Assembly (NCBI RefSeq): GCF_020520425.1
Contig: NC_079491.1
Span: forward strand, 9,349,143-9,413,142
Length of the DNA: 64,000 nucleotides
From: Spinacia oleracea
Lineage: Eukaryota; Streptophyta; Magnoliopsida; Caryophyllales; Amaranthaceae
Reading direction: 5' to 3'
Positions within the stretch are counted from its first letter, which is position 1. Each line of letters starts with the position of its first letter. The notes under the pieces are model-generated. The model made no database searches. It worked only from the letters and a program-made list of their open reading frames with translations, and was not told where the DNA came from. The position numbers and the translations under genes were made by a program. This document shows, one piece after another, positions 1 to 64,000 of this stretch.

Positions 1-207
1 CACCACAAAGGAGGCTCTTTACTTTTATACTTCTGTGGCAACTACAAGCCAGAATACACCAATATTTCTTACAACAATGCTTTCACCTAAATACGTAGTT
101 TTCCAAAATGCAATATCTAACAGAAGAATGACCATGGGCAAGGGAATGCTCAGATAGAGGAAAGTGATCTTATTCAACTCAACATATTTATTGATAAAAA
201 AGTTTAC

Positions 208-3200
208 CTGGCTATTTTCGCAAAGTCGCAGATTGTTGTAAAGAAAAGCCAAGCCCTGTGCGACACACTGATGCTTATTTTGAAGTCTATGTCCAAGGGC
301 TAAATTGACCAAGGCAGTCCCTGCAATGGAAGAAGCGTCAGTTGAATGGGGAAAATAAAAATTAGCACCACACTCACAATAATCAGGTTCAGATTCAATT
401 ACATAGAACATACCAACACAGAGATTGGTCAGTGGGGAATCTGGCATTTGTTTATACGCTTCCAAGTATTCCCTGGCAGCTACTTGGTGTTGACTGATCA
501 TTGTAAACTGATTTCCAGAAATAATCATGGGTGGTACCAAATCCTTCTGTTCAACTCGCATATGATGCAGGAACTTATTGTGCTTTGAGAGCCGATTCTC
601 TAATCTAAACCCAGATGAAGAACAATAATCAGACAGAATATCAAATAAAACATGGATATGCACTATTGTTAACCAGTTTCAACATTTTTGATAATTTATA
701 CTTTTTCAGACCGGAAAGATTAGAGGTCCGGATGCTTCTCATATACTCCATGAAGCCCCGGGAGGCATATTGGATGGTTATAACCTTTTACTTTTGCTTT
801 TAAATGGTACTTTAGTCTATTTCTTACATAACCCTTTTGTTGAATCAAGGTTATTCTGTGCCTTTAAGTGACCAACTAGTGGGTTTTTATGGTTCCAAAA
901 TGACTTATATGACCACCGGATACATTCCCCAAAATTTTAGGTTCTTCCAGGCCGGGTCTTGGAATCTCTAAATTTGGTAAAAATCGGTATATTAGTCTTC
1001 ATTTTTTGATAATTTGGACTGTTTTGGATCCTTAAAGGTTAGAGTTCCGATGTTTCCCTTATACCCTATAAGGCGCCAGGGCATTAGAACCATTTACTTC
1101 CAAAATGTCTCTAACCTAACATTTTGTTGGTGCTACATTTCTTTGAAAATTTAGAATACCAGTATCTTTTTCTTCCTTCCAGTTGTCTTTTGTCTCTTTT
1201 TACGTATAGTATATCTGAGGAGCAGTGAGAATGCTACTAGTAGGTTTTGTACACTATGCCTGTATATCAACAGTATATACTATAGCTCCTGCAAACTGAA
1301 ATGAACTGAGATCAGACTAAACAGAAGCATAAGATAACCTATAACATTGTCAAACTTAAGATCAATAGATCTAGGGCAGTTGCTAAAAAATCAAAAAGGG
1401 CAAGGAAAAGACTTAATCCAGGTGAAAAAATCTCACTAAGGGCATGTTGGACTTATATGAACACATTGGAACTTGTTAAGAGTAGAACTTATTGGAACAA
1501 ACTTACCAGAACTAATATGAACTTAACTTATATTTTCTGAACTTCCTAAACAATCTCAATTTTAACAACAATCATCTTTATAGACCTCGTAATAGAATTC
1601 TGCGTTTCGAGCCTTATAAAATCAGTAGGGTTACAGCTTGGAAATCTATAAACATGGAGACAGGGTTTTAAGAGCAATACAGTGGTTTTATGTACCTTAA
1701 GACTAATCGGTAATAGCAATTCCAGGCAGCAATACTCTGTGGACGCTGCTGAACAATGTAGCGTACATAGTCAAATCCATCAGAAGGATCAGTACTGTTC
1801 AAGGCTATTTCTGCAACACAGAACATACAAGAGTCAGCTTGTTAGCAACATAAAACTAGGCATTTAAAATTTTCAATTTGAAATGGAATTGTGAATGCAA
1901 CAATTAAAGAAGAGTTGTAAAGAATATTATCGTGTTGAACACTTACGAGCACCCAGGGACTGGAATTTCTCCTTTTTCTCAGCAGGCAGCGTCTTGTAAG
2001 TTATTTTCAATGTGAGCTTTATAAGTTCTAAAGCCTCACTATATCTTCTTAAAGATGTCAATGCTATGCATAACTAACACAAGAACACACAGATGATTAG
2101 TTCAGGCAAACAAGTGGAGTAACAGAACATAAACATACAATAAACTTCACAAATATACAAAAAAGTGATGCAAAAAAGAACTCGTAACATGAACAGCCAA
2201 TTTACGGATCAAACTTGGAATACGAGTGCATATATCCTTATTGGAATTCTCCTTAACTTAAATTTTCTGGGTGGTAGGCCTGAAATTCTGAGATCTAACG
2301 TCAATGGAAACCACAAGCTCGCCAGAAAAAGAAAAGAAAGCTAATCATCTTCAGGATATATTCCATTACTTCTACACTAAAAAGTTGATAGGTTGAAAAT
2401 ACACAATGATACAAATCTAACAAGATCCCACATGATTGTTTTTCCTTACTCGAAGTATATACATAATTATATATTACAAAATAAGGTCAAGTTTGCAAAG
2501 TTTGACCCAACATTATTGGACAGAGGAAGACATTAGGATTAGGAGAGAAGCCTACAACATAAGGATCAAAGGGATTACTAATTCTACCCTACAACACAAG
2601 CTGGGGTGTGTCAAGTCTGTCGACCAAAACCGAAGTCAATTAAATACCTGTCAGTGACTCAGTAGCCCCTCGTAAATTTATTTACATGATTTCAGTATTT
2701 CCTAACATGTCTAAATCACTGAGAGAGCAGTAAAATCAAAGATGTAGAGAGAGAGAAAGGAGTACTAAGACAGGGGAAGCATAGAACAGCGTAGAAAGTA
2801 CTGAAGAAAATTATGCTTGGCATTTGGCAAGTAGTAGGCTAGTAGCACTGGTATCAAAATAAAATAATTATTCAAGCAAGCAACATAAGTAAAGCAGCCA
2901 CGATATAAAGACTGACATCTGAAATGAGGTTATAATGCTCCTCATCCTTGAAGAGATCGGGCAATGGAGGCTCCTTCAGTGGTGGTTGCTGAAAACATCC
3001 CAAACAAAAGTGCAATGAATACTCATAATTAATTTTTTATTTTAGCATTTCTCACCAAGAGAGACTGAAGTTCCAAGCTGAAATTCATTTTTACCGGAAC
3101 ATCAGTTTCTGAATCATCACTTTCCCAATCAACTCCGGCAGCCATCGCAGCAGATATCTTCTCTTCTTTAGTAGTTGCCCTCTTTTTAAGCAACTTCATA

Positions 3201-6200
3201 GCCCTACTAGCTTTCAACCTAAAATGCAAGCATAGAAGAAAAAGCAATTCATTTTTCCTTTCCATAAGAACAAAAATTTTCTGAGGGCCCACACTAATTA
3301 ATCTATATTCACAAACTTCAACCGTGAAGGCATTGCAGAAAACTACCAAACAAGTAGTATAAAGAGAAAAATACCAAATAATTATCTACTTCGTATACGG
3401 CACTGCCACTGTGCCACAGATGCAGGGGGGGGGGGGGAAATTATCATATTTCGCAATCATAGAAAATAAATAAATAAAGGGAGTCCAATAACCCAAAACA
3501 CGAACAGAAAATTGTAGGCGAATAGTGGCAGAAACTAATTTGTCAGTGTGTAGTCACTGATGACATCATTGCAAACGTTTCAGCAGGACAAAACATAAAA
3601 ATAAAATCAATAGTGTTATGGAAGTGCAAATCCTCATATTCACCAGATAATTGAAGAAAATATTTCCAGTATGATTCAGAGAAAAGGATGCACATACTTA
3701 CAGCTCACTTTTGGAAGCTGGTTTTCTGAAATTGCCGAAGATAGAATCAGGTTGATGATCACCAAGAACCTTACTAACTCTCTCAGATAGTTCATTCATG
3801 GAGAGTCTTTTCCTCTGTTTTGCCTGGAACATATTGAAAAGAGGCCAACACAGTTTATAAAGATAATTAATAGGAATGCTATACGCAATTATGCATTTCG
3901 ATAGATAGCGTGACAACAATAGTTATAGCATGTAGCATATACAAAGATAGATATAAGGTACTTTGCTCTGCTGAAAATCATGTATAAATGTATAACCCAT
4001 AAAGAGCTTATCACAAGTCTGTATTTAATTATTTACCGGTTAAGCGTAAAGAAACCTGAAGCAAAACTATGGCCCTAATTACAAAGGAAATGGAAGAGGA
4101 AGCGGCTAGAGATTGCTTAGTTGCTGGTACAAAAGTACAGTCAATGGGTAAATGTCCGGGATTCCATAAAAAACTCACACGAACAAACAAGCATGCACAC
4201 AGAAACACCCAGCCACATGACAAGGACATAAATGTATGTTTGTATATGGATTGATCAAGACAGCTCCATTATGAATGAGCCCAACAATGCAAGTTATCAT
4301 ATCTCATCCGGATTCAGAGCCCCAATTTTCCTAATCTATCGAACAAGATTTACACTCCTTGTTCCCGTTTCCCATTCTCTCTCACAAAGGACACCAACTA
4401 ACCACCATCGCTCTTGCTAGTCACTCAACCAAGAGGATCACAAATCAAGCAGCATCCCTATATTTAACCTCCCTTCTCCCCCATGCTCCTTTCTCTTTCA
4501 TCCTAAAACCAAACAACCTAACCAAGTTTTATAGTTGCAAACAAAACCAGCAGTTTCATAGAGGAACTAGCATAAGGCAGGGAGTATAGCATTCACTAAC
4601 AAAAGTAGCAGCAACCTAAGACGAGATATCAGGAAATGGCGGCATGTCATAAGGAACAGAAGGCCATAGGAAAGGATTAATATCACACAACACCTTGTTT
4701 TTAGAATTTTAACTCAAACACCAAGCAAATAAAAACTTCCTCCCATTTCCACATTCGCTGTTATCTAGTTCTAGACTTTATCATCTGTTCATACTCAATA
4801 TCAATCTATACAAGGGAGAGAACAAACACTTGTTCCTCATATTTCTAGTCAACCACCATCATTTCCTTATTTTTATGCTTCGTGTTTTTTCACTAAATGT
4901 ACAGTGTCAATATCTTATAGATACCAGCCGGCTCAGTGATCGAAAAGACCAATAGAAGCACATATCCAATAATAAAAAATAAACCCATGATGAAAATGGA
5001 CTCGAGTTGGTCTTTGAGACAAAATCTATGTACTAGTCCCAAAACCAGTTAGAGTAAGGTTGCACAGGTCTTCACCTCCCTAAACCCTATGTATTATCCA
5101 CACTAAAGGGTGGTTGTTGATGTTGAATTAGAATGTCAATTGCCAAAAAGAAAAAGAAACACAAATATTACTGTTCAAACATGGCAAGACAAAACAGCTC
5201 ACAATACTTGATTATTAGCCTATTAGGTGCAGAACTTTCCTCAAGAATGTAAACAATTTCCAAATAGATGCATGTGCCACGCCAGTATGTTAAGATACTG
5301 AACGTAAAGGCATGACTGACCACAGGTATGGATACAAGCAAGTACATTCGTGTGTGTCTAGTTGTATGGATGCATGAACAAGAGACAATAACTTACAGAA
5401 GCTAAATTTCAGAGAAAAGTACCTTCTGATGCATCGAATCAATCTCTAGTGATTCATGGACAATGGGGTAGATCACTTCAACAAAGGCCTCAGGCATCCC
5501 TTTAGTTCTGTAAATATGAGCTAATTTCAACTTCACTTTCACATTAAGCCACCAAGGTTCTGATCTATCTGCGTGCACGTCCTTTGATAATACTTGAAAA
5601 AGAGAATTATTTCACATGAGAGGATGTCCCGTAACCTGATCCCCAAAAAATTCATCAGGACAAAAAGCAATGCAAGATTCATGGTACACCACTACCTGTC
5701 TTAGGTGGAGGTGAAAGTAATTCAACCGCTTCTTCTTCTCTGTTTTCCTCAAGGAGAAGAGAAGCGAGAGTTAAACGAGCATCAATGTCATCTTCACTTG
5801 CTTGTAATCCTGTGATGAGAAACTACTTAATAGCAAGCAATAAGAAAGTCCAACCACATAATTTTTTTAACCATCATAGTATATGCCATCAGACATTCTT
5901 AGCTAAAATAGATCCACATTTCACATAGCAGTCTCAATGAAGCATTTTTTTTTGAAAGGAGTTGGGACCAATACTTTAGACACAAGGCAATATCTAGCTA
6001 TGCCTACCACTTAAAACTTTTCAACTTTTAACACTACAACAATATAATCAAAACTAATACTCACCCCGTTTCTAAATAATTGACTATGTTTGACTTGAAT
6101 CATTTTTAAGAAATTAAATTAAAATGCCATAACTATTTCCAATATTCAAATTTTACGTTTCTGTCACAAGTTAATACTCCCTCCGTCCCTTAATACTCGC

Positions 6201-9200
6201 ACCGTATTGACCGGTGCGGAGTTTAAGACATTTGAATTGACTTAATAATTTAATGGCGTTAGTTGATGGTGGGGTATTTTTTTAATATTGTTAGTGGGAT
6301 ATGTGTAAGAGGTGGGGAGTGGTGAGTGGAGGATGTGAATTTTTAAATAACTTTTTGTAAAGAATAGGGGTGTAGGTGGGGTAGTAGGTAAGTGTGAGAA
6401 ATAATATAATATTGATACAAATTTTCATTTATAGAAGCGGTGCAAGTATTAAGGGACGGCCCGAAAAGGAAAGCGGTGCGAGTATTAAGGGACGGAGGGA
6501 GTAACAAGGTAACATGAAAACTCAAAGTTTAATTACTAAAATTAGAAAACGGCCTATATGTTTTAGGATGGCTAAAAATAAATCTACTGTGTCAAAACTG
6601 AAGTTTATTAGCTCATATTAGTTAATAATTAACTTCATGAAAATATTGTGATGACTTGGCAGAGGACTAGGCAGAAGCAACAATACCAACTACCTACACC
6701 AGAAGAGGACAGAGGAAATTAAGGGAATGAAGACAAAAACCATTAAAGCACTAGCAGACAAGAACTGCAGCAGCAGCAACAAAGAGCACCAACAGCAACA
6801 ACGTTAGTGGGTGGGATGTAGTACAATTGTAGTAGCTATTTAAAGGGTAGAGAGCAGTAGTAGTAGGCATTGTGATTTGTGTTAAGTCATTAGAGAGTTG
6901 TGACATAAAGTCACTAGTGGAGATTTACAGCCTCAAGCTGTTACTTTGTTCCTGTAAGTCAGTTTTCAGCAATATCAATCAATCATCCTTTTCCCATTTA
7001 TTCCAGTGATCTTCCTGGTGTTTGTGAGTTCATTACAAATATAAGAGCCTGTCCTGCAAGTGTAGAAAATATCTTGTGTGACATATTGAGACTTAGTAAC
7101 TCTTTTAAAATTTAAAGGTAGGATTGTGGCATGATTAGTAACTCTTTTAAATTTTAAAGGCTAAACTTTTTAGGTGGTGCAAGATTGTCAAGTTGAGGAT
7201 TCACATACTTTCGTATAGAACTCAAAAGGCTGACTCGACACGATAAACCTACCTGAAATCAACAATAACCCAACCTGATAAAGCCTGATAAATTGATCAA
7301 CCCAAAATCGAACCAAACCCAACCCTTTAACCCAACACCCAAAATTTTTATAGTATTTGAGACTAAACTCTGAATCGCACCTGACCCAAGGGGAACCGAA
7401 ATTCAAGTTAATTCAACCTACTATTGGCATAACCCACCTAGTATAATCCAAGCCGACCCTATTATTGACCTAAGTCGCTAGAAATCAGAAACCCAATTTA
7501 ACATGACTTGTATTGACCCGACAGGTCTACACCAATAAAAACTCGAAACTCAATTCATCTCAAGTTGTTATGAACTCTGCCCTAAGGAAAACAATTAAAA
7601 TCGGTTCAACCCAACCTATTATTGAAAAGACGTGAGGAAAACCTGATACCTAGTTCATCCCAACTTGTATCAAACCATGAATCAAATATGGCACGACTAT
7701 TAAGACCGGGTTCCTAATCTTAAATTAATCTAACAAATAAATGAAGGTTAGATTAATAGCTCCGCAAAATAATGAATATCAAACAGCTATAACACTACAG
7801 CACTGCATTAAATAGTACACGAGTGAGTAATAAGAATAACTCAGTTCAAATCAAGTTGTGAAACTGATTGGTCCACTTCTTAAAAGTAGGCACTATATTG
7901 ATTAAATTCATGCCTATAAGGCTATAAGCTTAAAGAAGACTTAGGAGAAGAGCTTCAGAAAAGTTGCAAACCTTTGTAGAAGAACTGGATAGCTGAAGTA
8001 GCTTTTTTCAAAGCTAAGTAGCAGTGAGCAGTTTTCAAACTTACGAGTTCCTAACAAAATGAAACACAAAAATCTTGAAAAAAAAAAAAATATATAAATT
8101 AAGCCAGGAAAATAAGAAAGAAACCAACACCTCACATAGCTCTCAAGGGTTTCTCAATAAGGCACAACTCCAATTGCATTGTTGCACGTCAAAGATTTAA
8201 TAACGAGGCAGACTGCTTTACCATTAAACAGGCCTTTTTAGTTGGTCTAGTTATCCTTTTAACTGTGTAGACATGCATTTCATTTCTCATCATTAACATT
8301 TAAAGCTAGTTAAACTCTGAGTTTTGGACCCCTCCTAAATCTTGATCTACTAAACTACATGCATAAATCCCTCAATTATTTGTTCCTTATCTAACTGCAT
8401 AATACAACCTACACATTTCAAACGTTTATAATGCTTTCGTTATGATGGGACGTCATGAAATTCGAAACACATAGCCCATTAACCTTCAAGAAACTCATGG
8501 GAACATACTATTTACTATAACCATACGGCCCATACATCATTACTCCAATACCCTCTAACTAGGCTCTCTCTCAAGTTGTGGCAGGGAATCAGGGAAATAT
8601 GTAGTTCAAATCCTATATTACTCAGACTCTTCCATTCACCTCAAGTACCCATGTCGGGCCCTCGACACTCCAGTTTAGTTATGGGCACTTGACACTTCAT
8701 TTTCAACTAAAAACATGGAAATTGTTGCCACTTGGCGAATAGCATAAGAATATGGTCATATAACACCAACTAGGTGGCTAGCACACACAAAGTAATTGAA
8801 GAAAATTTTAGACAGCTATGAAGGTAAAACTCTGGGCACAGTAGTAAGTTATCTTACATTTGTTGACACACAGCCTTCTAACATCAGATAGTACTTCAAT
8901 GCTAACTCATGTTTGTGCAGATTCACAAATGAGTTGGCTACTGCCATTATATACTCCACCTGCTGCTCCGCATTTTCCCTTTGCAGAAGAGTGAAACAAA
9001 TCTGTACACCATCGGGAGGATTTAGTGGGAAAATAATCCAACATGTGTAGAGATACCAATATCATTTAAACCATAACTACATAAGGTCTCCCGATTAGGC
9101 AACCAGCATGGTTTTTGGAAACTGCTATCTCCATGAAATACAATCTCTATATTAAAAAAATACTTGACCCCCTATGAGCTACATAAGAAACTTCAGGTGA

Positions 9201-12200
9201 AATAGATAGATAGCTGATGATAAAAGATTCTTCCTTCTTGAAATCATTGTGTTTCATTAGAGAACAGATGAAATTCAAGGCTCAACATGAGGCGGTTCAA
9301 CAGTGTGGCTATCCTAACGTTCCAACAAAAGGTCTTAGACACCCTCTGAATCTATGACATTCTGTGTGTGTTTCTAAAATCAAAAGCAAGAAACGAATAC
9401 TATAATCCAACAATTCAAAGAACCGGAAAAAAACCAGCCATCTAGACCCTCTTATCGGGTCACTGGAGAGGAAACAAGAATCCAACCACACCAAAAAAAT
9501 AAAAGAACATATAAAAAAAACTTCAAAAGATAAGCTTGGACTACGAACACATGTACATGATGCTCACTATGCATACGTAAAAGAACATGGAATTTGTTGA
9601 TTTTATTGCTATAAAAAGGAATTTATCTCACGTACATTAATGTCATGTTCTTTAATGTGCACTTGTGTTCTTATGGTGCATATGTGCATTGTGTCCATGA
9701 TCTAATCTGCGGGATGTAGAATGTCGGTAATTGGACAACAATTTTGTGACTGGATACAGTGTGGAGAAATGAGCGGTAGATTTAAAAAGGTAAAATAAGG
9801 AGTTCCCATCCAAGATACTAGTGACCAATAACTTGAACTTCCCCTGATTATCAATTCCTTTTAGATTAAACATATCATATGGAGTAACAGAGAAAACACA
9901 GAAAAAGTAGAATGTCCGACGTTTCTCTAACTCATTCGAAGTATCACAAGTAACCAAAGTGATTTGCTAAAAGTAGTGTTGGATTCATGTATTTTAACTA
10001 GGGTCAAAGGAAATAAAAAGAATGTTCTGTCAAGTTAATCTGTAACAAGGAAGTCTACAAATGAAATATCAGCAAAATAAAGTAAAATAGAAAATCAGCA
10101 ATCGTCTTCAACTACTTCATATTTCAGAAAGTGACTCATGAAAATATCATTCTCGATTCTACTGTACAAGAATTTTGCCTATTAAAAAACCAAAAACCTT
10201 TCAACCGTAGATCACCAATCTCTGACGAATAGTTGATTACCAATTTCACAGATAAACTGATTTTGAATGCTAATGCTTACAGTATTATTTAATAAACATA
10301 CCTCTGCTTTCTCCAAATTTCCAAGATGAGCATGGCAAATGCCTTCTCTTACTCTCAGACATAAAGGAAACTCTTTCACTAAACCACAGGCCTTCTTTGC
10401 ATGCTCAATGTGCTCAAGCGCTTTAGTAAACGAATTGTTTTCTATGAAGAATAAAGCCAACATATCAACCACAGTTAGATCCGCTTCAGAAGGATGCTTG
10501 TTAAGGTAGTCCTCCAAGATTGTAATAGAACGTTCAATCTGGCCAGATCGCTTGTACAACTGCAAAAGAAAGCAAGTCAAGAAGTTACCATCTTCGACAA
10601 ATAAAATATTACACCCTCCCAATGAAAATGTTCGTTCTCCTTTTTATTTTGGTACCTTTCACATACTTAGTCCTATACACTGCTTCACTAAACGTCCTTC
10701 CTAGTTGTTCTCCATTTCTCTTTTTTCTTTGTCAAAAGCAAATTAGGACAAACATCATGAAACGGAAGACATTTCATACAATGTCCTCTGATCCAAATAA
10801 ATGCATGTAATATTGTAATCTTATGCCGAAAATTCACAACTATACACAAAGCAGTGACATCCTAGAATTTTAGTCTCCAGATGAGATTATGAGAAAGCAT
10901 GAATAACAGAAAATTGTAAAATGGCAACATATTTTATCCGGGAAATCACATATCACAATACAATAGCAAAATGGCTGTGATAGTCACAATGTCACCCTAG
11001 CCCCTTAATTTATTATAAACAAATTAACAAATATTTATATAAAAAAGAGTTAGACAATTTTTTATTCTCCTCTATTTTTATTCTCCTCTAGTAATACCAA
11101 ATGACATTAAAGGTTCATAGAGTAGATAACCCCAAAAGTTTAGATCCCTGTCCCTTGGTGCTAGCCTCTGACATCTCAATTGGAAAATTTCCTACTATAA
11201 CAGATCAACTCTTTCCAAAGAGTAGGAAGCACCACATGTTCTAAAAGTCAGTAGCCATGAAGCAGGGTGTAGCAAGACAAGCCAAACATTATAAGTGATA
11301 CGGAAGCTCAAGCCATCAGAAACAAATAAAAAAAAAAGATTCATAATATACAAATAAGACAAGGATCAAGATGAAACCGTTGCTGCAGTCTTGAGTGCTT
11401 CAATGTTATCAGAAGAAATTTGAACTATCTGATCATATGATTCAGCAGCCTTTGAATAATCTCCTACTTCCATGTAAAGTGAAGCACGATGGTACCTAAG
11501 TGTAATATCAGCTGGATCAGCAGTAATTGCCTTAGAAAGACAATACCAAGCCTGCCCGATGTTACCTTGCTCCCTGCATGAAAATTTACATCCAGTCAGG
11601 TAAATTTATCGTCAATAAACAATAAAGAAGTGAAGTATCCGATGATGGAGCATGACTCTTGAAAATCTCTATAAGTGATCTTAAAAGAAAACCAATCCTA
11701 TAATTCCATAAACAAGTACATTACAAACTTAGGACACCTCATGACAGTCATGAGTATCCAACATCAGACAGAAGTAAGGTAAATGATAGGTTGATAGAAT
11801 TAGTCATTCAAGGCTCCTCTTTTCAATTTCAATGCTTACATCGACCCTTCTAAAAGTCAATTTGGACTTTGGAGATTACCAATCATTTACAAAAACGTCG
11901 GGCTAAGTTGGTTCAATTTATATCACAGTTGCTCTGTTCTTCCACGTAGGGGTATTGCGATTATATTTGCAGTATCCATGACCCCTCAGTCTAGTAAGGT
12001 GACAATTGGTCTGGTAGGGCATTGGCAATGCATTGTGGCCAACCATTTCAAGACAAAAAATGGCCCACGGACTTCAGCTTTATATATCAACAGCACCAAG
12101 ACCCATAGCAGCAGTGTCGCAAAAAGAAAGCCGAAATAGGCTAAGTCCTCAAAAAAATGAAAGATGTTTAATGTCCGGTTTGGTATAAGGTGATACATAG

Positions 12201-15200
12201 AGTTAATATTAATAAACGTCTACAATTTAGTATGTTAGTCCCTAGTGAATGGATCTATTCCCAAGTATGTGTTAATTTTGCATGGATTCTCATTCTCTCT
12301 CATTACCCTTAAGTATGTGAGTAATTGAGGGTGATAAATAGTGGATACAGAAAAAAAACACATACTTAGAGTTAGAGGGTGGTAAACTGGTAATCCATTA
12401 CTTTGTCCATCTATATCAGATTTTCCATTACATAAAATTTGAAAGTGGATCTTTCCCCAAATGTTTGTAGCCAATTTTCTCTCTTTCTTACTCTCCTCAT
12501 TCCATCTGTCACATTGTAAGAGGTGCAGTAAATATTTTAATCTTAGTTTTCATTTGCTATTTCAACATATGCATTGTTACTTATTCCTATATTCTGGTTT
12601 TCTTCATCTGCTTTTGAATGTTTACCCTTAGATGATAAAGGCCAATGGGTATTGACCTCTACCAATAAACTTTCTGGATTCATCCACTACTAACAACATG
12701 GTAGATTTGCGCCCTAGAAACCCACATTATGTTGAAAAGATATGCTGGTAAGCGGCAAAGACGTAGCACTCTAGATAGGCGATTTTCTTCGTTGTTCCAA
12801 ATAATTCGGCGAATTCAAAACATACCCAAAAATTTGTCTTTGAGTATCTGATATGTGCAAAGAACAATAAAAACTTCACGGATACTTACAAGGACCAAGA
12901 CACAAGCAGTTTCCAAAGAGATGATTCTTTTGGACCCAAGAATGCAGCAATCATATAGCAACCTATAGACTTCTTTTTGTCACCCATGGAGTTATATACG
13001 AGACCAAGTGTGTGATATGGATCCGGTAAATTTGGGGCCAGCAGAACCACTTCAGTCAACAAACTGATAGCCTAAAACAAAATGACCAGAAAGTTAACAA
13101 CACTAAATAAACTAAGTCGAAACGGAAGAAATATTGAACTGAAATGCACCTAAACTATAAGCTGAATTAAGCATACTGACATTAGTGGAGGACAGAAAAG
13201 GCTAAGTAATATTATGAGAAATAATAATGGACAACACAAAACCAACAATAATATCAGTGAAACAAACTGACAATAATGATTACGCCATAAATAAGAGAAG
13301 CGTAATCCAGGATTGACCACGCCATAGACTGGGTCTGAATTCTAAAGAGGTGAAGATGTAGACGTGATAAAGATATATAGGAAGTAATAACCAGAATGGA
13401 CAAGGGAAGGGGTAGACTGACAAAACATAATTCATATGACAAGTTACTGCATCAGCAAATATATGATAAATCAGCACACTATCATGTGCTCAATGTTCAC
13501 ACTTCCAGGGGAAACTGCAAGCTAAGCAAGAGTGTGTAGGTTGCACCCATCAAACAACAGAGAAAGGCATTGTTTGGTTTGGTTCAGAAAGGAAAAATTG
13601 ATAAAGAAGTGGTAGCCAAAGAAAAGTATGGCAAGGGACAGAGGCAGAGTGCACAATTGGTTTGACATGTTAATGTACTCCATATACATCAGCACAATGT
13701 AAAATCGTTCAAAAGTTGAACACTTGCAGGGAAGACTATAAATGACAGAAGAGTATGTAGCTTGCAGGCAACCACACAAAGAACTGAAGAAGAGACTTGG
13801 TCAGATCGGTTCAAAACATGAGAGATGGGACTGTGGGACAAAATTAGATAGTAGTTATTGATCTTGTGACTTTGAGGAATGTGTTAGACAGAATAAGGAC
13901 AAAATCTTTCTAAAATCATCCACAAAAATCAAAATTTAAATTCAAAGAATGACATAAAATATTAGACCATGAATAGTCATAATTCAATGCGAAAAAACAA
14001 GAAAGAAAATATCAATTTAACCAAACGATCATCAATTCAACAAATTCACCTTGCAACTAAATTGAATTAGAAGAAGAGAAAATGTTCAATAGAGCAACAC
14101 ATACATCTTCATAACGGCCATGAGCATAATGAAGATTAGCATCACCGATCTTCTTTGTGATTTCAGGGCTAAGCTTATTTCTTGATCCTTTACGCCTCCC
14201 TCTCTTCTTAGGCTGAAGTATAAAGTGAAATAAGAAAATAGTTTGAGATGTGAAAAAAAAAAAATGAAATGAAACAACAATAGGGCCAGGGGAGATCAAC
14301 ATCCTTCATCATATATTACATCACATGTCAGTATGTCACCACATGAAGAAGGTGCAATGAGAAACTATAGATCAGCCCAAAGTAACTTTAATACATAGCC
14401 AGCCTGCTATATTAATAGCCTCACATTTTCAAAGTATACTATATCAAGGGTAACAAAGTGCAACTACAAAATCCTGCCATGATAATGCAGCCAAGTGCCT
14501 CCAAATTACACACACTGAAAGACAAACATTAAAATTAGAAGGAAAGGGAAGAGCAAGGTCATGCCAGGTATTGTAAGAAGTGAAGTAAGAAATTTCAAGA
14601 TTTTCAACACCATGTAAGTGTAACAACATCACCCAATAAGTCTCCAAAGAAAACAAACAGATAATTCCAACTACGTCTTACCAGTGGGAATTTGAATGAA
14701 AACACTAATAGTGGGCACAAACAATTTCAATACATGGGAGATGAAGGCCATGAAGCTTTCTGCCACGTGCTACAATAAACAGCATTTCTTTATAGATACA
14801 AGCATGAAGCCAATACTGATAGAAGAAAACTAAGTATCACGATATGATCTCAATAGATTTCTTCCCATCCTAATGTGCAACCAATTCATTAAACCCATGT
14901 GAAGGTAAGTAATTGCAGCCAATAACATATCTTCCATTCCAGAATAGAGTTCATAAGCAATTCCATAAGCGCCTTCATAATTAGAATATTGTTTAGTTTA
15001 ATAAATATTGCTTATGCATCACAAATAACTTTGGATCTTCCGACATTTAATCCATCCATGTCCTAGTTACCATTTCCCCTTAATCCTCAGACACAATGTT
15101 ATGTTCTTAACAGAAAAAGAAAATTTTATTGAAGAAAGACTACGCCAAAGATACTCAAAGGACAAAAAACAGTGTCCCATTTACTATATAAATACCTTTT

Positions 15201-16849
15201 TAGATCTTCGCCTGGCACTTTTTACCATAGACTCATGTAACTCTTGAAAGAGTGATTCAGTGCTGGCCTCCGGCCTCCCCGTCTTAACAGACCCTTCTCT
15301 GCCGAAATAAAAAATTTGTAAAACTTCAATTTTGACCCACATCAGATAAATTCCAAATGACGTCAAGTATAACCCTGGGAACCTTAAGTTACAAGAAGAT
15401 TGAGCTAATGCATGTGATTTGTCAAAATGATTAAAATTGAAACAACCTACAAACAAAAAAGGAGAACTAAACAAATCTTAAGATTCTTGCATTTTTGCCA
15501 CATTAAGTTACACAAAAAAGGACTATTAACTGATCACCAAATCCAAGATAATACCTTGATTAGATGAAAGCTGAATAACTTTGCACTCCTATTACATTAT
15601 TAACTCTAACATATCCACCTGAGGTGAAAATTCCATCATATTGCTGGAAAGCATTATGAATTTTCTAATTGAGTGATCCATTAAATTAGAAGACTTTATA
15701 CTTATGCACATGTAACAGTGAAGGGGAAATTGAGGGCATATATGATGGTGGAAAGATCTCGGATTGGCCATTCAGGCAAAGTGAAGCATTTAACGTTTTC
15801 AAATAGGAGCATAAATGGTAGCCAATTCCCCAGTACCAAAATGAATAGGTGCATAGTTGACAATGTATCAATAACACCAATTCGCAAATGCTAAACAGTA
15901 AACACACATTATCCCAAACAAGTGTCTATCATATACAGTTTCATATTCTATCTAGTCACTCTTGAATACTATCTCCGCAATCCTTTGGAGCAGCGTGAAG
16001 GCTGTTAACATATTTGTGTCATCATCATAAATAAACTCAATTCAAGAGAAATAGGTTCCGATGAATCCAGATTAGCTCCAACAAGGGTTACCCAAGTTCA
16101 ACTCACAACTACAATAATTCCAGATAAGTCAAATTCATGCAAAGATGACAAAAACACTTAATTTTCCACATACAAAACCGCCCCACCCCCAAATAAAAAG
16201 TTGGTTTGAATGTGCTATTCGTTCCAGATTATTCTTGTTGCAGCACACAATCAAATTGAAAACTGATTCTAAGATTAGACAATTATAAGCTCCAACAAGG
16301 GCTACCCAAGTTCAACTCATACCTACAATAATTCCTGATAAGTCAAGTTCATGCAAAGATAACGAATACACTTAATTTTCCACATACAAAACCCCCCACC
16401 CCAAATAAAAAGTTGGTTCGAATTTGCTATTCGTTCTAGAATGTTCTTGTTGCAGCAAACAATCAAATTGAAAACTGATTCTAAGATTAGACAATCACAA
16501 AAGGAATGACAAAAATGAACACATTGCAAAAAAAAAAAGTGATATACCCTTGAATATCAGCAGTGGCCTTGCGCTTCTTCACAGCCAAAGCTTTATTATA
16601 CTCAAACTGTTCCAACTTCTGATAAACTTGAACCTCAGAAGTAACAAAATCCAAAGGATTTATTTCCCCTTCAAATCTTACTGGAAATTCTTCTTCCTCC
16701 AATTCACCTTCACCTTCTTCACCTTCTCCCTCCTCGCCGTCATCATCACCGCCGTCTTCTTCTTCTTCCTCCTCATCATCTTCTCCCCCATCTGTTTCTT
16801 CTCTCTCCTCAAAGGGGGTGTCTTCCTTCAACCCATCTTCGCTCTCCAT
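208..16849 (-). CDS. GTF3C3: TFIIIC subunit, TPR protein of the GTF3C3/Tfc4 (TFIIIC102) family, C-terminus outside window
   Basis: Subunit of general factor TFIIIC, which binds A and B boxes of tRNA-type genes and recruits TFIIIB for RNA polymerase III (family knowledge). Exons read in one continuous phase: 16548-16849, 15196-15298, 14105-14212, 12890-13071, 11378-11573, 10302-10559, 8858-9001, 7972-8050, 5696-5809, 5423-5568, 3702-3823, 3095-3218, 2917-2988, 1947-2073, 1696-1810, 208-604; together 863 codons. The N-terminus (residues ~3-60) is very acidic; a basic stretch RRRSKK/KKRGRRKGSRNK follows (~130-150), then TPR-type helices (GDANLHYAHGRYED, PDPYHTLGLVYNSMGDKKK, WYCLSKAITADP). Later blocks include DDIDARLTLASLLLEENREE and PWWLNVKVKLKLAHIYR. 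The ATG opens the acidic tail seen in the family. The last exon stops at a donor (CAG|GTAAAC) at 207/208, so I estimate 60-80 residues lie left of the window. Confidence 0.93.
6177..6501. mobile_element. Stowaway-type MITE
   Basis: Terminal inverted repeats CTCCCTCCGTCCCTTAATAC and complement, with TA duplications (6175-6176, 6502-6503). The right arm carries the terminal motif twice (TTAAGGGACGG at ~6449 and ~6487), so the end is partly duplicated. It lies in the intron between exons 8 and 9 of the TFIIIC gene. Confidence 0.85.
6647..7037. mobile_element. Solo LTR in an intron of the TFIIIC gene
   Basis: A 391-bp segment begins TGTGATG and ends CATTACA, imperfect inverted termini of the TG...CA type. 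It is flanked on both sides by the same 5 bases, AATAT (6642-6646 and 7038-7042). A 5-bp duplication with TG...CA ends is the signature of an LTR retrotransposon, and no internal coding region or second LTR is present, so this is a solo LTR. An AT-rich TATTTAAA lies near 6838. Superfamily cannot be assigned. Confidence 0.75.
16074..16497. repeat. Two-unit tandem duplication, 214-bp period, in intron 1 of the TFIIIC gene
   Basis: Unit 1 (16074-16287) and unit 2 (16288-16497) both start AGCTCCAACAAGGG and end CTAAGATTAGACAAT, with about 90% identity by eye and a few small indels. Unit 2 stops about 50 bases short of the exon 1 donor. Confidence 0.85.
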
Positions 16850-16885
16850 TCAGATAATAATAAATAAATAAATAATCAAGCTACC

Positions 16886-17216
16886 CTGCAACAAATTTGG
16901 GGATGTCAATTGTGCCCAGATGATAAATCAACCGTTACTTGCAATCATGTTAAAACTACCAAATTAAGCAGAATGATTCAAACCCTTTTACTACATTAGG
17001 GTTTAATTTGAATTACAATTACAATTACAATAAGAAGGTGCAATTGAAACAATGAAACGTCCAATTTGAAAGAATATCAAGACAGCAAAATTGAATTGAA
17101 GATGGCTTCAAAATTTGGTTCTTATTAAAGAATATGAAATTCGGAATTTGAATGGGCTAAAATAGGAGTAATGCAATTTCGTAAAGGAGAAGTGAAGATT
17201 GAGGAATTGAACTTAC
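16886..17216 (-). other. Intron in the 5' untranslated region of the TFIIIC subunit gene
   Basis: On the minus strand a donor CTT|GTAAGT lies at 17217/17216 and an acceptor TTTGTTGCAG|G at 16886/16885, 37 bases before the start codon. The remaining upstream leader would run from 17217 to roughly 17,300. The sites fit consensus well; no transcript was available. Confidence 0.6.
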
Positions 17217-17526
17217 AAGAAATGAAACAACAGAGTTATTCTGCTGCTTAGTGCGTCATGAACCAGTCAGCTGTTTTCAAAAGTGTTTCAACTTCCACGA
17301 TACTGCCCGTTTAGAATGGAGGCATATGCGGGGACATAAACACAAAGCCGCCTTAAGCCCAACAAATTTTACCCGATGTACGTATAGTGTGAGCCCTAAA
17401 CTATAATGTACTTAATTCTTTGGAAAGCCTAGAAAGTATATTTTATGGCTAAAACTAAACAAAAATTTCAGATTTGCCATATTCAAATTAGAGTAATCTC
17501 TTTATTTTGCACTTTTTAGTTAATAA

Positions 17527-17762
17527 ACTAGTGTGTGGCCCGGGCGTTGCTCCGGGTTTTACTTTTAGTCGGGTTTACGTTTCGAAAAATGTGCCCAATT
17601 TTAAAAGATTGTATTTTACATTTATATGTGAAAATATGACAAACATTGTAGCTAGTTGAGATGGTAGGAAGTGAAACTTTTAATCCATGAGGTTTGATGT
17701 TCGATCGAGCCTACGTGACACATATACGTTTTCACAAACACCTTTTAATATATTAGTATAGA
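17527..17762 (+). repeat. Short interspersed element with tRNA-like internal promoter (tentative SINE-like)
   Basis: Starts ACTAGTGTGTGGCCCGGGCG, with a GC-rich imperfect palindrome, and ends near TATTAGTATAGATA. Inside, 17648-17705 resembles pol III promoter boxes: TAGCTAGTTGAGATGG (A-box-like) and GTTCGATCG (B-box-like) about 45 bases apart. No target duplication was found. It could instead be a non-autonomous DNA element with a chance tRNA-like segment. Confidence 0.4.
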
Positions 17763-18348
17763 TACAATTTTTTTTAACGGGAAATAAATCTCTATTATAT
17801 AAGTCAACTCTTGAGATGTTTAATGTTCACTTAAAATTTCTCATATAGTATTGTATTGGAGAGTGATTGTTTGTGGTGGTCCAACCGTCTAGGCACTCCA
17901 AAAAGAAGAGGAACAAATACTTTCTTTTTAATTATTGAAGACATTTTAGAGTTGTGTTCTAGTTTTAATTCTATTTTATTTTCGTTTTTGTTTGTTAAGC
18001 GTATTGGTAATTCTCAGTGTTCCAACTACTATTATGTTCAACTAATTTCACCCACACCATTCATCTGTGCATATCATTGTTGTAAGTTCTTATATTTGGC
18101 TAATACCTAATTAAATTGAAGAGTTTATAATTGGCTATTCCTTTCGTACCTATTTGTTTGCCCTATAGGCTAAATGCCTAAATGTGCTTTATTAAGGCTT
18201 GTACCAAAAAAATTCAAAGAAATGGGGATAATATTGTCTTTTTAACTTTTATGAGTGTATGTAAGTGGAGTAAATGGTAGAGACCTATTACTATATAAGG
18301 AAATGAGACGATCTTTTAAGGATGGACTAAAATAGAATATCAAAAAGT
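17763..18348. other. Intergenic, no gene seen
   Basis: AT-rich sequence with only short open frames. The 84-residue frame at 17856-18110 has no recognisable motif and ordinary non-coding composition. I see no RNA gene or repeat with clear ends. Confidence 0.5.
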
Positions 18349-18665
18349 CTTGCGCGCACAAGGTGTACAATAAATTTATTGTACACCAAAATAACTTTAA
18401 CCCATTTTTTGTAACTTTAATCTAGTTTTGATTAACTTTTATATTGGTAAAAAAAAGTTGATAGATAAACATTTTAAAGGATTAAATGATTAATTTTATA
18501 CATTATTAGAGATTTTGAAGAAATAAATTTTATTAAAATGAAAAAACTTATCACTAAAAATTAGATAACTTTTACACATATAAGCATAACTTTTAAGCAT
18601 TTTGAGTTAACTTTTACTCCGTTGTGCAATAATTATTGTACAACCATTGTAAATAAGAATTTGTG
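18349..18665. repeat. MITE-like repeat, family R, copy 1
   Basis: About 317 bp, bounded by CTTGCGCGCACAAGGTGTAC on the left and AATAAGAATTTGTG on the right. Both ends hold a palindrome around TGTACAATAAATTTATTGTACA or a decayed form. Further copies are at 39877-40420 (doubled), 55090-55410 (inverted) and, in part, 24775-24920. Shared inner words are AAGTTGATAGATAAA and GATTTTGAAGAAATA. No coding capacity. Confidence 0.75.
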
Positions 18666-19046
18666 ATAGCATATGGGGCAAACAAATAGGGACAAAGGAG
18701 TACTCCGTAATACCTAATCAAATTGAAGACTTGTGAAGTCACTAATTTGATAGAACCCCATGCTTGTGATGACATTCATATACAAACCAAAAGAAAGAAA
18801 CTTAATCCGCCATTGCGGAAGGATGTCTATGATTTGCCAAAATTAATTACGTATTACTTCATTTTCGCATCAATGGTATGATAACTCTCTCTACTCAAAC
18901 TTCATTATAATTTCTCTTAGTTAGCTTGTAACACAAACGATAATGCCAATTTTTTACTCCCTCCATATTTTTATTCCTTTTCTAGTTGTTAAAGTATTAT
19001 GCTATATATATTTGTATATAATCAGCTTCCTAATTTCCTAATAATT
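18666..19046. other. 3' flank of the AAA-ATPase pseudogene
   Basis: AT-rich sequence. A lone CTCCCTCC at 18958 looks like one Stowaway terminus without a partner. Nothing else supportable. Confidence 0.4.
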
Positions 19047-20856
19047 TCAAGTAATTAGTATCCCATTAACTTCACAGACTTCTCCATTCTTTATGACAGT
19101 TGCTTCCTCCACTTCCTCCCTGACTTGTACTTCATCAGCTTTCTTCTCATTCACCCGCAGCTGTTTAGCCTGTACTTCCACCGTGACTGGTGGCTCATCA
19201 GCTTTCTTCTCACCCTCCTGTATCTCTGCAACCTGTGTTTCCACCGTGACTGGTGGTTCTTCATCAACTTTCTTCTCACCACCTGTAGCTGTGCAGCCTG
19301 TGCTTCCACTCTAACTGGTGGTTCATCAGCTTTCTTACCCACCTGCAACAGAGCCGCTTCTGCCTCCTCCTTCGCCTTCCTCTCCAACCTCCTCTTCTCC
19401 AAGGCAACCGCCTTAGCCTCCTGTTCTTTCTTAGCCTTCTCCAAGGCACAAACCAGATTCCCGAGACATATATCAACATCATCATCAGGAAACTTAGGCA
19501 ACAAATTCTCAGCAACATCAGCAGGTGTCATTTTAGTCACATCCAACAAAGCTTTAATCACCTCAAACTTAGAATTCTCTGTCACCAACAAATAATTCTT
19601 AGCAAGAAGTTTAAAAGCTTCAAATCCACAATAAGACAGTTCAATATGCTTATCCATCCTTCCTGCTCTTATCAATGTCGGGTCCAACTTCCCTACATGA
19701 TTCGTTGTAAACACTATAATCCTCTCCCCACCAAGAGCTGACCATATTCCATCAGCAAAATTCAGCAACCCAGAAATAGTTACAGAGCTGTTCCTGCTAG
19801 CAGTAGAAGCACTCGTATTAGTACTACTATTACCAGTACTAGCAATGTTGGGTTTGTTCCTGTCATCCCTTCTACCAGTCAAACTAAGCGAGCAATCAAT
19901 GTCTTCAACCGCAATAAGCGAGCAATCAATGTCTTCAACCGCAATTATAGACCTGCTAGTGGTGTTAATCAACAGAGACCTCAACTGGGTGTTATCTGTT
20001 GCAGCAGTTAACTCAAGATCATACACATCATACTCCAATAAGTTAGCCATATATAGCAGCAATCATTGTAGATTTCCCAGTTCCTGGTGGCCCATACAGT
20101 AACTAACCCCTCTTCCACGCTTTCCCAATCCTTGAATAATAAGCTTCACTGTCTCTAAACTTCAACAAATCAGCAACAATCTCCCTCTTTTTTTCAGGGT
20201 CCATTGCCAAAGTATCAAATGTTGCAGGATGATTAAACTCAACAGGGTTCCATAACGAATCAGGATTGTGATAAACATTCCTTCCTAGCTACAGATAATC
20301 CTGCTTTGTTCAAGAACAACTTCCTTGTCCTGCTACACTCTCGAATCTTCTTCCCTTCGCTAATCACATGATCTAAATACTTCCCACTTATAATCTCTTT
20401 ATACTTTTTGTGGAAAACAAGCTTGTAACTCCTTCGATCGAAAGGCATGTTTGTTGTTGCTCTCTGTAATCGGAACGTCCACCATACTGTAACCCCATTA
20501 AACTTATCAGTCATCTCCTCATTAGCATCCATGGTAAGGACTCTTTTCTCTCCCAAAAGAGAAGATAGTCGGAGTCTTTTCGCATTCTTCGACCCGTTTT
20601 TGCCTAAATAAGCCTGGATTGATTCGAAATCATCGTTCCGGGTGGGGAGGATTCCGGGTGAAAACTCGTCAATGGTGAACATTACGTCGAACAGTTGGTG
20701 GGTGAACTGATAAATTATTCGGCGGAGTTGATACGGTGCGTATTGTTTAAGAAGAGACATCAAGAACACCATTGTTGCGAGTGCAGAGCTTGTGTTTACC
20801 CAATTTGCTAGGGTGTTGCTACGCCGGTTCGCCATTGTTTTGGTAGGTTTCGCCAT
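19047..20856 (-). pseudogene. BCS1-like / AAA-ATP1 (HSR4-type) AAA-ATPase, broken
   Basis: In plants this family comprises single-exon AAA-ATPases at mitochondria or ER. From 20856: N-terminal membrane segment (~residues 25-45), an AAA-associated domain to ~180, then a frameshift near 20275. The next frame carries NPDSLWNPVEFNHP and KAWKRG, then breaks at 20104 before Walker A (LYGPPGTGKSTMIAAI), followed by a stop. A third frame from ~20050 carries Walker B (IIAVEDIDCSL) and LIRAGRMDKHIEL with the arginine finger. The Walker B segment is exactly duplicated by two 30-bp units (19886-19915, 19916-19945). The C-terminal tail has degenerate EKKADEPPV repeats with another frameshift near 19275, ending at a stop at 19047. 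At least three frame breaks argue against function unless the assembly is at fault. Confidence 0.85.
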
Positions 20857-21168
20857 TGTTATGGACTAGCGTTTTCTAAAAGAGTCAAACAATTTTTTAG
20901 GGTTTTCTAAAAGAATTCAAACTTTAAGATGAATATATAGCCAATATAGGGTAACTGGTAAGGACTTGGAAGATTTGGGCGTAAGACTACAACTTCACTT
21001 ATATAGTTTGCGGGTACGCGCGCTTAGAAATTAGAACGAATTGTAATTAGTCAATTACTTTTATTTTGTAAAGTAAAATGTGTCAAAAAAATGACCTTAT
21101 AAAATTACATTAATATTACTAAATAATTAATTAATAATTAAATACACCGCTATATACCAAAAGTGATA

Positions 21169-21602
21169 CTCCCTCCGTTCCTAAATGTTGTATCCATTTG
21201 GGAAAGTGGGGTGTTTTTAAGAAAATTGGAATCTTGGTTTGTATTGGTATAAGTGTAATGATTGAGTGTAAAAAAATGATTGTATGTAAGAGATTATAAT
21301 ATAAAAATATAAAAATAAAATAATAATAATAATAATAATAAAGAAATAAGGTAAGAGAAAGGAGTGATAATGATGGGTGACAAAGGAGGTGAAAGAGTGG
21401 GTATATGGGGAAGATAAAATAATTAAATAATAGGGGTGGGAAAATTTGGGTGGGAATATGGGTAGAATCTTTAGGTATTTTGGTAATTAGATAGAAATAT
21501 AAGGGTATTTTAGGATAAAATGTATGTCCAAAAATAGAAACGGATACAACAAAAGGAAACGCTTAAAATGGAAACGGATACAACATTTAGGAACGGAGGG
21601 AG
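21169..21602. mobile_element. Stowaway-type MITE
   Basis: Termini CTCCCTCCGTTCCTAAATGT and its complement, with TA duplications (21167-21168, 21603-21604). Subterminal repeats (GTATCCATTT / AAATGGATAC-like) add to the inverted arms. An (ATA)n stretch lies at ~21301-21342. It lies upstream of the AAA-ATPase pseudogene. Confidence 0.85.
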
Positions 21603-21913
21603 TACTACGTATTAATTAATTAATATCACCCAATAGAAAATTTATCACGTTGACATACTGACACACAAGTAATACGCGGACTGTGGGACAATAATATCAA
21701 GCAACAATTAACCTAAACGTTATTTGTGAGAGAAAAAAAAGCACAAGAGTTTAGTCTCATACACCATATTAATCCATCTATAGAAAACATAACAATACAA
21801 GCAAGGGCTAAATGATTAATTTTATACGAAGTACATTACTAGATTTTAGCCCGTGCGATGCACGGATTCTATTAATGGTTAAGTTCAAATAAAACTCCTA
21901 TATATACCAACTA

Positions 21914-21919
<6 letters not shown>

Positions 21920-22003
<84 letters not shown>
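21920..22003. repeat. (AT)n microsatellite, ~84 bp
   Basis: Uninterrupted AT dinucleotides within the left part of the element that also hosts the MULE at 22671-24599. Length is likely to vary between individuals. Confidence 0.95.
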
Positions 22004-22008
<5 letters not shown>

Positions 22009-22987
22009 AAATTTTGGATTGAATTTCATTTTAGATTTATTTTTTAATTTTTAGAGTATTTATTTTTTGATGAAGTTGTATATACGTAACATTAGTAATT
22101 AATAAAAAAAATATCTACGTGGCACCCGACTTTTTTTTTCAAAAATAATTTTAAAATCTTATTTTTCATTGTCTGAAACCGTTAGATTTCCTAAGTGGCG
22201 CTCTATTATTGGAATAGTGTTTGATTTTGGATGAATTTTATTTTAGATTTATTTTTTAATTATTATAGTGTTTGATTTTGGGTTGAATTGTATATATTAG
22301 TAATTAATTAATTAAAATATCTATGTGGCTCTAATTAATTATCTACGTGGCACTCTATTTCTTTTTAATACAAAAATAAATTAGAAATCTTATTTTTCAT
22401 TGGCCGAAATCATTAGATTTCCTACGTGGCGCTTTAATAATTTTGCAAATATTTCTCCTTTATATATATAAATATATTTTCGAAATATTTTTTTTCATTG
22501 GCCGAAACCAGTATATTTCCTATGCGGCGCTCTATTATTGTATTAGTGTTTGACTTTGGCCAAAATTTTATTTTAGATTAGTGTTTGATTTTGGATTAAA
22601 TTTTGTTTTAGATTTATTTTTAATTATTAGAGTATTTGATTTTGGACGGAGTTGTACATATTATTAATTACGGATTTTTCATGAAATACCCCTCAATTTT
22701 CACGAAATTCACCAAATGCCCCTCAACTTTCAGAAATTCACCAAATGCCCCTCACCTTTAATATAATACCCAAACTACCCTTACTAATGACGCGCCGTTA
22801 GTCCGCCGTTAGTCTGCCGTTAGCCTACTTTTCTAATTCACCAAATGCCCCTACAATGTAACTTATTTCACCAAATACCCCTATTTTAAAATATAATTCA
22901 CCAAATGCCCAAATGTAAAAATTACCTTTTTAAAGCCCAACGGCTAGTTTTTTGGGATTGAAAAATAGCCGTAGCTTATTGTTTTAG

Positions 22988-22995
22988 TATAAATA
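22988..22995 (+). promoter_or_regulatory. Putative TATA box just inside the left MULE terminal repeat
   Basis: TATAAATA stands 66 bases before the ATG at 23061, a normal plant spacing for a short leader. It suggests outward-to-inward transcription from the terminal repeat. Weak on its own in AT-rich DNA. Confidence 0.35.
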
Positions 22996-23060
22996 ACCCT
23001 GTTCTGAGTGTTTATTTAGTCACCAAATTGTTTTGTTGTAGTTTCATCTCATTTTGTGTC

Positions 23061-23234
23061 ATGAGTTATCATTCAAAATCATCATCCACACATAATGAGT
23101 CCACATATGTTAGAGTCCCAAATAAAATCTGTTATCGTGGGAGAAAATTTGTCATTCGTAGCTCCGATACAACACTCATTCCACAAAGGGTATACTACAA
23201 GTGTGATCCAAGCAACAATGGCGAATATGCTTAA
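23061..23234 (+). CDS. Short ORF inside the MULE, possible degenerate GRF-type zinc finger
   Basis: Codes for 57 residues starting MSYHSKSSSTHNES. Residues ~22-52 (KICYRGRKFVIRSSDTTLIP, then YYKCDPSNNGEY) resemble a GRF zinc finger, whose pattern is roughly CxCG...SxT..NPGR.(Y/F)..C. The second cysteine of the first pair is Arg here, so zinc binding would be impaired. The downstream part expected in GRF proteins is absent. The match is by eye; it may be a decayed gene fragment. Confidence 0.35.
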   Translation: MSYHSKSSSTHNESTYVRVPNKICYRGRKFVIRSSDTTLIPQRVYYKCDPSNNGEYA

Positions 23235-23514
23235 ATATGATGTTTTTGATCAATACTACATATTGTTTCAGTATATCTGTCACTATATGAAGTTATTTTT
23301 GAATGGTGAATATGATCATTATGATGTTTTTGAATGGTGAATATGCTTAATCTAGTTTGATAAATGATGTTTTTTTGTGTGTTGAATATGCTTAATCTGT
23401 TGCTGATATTTTTAGTACACTTTATTTCTGACACATCTGAAAATATTAGTAGCAGAAATGCTAGATTGATTACAATTTCACGAGGAAGCAGTTTAGTTCC
23501 CAAATATGGAGTAT

Positions 23515-24132
23515 TTAACAAGAGAAATACGCAACAAGGCAACACAAGTAAGCATCACGAGTAGCTGCTTCAATTTGTTGTAAAGACAACATAGTAGCAC
23601 CCCAACTTCCTAGAGGTGCTGCAGGACCTTTAAGCACGTACAAAAACAATTCTTTACCCGGTGTAAATAGATTCGTCAAATATTGCAATCCAAATATTTT
23701 GAACTTTTCATTGGTCTGTTTTTTATCCTGTTTAACAGTTACAACCAATTCACGCAAATCAAAAGCATTCCTGCATTGAATCCCATAATCTCTGTTCAAC
23801 GCTTTAAGACAGTTGTTCATTTTAACAGCAACAAAGGTAAGCTCTTGTCTTTGGAAGAACTAAGCCAGTGAACAAATAGGTTTATTAATCCGCAACAACT
23901 GGATAATCAAGCAATTGTCGAAGAAAAACAGCTTCACTATGGCAACTTTTTCAGCAAGTTGGTGTTTGGTGTCATCTTGACAGTAGTGTCTTTCGATGTC
24001 TAGTCCTATTATGGACATGTGGTTGTCGCTAGAGCTACGGATTTTTGACATCAACTTCCCCAAACTATGATTAAGCTCAGTTATGGTGTAAACTAATGTT
24101 GTATTCACATCTAATAATAAAAAGACTCTCAC
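23515..24132 (-). pseudogene. Werner-type 3'-5' exonuclease (DEDDy, RNase D fold) fragment captured in the MULE
   Basis: Read on the minus strand: GLDIE (exo I, DxE), IVKLFFFDNCLIIQLL, an in-frame TAG at ~23863-23865, then FFQRQELTFVAV, KALNRDYGIQCRNAFDLREL, and WGATMLSLQQIEAATRDAY near the end. Order and spacing fit plant Werner-exonuclease-like proteins. Apart from the single stop the frame is open for ~205 codons. The exo II aspartate position reads NN and the exo III tyrosine position reads Ala (IEAATRD), so catalysis should be lost. No ATG precedes residue 28 of the frame (24051). The antisense orientation relative to the TATA-bearing left end is noted. Confidence 0.65.
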
Positions 24133-24599
24133 TTGTCTTTAAAAAAATGGAGAGAGAGAACCCAACCCCAACCAAACCCCAACCCCAACCAATGGACAAT
24201 TGTTAGCCGGAGAAATCACAGAAACGCCACCAATAAATTAGCACGGAGAACCTGCTTCATCAATTTCCTCCCCCATAACACCAGCCGACAAGGACTGTTC
24301 CTTCTTTTCGGCCGACATACACATGCCCAAAAACTAGCCGTTGGGCTTTAAAAATGTAATTTTTACATTTGGGCATTTGGTGAATTATATTTTAAAATAG
24401 GGGTGTTTGGTGAAATAAGTTACATTGTAGGGGCATTTGGTGAATTAGAAAAGTAGGCTAACGGCGGACTAACGGCGTGTCATTAGTAAGGATAGTTTGG
24501 GTATTATATTAAAGGTGAGGGGCATTTGGTGAATTTCTGAAAGTTGAGGGGCATTTGGTGAATTTCGTGAAAATTGAGGGGTATTTCATGAAAAATCCG

Positions 24600-25575
24600 T
24601 ATTAATTAATTAAAATATCTACGTGACACCTAATTAATTATCTACGTGGCACTTGATTTTTTTTAATTCATTAATAAATTAGAAATCCTATTTTTCATTA
24701 GCTGAAACCAATAGTAATCCTAGGTGGTGCTCTAATATTTCAGCAAATATGTCTCCTTTATATATATATATTAGATTAGTGATTTTGAAGAATTCTTTTA
24801 ATTAAAATCAAAAAAATTATCACTAAAAAAATAGACAACTTTTACGTATATATAGGTAACTTTTAAACATTTTAAGTTAACTTTTTAATCCGGTATACAA
24901 TATTGATAAAATATATTGATGAGAAATAATGGTCGTGTGTTGTATTATTCGTGGCATACGTCTCTTTATATTAAAAAAATAGATATCACGCCCTTCGTAG
25001 GTTTCCTAAGTAGACTTCTATCTTATATCATACATCCCAGATATAACACAAGTACACAACCCTACCATATACTACCTCTGTTTCATAAAGTTTTTTACGC
25101 TTTGAAAAATCTGTCCAAAAATCAAAACTTTGACTATAAATTCTCACTATTATATCTATAAAAAAATTATCATGAGATATATCTTGTTAGATTCGTCTCA
25201 AAATATATTTTATAAATATCAACTTTTTATATATTTTTTACATGCATAATTGAATATTAACGGTCAAACATTACACCGGAGTCCGTGCAAATAGTAAAAG
25301 TACAATATTATATGGTTAGGATAACTCCATTATCTTCAAATAAATATTTATGGTACATTATTTATAAATAAGAATTTGTGTTTGAAAAATTATTTTCATT
25401 AAATAATATCTAAAAGATTTGTAAAACGGAAATTGAACTAGGAAAATTTTTGAAAATCGGATTTGGTGAATAAATAAATACTATACTTAAAAGTTATTAA
25501 CTTGTTAGTACTTATTTGCCGGTTATCAATAATAATCCTTAAGCTTTTGCCTCACAATTGTATTCTAGGTCGAAG
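24600..25575. other. Intergenic: end of host element, partial family R repeat, MITE-like sequence
   Basis: 24609-24775 is the right part of the element at 21843. 24776-24920 is a partial family R repeat (GATTTTGAAGAAT, ACAACTTTTACGTATATA). 25072-25295 (CTACCTCTGTTTCATAAAG ... CACCGGAGTCCG) looks like an old MITE with decayed termini. The rest is AT-rich upstream sequence of the F-box gene. Confidence 0.45.
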
Positions 25576-26805
25576 ATGAAGAACAAGAGCGGGAACAGGA
25601 AGAGGAAATTCACATGGGACGATGAATTGCCGGAGCACAGCTATCTTCCGACGGAGTTGTTAACGGAGGTTTTAGCGAGGTTGCCGGTGAAAACCCTTGT
25701 CATATTCAGGCTTGTCTGTAAACTTTGGTGCTCAATTATCGATTCCTCTGATTTTATTTCCATGCATCTTAATGTTTACAACAAAAACAGTAGTCGTCAT
25801 CATCATGTATTAGCTTTGTTAGCGTTTCGCAGTCGTTACGAATTGACCGTTCGTCCAAGTGACTCATCTAGGAAAACTGGTGACCTTGGTAGAATTCCTG
25901 GGTCATACCAGATTGTTGGAAACTGTAATGGGTTGATGTTGATGAAGAAGTACCCTTCCTCTCCAAAAGAATTAGTATTGTATAACCCCTGTATTAGAAA
26001 GTCATTGATTCTCCCTACTTGTCCTTTAGAATATGCTGTTTATATTTTAGGATTTGCACCTTCTAGTAATGAGTATAAGGTATTTGCCTGTAAATTTTCC
26101 GGCAGGTTTAGCTCTGAAAATTTAGAGGAGGCGACAATTGCAGTATATTCCTTGAATGATCGCCAATGGAGGGTTAAACCCAATTGTTGGACGAATATTT
26201 GGAGTTGGGGTCGAGTAGACTTAACTGATGGAAAACGACGTGTTTTCTGTGGAGGTGTTTTGTACTGGATTGGATGTGCGTCTAATCATCTTCATATTAT
26301 GTGTGTGGACTTTGAGGTTGAAAAATTCAGCATTATGAAATTGCCAGAGGCTGCCAAAGGAAGTAATATTATTGTCAAGTTTCTTTTCGTCCTTGGTGAG
26401 TCGTTAGCAATTTATGTTATGTCCTTAAAAAGTAGCCGTATATTTGTTATGGAAAAGGATCATCAACATAATGTTGATCCGTGGAGGCTTTGGTTTCGTG
26501 GTGATCCAGATTTAATTAACTCTCCCTTTCTTCTGAGCAATCGATTTATCAATTTAGGATACCCGTTTTCAAAGATTTTGTACGTTGAAGAGACCAATGC
26601 GTTCTTGATTGTGATTGAAACAAGTAGAGTGAGAAAGTCGTATCGACTGATATCTTATAACATCAAAACTCACCAACAAAAAGAGTTGATAAAACCGCGC
26701 AATGCTATGTATTTAGATACTTATGTGGAGAGCTTGGTGTTGCACGCACAAAAGAATTCAAGGACAGAGTTCGACTTCCTTTCCCTAATGGAAGAGAGGA
26801 CTTGA
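25576..26805 (+). CDS. F-box protein with F-box-associated (FBA/kelch-like) domain, copy 1
   Basis: 409 residues, no intron. The F-box lies at residues ~17-55 (SYLPTELLTEVLARLPVKTL then FRLVCKLWCSIIDS), which in the family binds SKP1 in an SCF ubiquitin ligase; the substrate is unknown. An FBA-type region (~100-390) includes GSYQIVGNCNGLM, LYNPCIRKSLILP and GFAPSSNEYKV. The ATG at 25576 is chosen because the paralogue at 38398 starts at the same residue. The paralogue is ~80% identical by eye. The last codons (FDFLSLMEERT) differ from the other copy because of a frameshift there. The stop falls inside a 247-bp segment repeated at 28960-29204. Confidence 0.88.
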   Translation: MKNKSGNRKRKFTWDDELPEHSYLPTELLTEVLARLPVKTLVIFRLVCKLWCSIIDSSDFISMHLNVYNKNSSRHHHVLALLAFRSRYELTVRPSDSSRKTGDLGRIPGSYQIVGNCNGLMLMKKYPSSPKELVLYNPCIRKSLILPTCPLEYAVYILGFAPSSNEYKVFACKFSGRFSSENLEEATIAVYSLNDRQWRVKPNCWTNIWSWGRVDLTDGKRRVFCGGVLYWIGCASNHLHIMCVDFEVEKFSIMKLPEAAKGSNIIVKFLFVLGESLAIYVMSLKSSRIFVMEKDHQHNVDPWRLWFRGDPDLINSPFLLSNRFINLGYPFSKILYVEETNAFLIVIETSRVRKSYRLISYNIKTHQQKELIKPRNAMYLDTYVESLVLHAQKNSRTEFDFLSLMEERT

Positions 26806-27045
26806 TTTTCTTAGATTTCTGCTATGTTTTATGGCGATGGCAGTTTGTTTCAGTTTAATTGAATTTCTTATGTTTTTTCTTATCTAGGCAATTTTTTTAT
26901 ATCAAAGTGAGAATTTTGAAAAGGAGTCGCCTGTTTCTTTTGTTACATCTCTATATAAACACTAATTTTTCCTGTTCCTTTTGTTTCTGTAACTGTTGAA
27001 TATCCCAAATTTGAAATTTCAGTTTGGAGTTCCATTTAGAGTTTA
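26799..27045 (+). repeat. Direct repeat, left copy, covering the stop codon and 3' flank of F-box copy 1
   Basis: Starts GACTTGATTTTCTTAG and ends CATTTAGAGTTTA. It matches 28960-29204 with only a handful of differences. The intervening 1.9 kb starts CTAGTATAATGCTCGTGCGA. Confidence 0.9.
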
Positions 27046-28959
27046 CTAGTATAATGCTCGTGCGATGTACGGTTTATAATCCTAATATTAAATTTGCATG
27101 AAATCTAAGTTGCAGTTGCAGACAATCTATAATAAAAAACAGAGCTTATAAATATTTTTATATTTAAAAATTAATGATGAATAAAATATAATAAAATATG
27201 TTGTTGCCCCATTCGTACAATGTCTTATTTATTAAAAAAAATAATTAAAAATAAGGGTACAAAGATATGTTTGTTTTCGTCCCCTCTCATCACCTGTGTC
27301 AAATAAAAAATTATTCTCATTCTCCCTATACTTCGGTAGTCATACTCCTCTAACACTCCCACCGTCCATCTATTTTATTCGACTATAAATGACTTTGAAG
27401 CGGGTGAAGCCTCCACAACCGTACAAGGGTAAATTTTTTATCCCCTCCACCAACTGTAGGTATAGTACCAAATCCAATCCCATTCCTGCTCGTATTAATT
27501 ATGAGATACGAAATAAAATTCATCCTTATTAACTACCTCATTATCCGATCACTTAACACATACCCCCACCATTTACTTTATTCAGATATAGATGACTTTG
27601 AGGCGGGGAGGGGCCTCCACACTCGTAACCACCTAAGATCTTATCCCCCTCCTTGCCGCCCACGATAGGAACAATAGTACCAATCGGGCCACCCCACCCA
27701 ATCCCTTTCCTGAAGGGTAAACAATAAAATTCATCCCCGTTCAATCACCCTCCCGTGTATCTACACCGGCCTCAAACCCACCCCTAAAATCAACATTTTT
27801 TGTTTAGGTAAGAGAACTTTGAATTTTAAAACTCTATTCTAGAGACTTCTACAATTTGGTTGTCTGGTTAGAGTAATTGAGTAAATAAACAACACATTAT
27901 AATATGTAGGTTAGTATTTTTTTTTAAAAAGATTCACAATAAATTAGTTGAAGGATAAGAGAAGCGGGCGGGGCTAATAAAAATTCATGCATCCTCTTCC
28001 CGTCACCCGCGGCGAGTACAACTTTTTAACCCCGTCACACCAAATTTCCTCCACCCTTCCCACCAAGTGCGGATGCGCGGGCTTATCTCCCAAAAAAAAC
28101 TTGCCCCATTGACAATCTTTCGTCCCTATATTCGTTAAATAAGTCACTTTGTCTTTCATCTATCTTTTGAATATATTGGCATAAGTTTATTATTAAAATT
28201 ATTTTTATTCGCTACAATATTGATGAAAATATCTGACATACATAATTAGAATTGGGTGAGGGTGAGGGTTCTCAATCCAATAATTTAAACTCGCCCCATC
28301 ACCAAGGTGGCCTGGTACATGTTATCCTCATATCTGTTCACTAACGCTAAATCTCCATTTATTAGTCAATATTAGTCAATAATTTATCTTTATTTTCTTC
28401 GTTAGAATAAATTAAGTCCGGACTCGCCCATATCAAGTGCATGTGATGCATGGTTTATATATCAAAATGTTAACTTTACACGAAATTTTATATATAAGTG
28501 ATATTACAATCCTTTACATTAACATAGAAAACTTATTTTTGTCGTTGCAAACATATTAATAATAATTTTGTTATAATTTACGATACTACTACGTACAATA
28601 TAAACCCTTAATTATAAAATATAACCATTATAAAGTCTATGTTGACTTATGGAGTTAGTAATTTCAAAATCATATTTGCCCCTTTACCCCAAGTATGATA
28701 TAACATGATATATTATTAGTAGATCAAATATGTTACATTATAATGTTCACTCACTTTATTCGACCAAATATTCATTAAAAAATGTCATACTCCACCCTCT
28801 TAACTCAATTGACCAATTTAAAATTTTATCTTATTCATCAACTTTAAATTGAACTTAATATAATAAAATACAAAATTAGAATTTTACTAAGTTATATGTA
28901 TGTATATTCTGACCTATCTTATCTTGTTATATCACAAATTAATGTTTTCGTAATATCTA
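27046..28959. other. 1.9-kb segment between the F-box flank repeats, no gene
   Basis: Contains two GCCCGTGCGATGCACGG-like palindromes (27056-27072 and 28439-28453). A diverged direct repeat of ~200 bp lies at ~27355-27500 and ~27555-27745; both share GACTTTGA(A/G)GCGGG, CCTCCACA and ATAGTACCAA. The frames at 27553-27744 and 27974-28159 have no recognisable motif. It may be a degenerate transposon; class unknown. Confidence 0.45.
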
Positions 28960-29204
28960 GACTTGATTTTCTTAGATTTCTGCTATGTTTTATGGCGATG
29001 GCAGTTTGTTTCAGTTTAATTGAATTTCTTATGTTTTTTCTTATCTAGGCAATTTTCTTATATCAGTGAGAATTTAAAAAAGGAGTCGCTTGTTTCTTTT
29101 GTTGCATCTCTATATAAACACTATTTTTTCCTGTTCCTTTTGTTTCTGTAACTGTTGAATATCCCAAATTTGAAATTTCAGTTTGGAGTTCCATTTAGAG
29201 TTTA
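28960..29204 (+). repeat. Direct repeat, right copy of the F-box 3' flank
   Basis: Nearly identical to 26799-27045 but without any F-box coding sequence upstream. It marks either a duplication or an insertion that carried the flank with it. Confidence 0.9.
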
Positions 29205-29512
29205 TTATTGCTTAATTACCTTTTGTATCTTTATTGCTTTTAGATTTTATTATTTTGATTTCTCATAATAACACTGTCATGATGCTTGGCTTTGTATTTG
29301 AACGGTTTCAATCAGTTGTAATCACCTCAGGAACTCTGAGCCCTATCGATCTGTACCCACGCCATCTGAGTGCAACCTTAAAGTAAAAGTAAATAGCTAG
29401 GAGGAGCACTAATTCTTGATTACCGACAGTCCGACATACACAAGATTAAAAACCTATATTCTAGGAAGTATATAATTATCAATTTATAACCACTATTAAA
29501 AAACCGAGTCCG

Positions 29513-29708
29513 AATCCTTTAGAGTTTTAATAAAACTCTACAAGGTAGAGTTGTATCTAAACCATACATTTTAAAATCAATGGCTCATATTTGATGAGAA
29601 AAAATAGGAGGAATTTTGGAAAGATAATATATGAACCATTGATTTTTCATTCAATGGTTGAGATGTTCAAACTCTACCTTGTAGATTTATTTTAGAACTC
29701 TAAAGGAT
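29513..29708. repeat. MITE-like inverted repeat, ~196 bp
   Basis: Left arm AATCCTTTAGAGTTTTAATA and CTACAAGGTAGAGTT are mirrored by AACTCTACCTTGTAG and CTCTAAAGGATC on the right. The arms are ~45 bp each with ~85% match. No coding sequence; target duplication not clear. Confidence 0.7.
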
Positions 29709-30361
29709 CCAAAACCTAAAGAACCTATAGCTAGTTTAAAGAAAACTTGTTGGTTTTTCTTTTCAGTTCACCCAAAAAAATCAACAAGTTTTCTATCTTG
29801 TCGCACATAGCGCAAGTCAAACGTTCAATTGATAATGCAATTTAATTAGGGTACGGATTTTGCCAAGGATAAAATTGATTTATCCAAGACAAATAAGTTA
29901 TCTATTGCCCGTGATTTTTTTCTGCCATATATGACAATTTATAAAATTGAATAAAATCTTTCATTATACTTTATTGCCAAAATTATGGAACCATAATATA
30001 CCAATCACCACTTATTTTGTTTTCTATATTTGTTGGAAGCACCAATTTGGTAATTATATTCTATTTAACTGTTTCCGGTTAATATGCTGCTTTGTTGATC
30101 ATCCCTTAACAATCAATACTTTTCATACCTAATTACCTAGGATCCCGTATTAACAAAAGAATTAGAGGATACTGTCTTTAGTAAAGTTTGCAAAGGTAAA
30201 TTACATTACTCATTTTCATTGATTGTTGCAGCAAATGATAGAGTACATGTATATTAGAGTTACGTTTTTAATTTTTCTTTCGAAGTATATAAATCATGAA
30301 GTAGTTTATTTTAAGCGAAAAAAATTCCCTTTAATTCTATATATATAATTTATCAATAATA

Positions 30362-30450
30362 GCCTTGAGCGACTGACTAGAGCCTAGCGACTAACAACCA
30401 CAACTCAAACCACGGGTTACAATATGGAAAGAAATCGGATATAAAAAATA
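30362..30450 (+). repeat. Fragment shared with the duplicated F-box/RING region
   Basis: GCCTTGAGCGACTGAC, AACAACCACAA and CAAACCAC recur in the same order at 37970-38042. It is a third, short remnant of the local duplication that gave the F-box and RING copies. Confidence 0.6.
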
Positions 30451-30760
30451 ATACTCCGTAATAAAAACTAAAAAAAAAAAAAAAAATACGTACATGTTTT
30501 GTTGCTCAACGGCTAGTTTTTGTGGATTCATTTGACTAAAATATTGATTACATACATTTTCCATTATTAATATAACAATTTGACTAAAATATTACCAAAA
30601 ATCATTTTTTTAGCAAACTATAATTATGTGTCATATACTATTTCCGAATCTTAAACAAATAATATTTTTCCATACATAAATTGTAAACAAATAATAATAG
30701 AAAATAAATCAAAAATATAAAGTAGAGATTTTTAGGAGTTTTTTTTAGCTGGAAAATTTT

Positions 30761-30792
30761 CCACCAGGAAGTGACACGTGTCACTTCTCGTG
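30761..30792. repeat. Palindromic motif with a perfect 20-bp core
   Basis: GAAGTGACACGTGTCACTTC at 30768-30787 is a perfect palindrome framed by CACCAG on the left. Related forms occur at 54810-54840 (CACCAGGGAGTGGCATGTG ... CCTGGTG) and, weaker, 35926-35950. Each is followed or preceded by a TTAGTATA-like word, so it probably marks one end of a repeat family. Confidence 0.5.
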
Positions 30793-30860
30793 TCTGTATT
30801 AGTATAATGTAATAAATTGGTTAACATTACCACAATATTAAAAATTTATTTATTATTACA

Positions 30861-30893
<33 letters not shown>
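30861..30893. repeat. (ATT)n microsatellite at the 3' end of the RLE retrotransposon
   Basis: Eleven ATT-type units directly abut the element. The same motif bounds the other end at 35110-35139. Confidence 0.95.
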
Positions 30894-30944
30894 GGGAAAC
30901 CACCAAAACGTTACAAGCTTAACAAGCTACAAAGATCAAGTAAA

Positions 30945-33195
30945 CTACAAGAAGTTGGTGGGGAGCCGAGATACAATCTGGGCCCCCACTCCTCTAGCTA
31001 TGGCGAACCCGATCCTGCTGAAAATGTGGGCAGCTGCCCGTGCCCCTATGTCTTGAGCCCTGGAGTACGTCTGGACCCGTTTCAGCAACGAAACAGCCCC
31101 TTTCTCTAACTCCCCAAAAGAAGAGAAGGAAAAAGGAAAGAAACCGTAACCCAAAGCCCTACAACGTGCCACATACTTAACCTGCTTCCGCTGCGCAGCA
31201 ACCGCCACAACCCGACCCGGAACGAAGTCTGACAACCCAGATTGCGTCATAGGTGAAGACCCAGTCAAGTCAACACACACATCTACACCGCCATCCCAAG
31301 AATAAAGCAATATATCTGCAGGACGAAGAGCTCCATCACTCTCACTAGTCAGCCCAACATCAACCTCCTTACGAGCAGAAATCCCCGACCGATAGCAAAT
31401 ATCCAAAAGGGTATCACGAACAACATTATGTCGATGTTTGATACCCACAATCCCAGCACAAGACACGACATGATCCCCATAAATGTCCCCGTCGAAAACC
31501 CGAGAGCAAGCAGAACACGGCGTCGAATCAGAGAACAACGGAATACCCAACCGATAGCAAAGAACCGAACGATAAGCCTTACCGTTCATAGTCTGGCCTA
31601 ACCCCGAGATGGGGACTGCCCGCAACCAAGCTGAGGAGTGATCCCCCTGCTGAGATTTCCATAGGGCAACAAGACGTGAAGATAAGGAGTAGGCGGATTC
31701 CGCATCAGCAATAACCTTCGTGAAATATATGTCTGCCAATTTCTTCATGAGTCTGGGGGCAGCGATCTCACTAGGGCTACGCATAAGGTCGGTCTCCACG
31801 GTCCTGTTGAAAAGACCAAGAGCATCATCAAAGGCCGGTCCCGGACCTTCAACACCTGAAAGCCAAAGAAGCAAATCCTGCAAACCAGAAGACTGCAAAC
31901 GGGATGCAAGAAAAGCATAATGCCGAACATCACCAGCTGAATAAACACCCAATCCTCCATAAGAATAAGGCAAGGTGGCAAGGCGCCATTGCCAGTCACC
32001 GAACCCAGGTCCCGAAGCAACCACGATGCGCTCTAAAGAAGCCCGCAGAGCCACATCAAAAGATAATTGGGCCGCTTCGAAAAGATGAGGCGAACAAGTG
32101 CGCATAGCAAAGTATAGTTTAGAAACTCCAGTACACGCACGAAGAAGCAACAACTCACACTGGGGATCATTAAGCTTGGCTACAGCATCCATCAACACAA
32201 CAGTCTTCGACACACGCTGCGAAACAACCGCCTTACAAAAAGAGGAATCCGTACTGACTGGGCCACCAAGCAACTTAACACCAAGCTCAGGACGAGCAAT
32301 ATCCGTAGGAAAGACACCCTCTAGACGACAACGTGGGTCCTCCGAAGGCCAGAAAACCTCCGTCTTCTCAACATTAACATGGAGACCTAAACGAGGACCC
32401 TCCTCCAAAATCAACTCCAAGACCTGCCCAACCACCAAAGTGTCACCAACAATAGTGCCATCGTCCAAGTACCATGCCTGAAAAGATAGATCAAATGAGT
32501 CTCGAATTCGACACACCAATGGATGTAGAACCAGAGAAAAAAGCAAAGGGCCGAGAGGATCCCCTTGCTGCACACCCTGACAAGACCACAAGGTATGCTC
32601 CCCATAATACAGCCGCGCTGGAGAAGAGTAGCAGAATTCAACCCAACGCGAAAGAGCAGGACAATGGAGCCGAACCTCACGCAACAAAGCCGATCGATCA
32701 ACTAAATTGAAAGCATTCTGAAAATCCACCAATAATATAGATAGGCCAACATCGGCCCCACGAGCCTCAACCAACCGATTGACAGCATGGAGAATGGCCT
32801 CACCACCTGCTGGAACCCCAACTCCAAACTGCAGACCTCCAAAGTAGTTTCCTAAACGCGGACCAATCAAAGCAGCCCCGACCTTAGAAACAAGGCGCCT
32901 CCAAATAGTACCCACAGCAATAGGCCGAACACCCCCACCAGGCTTAACCAATGGCGTAAGAGGAGCACTAGCAATGTATCCTCCAAGCTCAGCGGGACAC
33001 TTTCCAGCAAGAAAGAGATTAACTACCTGAGTGATAGCATCCACCAACTCATCAGAAACAGCTACAGCAGCACCACCCAAGCAATCCAAAAGGTGCTGAG
33101 CACGCAAGCCATCTCTACCGCACGAAGTACCACGCGGAAAGCCCATAATCTGCTCCAAAACAACAGCGGAGAAAGCAGAAAGGTTGATGATCAAC
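30945..33195 (-). CDS. Reverse transcriptase and restriction-like endonuclease part of the RLE retrotransposon
   Basis: About 750 codons. RT motifs in order: GVRPIAVGTIWRRLVSK, LLVDFQNAFNLVDR (catalytic Asp), GVQQGDPLGPLLFSLVLHP, WYLDDGTIVGD (YxDD-type box with LDD) and the thumb region to ~400. Near residue 600 is a CSACSRVF...H...C knuckle followed by RHNVVRD. Then RPADILLYSWDGGVDVCVDL, matching the RPD...D(V/L)T signature of restriction-like endonucleases in R2/R4-type elements. The stop at 30945 is ~50 bases from the TAA tract. It continues the frame at 34137 after a one-base shift near 33,187. All catalytic boxes I can judge are intact. Confidence 0.82.
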
Positions 33196-34137
33196 AGGGA
33201 TATCCGGTAAGGTAGGGACCGGAACAGAAGGGTGCTTTGCTTGTAAATCTGCAAGAGTAGCATCATCGTAAGGGGCAAGACCTGAGGAAGAAAGGACCCG
33301 AACGGCAGCAGTGTAGTGACCGTCAGAAATCTTTCTCTTGCATTGCTTAATATTACGCTCCGTCAAATCATGGTCATCGTCAACATCCAATAGAGAGGGA
33401 GACACGCTAGCCAATGTGTCTATGACAAGTTGCTCAGAACCGCCAGGCACACCCCAAGAACGAATAGCAGAGGTGATACACTCCTCCTGTTGCCGCCGCC
33501 TAACACCGGAGGAACACTCACGATTACTCCGTGGTGAAAAAGTCTTGAGGACACAAAGAGGTAACACGAGCAACTGAACCCAACAAGCGATGTCATCTGG
33601 TCTGCAAATCACCTTATCAAGCGCCCCTTTCAGAACTCGCGAAAAACCCAAACGACATTTGGGAGGGATGGATTTCACAGAACGCAACCGCTTAGACCAT
33701 AAAGTGTCCAGAAGAGCAACATCAAAAGAAAAATATTGTTCTCGAGACGCATCAGAAGTAGAGAGCTCGGAAGCAGGAGCTTGAGGTTTTTGAATACCGT
33801 AGAGAGTAAAACGAATAGTACCATCCCCAGAATCAGGTGGGTCCACAAAAACCGTACTAGAACCACTGCCATGCCGACACCTAATACGATGAGTATGCGT
33901 CTTGAAACAATCTCCACATAACCAAATTCCCATACGACGAAAGGTAACCTCAGCCGAAGTAAAAACCTGCAAATTGGTAGTAAGGGACTGACGGGTTACA
34001 TCCCGCACATCAGAGCAACAATGGCGATCCCGTAAGTGAGTGATCAGAGAACTCCTTACCAAACCACGCCCACCGCCATCCTGGCACCCGCTAAGACCCA
34101 CAAAAGGGCAATGAAACTTCTCCACGGTAGCCGCCAT
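33187..34137 (-). CDS. N-terminal part of the RLE retrotransposon polyprotein (zinc finger region)
   Basis: Starts at the ATG at 34137 (MAATVEKFHCPF). Residues 9-39 carry a Cys/His pattern (C...C...H...H in FHCPFVGLSGCQDG and LITHLRDRHC) that fits a DNA-binding zinc finger. A second CGDC...H...C cluster is at ~75-92. Downstream is an Arg/Lys-rich linker and a conserved-looking block SDGHYTAAVRVLSSSGLAPY (~285-304). After PTLPDIPVD the matching continuation moves to another frame. The zinc finger presumably helps bind the target, as in R2-group elements (family knowledge). Confidence 0.7.
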
Positions 34138-35108
34138 ATCAAAGCACGTCAACAACTGGACAAAACAGGAAGAAAACAAAATGAACCCCACACAAAGCAC
34201 CCTTTATGTCCAAAATGAACCCAAATGAACCCCTGCAAATGTACCAACCCCCAGCACCAAAATGTAACAACCCCTACAATTGTAACAACTCCTGCACCAA
34301 GATGAAACAACAAAATTGCCGGAACTGCTGGACAAAGAACCAAAGCAAAACTGAACTGCTGGACAAAGAACCAAAATTGCCGTTAAACTGAATTGCTGCA
34401 AAACAGAACACGCTGCCGAACAACCCACGAAACGGTAAACTGCCGAACAACCCACAATGCACCGCAAAACGGTAAACTTCCGAACAACCCACGTAATCGC
34501 CGGACTCAAAATCCACCACGCTGCCCTAACAGCACCACCCACCTGAATGCCGCCAACAACCACTCGAAAACCGTCGCCTGAAAACAGCACCAAATACTCG
34601 AAAACCGCACCAAAACTGCAGCAAATACTCGAAAACCGCCTGAGAAAGTGGACCGAAACCAAGACCACCACGCCTGAGACCCGCCTGGAAACTGCCGGTG
34701 AACCTTCACCGTACGTAATCGTCACCTAAAACCCGCAATAACCGCCCAGTATTGCAATGAATTATTCGCCGAACACTTGCACCAAACACTTGCTCCAAAA
34801 ACCTTCGTGGGATCGCTGAACCACCGATAAACTCGCCGTAATCTGGTATCGATGTTGCCGGAAATGGACAACCTAAACCTGCGCCTGAACCCCCTGTGAT
34901 ACGCCTGAGAATTGCACTGAAAATGTCGACCAAAACCGCTGAAAATTCTCCTGAGAACTGCACCTATAACCGCCGAATACCTTTGCGGGAACGCTGAACC
35001 GCCGTGGAACCACCGCCGGATAACACTAAACGTCGCGGGGTAGCACTAAACGTCGCCGGAGAAGATGGCGAGGAACACCATCGTGCCCTAATCGCCCTAC
35101 TAGAGAGA

Positions 35109-35109
<1 letters not shown>

Positions 35110-35139
<30 letters not shown>
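35110..35139. repeat. (TTA)n microsatellite at the 5' end of the RLE retrotransposon
   Basis: About ten TTA units directly after the end of the GC-rich leader. Matches the tract at 30861-30893. Confidence 0.95.
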
Positions 35140-36013
35140 TCATACAAAGTACTATGTACAATATATTGTTGACCTAAATTTCGTCAATAGAACTTTGAAT
35201 CTATGTCACGACCCGTGAAATAAGTTAAAAATAGTACTATTTATAATGTTCAGATTAATATACTTGGTCTAAATAAAATTTCAACTCTAGTACAATTATT
35301 CTAAATTTTTCAAATGGCAGATTAAATTGCAATAATAAGGGGGAGGAATTGTTCATAAAACTATAGTTTTCTAAACATGTTTAGGTTTCTTCAAATATAC
35401 AGTACTCCGTAAATTTTATAAATAAAACATAAAGTATTTATTTACATCTATTCAAAATTTTCAAAGAAATTACTTATTCGATTGAAAAAATAGTTTTGTT
35501 TAGTAAAATAGTTTAAAAAAACCTGTTTTTGATTTATTAGATATTTCATTGACTCATCCACATTCTTTTTCATACTCCACTATTACATGTGAAGTTACGG
35601 AGTAATTATTAATATGACGCATTTATCTAACTTTAGTTGTAAAATGTGCGAGAAATAATTCCGTAAAAAGTGACACATGTCATTTGGGAATAATTTCAGA
35701 TAAATTTTGTAAATAAGTTATAGCGACATGGACGTATAATAATACCACATATAATCATTTTTACTATTGAAGTGATTAAAAGTCATAAAGCAGGTTAAGA
35801 GTTTTAGGAAACTTTTTCATAAATATTTTGCATTATTAAAGAATTTTGCCATGAAATAGAAATATGAAGGAAAATAAATTATTCTTTTTCCTAAAAAATA
35901 TTAATTTTTTTTAAAAAAAACGTAAGGCACCAGGGAAATGACATGTGCCATACTCAGGTAAATTAACTAGCTGAACAATAGCGTTGTTGTCTCACAAAAG
36001 AACATAGAGGACA
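35140..36013. other. Intergenic, AT-rich, no gene
   Basis: Contains a weak copy of the CACCAGGGAAATGACATGTG motif (35926-35950) and TGACACATGTCATTTGGGAA at 35670. No open frame with recognisable content. Confidence 0.5.
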
Positions 36014-36200
36014 TTTTTTTTTGGTTCTACTACGAGGAGTTCCTACCGCTTTCGACGAGTAGACTATTCTCCAGCAGGAGTTTGCATGGGTAACTAGATG
36101 GACAACATCCCTCTCAGTTGAGATTTTTTCAATACCCAATGCGCGAACCCGAGACCTTGATTAAAGAGCAAGATGCCCTTAACCACTCATGCCAATCCCA
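36014..36200 (-). mobile_element. tRNA-derived SINE
   Basis: Read on the minus strand it starts GGGATTGGCATGAGTGG, an A-box-like start. After ~35 bases follows GGTCTCGGGTTCG, a B-box match (36145-36157), and the element ends in a run of nine A (36014-36022). Length ~187 bp and layout fit plant tRNA-derived SINEs. No clear target duplication. It sits immediately beside the Stowaway element at 36216. Confidence 0.7.
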
Positions 36201-36215
36201 ACTGGTTAAAACATA

Positions 36216-37005
36216 CTCCCTCCGTCCCTTAATACTCGCACCGCTTTCTTTTTCGGGTCGTCCCTTAATACTTGCACCGCTTCAATAAATGAATTTTTTT
36301 ACTAATATTATATTATTAATTTCTCACACTTACCTACTAACCCACTCCCTACAAAAAATCATTTAAAAATTCACACTCCCACTACCCCTTACACATTTTC
36401 CACTAACCAATGACGGATCTAGGGGGTGGCCTACCCGGGCCTTGGCCCAACCCATCCCCAGATTTACTACTATGATTAGTCTCTTCAATAAATAGCATAA
36501 GAATATATTGGTGTCGTTGGTAATTTGAAGTGGGGCAATTGTAATTAATGTTTCTTGTGGTCACAAGTTCTATTTTGCCTTTGGACAATATTTTCACTAC
36601 CCTTTGATTTATTCGCCTGCCTTCTGCTTTTTTTTCTTCTTCTATTTCTATGTTGTTTCTATTTCAATTTTGTTTTTGAAATTAGGTTTAAATGAAAATG
36701 GCTGGAATATGGAAAAGCATATAGAATTTCATTGTTCGGCGTTTTAATATTTGCATAACATTTATCATTTAGATTCGATATATGACTAAACGACTAATAT
36801 GGAATATGTTTTATTTTAAAAAAAATCTAACATATGTCCGTTTGATACCGGTCCACCCTATATTATGATCCTGAATCCGTCGCCTCCACGTCTATATTAA
36901 AAAAATACCCCACTATCAACTACCACACATTAAATTAATAAGTCAATTCAAGTGTCTTAACTCCGCACCGGTCAAACCGGTGCGAGTATTAAGGGACGGA
37001 GGGAG
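36216..37005. mobile_element. Stowaway-type MITE interrupted by a second element
   Basis: Termini CTCCCTCCGTCCCTTAATAC and complement with TA flanks (36214-36215, 37006-37007). Arms match the MITE at 6177-6501. The internal sequence is split by a 470-bp insertion at 36412-36881. Confidence 0.8.
36412..36881. mobile_element. Small non-autonomous DNA element nested in the Stowaway MITE
   Basis: Starts GACGGATCTAGG and ends CCTGAATCCGTC, a 12-bp inverted repeat with two mismatches. No coding capacity. The target duplication is not clear, so the superfamily (hAT or other) is open. Confidence 0.55.
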
Positions 37006-37179
37006 TAGAAGACATAAGAAGTGAGCTGACTTATTCTAGAGATGGCCTTACAATTCTAGGAGATCTTGGGGAAATAAGAGAAAGGGGAAATCATATTTCA
37101 TTAACTTTTTACAAAAAGTGAAATATATATTAATGTTCTTTTCATGTAACTAAATGTTCTTAAGGTGCACAATACTCAC

Positions 37180-37415
37180 TGTGCACAATGCTCCACCTTT
37201 TAAATTGCGGTTTGGAATGTTTTAACGATGAGGAAAACGATAGAGTTATCATACTCATTAATCTAGAGGATGACGATATTAATAAGGTTGATTGGACGAT
37301 TACAGTTTTGAGACAATGTGGACATAAACTCCATGTGGATTGTATCGAGACGTGGTTTTTCAACTATAATTTAACTTGTCCTATTTGTTGTGGTCCGATA
37401 ACTAGACAGTTCAAG
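37180..37415 (+). pseudogene. Truncated RING-H2 gene copy
   Basis: Residues NDRVIILINLEDDDINK, TVLRQCGHKLHVDCIETW and FNYNLTCPICCGPITRQFK match the intact copy at 41263-41724. The membrane segment is missing. The first zinc pair (CPIC in the intact gene) is destroyed by a few lost bases (LLNCGLECFNDEEND). The stop used by the intact gene is lost as well, so the frame runs on. Confidence 0.85.
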
Positions 37416-38330
37416 GTATGCCTGAAAGAGGTGTCAATCGGGTCATCGAATGGATTTTGGCTTTACCCATGACATGTCGGTCTATTCATTCGTGTCAAGA
37501 GCGGGCCAAAAGTGTTGGGTTCAGATCGGGTCTATTCGGTTTGGGTCAATTGCAGTTCAAATGTTGTGGGGTCAATTCCAGGTTGGGTCATGTTCGGTTC
37601 GAATCATTTACGGACTAGGTGGAACCTAGTCAAGTTCAAACGGGTTTGGGCATCTCAAACTCGGGTTGGGTTGATTTTGACTCGGGTCATTTCAATTTGA
37701 AAAGATTATGGTCTGATCATACAGTTCCATCCTTCCAGGAAATTAGTTAAAGGCATGAATGGTGATTGTATGTTGATTATGGACACATGTACATGATGAT
37801 TTTTTGTATTTTTTCTCTCTTTGGACACATGTACTATGGTTGAGCATTTGAGCCTAGAGCGATTTAGGCACAAATACAATTCAACAATCCCTAAACCCAC
37901 TCAACCCTACGCACAACTACTTAAAATCAAAGTTGTAATCACAAATTCACAACCACAACGAAAATTAAGCCTTGAGCGACTGACCCGAGCCCTAGCGAGT
38001 AACAACCACAATGCAAACCACCGATTAAAACACGGAAATAATTAAATAAATCAGAAGGATACCGATTACAACCAGTACGCCTCACGCTTTTTTTTTTTTT
38101 TTTTATATTTATTAAGCTAAACGAATAGAGGAGAAATAAGATTATGAATTTAATGCATGATGTTGCTAACTCGAGTTTTCACGATTTTTTTTTTTGGCTT
38201 CATGTTGAAAAAAATAAGCCCGTAAACATGTCAAAAAAGAAGGCCCAATTCTGGCAGCTGTGCAGGCAGTTCATTAGCAACTGAAAACCTAGTTTAAAGC
38301 TAAAGGATCGATTAGTTTTTACCCTAGCTC
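37416..38330 (+). repeat. Non-coding part of the RING/F-box segmental duplication, left copy
   Basis: Matches 41715-42670 in several blocks in the same order: GTTGATTATGGACACATGTAC, ATGGTTGAGC, GGAGAAATAAGATTATGAAT and CGTAAACATGTCAAAAAAGA. Many CGGGTC/GGTTCGG words give a degenerate minisatellite feel at 37440-37690. Confidence 0.75.
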
Positions 38331-38397
38331 TTAAAAATACGGTTGGTTATCAATAATAATCCAATTCACAATTGTATTACAAATTTACAAGTCGAAG

Positions 38398-39645
38398 ATG
38401 AAGAACAAGAGCGGAAACAGGAACAGGAAATTCAAATGGCACAATCAATTGCCGGAGCACAGCTATCTCCCGACGGAGTTGTTAACGGAGGTGTTAGCAA
38501 GGTTGCCGGTGAAAACCCTAATGAAATTCAGGCTTGTCTGTAAACTTTGGTGCTCAATTATCGATTCCTCTGATTTTGTTTCTATGCATCTTAATGTTTA
38601 CAACAAAAACAGTATTCGTCATAATCATGTATTAGTTTTGTTAATGTTTGGCAGTCGTTACGAATTGACAGTTCGTCCAAGTGACGCATCTAGGAAAACT
38701 GCCGAAGTTGGTAGAATTCCTGGGTCATACTTAATTGTTGGAAACTGTAATGGGTTGATGTTGATGAAGTTCTCCCCTTGTATAGCAGTGATCGTATTGT
38801 GGAACCCCTGTATTAGAAAGTCATTGATTCTCCCCACTTGTCCTTTAGAATTACCTGATTATATTTTAGGATTTGCACCCTCTAGTAATGAGTATAAGGT
38901 ACTTGCCTGCAAATTTTCCGGCAGGCATAACTCTGAAAATTTACGGGAGGCGACAATTGCAGTATATTCTCTGAATGATCACCAATGGAGGATTAAACCC
39001 AATTGTTGGACGAATATTTGGCGTGTGGGTCCAGTAGACGTAGTTTATGGTATACAACGTGTTTTCTGTGGAGGGGCTTTGTACTGGATAGGATGTGCAT
39101 CTAATCAACTTCGTATTATCTATGTGGATTTTGAGCTTGAAAAATTCAGCGACATGCAATTGCCAGAGGCTGCTAAAGGAAGTAGTATCGTTGTCAAGTT
39201 TCTTTTCGTCCTCGGTGAATCATTAGCAATGTATGTTATGTCCTGTGAAAGTAGCCGTATATTTGTTATGGAAAAGGATCGTCGTAATAATGTTGATCCG
39301 TGGAGACTTTGGTTTCGTGTTGATCCAGATTTAATTAACTCTCCCTCTCTCTCTCCTTTGAGTAATATATTTATCGATGATGGATACCCATTTTCAAAGA
39401 TTTTGTATGTTGAAGAGAGAAATGAGTTCTTGATGGTTGAAATGATTGAAACGAGTAGGAAGAGAGAGTCGTATCGACTAATATCTTATAACATCAAAAC
39501 TCACCAACTAAAAGAGTTGATGAAACCCCGCAATGACATGTATTTAGATACTTATGTAGAGAGTTTGGTATTGCACAAAGGAATTCAAGGCCGTTTGGTA
39601 TTGCACAAAGGAATTCAAGGCCAGAATTTGACATCCTTCCTCTAA
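38398..39645 (+). CDS. F-box protein with F-box-associated domain, copy 2
   Basis: 415 residues, intronless, paralogue of the gene at 25576. F-box at ~17-55 (SYLPTELLTEVLARLPVKTL, FRLVCKLWCSIIDS); FBA region with GSYLIVGNCNGLM, LWNPCIRKSLILP and GFAPSSNEYKV. Probable SCF substrate adaptor; substrate unknown. Near the C-terminus an exact 30-bp tandem duplication (39563-39592, 39593-39622) repeats the peptide LVLHKGIQGR. Compared with copy 1 the coding sequence has lost four bases just before this point, so the last ~25 residues are new. The frame is otherwise fully open and conserved. Confidence 0.88.
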   Translation: MKNKSGNRNRKFKWHNQLPEHSYLPTELLTEVLARLPVKTLMKFRLVCKLWCSIIDSSDFVSMHLNVYNKNSIRHNHVLVLLMFGSRYELTVRPSDASRKTAEVGRIPGSYLIVGNCNGLMLMKFSPCIAVIVLWNPCIRKSLILPTCPLELPDYILGFAPSSNEYKVLACKFSGRHNSENLREATIAVYSLNDHQWRIKPNCWTNIWRVGPVDVVYGIQRVFCGGALYWIGCASNQLRIIYVDFELEKFSDMQLPEAAKGSSIVVKFLFVLGESLAMYVMSCESSRIFVMEKDRRNNVDPWRLWFRVDPDLINSPSLSPLSNIFIDDGYPFSKILYVEERNEFLMVEMIETSRKRESYRLISYNIKTHQLKELMKPRNDMYLDTYVESLVLHKGIQGRLVLHKGIQGQNLTSFL

Positions 39646-39876
39646 CAAGCCCATTTAGATAATGGGATCGATCACATTCAAAGGTAATATCAAACATCAT
39701 GTCTCTGCTGTAATTTAATTTGTGTAATGTTGTAGCAAAATTAGATTGAAATGGGTTTGATTATTCTGATTGATGAATGTGTGCTAATATTACAAGTATC
39801 AAGTATGTGTGCCAATATTATGGCTGCAATTTAGGCGTATATAATCCCATCAAAATCATATCATATTGATTTGATT

Positions 39877-40420
39877 CACAAATTCTTATTTATATGGGGT
39901 GTACGATAAATATTGTGCACTAAAGCTAAAGTTGACGTAAAATGGTTAAAAGTTACCCTTATATATGTAAAAGTTATCTACTTCGTATTATTTAGTGATA
40001 CTTTTTTTTTTAATAAAAAATATTTTTTCAAAATCATTAATAATATATAAAATTATTCATTTAACACTTTAAAATGTTTATCTATCAACTTTTTTTAATA
40101 ATATAAAAGTTAGAGAAAATTAGGTTAAAGTTAGAGATAACGGGTTAAAGTTATGTTGGTGTACAATAAATTTATTGTACACCAACATGGCTTTTACATA
40201 GTTTTCTCTAATAAATAAAAAGTTGATAGATAAAAATTTGAAAAGGCTAAATGATAAATTTTATATATTTTGAAGAAATATTTTTTATTAAAATGAAAAT
40301 TTTTATCAGTAAAAAATAGATAACTTTTACATATATAAGGGTAACTTTTAAGCATTTTACGTTAACTTTAACCTCGGTGTACAATATTTATCGTACACCC
40401 CATGTAAATAAGAATTTGTG
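39877..40420. repeat. Head-to-head pair of family R repeats forming a 544-bp fold-back
   Basis: Both ends read CACAAATTCTTATTTA... and its complement (39877 and 40420). The centre at ~40155-40190 is a near-perfect palindrome around GTGTACAATAAATTTATTGT. Each half is a family R copy as at 18349 and 55090. One strand could fold into a ~260-bp stem with mismatches. Confidence 0.75.
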
Positions 40421-41262
40421 TCCTAATATTTACAAACTATAAATAAATAGGGGATATATATGGCTAGATATTATACAGAGAATAATATTACATATAATCT
40501 TATTAAATGTAATGGTTTTCTAATCCCGGTGATGAACCGATGACTAACTCACTAATGCTTTCCATGTTTTCTGAAGATAAACAGAAGAGATGACTTGACT
40601 TTGGTGGGGCGTTCTTGTCGATTAAGAGTGCAAAATCTGCCATCTGCATCAGCTTTAGTCGAGCAGCCAGTTACTTTTGGCTTTATAGGATTATAAACAA
40701 CTAGCTTATGAGCTCGTTCAATGAACAAGTAATTATTTAGTGGTTGTTAAGCGATCGTTTAAAGTTCTAATTTTGTTGAGTGATTGTGATTTTAGTGGGT
40801 TGAAAGTTGAAAAAATATACAAATTAGATGGTGGATTAATATCGAGTGTTATATGAATTAAATGGTGAATTGATTTTGAAAATGGAAGATGAATTGGGGT
40901 GTCAAAGTTGTAAAATAATTTGTGAAATAAACAACAAAAGGAAAAATTAGAAGAAAAAAAAAATAAATGAATGGAGGAAAGAGGGGATAACACATGTCAC
41001 ATGTCATCTAATAATCCATAGTCTTCTTTTTTAAATACTACTAGGGTATTGATGTTTTTGAGTTTATTAATTTGACGAATTTCTATTAGATTTAGGATTG
41101 TATTGCAATTTCTAATCGGTTTAGGAAGCTACTTTTTAAAATCACCATGAAAGTTCCTTATATAAACAGAGAAGTACTTGTACTAGTTAATTCATTATAA
41201 TGCTGCTATTCAAACGTTAGGTTTGTCATTGATTTTCTTTCCCTTAATTGTTCTGTTCTACA
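40421..41262. other. Intergenic upstream of the RING-H2 gene
   Basis: AT-rich. ACACATGTCACATGTCATCT at 40990 recalls the palindromic motif at 30768. A candidate TATA (TTATATAAAC, ~41158) lies ~100 bases before the RING start. No other gene seen. Confidence 0.45.
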
Positions 41263-41724
41263 ATGGTGACTATTAATCCCTCTATTGAATTATATATCAT
41301 AACGGTACCGCCGTTCATAGTAGTAGCTATTCTTTTTATATTTTTCATAGTGTACTTGATAATTATCGGTTACCGCCAGGAAATTTCTTTCTTTCTTTAT
41401 CTTTGGAAAAACGGACCATTGATGCTAGACCACATCGGCGACGGCGACGGCGACGACTACTATAATCATACGATTATTGATATTTCTATGAGTTGTTTGA
41501 AGTGTCCGATTTGTTTGGAAAGTTTTGACGATGAACAAAACGATAGAGTTATCATACTCATTAATCTAGAAGATGACGATGATAGTAAGGTTGATAGGAC
41601 GATTACGGTTTTGAGACAATGTGGACATAAATTCCATACAGATTGTCTTGAGACGTGGTATTTCAACTATAATTTGACTTGTCCTATTTGTCGCGGTCCG
41701 ATTACTAGACAGTTCAAAGCATAA
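41263..41724 (+). CDS. Membrane-anchored RING-H2 finger protein, ATL-like E3 ubiquitin ligase candidate
   Basis: 153 residues from the ATG at 41263. A hydrophobic segment at ~9-36 (IITVPPFIVVAILFIFFIVY) is a single transmembrane helix. An acidic Asp/Gly stretch (GDGDGDD) follows. The RING-H2 domain is at ~85-150: CPICLESF, CGHKFHTDC and CPICRGPI give C-x2-C...C-x-H-x2-H-x2-C...C-x2-C. Ligase activity follows from the family. The loop between the first and second zinc pairs is longer than usual for ATL and rich in Asp. The usual ATL GLD motif is not present. The paralogous fragment at 37180 is broken. Confidence 0.85.
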   Translation: MVTINPSIELYIITVPPFIVVAILFIFFIVYLIIIGYRQEISFFLYLWKNGPLMLDHIGDGDGDDYYNHTIIDISMSCLKCPICLESFDDEQNDRVIILINLEDDDDSKVDRTITVLRQCGHKFHTDCLETWYFNYNLTCPICRGPITRQFKA

Positions 41725-42670
41725 ATGGAGTAGAGTTGTCAAATTTGGTCTATCGTATGGATTTTGGGTTGATCTACGACATATCAGGTCTATTTGGTTC
41801 GCGTCAAGTGCGGGTCAAAAGTTGTCGGGTTCAGATCAGGTTTTGATCGGGTCTATTTGGTTCGGTCAATTTCAGGTCGGTTATAAACAGTTCAGGTGAA
41901 ACCCACATAGGATTCCAAACGAGTTTGTACGGGTCAAACTCGGGACCGGTCGATTCAACAGCGGCCATATCGGTTCGAAAAGATTCTGGTCGGATCAATA
42001 CAGTTCCAGGCCTATTTCAACCCGATTACTAAACAGTTAAGGATATGAGTGGTAATTATATGTTGATTATGGACACATGTACACGATGTTTTCGTATTTT
42101 TTTAAAAAAGAAAATTCAATTGTGAGTTACTCCGTAGTGCACGTACCATTTCCTTTATGTTGCAAGCAAATTATTTTATTTTATTTGTTGCAAGCAATTT
42201 TACATTTTTACTTAAACAGGAATGGGCTTATTTCGGTATTTGTTAGATTTGGTCCCTTTTCTGCTACTATGGTTGAGCCTAGAGCAACTTAGGCACAATT
42301 CAACAATTCCTAAACCCACCCAACCCCCATGCGCACAACTAATTAAAATCAAAGCTGCCTGGAGAAGACAGTAATGTTCACCTTGTTCACTGGCTCGCGG
42401 ACTCCTTTCACTCGACTGGAGGGGAAAAGAAAGGAAAAAAAAAAAAAACCTATGCGGCTACGTCTCACGGTTGTTTATTTATTATTATTAATATTATTAT
42501 TTTTAAATATGTTCTTAGGCTAAACGAATACAGGAGAAATAAGATTATGAATTTAATGATAATGCTAAACACGACTAAAAAAATCAGACCGTAAACATGT
42601 CAAAAAAGAAGGCGCAATCCGGCAGCCGTGCAGGCAGTTCATAAGCATCTGAAAACCTAGTTAGAGCTAA
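41725..42670 (+). repeat. Non-coding part of the RING/F-box segmental duplication, right copy
   Basis: Counterpart of 37416-38330. Here no F-box gene follows; similarity fades near 42670, just where copy A leads into the F-box gene. Confidence 0.75.
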
Positions 42671-43381
42671 AATAACAACATTAAGAAAGACGAGGGAATC
42701 CAGCATATGTGCATGGTTATAAAGGGAGCAACAAGGGCAAAAGAATTACAAGTAGTATCTATCGCGTTATAAAGTTACAAATACGCCCTTAAACGGGGAG
42801 TAGGAGGAGGGGGGTTGAATTACAACAAGGTATTCCCCAGCTCAGCTCCCTTATAATAAGACACACACAATTTTATAAACCAACCAACCCAGCCAACCCC
42901 AACTACATACTATTTAGTACTTACTACATAATAATAGATTACTTTCGTCCGTCCCAGTCAACAAAAATTTAAGAACAGGGCTCTTAATCTAGGATGGAAC
43001 CTTGGTTGCCGCGAATTTGGTTAACAAGAAGAAGCTATTGTACACTAAACATACTCACTCTCCCAACAAATTTTTGCCCATCTCTGTCAAAACCCCCCAG
43101 TAGATATACCAAGTTACAGACCCTCTGAAAAATTACTGACTACTCAAATCTACAACTCTGCAAATTCTGGAGTGATATTGCACAACTAACAGGAATCCCT
43201 CAACAAGTATGTATTCCCATTCAACAATATCCTCGACAGTGAACGTAGAACTGAATATCCTCCTCCGTGGACCTTCATGGGCTAGACCAGACCGTGAACT
43301 TCATAATTTCCTTATATGATACAACTACTAACCACCCTAGAAAAGGAGAAAAAGGTAAAAACAAAAGAAATATCATCTAGT
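42671..43381. other. 3' untranslated region and downstream flank of the DDR4-like gene
   Basis: No open frame of note. Possible extra terminal exon cannot be excluded because the coding exon ends at AAAG|GTGAGT. Confidence 0.4.
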
Positions 43382-46300
43382 CTACTCACCTTTCTGATCA
43401 TCATCATCATCCTTCAGTAAAGCACTGGGCCCATCATCAAAACCGGAACCAGGTGCTAGTTCATTCAGATCAAGATACCCCCTTGTTGCTTCAATCCTCC
43501 TCTCAGGATCATTTTGCTTCGGACTTTCAGACTTAGCCAAGGGTTCGGGTTCGGGTTCGTTATCATAATTCTCCACAGCCATGGGAGCGGACTCACTACC
43601 AACTCCTTTTTCCTGTTGCTCTTCTTCTTCTTCCTCGTTGCCCTCATCAGAGTCCTGACTTTCTGACGAGTACCCTGCATTATCAAGTGCATGCAAATTC
43701 GCCTTCCCTTTTTTCGTGGATGTCTCGGTTTCAGAGTCAGACAGCTCGTACGTGCGGTAATCAATACGGTTCCTAGTAGCCCGATTGCTACGCCTCAAAC
43801 CCGAGTCGTCTATGTCATCAACTGACCTTATTTTAGTTCCTCTACGGCTCCGGGTCCGGCCCTCGGGTTTCTTAAACCTTCCTCTTGGTTGGTCACTATC
43901 TTCACTGTTATTACTCACCGAATCATCTTCTTCCTCTTCTTCTTCATCCACCCCGTTTTCATCACTCCATTGGTATTCCTCATCCCCTTCACCTTCAGAG
44001 CTGCTTGTTTGTCTCTTTTTCTGTTTACGCTGCTGCATATATGCCTCATCATACACCGCTTCCCCAACTATATCGTCATCACTGTAAAAGTATTCCTCGT
44101 CATTGTCTGAAACCGCTTCAACAAACTCTTTTTCTGAGTATCTCTGAGGTCTCTGTCTCCTCCGGTTACTAAATATATCACAAGTATATGTATAACGTTG
44201 TCAGATAAACAAATCATTGCTGTGAATTAAAAAGAACTGAAGTAAAAAGAATCTAACCCGCGATCCAACGGCTCAGAGTTGTGGTCTACATCCATTTCAT
44301 CATAATCAACTGGAGATGGGGGACTAAATGACACATGCAGAGAGGAGTTTGAAGAGCCATTCCATCTGCCGTTGGTGGACGGTTCAGGCTTCATAACTTC
44401 TCTTTTAACTCCGGGCTCTGGAGATGGCTGTTTGCGCCTAAATTCAGAGATATGCAAGATAATTAAACCAGTCAGAATAAAACAGATGGAATTTCTTGAC
44501 AATTACAAAGCCAGAATTCTTATGTATAATCCAAAAGAAATTCCATACTTGGTAGTCTTGATAGCCTCATTGATTGAACGATCGAAATCATCTGCATAAG
44601 AGTTCAATTAAACCACTTAGTCTTTAAGACAGAACCAATAAAACAGCATGGAATATTGCATGATTGTTGGGTCATACGATAAGAGGTAGAAGAAGCAAAC
44701 AATAATACAGTGTCAGATAACAGCTCTATTACTACAAAAGCAGCAACACCCAACAGGCAAGGTGGAGTATATTGGAAATTATCACAAACTACCTAGAGCC
44801 AACAAAAACCACCTTATCTATGCATACAGCTTAAGTTCTCCTAATAACATCCTCCGTATTATTGTGTTCAAAACTTGTATTTTGTTAATTTAAGTTGCAA
44901 ATTTCCAATATCAGCAGTTCATCAAATACTATAAGGAAACTTTTATCAAATTGTAAAGTTGGTCCTCAAATTCGAATTACAACATTACCTTTGGGGAAAA
45001 TAGGGTATATCTATATCAAGTCCAGCAACCAAAAGCTGGAATCTTATAACCTTCCATAAATCATTTATACATATCACTAACTGTCTCCTACCCCTCCGGC
45101 CAACAACTGATGTGATGTCTGGGCATGAGGAACAGAACCATACTTTTCATCCTTCTAAGGTTATCCTAATGATTTACTTCGTATATGTTTAGAGTCCCTA
45201 AAAACTATTGCAAGTCTTTGGCATCCTAGAACTCTTGTACACCTCACCAACATCATAGTACAGAATGTAATGTACGGTAAAATGTCCATCGTCTTAAAGC
45301 AAAAGCATCCAGGAAAGTACTTAAAATGTTTTTACCAAATGTGTAATGCATCTAGGAGTCTAGGAGAGTAATTAATGTTCTTACCAAACGTGTAAGTAAC
45401 AGGTTTCCTGTCACGAAGGGAGCGGCCCCCAGCAAGTCCATCCATTACGAAATTATCCAGAAGAAGAGCTTGCCGTTGCTGCTTTTTCAGCATTTTTTCT
45501 TTTCTCTGTTCAGAGAGAGAGAGAGGGAAACAGAACAGAAAACAACGCAGCGGAACATAAGCACATCCAGGTTAATTTGAAGGAATCGGTACGAACGTCC
45601 CATTCATGAAAGCTAAAACCAGCTGTGGAATTAAGTATTACCGAAGAACAAACAATTTTACCTTGTGAATCTTCTCGATCTCAGGAAGCATATCATTCTT
45701 TAACTTCTTTCCAAGGGAAGCTTCTGTCCTGTTCTTGCTTGTGAAAAGCTTCTCCTGCAGACAGACACATGGAAATTAGTTTTCTCATAAACTTGATGGC
45801 AAATCCCACCCAAAATTCAGTAACACTATACATTGATTACACTCATATCAATTATCACAGATTCTTTTCCCAGCAACAACAATAATTCTAACAGAATAAA
45901 AGGCTGCATACAACTCGAGGATCAGCAGATTGCATTAGACTAATTTCAGAGTAATTTATGACTGGGGAGGTCAACTCTTCTGAATGAAAGACAAAGAACA
46001 GAGAGAAAAGAAAACAATTGTTAATCCTACATTTCTGAATGAAAGACAAAGAATAGAAAGGAAAAAATAATCATTAATCAACAGATACAACCTATATAGG
46101 TTACCATATCCTACATTTAAAATCAGTTACACTCTGGAAGACAAGCAAAATATATATACCATGACTCTTGTGTCTTGTCTCCTTTGAAGGCCAATCCTAC
46201 ATGGGCTCCAACTAAATACAAATTCAAGAGAACACGATTCCTCAACTCCACGCCATAAGACTTTAATGCTCTAAAGTGCTTACGGTGTCATTCTACAGGT

Positions 46301-49300
46301 GTTCAAAGGTTACCAGCTGGAGCCAAAGACTTCTGCTTGAGAAAATAAATCCTAGTATTCATTCATCAGAAACTCCAGTTAGATATTTTCTCCTCTCACC
46401 AAACACTTATTTCATTCTTGCTTTTTTCTCGTTTCTCCTTCAACATTTCTTCCTTTCCCTATAATCCCCCCACCCAAACCTTCTCTTATTACATTTGTTG
46501 CTCATCTGCTGAGGGGGCCAAAAAAATACTCAACCCTCTCACTAATTCTCATTTTGCTAGATATTCTTTCATGTCTTGCCCCAATTTCATTCTCTAACCT
46601 CAAATCTTCTGCAATTTCTCTCTCCACAGCAACTCCCAATTCAAAATCAAAGGTATAGGTTCATCAAATTATGGTCTATATACCACTGTCCCTTGACAAG
46701 ACAAGCAGACAAAATGGTTGGAGGTACTACTTGAGGCCATATCAACTTGATCTCATACTCATACTCATACTCAAAGATCATAACCATCCTCTGATACAAG
46801 GGTAATCCAGCAGCTCAGTCAGCTCGTGATTGCAGGTTGATATCACTGTTTACAAATCCTTTACATGTATATACGGAGTAGGTAGTATTATTGACAAATT
46901 TCAGCTAGCATTGTTGACTAAAACTAGTATGTATATACAGAGTAGGTAGTATGTTATCGCTGAAGAAGAAAGAAATGTGGATTACGAAAGCAACTTGGGA
47001 AACCCTATAACTATGCGATTAATAACAACGAACTTCTTCTAATAGACAGCTTGCAGTTCTAACTAAAAGATAGACGTGAAGGGAAAAAAAGAGGTTCATC
47101 TTTCAAAAGATTATTCACACAGAAATTGTAAACAAGAGCATATACAGGCCATGATACTCATCTCTAATTTAATCATAGGTAACCTTTAGATGACTAGTAA
47201 TAATCATCGGACCAAGCTGCTATTCTGAAGATTGCAATGAGGTGGAGAAGATATAGTTTAAAAGGTGCATTCATCAATTCATGAAAACTTGGTTGTGACA
47301 AGATTTAAAAGAAATATTGTGGTCATATTTTTCACGAAAGAAGGGAAGATGAAGCAATGACAAAAAAAAGCAATTTCAACAACTTACAGAAACATCAAGG
47401 AATTCATCCAGATTAGTTGCCACAGTCTCCCACTCATAAGTTGTGCATGGAAGGACATTAGAACCCTTAGTCTTTCCTTTCTTCAACTCAACCTTCTTTT
47501 CAACTTTCCTTATCTCCCGATATAGCCTATGGCCAACAAATTCGTCATCTTCATACCTGCAAAATGACATCAACCTTGACTTCTTCAAAATCGATGCAAA
47601 AATCACAAGTACTCGTTTTCAAGATACAAATGAAAATAAACAAAACACAATTATCTTCTTCGTTTGCAGCAGGAAATACAGTCAGAAACTTGGTAAGAGA
47701 TCAAAGGTACTACCAAAAAGAAGTTCCATGTGAATCACCACCAATCCGCTCTTTCCGAAATGCTGAAAGCTGAGCCCCATGTTTGAGTGAACTATCAATA
47801 TAACTCCTGATATCCTCTTGCTGCAGATTACAAGCAAAAACCAACAAATATAAGTATTTTGGGAGTCATGGACAGGATGGACACAAAACCCAAAGAGTAA
47901 ATTACACACAAATAGATCAACAAATTCTTTAGTCACTCCGAAGATACTATAGTGAACTTCTCATGACCATTGTCTTACAACAGATTAATAATAAACTGTG
48001 ATAAACAACAGAAGTTTGACAATCGACATAAAGGTCATATGGCATAATGATAACAGAGAACACGGCCTCTTGGTACATTGACGCATATTTCACTAGACAG
48101 TGGGAATGAATGCTAACAGATATCGGATGATGTTATGTAAATAACTCCTAAATAGAAGAATAAGAAGGTATGCTATTAGATGATAGTGTTACCTCTACCC
48201 GAATGTCACATAGGGCTTTCAGGATCACCACACGCACTTTTGGATCAAGATTCTTGTACGCTTCAGTCTCAGCCCTACAGAATGACAAAGCTGGCACAAT
48301 AAAGACATAATCATCAAAAAGTAAAGAGCTCCAAAAGCAATCAAAGACTCACCCGTGATCAGTAACTACAGGACACTCTCCTTCAGCAACCTTCAAACAA
48401 ATACAATTTCAAATAAGTACAAATCCTACAGAAGGGGCAATGTGACAGCATATCACTCCATAATAAAATAACTAAGCATGAAAATTACCCAATGCCACCA
48501 GTCTTTCAACTTTCTGCATAGCACGGTCACCCAAGTGTCACGTCCACAAGCCATTCGAGTAACTGGGGGAATTGCCTAACAGCATCAAGAAATAAGTTAA
48601 TTACTTAGAGAACATGAAGAATAATTTAATTACCAGTAGTACACAACAAGACCACATTACACTACGGAGTAATAATCAACTAAAAATCACCATGGTCAGA
48701 ATTCTAAATCCAATACTCCTAGGATAATATCATAATAGGGAATAGGTTTGCAGGAACAGAGAAAAAAAGGTACCTAAAACAATCATCTTCAACACTATTC
48801 TATGGCAGGAAAAGAAAATCAAACTGCTTGATTACTAAAATAGCCTCAAAGGTAACTAAGGGAACAAACTGGAATGGATTGGTATGGATATCCATTCCAG
48901 GGAGGTATGGATTCAAGACCTCATACCACAGTGAAATTGTTTGGTTCACCTTCGGAATGGATTCTACATCCATTGTTAATGTTTGGTTTACTTTTGGAAT
49001 CGATTTCTAGTAAGTATACAATATGTTTTAGAAACTATTTTATAATTAGTTTAACTTAATTAATAAAAATAAGTTTACATTTTATTCATTATAATTATTT
49101 CCAGAAGATAATCTATCCTATCATTATGTTATTCTACTGATATTATCAATAAAAAGTAAAAAACAAATCAAATATCAAACGCAAGAGAAAAAGAAGAACT
49201 AAAGCAGCAAACTTCAAGAGCGTAGATCGAAATGCAAAAGCAAAGTATCCAAATCCCATTTGAAACCATAAAATTCAAAAATACAATCTCATCAATAGAT

Positions 49301-52300
49301 TATGTTTTCATAACAGAATTTCATCTGCTAAACAGAAGTTGAAAGAACAAGAAGGAAGGCTCCTCCCCAAACATCAATTTTCGAATCAGCCAACAACAAA
49401 CAACACCACCACAATTCACGGGTCATCAAAATTGAAAATGATCGTGGAGCCACGAGGAGCGGCAGCGGCTCTACGGTGGTGCTTGGCGGGGGGGGGGGGG
49501 GGGCACCAAATAGGGCCCATTCTCGGTGCAGTGGGTCCCAGTACAATGTAGTGGGGTCGAAGAGTGAAGAGGTGGTGCCACCGGAGAAGAACAAAGGTCC
49601 GACAGTTATGGTGAGGCCAGAGGCGGTGGCTTCCTCTCCTCTCAAGTAAGTTAGGGTTTGAATATAGGGTGGAATGGACTTTGAATCCTATAGGGGGAGG
49701 TAGGTACGGGATTCTAAGGGGTTGGCGTGGAGTTAGAATCTTCCAAGTATGAGATTCCACAGTTAAGATGCTCAAGCAAACACTAAAATGCAACGAAATG
49801 GGTTCAAAATCCATTCCAAACCCATACCAAGATGTCCAACCAAACACCCCCTAAAATGTCCATATTGATGTAGATATTACTCCCTCCGTATTTATTTAAG
49901 AGATACACTTGGTCGGGCACGGGTATTAAGAAGAAGAATTGAATGAAATAAAGTAATAAAACAAGTGGGGTTGGGTAGATATTTTAATAAGTAAAACAAG
50001 TGGGACCATGTCATTTTAGGGGGTGGGGGGTGGGGTGTAGTTATGAAATTATTTGTTTAATATGGTGGTGGGACATAGGATATATTAGTAGATTATTTAA
50101 TTAGATAGTGGGGTTTATAAGTTACTAAAAATGGCAAGTGTATCCGTTAAATAAATACGGCCGGAAAAGACAAGTGTATCTCTTAAATAAATACAGAGGG
50201 AGTATAATGTTTGTTCCAACAAGCTGATATCTTCAATAGTAACCCATCTGGGTGACGGTTCATCAGTAAAGTACAAATTACATAAATGAGAGAAAAATAC
50301 AACAATTACCAGGACAGAAAGAAATATATCAAGACCCAGAATGTCTTAGATAACCATTTAGAAGATAACCATTTCAATACAAAGAAAATATTGAACACAT
50401 AAGAAGCATATTTACCAGTTGGAAGAATCAAAGATGAAAAACAACACCAGCTACTGAAAACGGCATTTATTTCTCTCAAAAAATACACAAAGTGAACTCA
50501 TCTATTTTACATGAAATGTACTAAGATTGTCAGTGGCAAAGCATAACTATATTTGTAGCATCTCAAGCAGCTAATTCAAAAAGAGCCACTGCTTACAACT
50601 AGAAAATTGCAATAAGATCGTTATTGAACAAGCCTCCTATCATCCTATGCCATTCCAAGAGGCAAACAAACTTGAAAAATGGACAATCTTGACAGACAGT
50701 TCTATGAGATCACAAGTACAACAACCAACACCAACACCGATATATTAGCTATTCCCATTTACTGAAGGGCTGCTCTCCCTATTACATCTGGCACAATTTA
50801 TTTATTTTTTTAAAAAGGATGCTCTACATGGAAAGTAAGTCGACCTTTAGTTACGTTTAAACCTTATTTACCCAGAATTACCTTACTGACTAGACCACAG
50901 CTCAGCCTTACACTTGTTGACAAATTCAAGGCAGCTCCAGATAGATGGCTAACCAGCTTTTCCACTACCCCTGTTCATCAAATCAGCTTGATCTGAGATT
51001 AGTGACTCAAAGTTCAACAAAATTTTAAGCCTCTTCAGAAGCTTTTCCTGTCTTCCTTTCCCAATAAATCATCCTATATTCAATCAGGAACAAAAGATTT
51101 GAGATCTCTCACTTATACATTTGTGTAAACACTCTCAGGAAAGAGTGCTGTATTGCTGAAATCTCTCAAAGAGAATACTTTCCCAAGTTCCTTAAGCAGA
51201 CAAGACAAAGCCTAAATTCAAAAGCATTCTATCCATAAGCACAGATAAGACAAATCCTAAGTTCACAAGCTTTAGCTTTTTATCCCTAACCAAAATTCTA
51301 CCAAAATGAGTACCCTGCACTAGCCAGCTGTTATCTTAAGGCACAAGAATCATCCTTGTAAACATAATTAGCAAAATCCTCCTCTCTTTACTTTTTGAGC
51401 TTTAGCAAAATCAATCACGCTCATCAGCAAACCCCAACAATAAATCCGTAAAACGCAATTCCATCTATCAGCCGTCCTATACACAGAATAATTTCCAGTT
51501 CAATTTTCAAATTTTGTAAATATCCAACTCAAATCAAAACTTCTGCACTCCTCATCCCACCAAACAACTAAAATTACCTTTCTTTAGTCAAATTAAGGCT
51601 ATTGATGCCACTGCCACAAATTTTTATTCTACCACAGTTCTAGAAGTTGCAGGCACAGTTGCTGAAAGTGCTTACAACCTTGTCAATGGTGATATAGGTT
51701 CAGTTAACACTCTCATACTCCATGGTAGACTCATAATTGACAGAAGTTAGCACGAAAGAAAAGGTGGAAGTAACCTAACTTTCCTGAGACCCTTGACATT
51801 GGCTATTCCAAGCATTACCTGGACAATGATACCACAACAACAAACTCACATGATTCTGCAACCCCTAGACATCTGAAGCACACTTTAACTATGTGCCTAA
51901 GACTCCACGATCGTGGCTCAGTTACATTCACATGCTCTATAGTAACATCAGAATTGGCCATAGTTAATGAGTGAACAAGGTAGAAAGAATGTCAATCCAT
52001 CTCATCGCTTCATGTTCCTTTAACTAAATTGTATACATTAAGAATTCGATGATTATATGAGATATTAACTTTAGGTTCACAAACAACTCCCAAGAGTTGT
52101 CATATTCCTTGATTTTCACCAATAATTTTAGGCTGGTAATTTTTCTACTTAAGCATCCACCAAAAAGCAGCCAATGGCCTAAACAACAACATCATTATCC
52201 CAATATGAGCAAGGTACATGAGTACCTGATACTAGAATGTATGCAGCCTTACCAGGACAGTACAATAGGCTGAGCTCACCCTAAGTCGGCCTAAGTTTGA

Positions 52301-53782
52301 TACACAATGGCTTTCTAGTTTCTATTACGCTAAAGAATCTTTGCTGCTCAAACAACCTTGTAAGTTGTAACCCGACAACCAAGCTACTCATCTGTAAATC
52401 CTATCCCTTAAAATTTGACACATCAGTGAACATAACATATGCGCACATAAAGAACCATCGTTCTGCAAGACATTTCAGATTCATGATCTTCTGCTCTACA
52501 TTCTTGGGGCTAATACCACGTTGAAAAAGGAATACTTGATCACCTAATCACGAAGCAAATGAACTCATCCCCATTTCCTTGCAACAAAAAATAAATATAC
52601 GGAAGCTTCTAGAGTACTATTATCCTCCCCTCACAGAGACAAACAGGAACCGGGATAAAAACTAACATCTGCCTGTATATTTCTCAATCTTAAAGCAAGC
52701 TTAATCATCTGATTAAATACCAGTCTCTTTCACCAGAAGTACAAACAAAGCCTATGACCAAGACTTCAACATCCTTCAAACTGTGGTAAGGAATTCTATT
52801 TCACCTACAAGATGATAGTAGCAATCTCTACTTTATATCAACTATTCAACTTAATAGGAATCTTAAGAGTTGGTACATCACTACAATCAAGTACATAACC
52901 GCAAGAAACAGTTAGAGCACATGCATTGTTTCATATGTAAACACTAACCAATTTCAATCAAATAAGCAAACAACTTATATTTCCACCATCAAACAAAACA
53001 TTACAAACAGTATAAAAAGTATTCTTAAAATGGATTGAAAAGAGAAGCACCAACCTTTAACAATGGGATATGTATATCACTCAATGTACTATTGGGAGAA
53101 AGCAATGCAGACTCCAACTCCTCAACAGTGAACTCGGCGTTAATGTTCAAAACTGCCCTAAATATCTAAAACACACAAGCAAAAAAACCTCAATTCAGCT
53201 CCAAAATCAACTGAAAAACTCGAAAAATATAATAAAATCCATTTCTTTTATATCTTAACTGACATGGAGGAAATTAAGTATGGAAGCCAATTCCCACATG
53301 GACCTCAATTCCCACCGCGGCATTAGCTCCTCCTGGGTAGGTGGATTTACCAATGAAGTCACGACCTTACTACATTGCTCCTTGGGCAAATCATCATCCT
53401 CCTCTTCCGATACCTCCTCCGCCACCACCTTCTCAACTCTCTCCCTCTTCGGCGGCCTCGGCCTCCGCTCAATCACCGGCGGGTCTACATACTTAGCCGG
53501 ACGAGCTGTGCAAGCCCGAGTGGGCCTCTCTCTCCTAACTATAACATTGTTATTACTACTACTATTGTTCTCCTTCTTCCCATTTTTACTACTGCTCTTA
53601 CTACCAACATCATTACCACTCAACTCCTTCTTGCTTTCCTCCTCAATTGGGTTGCTACCCTCTTTGTTTCCGGCTTCAGGTCCGGTTTCTGGGTAATTGT
53701 TGGATTCAGGCTTTGGGGCATCCCCATTGGTCTCCGGTTCACCCAAAGATCGGTGGATCGGGGACGAAACGACGTGCTCCAT
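43382..53782 (-). CDS. DDR4: DDT-domain protein of the DDR type (DDR4-like), ISWI chromatin-remodelling partner
   Basis: Exons 53264-53782, 53055-53165, 48489-48575, 48353-48390, 48193-48274, 47714-47820, 47388-47556, 45662-45754, 45385-45505, 44549-44591, 44258-44437, 43382-44168 stay in phase and give 778 residues. The DDT domain begins at the end of exon 1 (RWELRSMWELASILNFLH) and runs through FRAVLNINAEFTVEELESAL and RMACGRDTWVTVLCRKLKDW. Family members bind ISWI ATPases and affect flowering-time genes (family knowledge). Residues ~90-130 are basic with ERPTRACTARPAKYVDPP; the C-terminal ~250 residues are acidic with a Lys/Arg-rich RTRSRRGTK and an LDLNEL stretch. An in-frame ATG at 53854 would add 24 residues; 53782 has the better context (GTTATGG). 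The stop at 43382 lies inside a donor-like sequence (see findings). Confidence 0.9.
48576..53054 (-). other. 4.5-kb second intron of the DDR4-like gene
   Basis: Donor side CTATTAAAG|GTTGG-type at 53054 and acceptor CTGTTAG at 48576. Holds a Stowaway MITE (49880-50202) and a likely second element at ~48855-49855, whose edges read as diverged inverted sequence (GGAATGGATTGGTATGG versus CCATTCCAAACCCATACC). 50203-53054 shows no gene, RNA or repeat that I can name. Confidence 0.6.
49880..50202. mobile_element. Stowaway-type MITE in the DDR4-like intron
   Basis: CTCCCTCCGTATTTATTTAA and complement with TA flanks (49878-49879, 50203-50204). The right terminus reads GAGGGAG. Diverged from the other three MITEs here, so a different subfamily. 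Confidence 0.85.
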
Positions 53783-55089
53783 AACGGGAAGATCAAGAAG
53801 ATGAAGATTAGGGCTAATTAAGGTGGGATTTGGCAAAAGATCATAGCTTTGCATTGAAAAATGGCAATAAAAATAAGGCCAAGTTCCTGGGTACTTGGAA
53901 AAATACAAGGGAAATCAAAGAAACCCCAGAAAACCTGAATAATACAACATTCATCACATCACAGCACTCTTCTCTGTAACTATCTTCAACCCAAGAAAAG
54001 CAAGAAAACAGGGAGAAAATAGGAAGAAAATTAGAAACCCAGATTCTATTTCTTGATGTTAAGCTTAACCTTAACTCCTGTTGTTCAATGTTCTAGGAAG
54101 TTTAAAAATTGGGGTTTTTGTGGGGTTAGAGAAGTTAGTATTGGGGTTTGTTTGTTTTGTACTGGGAATTTTGATTTATGTTTTGTTGGTTAATCGGATT
54201 GTGTTTTGTTTGGGAAGGGGAGAGATATGAAAGGGGGGTTTGGCGATTATTAGGGCAACAGGCAACTGGGTATAAAGGTAGTGTGTTCAAAGACGATATG
54301 AGTCGTATGACAAAGATCAAAGAAAAATGAATGAGGATTTGGCTTTTTTCTACGCTCCCTTGCTTCTCCCTTTAGATCATTCAGCTATCATGGTGTTCAT
54401 TGTATTTTTGCTATCCCGTGTACACACATATATTCATTCTAAAATTATTATTTGATCATATTTATTTACTCCTTATAAAATATTTCTCCCGTTAAAGTTA
54501 ATGTATAATTAAATCTTGAATCCTCTCAAAAAAAAAAAATAATAATAATAATAATAATAATCTTGAACCTACTTATTTAATCAAGTATGAAATTTTCGTC
54601 CTACAACGTTTACCTATTTTATATGCTTAATATGCTATTTTTCATTATTGAGATACCGATTTTGAACAAATTATTATGTGGTATCTATTATTGTCATATT
54701 CTGTAATCTAATATGTTTATCCATACATAAATCATTTGTAAAAAATTATAGAAAATAAAAAAATAAAGTAGATATATTTTAGGAAATATGTTTTTGGCGG
54801 GAAAAAATACACCAGGGAGTGGCATGTGTTATTCCTGGTGTCTTTTTTAGTATAAAGTAATAGATAGATAATAGATTTATGCGCGATGTCATGGGTTATT
54901 ACATATTCTACTCAAAGTTAAGAAAATTCATTATTAATGGTCCAAGACCATAGATATTGATAAATAAAATTACTATTTATTTGTTGAATAGCCAGCTTCA
55001 TCGAAAAAATCATAACTATACTTAACAACGAAATACTAGAAAAAGCCCATATACGCCAAAGATTTTTTGTTGCCGTCGGAAAAAATAAA
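53783..55089. other. Promoter and 5' region of the DDR4-like gene, then intergenic sequence
   Basis: The first ~500 bases left of 54300 should hold the leader and promoter. A palindromic repeat end (CACCAGGGAGTGGCATGTG) is at 54810-54840, followed by TTTTTTAGTATA. An (AAT)n tract is at 54536-54562. No gene. Confidence 0.5.
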
Positions 55090-55410
55090 CACAAATTCTT
55101 GTTTATAATGGTTGTACAATAAATATTGTACACCGGAGTAAAAGTTGACTCAAAATGCTTAAAAGTTACATTTATATAGGTAAAAGTTATCTATTTTTTA
55201 GTGATAAATTTTTTCATTTGAATAAATATTATTTCTTCAAAATCACCAATAATGTATAAATTAATCATTTAACCCTTTAAAATGTTTATCTATCAACTTT
55301 TTTATTTTATAATATAAAAGTTACAGAAAAATAGGTTAAAGTTATGAAAAACTGCATAAAAGTTATCTGGGTGTACAATAAATTTATTGTACACCTTGTG
55401 CGCGCAAGAC
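55090..55410. repeat. MITE-like repeat, family R, inverted copy
   Basis: Starts CACAAATTCTTGTTTATAAT and ends GGTGTACAATAAATTTATTG followed by TACACCTTGTGCGCGCAAG, the reverse of the copy at 18349-18665. Full-length. Confidence 0.75.
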
Positions 55411-55723
55411 CTTTTGAAAAATAAAAGTCCAGCTCCTATTAACAAGGGAGCCGGAAGTGGAAGGAAAGGTATGATCCATGCATAAAAAACCAATATCGTA
55501 CCCGAAATCGATAAATGTAATGATTTGATGTGAAATATAACGGATTGACAAACTTCACTACTAATCGGTCTCGTTTGATTAAACGTGTCGTGTTGTGATG
55601 TCCTGTTTAATTAAATGTGCCGTAAAACTTTGACTAACCCGCTTTTTTCGTGTCCAGTTCATGTCGTGTCGTGTTAGATTTTAAAGCTGTGCATTACATC
55701 ACTCTTTGTCAAAGTTTTTGCTT

Positions 55724-55729
<6 letters not shown>

Positions 55730-55809
<80 letters not shown>
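55730..55809. repeat. (AT)n microsatellite, ~80 bp
   Basis: Uninterrupted AT dinucleotides ~150 bases before the LINE nest. Confidence 0.95.
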
Positions 55810-55811
<2 letters not shown>

Positions 55812-56186
55812 ACCTTCTAGATGCGAAATAGAAACATCTTAAGTTAGTATAGATGATAAAATAAAGTTACCAGAATACAATTGAGAGATTGTGATTTTGA
55901 GTTTTGTAGTGTTTTGTTAAAAAAAATGTGAGGAATCACTAGAGTCGAAGATCAAAATGATATACTATATAGACTTGGGGTTATTCACGACTACGCATAC
56001 TTATGGTATCCTCAATAATAGGAATAAAAGTGTCTTGAAATTACTTGAGGACAAAAAAGTAACTTTGGACTCGTGTGTTTCATTAGAGGAAGTACGGAAT
56101 AATCTTTTTAATATGGCTCCAATTAAGTCTCCGGGGCCAGATGGAATTCAACCCATTTTTTTCCAAAAACATTGGAATGGTGATCA

Positions 56187-59100
56187 GGTAACAAGTTTCT
56201 TTTTCAAGTCTGTCAAGGAAAGGAAGGCTAACAATCACATTGGTGCACTCAAAAAACAAGATGGCTCCTGGATAGCGGATAAGGACCTTCTCAAGCAGGA
56301 GTTCGTGGATTTTTTTAAAGGGATTTATGCTCAACCGGCGCAACTCACAGAGGAAAGCAAGCTCACTTTGGAGACTTGGCTATCTACGGTTACTCCACTC
56401 TCGGTATCCCAAAAGGAGATACTAGCAGTACCTTTCACGAACCAAGATGTGAGGGACGCTGTATTCAGTATGCAGGATCTTAAATCGCCAGGGCCAGATG
56501 GGGTTCCTCCACTTTTCTTCAAAAAATTTTGGGCTTAAACTCATACTGAGATATGCGGTGCGGTACGGGGTTTCTTCAATGGAGGTCGAATGCTAGCGGA
56601 AACAAATCGCACCTTTATTGCTCTTATTCCTAAAGTTCAAAGCCCGGACTGTGTGTCTAAGTTCAGGCCTATAGGCCTATGTAATTCCTTGTATAAAGTG
56701 ATCTCCAAGTGCTTGGTGATGAGGATGAAAAGAATCATGGGAGACATCATTAGTGAGTATCAAAATGCTTTCGTGCCGGGAAGACTTCTCGTGGATAATT
56801 GTATGATTGCTCATGAGTATATGCAATATGTAAAGAAAAGGAAAAAAGGAAAGGATTTTGCAGGTATTTTGAAGATGGACCTGAATAAGGCTTACCATCG
56901 TATAAGCTGGAGCTTTATTAGGGAGGTTCTCATGGCCTTTGAATTCCCTCAACAATGGATAGATTGGATTATGGAATGTATCACCACTGTGTCTATGGCG
57001 GTTCTTGTCAATGGGGAGGTCACAGAAAATTTCAAGCCCAAGTGTGGTCTCCGTCAAGGCGACCCTTTGTCGCCTTATATTTTCATTATGTGCATGGAGG
57101 TGCTCTCTCGACGTATGCTAGCTTTGCAGGAAATTGGTTCAGGTCGTGGCTTGAAAATTGGAAGACGGTCGCCAAGAATCAATCACTTGTTTTTTGCGGA
57201 TGATGCGTTATTTTTCTTCCATGCAACTCCGGACTCGTGTGTTAATTTGAGGAAGGCTCTGGACGAGTTTAGTCTGATATCGGGTGAGGTGGTGAGTTTG
57301 GAAAAATCTTTTGTCACATTTTCTCCTAACACCCCGCGCAGGTTCATCTCCTTTATGCGCAGGCCCTTAGGAATGAAGAATAAATTCGCAATGGGTACTT
57401 ACTTGGGCTGCCCTATGGATGTGGATGGTAGGAGTTCCCAGAAGTTCGAGTTCCTAATTGACAGAATCGCAAAAAAGCTTTCATCTTGGAAATTCATTTC
57501 TATTTCCCAAGCAGGCAAGATTATTTTGGTGAACAGTATCATTGTAGCCATGGCTTCTCATGTTATGTCTCTCTTCCTGATCCCAAGGGGAAGCCTTAGT
57601 AGAATAACAAGCCTCTTCACCAAGTTTATATGGAGCACTTCAATGGACAGAAAACCCATCTACTGGAGGAGTAGGGCACTTTTGGAAAAACACAAAGAGC
57701 AAGGGGGTTTAGGGGTCCATAATATAAAAAATCTAAACACCGCATTAGTGTGTAAGCAAGCTTGGAGAATCCAGAATAACCCTCAGAGTTTAGTTGCTCG
57801 TATTCTGCTGGGAAAATACAAAAAATCGCCAATATTGATTGCACAAAATAATGGGATTCTAGGCAGGGTGTCGTGGAGTTTTAGGAGTATGGTAAGAGCA
57901 GCCTCAAATTTGAAGTTGGGTATGGGTATGTTAGTTGGGGATGGCAGCAATATTGACATTGAAAGGGATACCTGGGTTCATGGTCAGCGTGTTCAAAAGA
58001 AGGAGGGAGTGTCGCCTAATGTGAAGATGGTTGCAGACCTTTTAACTGATGACTTAAAGTGGAAATCGAGTCTCGTCTGGAGTTGTTTTGAGAGCAATAC
58101 TGCAAAGAATATCCTTGCCATCCACGTTAGTGCTCGGAATCTTGAAGATGAGGTAATATGGAACTCCCTCACCAAGGGATCTTATTCGGTTAGGGAAGGC
58201 TATGCTTTGCTGCAAAATCAGTTAACGGTACAAGGTGACAGCCCATCATTCTGGAAAAAAATTTGGAAAATGAAAATTATACCCAACTGGAAACTATTTA
58301 TGTGGAAGATTTTAAATAAGGCTTTGCCTTCGTGTACCAACCTCCGTGCGAGAGGTGTGGAGTTAGATGTAATGTGCAAGAGTTGTCTTGCGCATGAGGA
58401 GACATTGGAGCATTTATTTCGTGATTGTGAGCAGATAAAGAGAATTTGGAGTACGGGACAAATCGGTTTAAGGATCAACAACAGCGGATCATCATTGAGT
58501 GAGTGGGTCAGACACTACTTGTGGTTCTTTTCGAAGACGGAAGACGGAAGGGACGAAAAGCTAGTGACCTTTGTTGCAACATTATGGAGCATATGGAAAG
58601 CCAGGAATGAGCTTATATTCAGGGATGGCAAGACCACTCCCACACAGATCATGTCTAACATTGATGACAATTACAAGAAGTGTTGGGCTTTTATGGAAGG
58701 GAAGAAGAGGAACTCGTCTGCGCGTGGGATGGTGGACCGCAGGAATAGTGCCCTGGCCTTCTGGGCGGTCGGTTGTCCAAGTGGTTCTACTCCGACTAGC
58801 ATACAGGTGGATGGGTCGTGGAAGAAGACGAAGAAAATATCGAAGTTGGGTTGGACTGCGGGAGCGGGTTGGTTATGTGAGCATGAGGGAACTGTCACTA
58901 GTGGCTCTCAACATATCTTTGCAACTACCCCCCTTCAAGAGGAGGCTACGGCCTTGTGGCTGGCAATTCAATCACTTGCTAATGTGTACTCGAGGGTGGA
59001 TATCCTTACGGATTGCTGTGATCTCGTTACAGCACTTAAACAACCAAGTGACACAAAGCTGGAGATTCGGTCCCTGATAGCGGATATAGTTCTTAGTATT

Positions 59101-59193
59101 AATTCACTTAATTATTTTTGCATTTCTAAAGTCCCCAGGAATGAGGTGTCTAGAGCTCATAACCTAGCTGTTCAAGCTAGGAAAAGAGACTAG
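56187..59193 (+). pseudogene. ORF2 of the inner LINE: reverse transcriptase, zf-RVT, RNase H
   Basis: One frame throughout with a single stop at 56536-56538 after PPLFFKKFWA. RT boxes: RPIGLCNSLYKVISKCL, LKMDLNKAYHRISW (first Asp kept, second changed to His), CGLRQGDPLSPYIFIMCME, FADDALFF. Then zf-RVT (CKSCLAHEETLEHLFRDCEQ) and a C-terminal RNase H domain with VDGSW, QEEATALWLAIQSL and ILTDCCDLV, so the Asp-Glu-Asp triad is present. Stop at 59191-59193. Nearly intact, hence a young insertion. Confidence 0.85.
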
Positions 59194-59243
59194 ATGTGTG
59201 TTTGCTTTTTCCTTCTGCCAAAAAAAAATAAGAATAATAATTA
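56187..59243 (+). mobile_element. Inner L1-type LINE inserted in the outer LINE
   Basis: 5'-truncated copy starting inside ORF2 (GDQVTSFFFKSVKERKANNH) and ending ~50 bases after its stop in an A-rich tail (CCAAAAAAAAATAAG). The tail abuts the outer LINE sequence. No clear target duplication was found; left border placed by loss of outer-LINE similarity, so uncertain by several bases. Confidence 0.7.
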
Positions 59244-59246
59244 GGT

Positions 59247-62212
59247 CCCACTATTTTCAAGTTCTGTAAGGATTGCTTTACCAACGGTTGTATTCCTATG
59301 GAGATCAATCACTCTTATATCGCTTTAATTCCAAAGATTTCTGCTCCCTCTTTTATTACTGAGTTTCGACCTATAGGCCTGTGCAATACTATTTATAAGA
59401 TTATTACCAAGATCATTTCTTCTAGGTTAAAACTAGTCTTAGGTCGAATTGTAAGCCCTCTACAATCAAGTTTTATCAAAGGTAGGATAGAGGATAATGT
59501 GATTTTGGTGAAAGAAATGGCCCATCATTTTCACAAAGCCAAAAAAAGAAATAAAATTATGGCGTTAAAATTGGATATTTCTAAGGCCTACGATAGTTTG
59601 GAATGGGATTTTATACGGGACACTTTAATTCATTTTGACTTCCCTAATAAGATTATACATTTAATAATGTCCTGCATTACTTCTCCTGTGATTTCAGTAC
59701 TTTGGAACGGTGAAATTTGTGATAAGTTTACCCCATCAAGGGGTATTCGTCAAGGGGACCCTCTTTCGTCTTATATTTTTGTTTTATGTCTTGATAGGTT
59801 ATCTTCTATGATTGAAGAAAAAATTAATTCTGGATCTTGGAAACCAATAGCTCTTACTAAGAACATTAAAATGTCTCATGTTTTTTATGCTGACGATGTG
59901 TTTCTTTTTAGTATAGCCTCCATCGACAATATGCATAGCATCATGAATACTCTTGATTCCTTTGGAGAAATGTCTGGTCTTAAAATCAGTATGACCAAAT
60001 CCACTTTGATTTTCCCTCGTACCCTTCATAATTCCATTAGACAGGACATTGCTTCCACTTATGGATTTAAAATCTCTTCATGCTTTGGAAAGTACTTAGG
60101 AGTGGACATTCGCCCCAATAAGTTAAAAATTAGTAATTACCTGTCCCTTCTTGATAAATCTACTACTAAAGTAAGAGGTTGGCAAGCCAAACTTCTAAAC
60201 ATGGCAGGAAGATGTACTTTAATCAAATCTGTCCTTAATTCTCAACCCCTCTATGTCATGCAAACCAATCTGCTTCCTGCTTCTACTATTTATGAGTTGG
60301 AAAAATGTACTAGGAAATTCTTGTGGAATAAACCAGACCAAAATAGATACATGTCCCGTCTTTCTTGGGATAAAATCACTTCTTCTGTTACTTGTGGAGG
60401 ACTTGGGATTAGACGTCTAAAAGAATGGAACTTAGCTTTTATGGCAAAACTAGGGTGGGCCATCCTCACAAAACCAGACAAGCTGTGGGTTAAAGTGTTT
60501 AAAGAAAAGTATATTAAGAAATCAAACTTATGGACTGCATTAGTAACGGAAATCAGTCTCCTCTTTGGAGAGACATTCTCAAGGGACGTAGTGTTTTGCA
60601 AAAAGGTCTAATCATAAATATTGGGAATGGTCAGAATACTTCATTATGGTATCACCATTGGGTTGGGGAAGCTCCTTTATACACTCTTAAAGAGATTAAA
60701 ATTCCAAACTCCAAAGCTCATTGGTTTGTCAGCAAAATCATTCGAAATGGGAGATGGTATTTAAAAGATATAGAACATCTTCTTCCCACTCATATTCAAC
60801 ATCAAATCCTAGCTTATCCTCTCTCTACTACAGATAAGAAAGAAGATTTTATTAGATGGAATTACTCGAAAAATGGAACCTTTAATATCAAATCAGCTTA
60901 TTTTTGTCAAATACATGCTCCCATCTCTTACAATAGTCAGAATAATAACTTTTGGAACTCTATTTGGAAAATCAAAGTGCCTTACAAATATAGAATGTTA
61001 TTATGGAATTGCAGGCATGAAATTCTCCTAGTAGCACAAAATTTGAATAGGTTCATACCAGGCATTAGTCCAATTTGCTCTAGATGCCTTTCAGATACTG
61101 AATCTCATCTTCATCTTTTCAGGGATCGTACCCAATCCAGTATCCTATGGTCCTTTATCTTTTAAAGGATATGGAGGAATGAAAAGTTTGATTTTAGAGC
61201 TTTTTATAATTCCAATTGGAAATCATGGATTGATTTTAATTTATCTTGTTCCATGAATTGGAAAGTTTTATTTGCTGTTGGCATCTGGCACATCTGGACT
61301 TCAAGAAACACCACAGTTTTTGAGTATAAGATGAAAATTTGTTTTTCTCTTTATAACAATTTCTTTGTGGATTGAAAAGGCACTAACTTCATTTTGCAGG
61401 GAAAAGGAATGTCTCAGGTACAGGAAGCTGGAGTTTTCAAGTTTGAATGGATTCCACCAAAACAAGACTTTATGAAGCTTAATGTGGATGGTGCCTGGAA
61501 GTCTGCAACTGAAGCTGGTGGAGGGGGAGTTTTCAGAAGACCCAATGGATCATGGTTTGTTGGTTTTTCTAGCAAATTTAATGTTAATTCTCCACTGGCT
61601 GCAAAGCTATATGCTTTGCGTGAAGGATTGATGATTGCTAAGGACCTCAAGTTTGATAAATTAGAAGTGGAAACAGATGCCATTCAGTTGAAGTTACTGG
61701 TCAGTGATATTCAAGATCAAGCACATCATGAGTTAGGTCCAGTGCTTAGAGAAGTTGCCCAATTGTTGGGCCAGAACTGGACAGTTTCCTTTTCACATAT
61801 TCCTCGTTTCTGCAACAAGGTAGCTCATGATTTAGCTGCTCATTCCATGGTTATGGCAGTGGGTCACAAACTCCATTTCATCATTCCAGCTTGTGCCAAA
61901 GAACATTATTTCAAAGAATTCGATTCTTGCGTCCGAAGGCAAGCTGCCATGGAAAGGAGTTTGGTTCAAGCTGCGAGCAATACAACACAGACTTTGAATA
62001 CTTTTGCTGCATCTTCTTCAGCTTCTGAAATTATTTTCGGATCAATTGTGTCAAACATCAAACAGGCTTTGGAAGTGACTAAAAGCAAGGGTGATGAAGT
62101 GCAGGGGAAAGGAAAGGGTAAAGTTTTTGAGCCTTTCGTTGTTGGTGGTTCAACAGTCTCTAACCCAATTGAGATTGTTGAACTAGAGGATGGTGAAATT
62201 TCCAACAACTAG
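59247..62212 (+). pseudogene. ORF2 of the outer LINE: reverse transcriptase to RNase H, with C-terminal extension
   Basis: RT boxes: FRPIGLCNTIYKIITKI, ALKLDISKAYDSLEWDF, SRGIRQGDPLSSYIFVLCLD, YADDVFLF. A frame change occurs around 60,530-60,600, then zf-RVT (CSRCLSDTESHLHLF), stops at 61163 and ~61373, and an RNase H domain from ~61440 (KLNVDGAW, GGGGVFRR, VETDAIQLKLL). The catalytic Glu position of RNase H reads Lys (PLAAKLYALREGL). After the RNase H is ~100 residues of Ser/Ala- and Lys-rich extension ending PIEIVELEDGEISNN. Not functional as a whole; the segment 61394-62212 (272 codons) is open by itself. Confidence 0.75.
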
Positions 62213-62503
62213 AATCTTTAGTAGCAGTTCAGATTTTGGAGCAACGCATGATCTTCAAGCTAGTGCTTTGGCGTTCGTATCTTTTGGGTAGTATGTTTAT
62301 ATATAGTTTTCTTAATTCTCGGATTGGTAATTATAATTATGGATATCTAGGAGTGAAGTATCCCTTTTTGACAAGTTTTTGCGTACGAGGGGGATTTAGG
62401 TTGCTTAGGGATCGGTTCGGTTAGGAATGTGTTGTCTTTGGCCTCAAAAGTTGAGGAGTGTATCCGACTATTCCTAATTTCTAAGTTATATATATATATA
62501 TAT

Positions 62504-62536
62504 ACCAGGATATGCTATTTTTTTAACGCAAAACGA

Positions 62537-62578
<42 letters not shown>

Positions 62579-62611
62579 TCGTTTTGCGTTAAAAAAATAG
62601 CATATCCTGGT
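62504..62611. repeat. Perfect 108-bp inverted repeat with (AT)n core
   Basis: Arms ACCAGGATATGCTATTT... and complement, 37 bases each without mismatch, around 34 bases of AT dinucleotides (62541-62574). Could extrude as a cruciform or mark a very small foldback element. Preceded by another TA tract at 62486-62503. Confidence 0.9.
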
Positions 62612-63715
62612 GTTACGATACAACAATCTAAAAAGAAGTTTGACACATTGAAAATAGTTATAAGCTACTTAGCTACCTATAAGTCTATAAGTGCATCAAC
62701 AACCTTGACAGAGGCCTGTTGTCAAGGTGTATTTGACCCTTCCATTTTTCTGCAATGTTGACAAAGAGGAATGTCAAATTATTTCTAAACTTGACTTGGG
62801 TCAGGTTTCTGACCAAATGTCAAGTAAATAAGTGAGCCTTTATTTCTTTAATACCATGCATGTTTCGTTTTTTTATGGGTCTGATGCATTGCGTTTTTTT
62901 TTCATGTTCATTTTAAATGTTTATCTTTCATTGATTTAGAATATTTGTTTTGTGGTGTCAATTCGCTATTTTTGTTTGTATGAAAATAATTTGCATAATT
63001 TTTATATATTAATTATAACTTTATATTTAAAATTTAGTAGTTGTTAAAATTAGCGATTGTGTAGGAAAGAGAATTTGAGGTGGAATTTAAGTAAAAAGTA
63101 GGTGAAAGAAATTATTGACCTCGAGTTAAGATTATAGGAAAAGAAAGTAAGAGTTAGAGTGAGAGGTGTGTCAAATTAATGGAAAATCAGGTGAAAGAAG
63201 GAGAAAGATGAGAGAAAAATTATTTAATACTTGACCAAGGATCAAGGATGCACATGGTCTAACGAGACGCGATACATATTACTCGAGGACATAAATAGTT
63301 TTGAGAAAATTTACATGATGAGCATATAAGTATGACTCGATAGATTATTAGAAATGAAAAAGGTCCAAAGACCATTATGCAAAGATTTTCTTTTTTCTTT
63401 TCTTTTTTTTAAAAAAAAGGTCTATGGTGTTGGACTTTTTTTTTATTGGACACTAACAATCCAAAACCGAATTTAATCAGATTGGATTATGTGGAAATTC
63501 ATACTCCTTACTAAATTGGGCTCAAAGTTAATAAAATAGAATTAAACAAATGTTTGTTCCGAGTTAGATTATACTTGAGCCTTCTAATTGAAAATCGAAC
63601 TTTCACAACTAGTTTTTGGATAATTGGTACAATACAAGGGAAATAAAAACAATCCAAGAAAACAATTGATGCTTGGATGTGCGTTAAGTTGTAAAACGTA
63701 AAGAGAATAACGAAA
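62612..63715. other. Intergenic, no gene
   Basis: AT-rich with scattered homopurine stretches. Frames on either strand are short and lack motifs. Confidence 0.5.
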
Positions 63716-63887
63716 GCTATGTTACTCGGACTCTTCATTTCACCTCAAGTACCCGAATTCTCGACACTCGACATGAATATGCACTTCAGTTTGGTCTAAA
63801 CTATGAAAATTTTCACAATTTCGCTGAGTGCTGATTCTTGGACAGATACCGTATCCTATACTAATATCCAAGTCAGAGTAACATAGC
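63716..63887. mobile_element. MITE with GCTATGTTACTC termini
   Basis: A 172-bp segment begins GCTATGTTACTCGGACTC and ends AAGTCAGAGTAACATAGC; the outer 12 bases are a perfect inverted repeat. A diverged relative lies at ~8617-8770 (CTCAGACTCTTCCATTCACC). Target duplication not clear. Confidence 0.65.
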
Positions 63888-64000
63888 ACGAAAGAAGAAA
63901 GAGGACAATTTTCTTATTTAAGTTTGAAAGTACTCTCTTTTGTCAACAAATGAGTTTTGATTTGTCAATTGTTTTAAGGTACTTCAAACTTCAAAGAGAG

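Follow-up and report, generated by a model that had tools for sequence, protein, structure and literature searches.

The element lying near the middle of the window (the whole stretch of 64,000 nucleotides of Spinacia oleracea DNA that was analysed) is a full-length non-LTR retrotransposon. It very probably represents a recently active family with a single protein (Cys/His motifs, reverse transcriptase, CCHC knuckle and a restriction-like endonuclease, RLE), of which several hundred copies reside in (TAA)n and were inserted by TAA-directed target-primed reverse transcription. An earlier note on this DNA had proposed an RLE-type non-LTR element between two TAA tracts, both ends abutting (TAA)n in element orientation; this was confirmed, with tracts at both ends and the RLE type assigned by motifs. 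The features of the element are detailed in Table 1.

Table 1. Features of the retrotransposon and of its flanking tracts, in positions of the window.
Feature	Positions	Strand	Remarks
Full-length non-LTR retrotransposon	30894..35110	-	4217 bp, TAA tracts excluded; basis: copies of the 5' end and of the 3' 24-mer
(TAA)n on the 5' flank, belonging to the target tract	35111..35139	-	TAA in element orientation
5' untranslated region	34138..35110	-	Copies about 94-96% identical carry a different leader here
Single protein, N-terminal portion beginning at the ATG	33186..34137	-	Inner limit approximate
Cys/His motif C-x7-C...H-x4-H, candidate DNA-binding finger	34021..34110	-	
Second Cys/His motif CGDCFKTHTHRIRC	33877..33918	-	
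Two-frame overlap, zone of the frameshift private to the window copy	33115..33362	-	
Reverse transcriptase core, RPIAVG to KLLGG	32262..32927	-	Pfam RVT_1; best PDB matches are R2 chains
YLDD	32457-32471	-	Within the reverse transcriptase core
CCHC knuckle C-x2-C-x11-H-x4-C	31458..31517	-	
Candidate RLE domain at the C-terminus, with RHN, RPAD, DVCVDLT and RKQVKY; stop codon included	30945..31433	-	By motif and conservation
RPAD	31314-31325	-	Within the candidate endonuclease domain
Short 3' untranslated region	30894..30944	-	
(TAA)n on the 3' flank, tail, target tract or both	30861..30893	-	TAA in element orientation

The order of coding motifs read in the earlier note (Cys/His, reverse transcriptase (RT) with LDD box, CCHC, RPAD...D) was recovered on the minus strand as two Cys/His motifs, RT with YLDD, CCHC, and RPAD...DVCVDLT...RKQVKY. 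The RT and the C-terminal domain share a frame of 805 aa (30945-33362, minus strand), overlapped in a different reading frame by the N-terminal frame of 362 aa (33115-34203). The frameshift is private to the window copy, since the copies L010, L013 and L024 each hold an uninterrupted frame of 1085 aa and the remaining copies aligned to the window frame are all gapped against the window copy. Both frames were scanned against Pfam at E up to 1, and no family besides RVT_1 (E 1.4e-14) was detected; the N-terminal frame matched no Pfam family and no AP endonuclease. In an alignment of 14 copies, 108 of the 134 columns of the N-terminal stretch did not vary, among them all 13 with Cys or His; the Cys/His motifs, in which Pfam names no finger, probably bind zinc. 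NCBIfam returned one group II RT match far under its cut-off and Rfam one sub-threshold chance match. Folding gave z +1.07 for the 5' 151 nt and z -1.51 for the 3' end, and no conclusion was based on either value.

The genome searched comprised 894,210,420 bases in 242 contigs, with C1-C6 each above 100 Mb. A 24-mer near the 3' end of the element was present at 410 exact places, and its reversed control at none. The 401-bp 3' query gave 979 first-look candidates, 40 of which were scored; these 40 full-length query matches are L009-L048, L009 being the window copy. Four of them were full-length at the 5' end (L009, L010, L013, L024), 20 were truncated or cut, and 16 carried another leader, the BLAST match of the latter beginning at element position 957-970. 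A query of the 5' 391 bp matched 36 pieces, 26 of them starting at most 3 bases from the element 5' end. In the protein search the best 60 of 2958 first-look candidates were scored and were 95-100% identical. Open frames of at least 1000 aa were present in 50 of these 60, one of the 50 with an internal stop, a share that applies to the best-scoring copies and not to the whole family, as the 60 are the best of the 2958; internal stops occurred in 4 of the 60 (stops and frames counted by eye). Of the 276 pairs among 24 sequences, the window copy included, 114 had dS above 0.05, and their median dN/dS was 0.168; a stop was located inside the compared stretch in 5 of the 24. Copies L010, L013, L014 and L024 are nearly identical to the window copy (dS below 0.01). 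The median dN/dS of 0.17 and the frames of at least 1000 aa in 50 of the 60 best copies indicate that this high-copy family is young, recently active and once functional.

At the 3' end, a tract of at least four TAA units, (TAA)4+, started at most 30 bp from the element end in 39 of the 40 copies, window included (exception L046). Such a tract also followed all 14 copies ranked 6-19 in the protein search. For the 24-mer, every fifth of 100 listed places was taken, from contig C1 and part of C2, and 18 of these 20 had the tract (exceptions L089, L091). These samples overlap slightly (by coordinates, L091 is L046 and L105 is L042), and most of the copies examined were picked for similarity to the window element. 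By eye, the 3' junction was ATAATAAT in nearly all copies.

At the 5' end, TAA adjoined the true end in all four of the 40 copies that are full-length, the window copy being one of them. For the 26 further 5' ends TAA was recorded in 21 by script and in 22 by eye, the difference being due to L050, misplaced by the motif search with its TAA visible by eye; the other script failures were L066, a (TA)n tract, and L067, L069 and L071, with tracts farther away. Among the 20 truncated or cut copies, which are without a true 5' end, 13 had (TAA)4+ at the 5' junction. The remaining seven comprised L012, L017 and L032, whose junctions carry one foreign repeat in common (86-93% identity across 586-606 bp), L040, with an imperfect TAA tract, and three real exceptions (L045, L046, L048). 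In 15 of the 16 copies with another leader (exception L041) the nearest (TAA)4+ lay upstream, at 679-1151 bp from where the match starts. The upstream tract of L031 lies directly 3' of another copy, and L031 thus seems to sit in the tail of its neighbour.

No TTA tract was detected within 30 bp of the 24 and 26 5' junctions or of the 40 3' junctions, the leader starts of the 16 other-leader copies being outside this test; the element sense strand reads TAA, in a single orientation, at every junction examined. Of all positions in the window, 0.58% lie at most 25 bp from a (TAA)4+ tract, even with the two tracts of the element counted, and tracts at most of the copies examined are therefore not due to chance. 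The listing of genomic flanks proposed in the earlier note showed TAA to be common while the flanks beyond it mostly differ, although some share repeats. The site preference it had suggested from a single copy is supported by the 3' and 5' junctions of the copies and by the empty sites described below.

Alternatively, the element might have no target preference and produce the two tracts on its own, through UAA repeats at the end of its RNA and, on the 5' side, through duplication or slippage. The near-universal 3' tract would agree with this, and other LINEs, e.g. the I element, do end in TAA repeats (PMC3747384). This possibility was largely refuted by the site of L011, a truncated element with 13 TAA units to its left and 8 to its right, whose 3' flank is a repeat with 593 first-look candidates (40 scored). 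Eight relatives of this repeat were read across the site: seven were element-free and held 3-8 TAA units, and the eighth, L130, harboured an element of family II in the tract. The empty relatives represent one site type and are paralogues, not alleles; as they hold TAA while unoccupied, the tract is a target and not just a tail. Given also the 5' TAA at copies without the element 5' end and the use of the same repeat's tract by family II, self-made tracts are very unlikely. Mere slippage of the element's tail, which the earlier note had named as a possible source of the tract, likewise failed as an explanation, the tract pre-existing in relatives of one site. The tract is longer at L011 than in the empty relatives, as tail-made units would predict: L128, which by eye nearly matches L011 on either side, has 5 units against the 13, element and 8 of L011, and this comparison of paralogues suggests that the tract grows upon insertion. 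The first L1 of the window served as a control. Its last 296 bases matched 11 places, five of which were read past the 3' end by eye: poly(A) was present in all five and a TAA tract in none. The window copy of this L1 ends in A9 followed by TAAGAATAATAATTAGG, under four TAA units.

Among proteins in the PDB, the best sequence relatives of the RT were R2 proteins (E 3.7e-6 with the single sequence, 1.7e-8 with a 13-row profile), followed by bacterial group II RTs (1.5e-4 and 5.5e-6) and by L1, with 0.055 and 0.11 for the best ORF2-type chains with the single sequence and 3.3e-5 with the profile. The margin of R2 over L1 is real but, with the bacterial group II RTs in between, the distance is large, and RT identity to R2 was 23-27%. 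A plant L1 of the window gave the reverse pattern (human L1 E 1e-21, R2 4.3e-11). In a tree of ten RT segments, sampled without R4, CRE, NeSL, Hero, Utopia and Dualen, three spinach families formed one group (aLRT 100, UFBoot 99). This group was separated from both plant L1 of the window (99.7/100) and stood beside R2 with weak support (aLRT 91.9, UFBoot 57); human L1 did not join plant L1. In view of the UFBoot of 57 and of the separation of human from plant L1, the tree names no clade. By sequence comparison, the RT is placed outside plant L1 and appears nearest to R2 among solved structures, in agreement with the earlier exclusion of plant L1. L1 is the usual LINE of plants (PMC3747384), but a divergent plant L1 is extremely unlikely here: neither an AP endonuclease nor zf-RVT or RNase H was matched, the RT of the element falls outside both plant L1 of the window, its C-terminal domain is of the RPAD...D kind, and it is joined to TAA and not to poly(A). 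The first L1 of the window matched RVT_1, zf-RVT and RVT_3 in Pfam. A non-LTR-type RT and 5' truncated copies are both present, as in RLE-type non-LTR retrotransposons.

The C-terminal domain, located after the CCHC, is a candidate RLE of the PD-(D/E)xK type on the basis of motifs and conservation. The RLE residues of R2Bm are Asp996, Asp1009 and Lys1026, the lysine being on a helix (PMC10499050). Candidate counterparts are the RPAD aspartate, the DVCVDLT aspartate 15 residues on, and lysines 28-31 residues beyond; K669 and K672 were invariant across the aligned rows, and single rows (L110, L113, L120) vary at the two Asp. The CCHC, RPAD, D and lysine motifs are common to the related families. 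A profile of the C-terminal domain against the PDB returned TALE repeats and other chance matches and no R2 chain. Single-sequence AlphaFold models had a mean pLDDT of 37.9 (748-aa frame) and 34.6 (last 209 aa), useless for fold support.

To the divergent C-terminal fragment L034, used as query, 151 matches were obtained, with identities down to 41% among the matches listed. Eighteen relatives were fetched and 15 had (TAA)4+ within the stretch read; L110 had two units, L121 three and L120 none. Seven of them (L114-L119, L125) belong to the window family or are near kin (L115 78%, L117 94%, L125 77%, the rest by eye), and 8 of the 11 distant relatives (L109-L113, L120-L124, L126) carried a TAA tract. 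Over the C-terminal domain, the distant rows aligned shared 40-46% identity with the window protein, and two longer rows 54-55%. The use of TAA is thus common to long-diverged families, not to every copy. Relatives sought in collections of viral contigs and genome contigs yielded pattern matches and no confirmed relative.

The closest known habit is that of the R4/Dong elements (Dong of Bombyx mori), which likewise combine RT and RLE and insert into (TAA)n (PMC7998251, PMC3774820); the spinach element differs from them in having a flowering plant as host. True membership of the R4/Dong clade, perhaps through a transfer from animals to plants, would account for the target, as in most insects, molluscs and cnidarians Dong inserts into (TAA)n (PMC7998251). 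Dong-like elements, however, are described with a Myb/SANT-like N-terminal domain and without zinc fingers (PMC7998251), whereas N-terminal Cys/His motifs are conserved here, and Dong and R4 have a 5' HDV-like ribozyme (PMC3774820), for which Rfam gave no match at E up to 5 on both strands, although a divergent one could escape. Families 40-46% identical in the C-terminal domain within one genome also point to long residence, and membership of this clade is regarded as unlikely. The spinach element works like Dong, which does not make it an established member of that clade. R2 (R2Bm, R2Tg) shares the order finger, RT, CCHC and RLE and provides the best solved relatives by RT, but targets 28S rDNA, in contrast to the microsatellite used in spinach. 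The spacing of the CCHC knuckle is a further difference, x10-11 in the spinach elements versus x7-8 given for RLE LINEs (PMC5678591). Hero and Togen, compared by description alone, are RLE elements of which some have microsatellite targets, (TG)n for Togen (PMC4640811); their hosts and repeat are others.

By analogy with R2 and Dong, the protein would bind a (TAA)n tract and its putative RLE would nick the TTA strand, the freed 3' end then priming reverse transcription of the element RNA, as in the target-primed reverse transcription of R2. The RNA 3' end would run into UAA repeats that anneal to the freed TTA strand. Where synthesis stops early, a copy truncated at its 5' end would be joined to TAA, often through a few filler bases, and slippage or the RNA's own tail would add TAA units, a new tract open to another copy. 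It is possible, although rather unlikely, that the nuclease is only loosely specific and that TAA is chosen at priming, where the UAA tail must anneal to the nicked TTA strand; tail and target are indeed the same repeat in one orientation, with nearly always the same 3' junction. Site recognition in R2Bm, by N-terminal finger and Myb domains together with the RLE (PMC10499050), would by analogy speak for selection by the protein, as in the TAA-directed binding and nicking preferred here; the copies described here agree with a choice at either step.

In spinach, MGEScan-nonLTR had recorded 642 CRE and 22 R2 full-length elements (PMC6337768, Table 1), a set that may include the present family. 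The mean length of the CRE set was 4.6 kb by our own division from that table; the table has no L1 row and its labels are software-made, so the CRE label may cover other LINEs. The passages of PMC6337768 consulted contained no RLE, target or clade analysis of these elements. Single CRE and R2 entries are listed among eight dioecious plants (PMC4865326). For flowering plants almost exclusively L1 is reported, with RTE in several species, and 233 L1 and 7 RTE families are tabulated (PMC3747384). Titles and beginnings of abstracts, Repbase and subscription journals being outside the search, reported no RLE element of a flowering plant that targets TAA or has been characterised, and the automatic "CRE" and "R2" labels in spinach are the prior print found. 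The element described here is a real and recent TAA-targeting retrotransposon in a flowering plant, RLE-type by its motifs. The TAA habit, known from animal relatives of R2, was unexpected in such a host, and a family of RLE type that is young, has many open copies and targets a microsatellite alters the picture of flowering plants with almost only L1 and some RTE. It also offers a plant system for site-directed retrotransposition.

More tentatively, we consider it plausible, although short of probable, that the element belongs to a land-plant RLE lineage outside the named clades, whose insertions seed fresh (TAA)n for the next copy and are a main source of TAA microsatellites in the genome. 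The family allows testing whether transposons create microsatellites, and (TAA)n markers of spinach may be shaped by it. Among the 100 listed places of the 24-mer, six adjacent pairs were at most 6 kb apart, all on the same strand; random placement gave 0.28 expected pairs and a maximum of 3 in 5000 placements. Segmental or local duplication could be an alternative source of such clusters, and an insertion leaving a fresh tract that receives another copy fits their head-to-tail arrangement. Element-TAA-element junctions were located at L049, L072/L073 and L084.

The 3' end of the element stopped at varied points before ATAATAAT in copies located elsewhere in the same spinach genome (L075-L108), the terminal bases being GTT, GTTTT or ...TTTTCCC, and therefore copies may differ in where their RNA ended or in where synthesis began. 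An identical element-TAA-element junction was present at two places where further 5' ends were read, L072 and L073, on contigs C28 and C6, and thus one of these places may have arisen by duplication of its counterpart. A TCTGATCTGAACTTATTTTTT-type repeat beside TAA adjoined several insertion sites, those of the genome copies L029, L038, L044, L046, L047 and L108.

Other features of the window are detailed in the table below. The two F-box genes were located one on each side of the element. The first of the L1-type elements carried RT, zf-RVT and RNase H domains, and its final 296 bases had matches at only 11 places. Minisatellite units of 29-30 bp were observed in the arms of the inverted-repeat element, and an exact tandem duplication of 30 bp (19885-19945) inside the AAA ATPase gene.

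Features annotated in the window, with positions and strand
Feature	Position	Strand	Characteristics
AAA ATPase gene	19151-20865	-	At3g28540-like lid; split over two frames
Inverted-repeat element	22660-24610		Arms of ~155 nt, complementarity 96-97%
F-box gene 1	25543-26805	+	Similar in sequence to F-box gene 2
F-box gene 2	38335-39645	+	Similar in sequence to F-box gene 1
Two adjacent L1-type elements	55921-62212		
Perfect palindrome	62504-62611		54+54 nt, centre (AT)n
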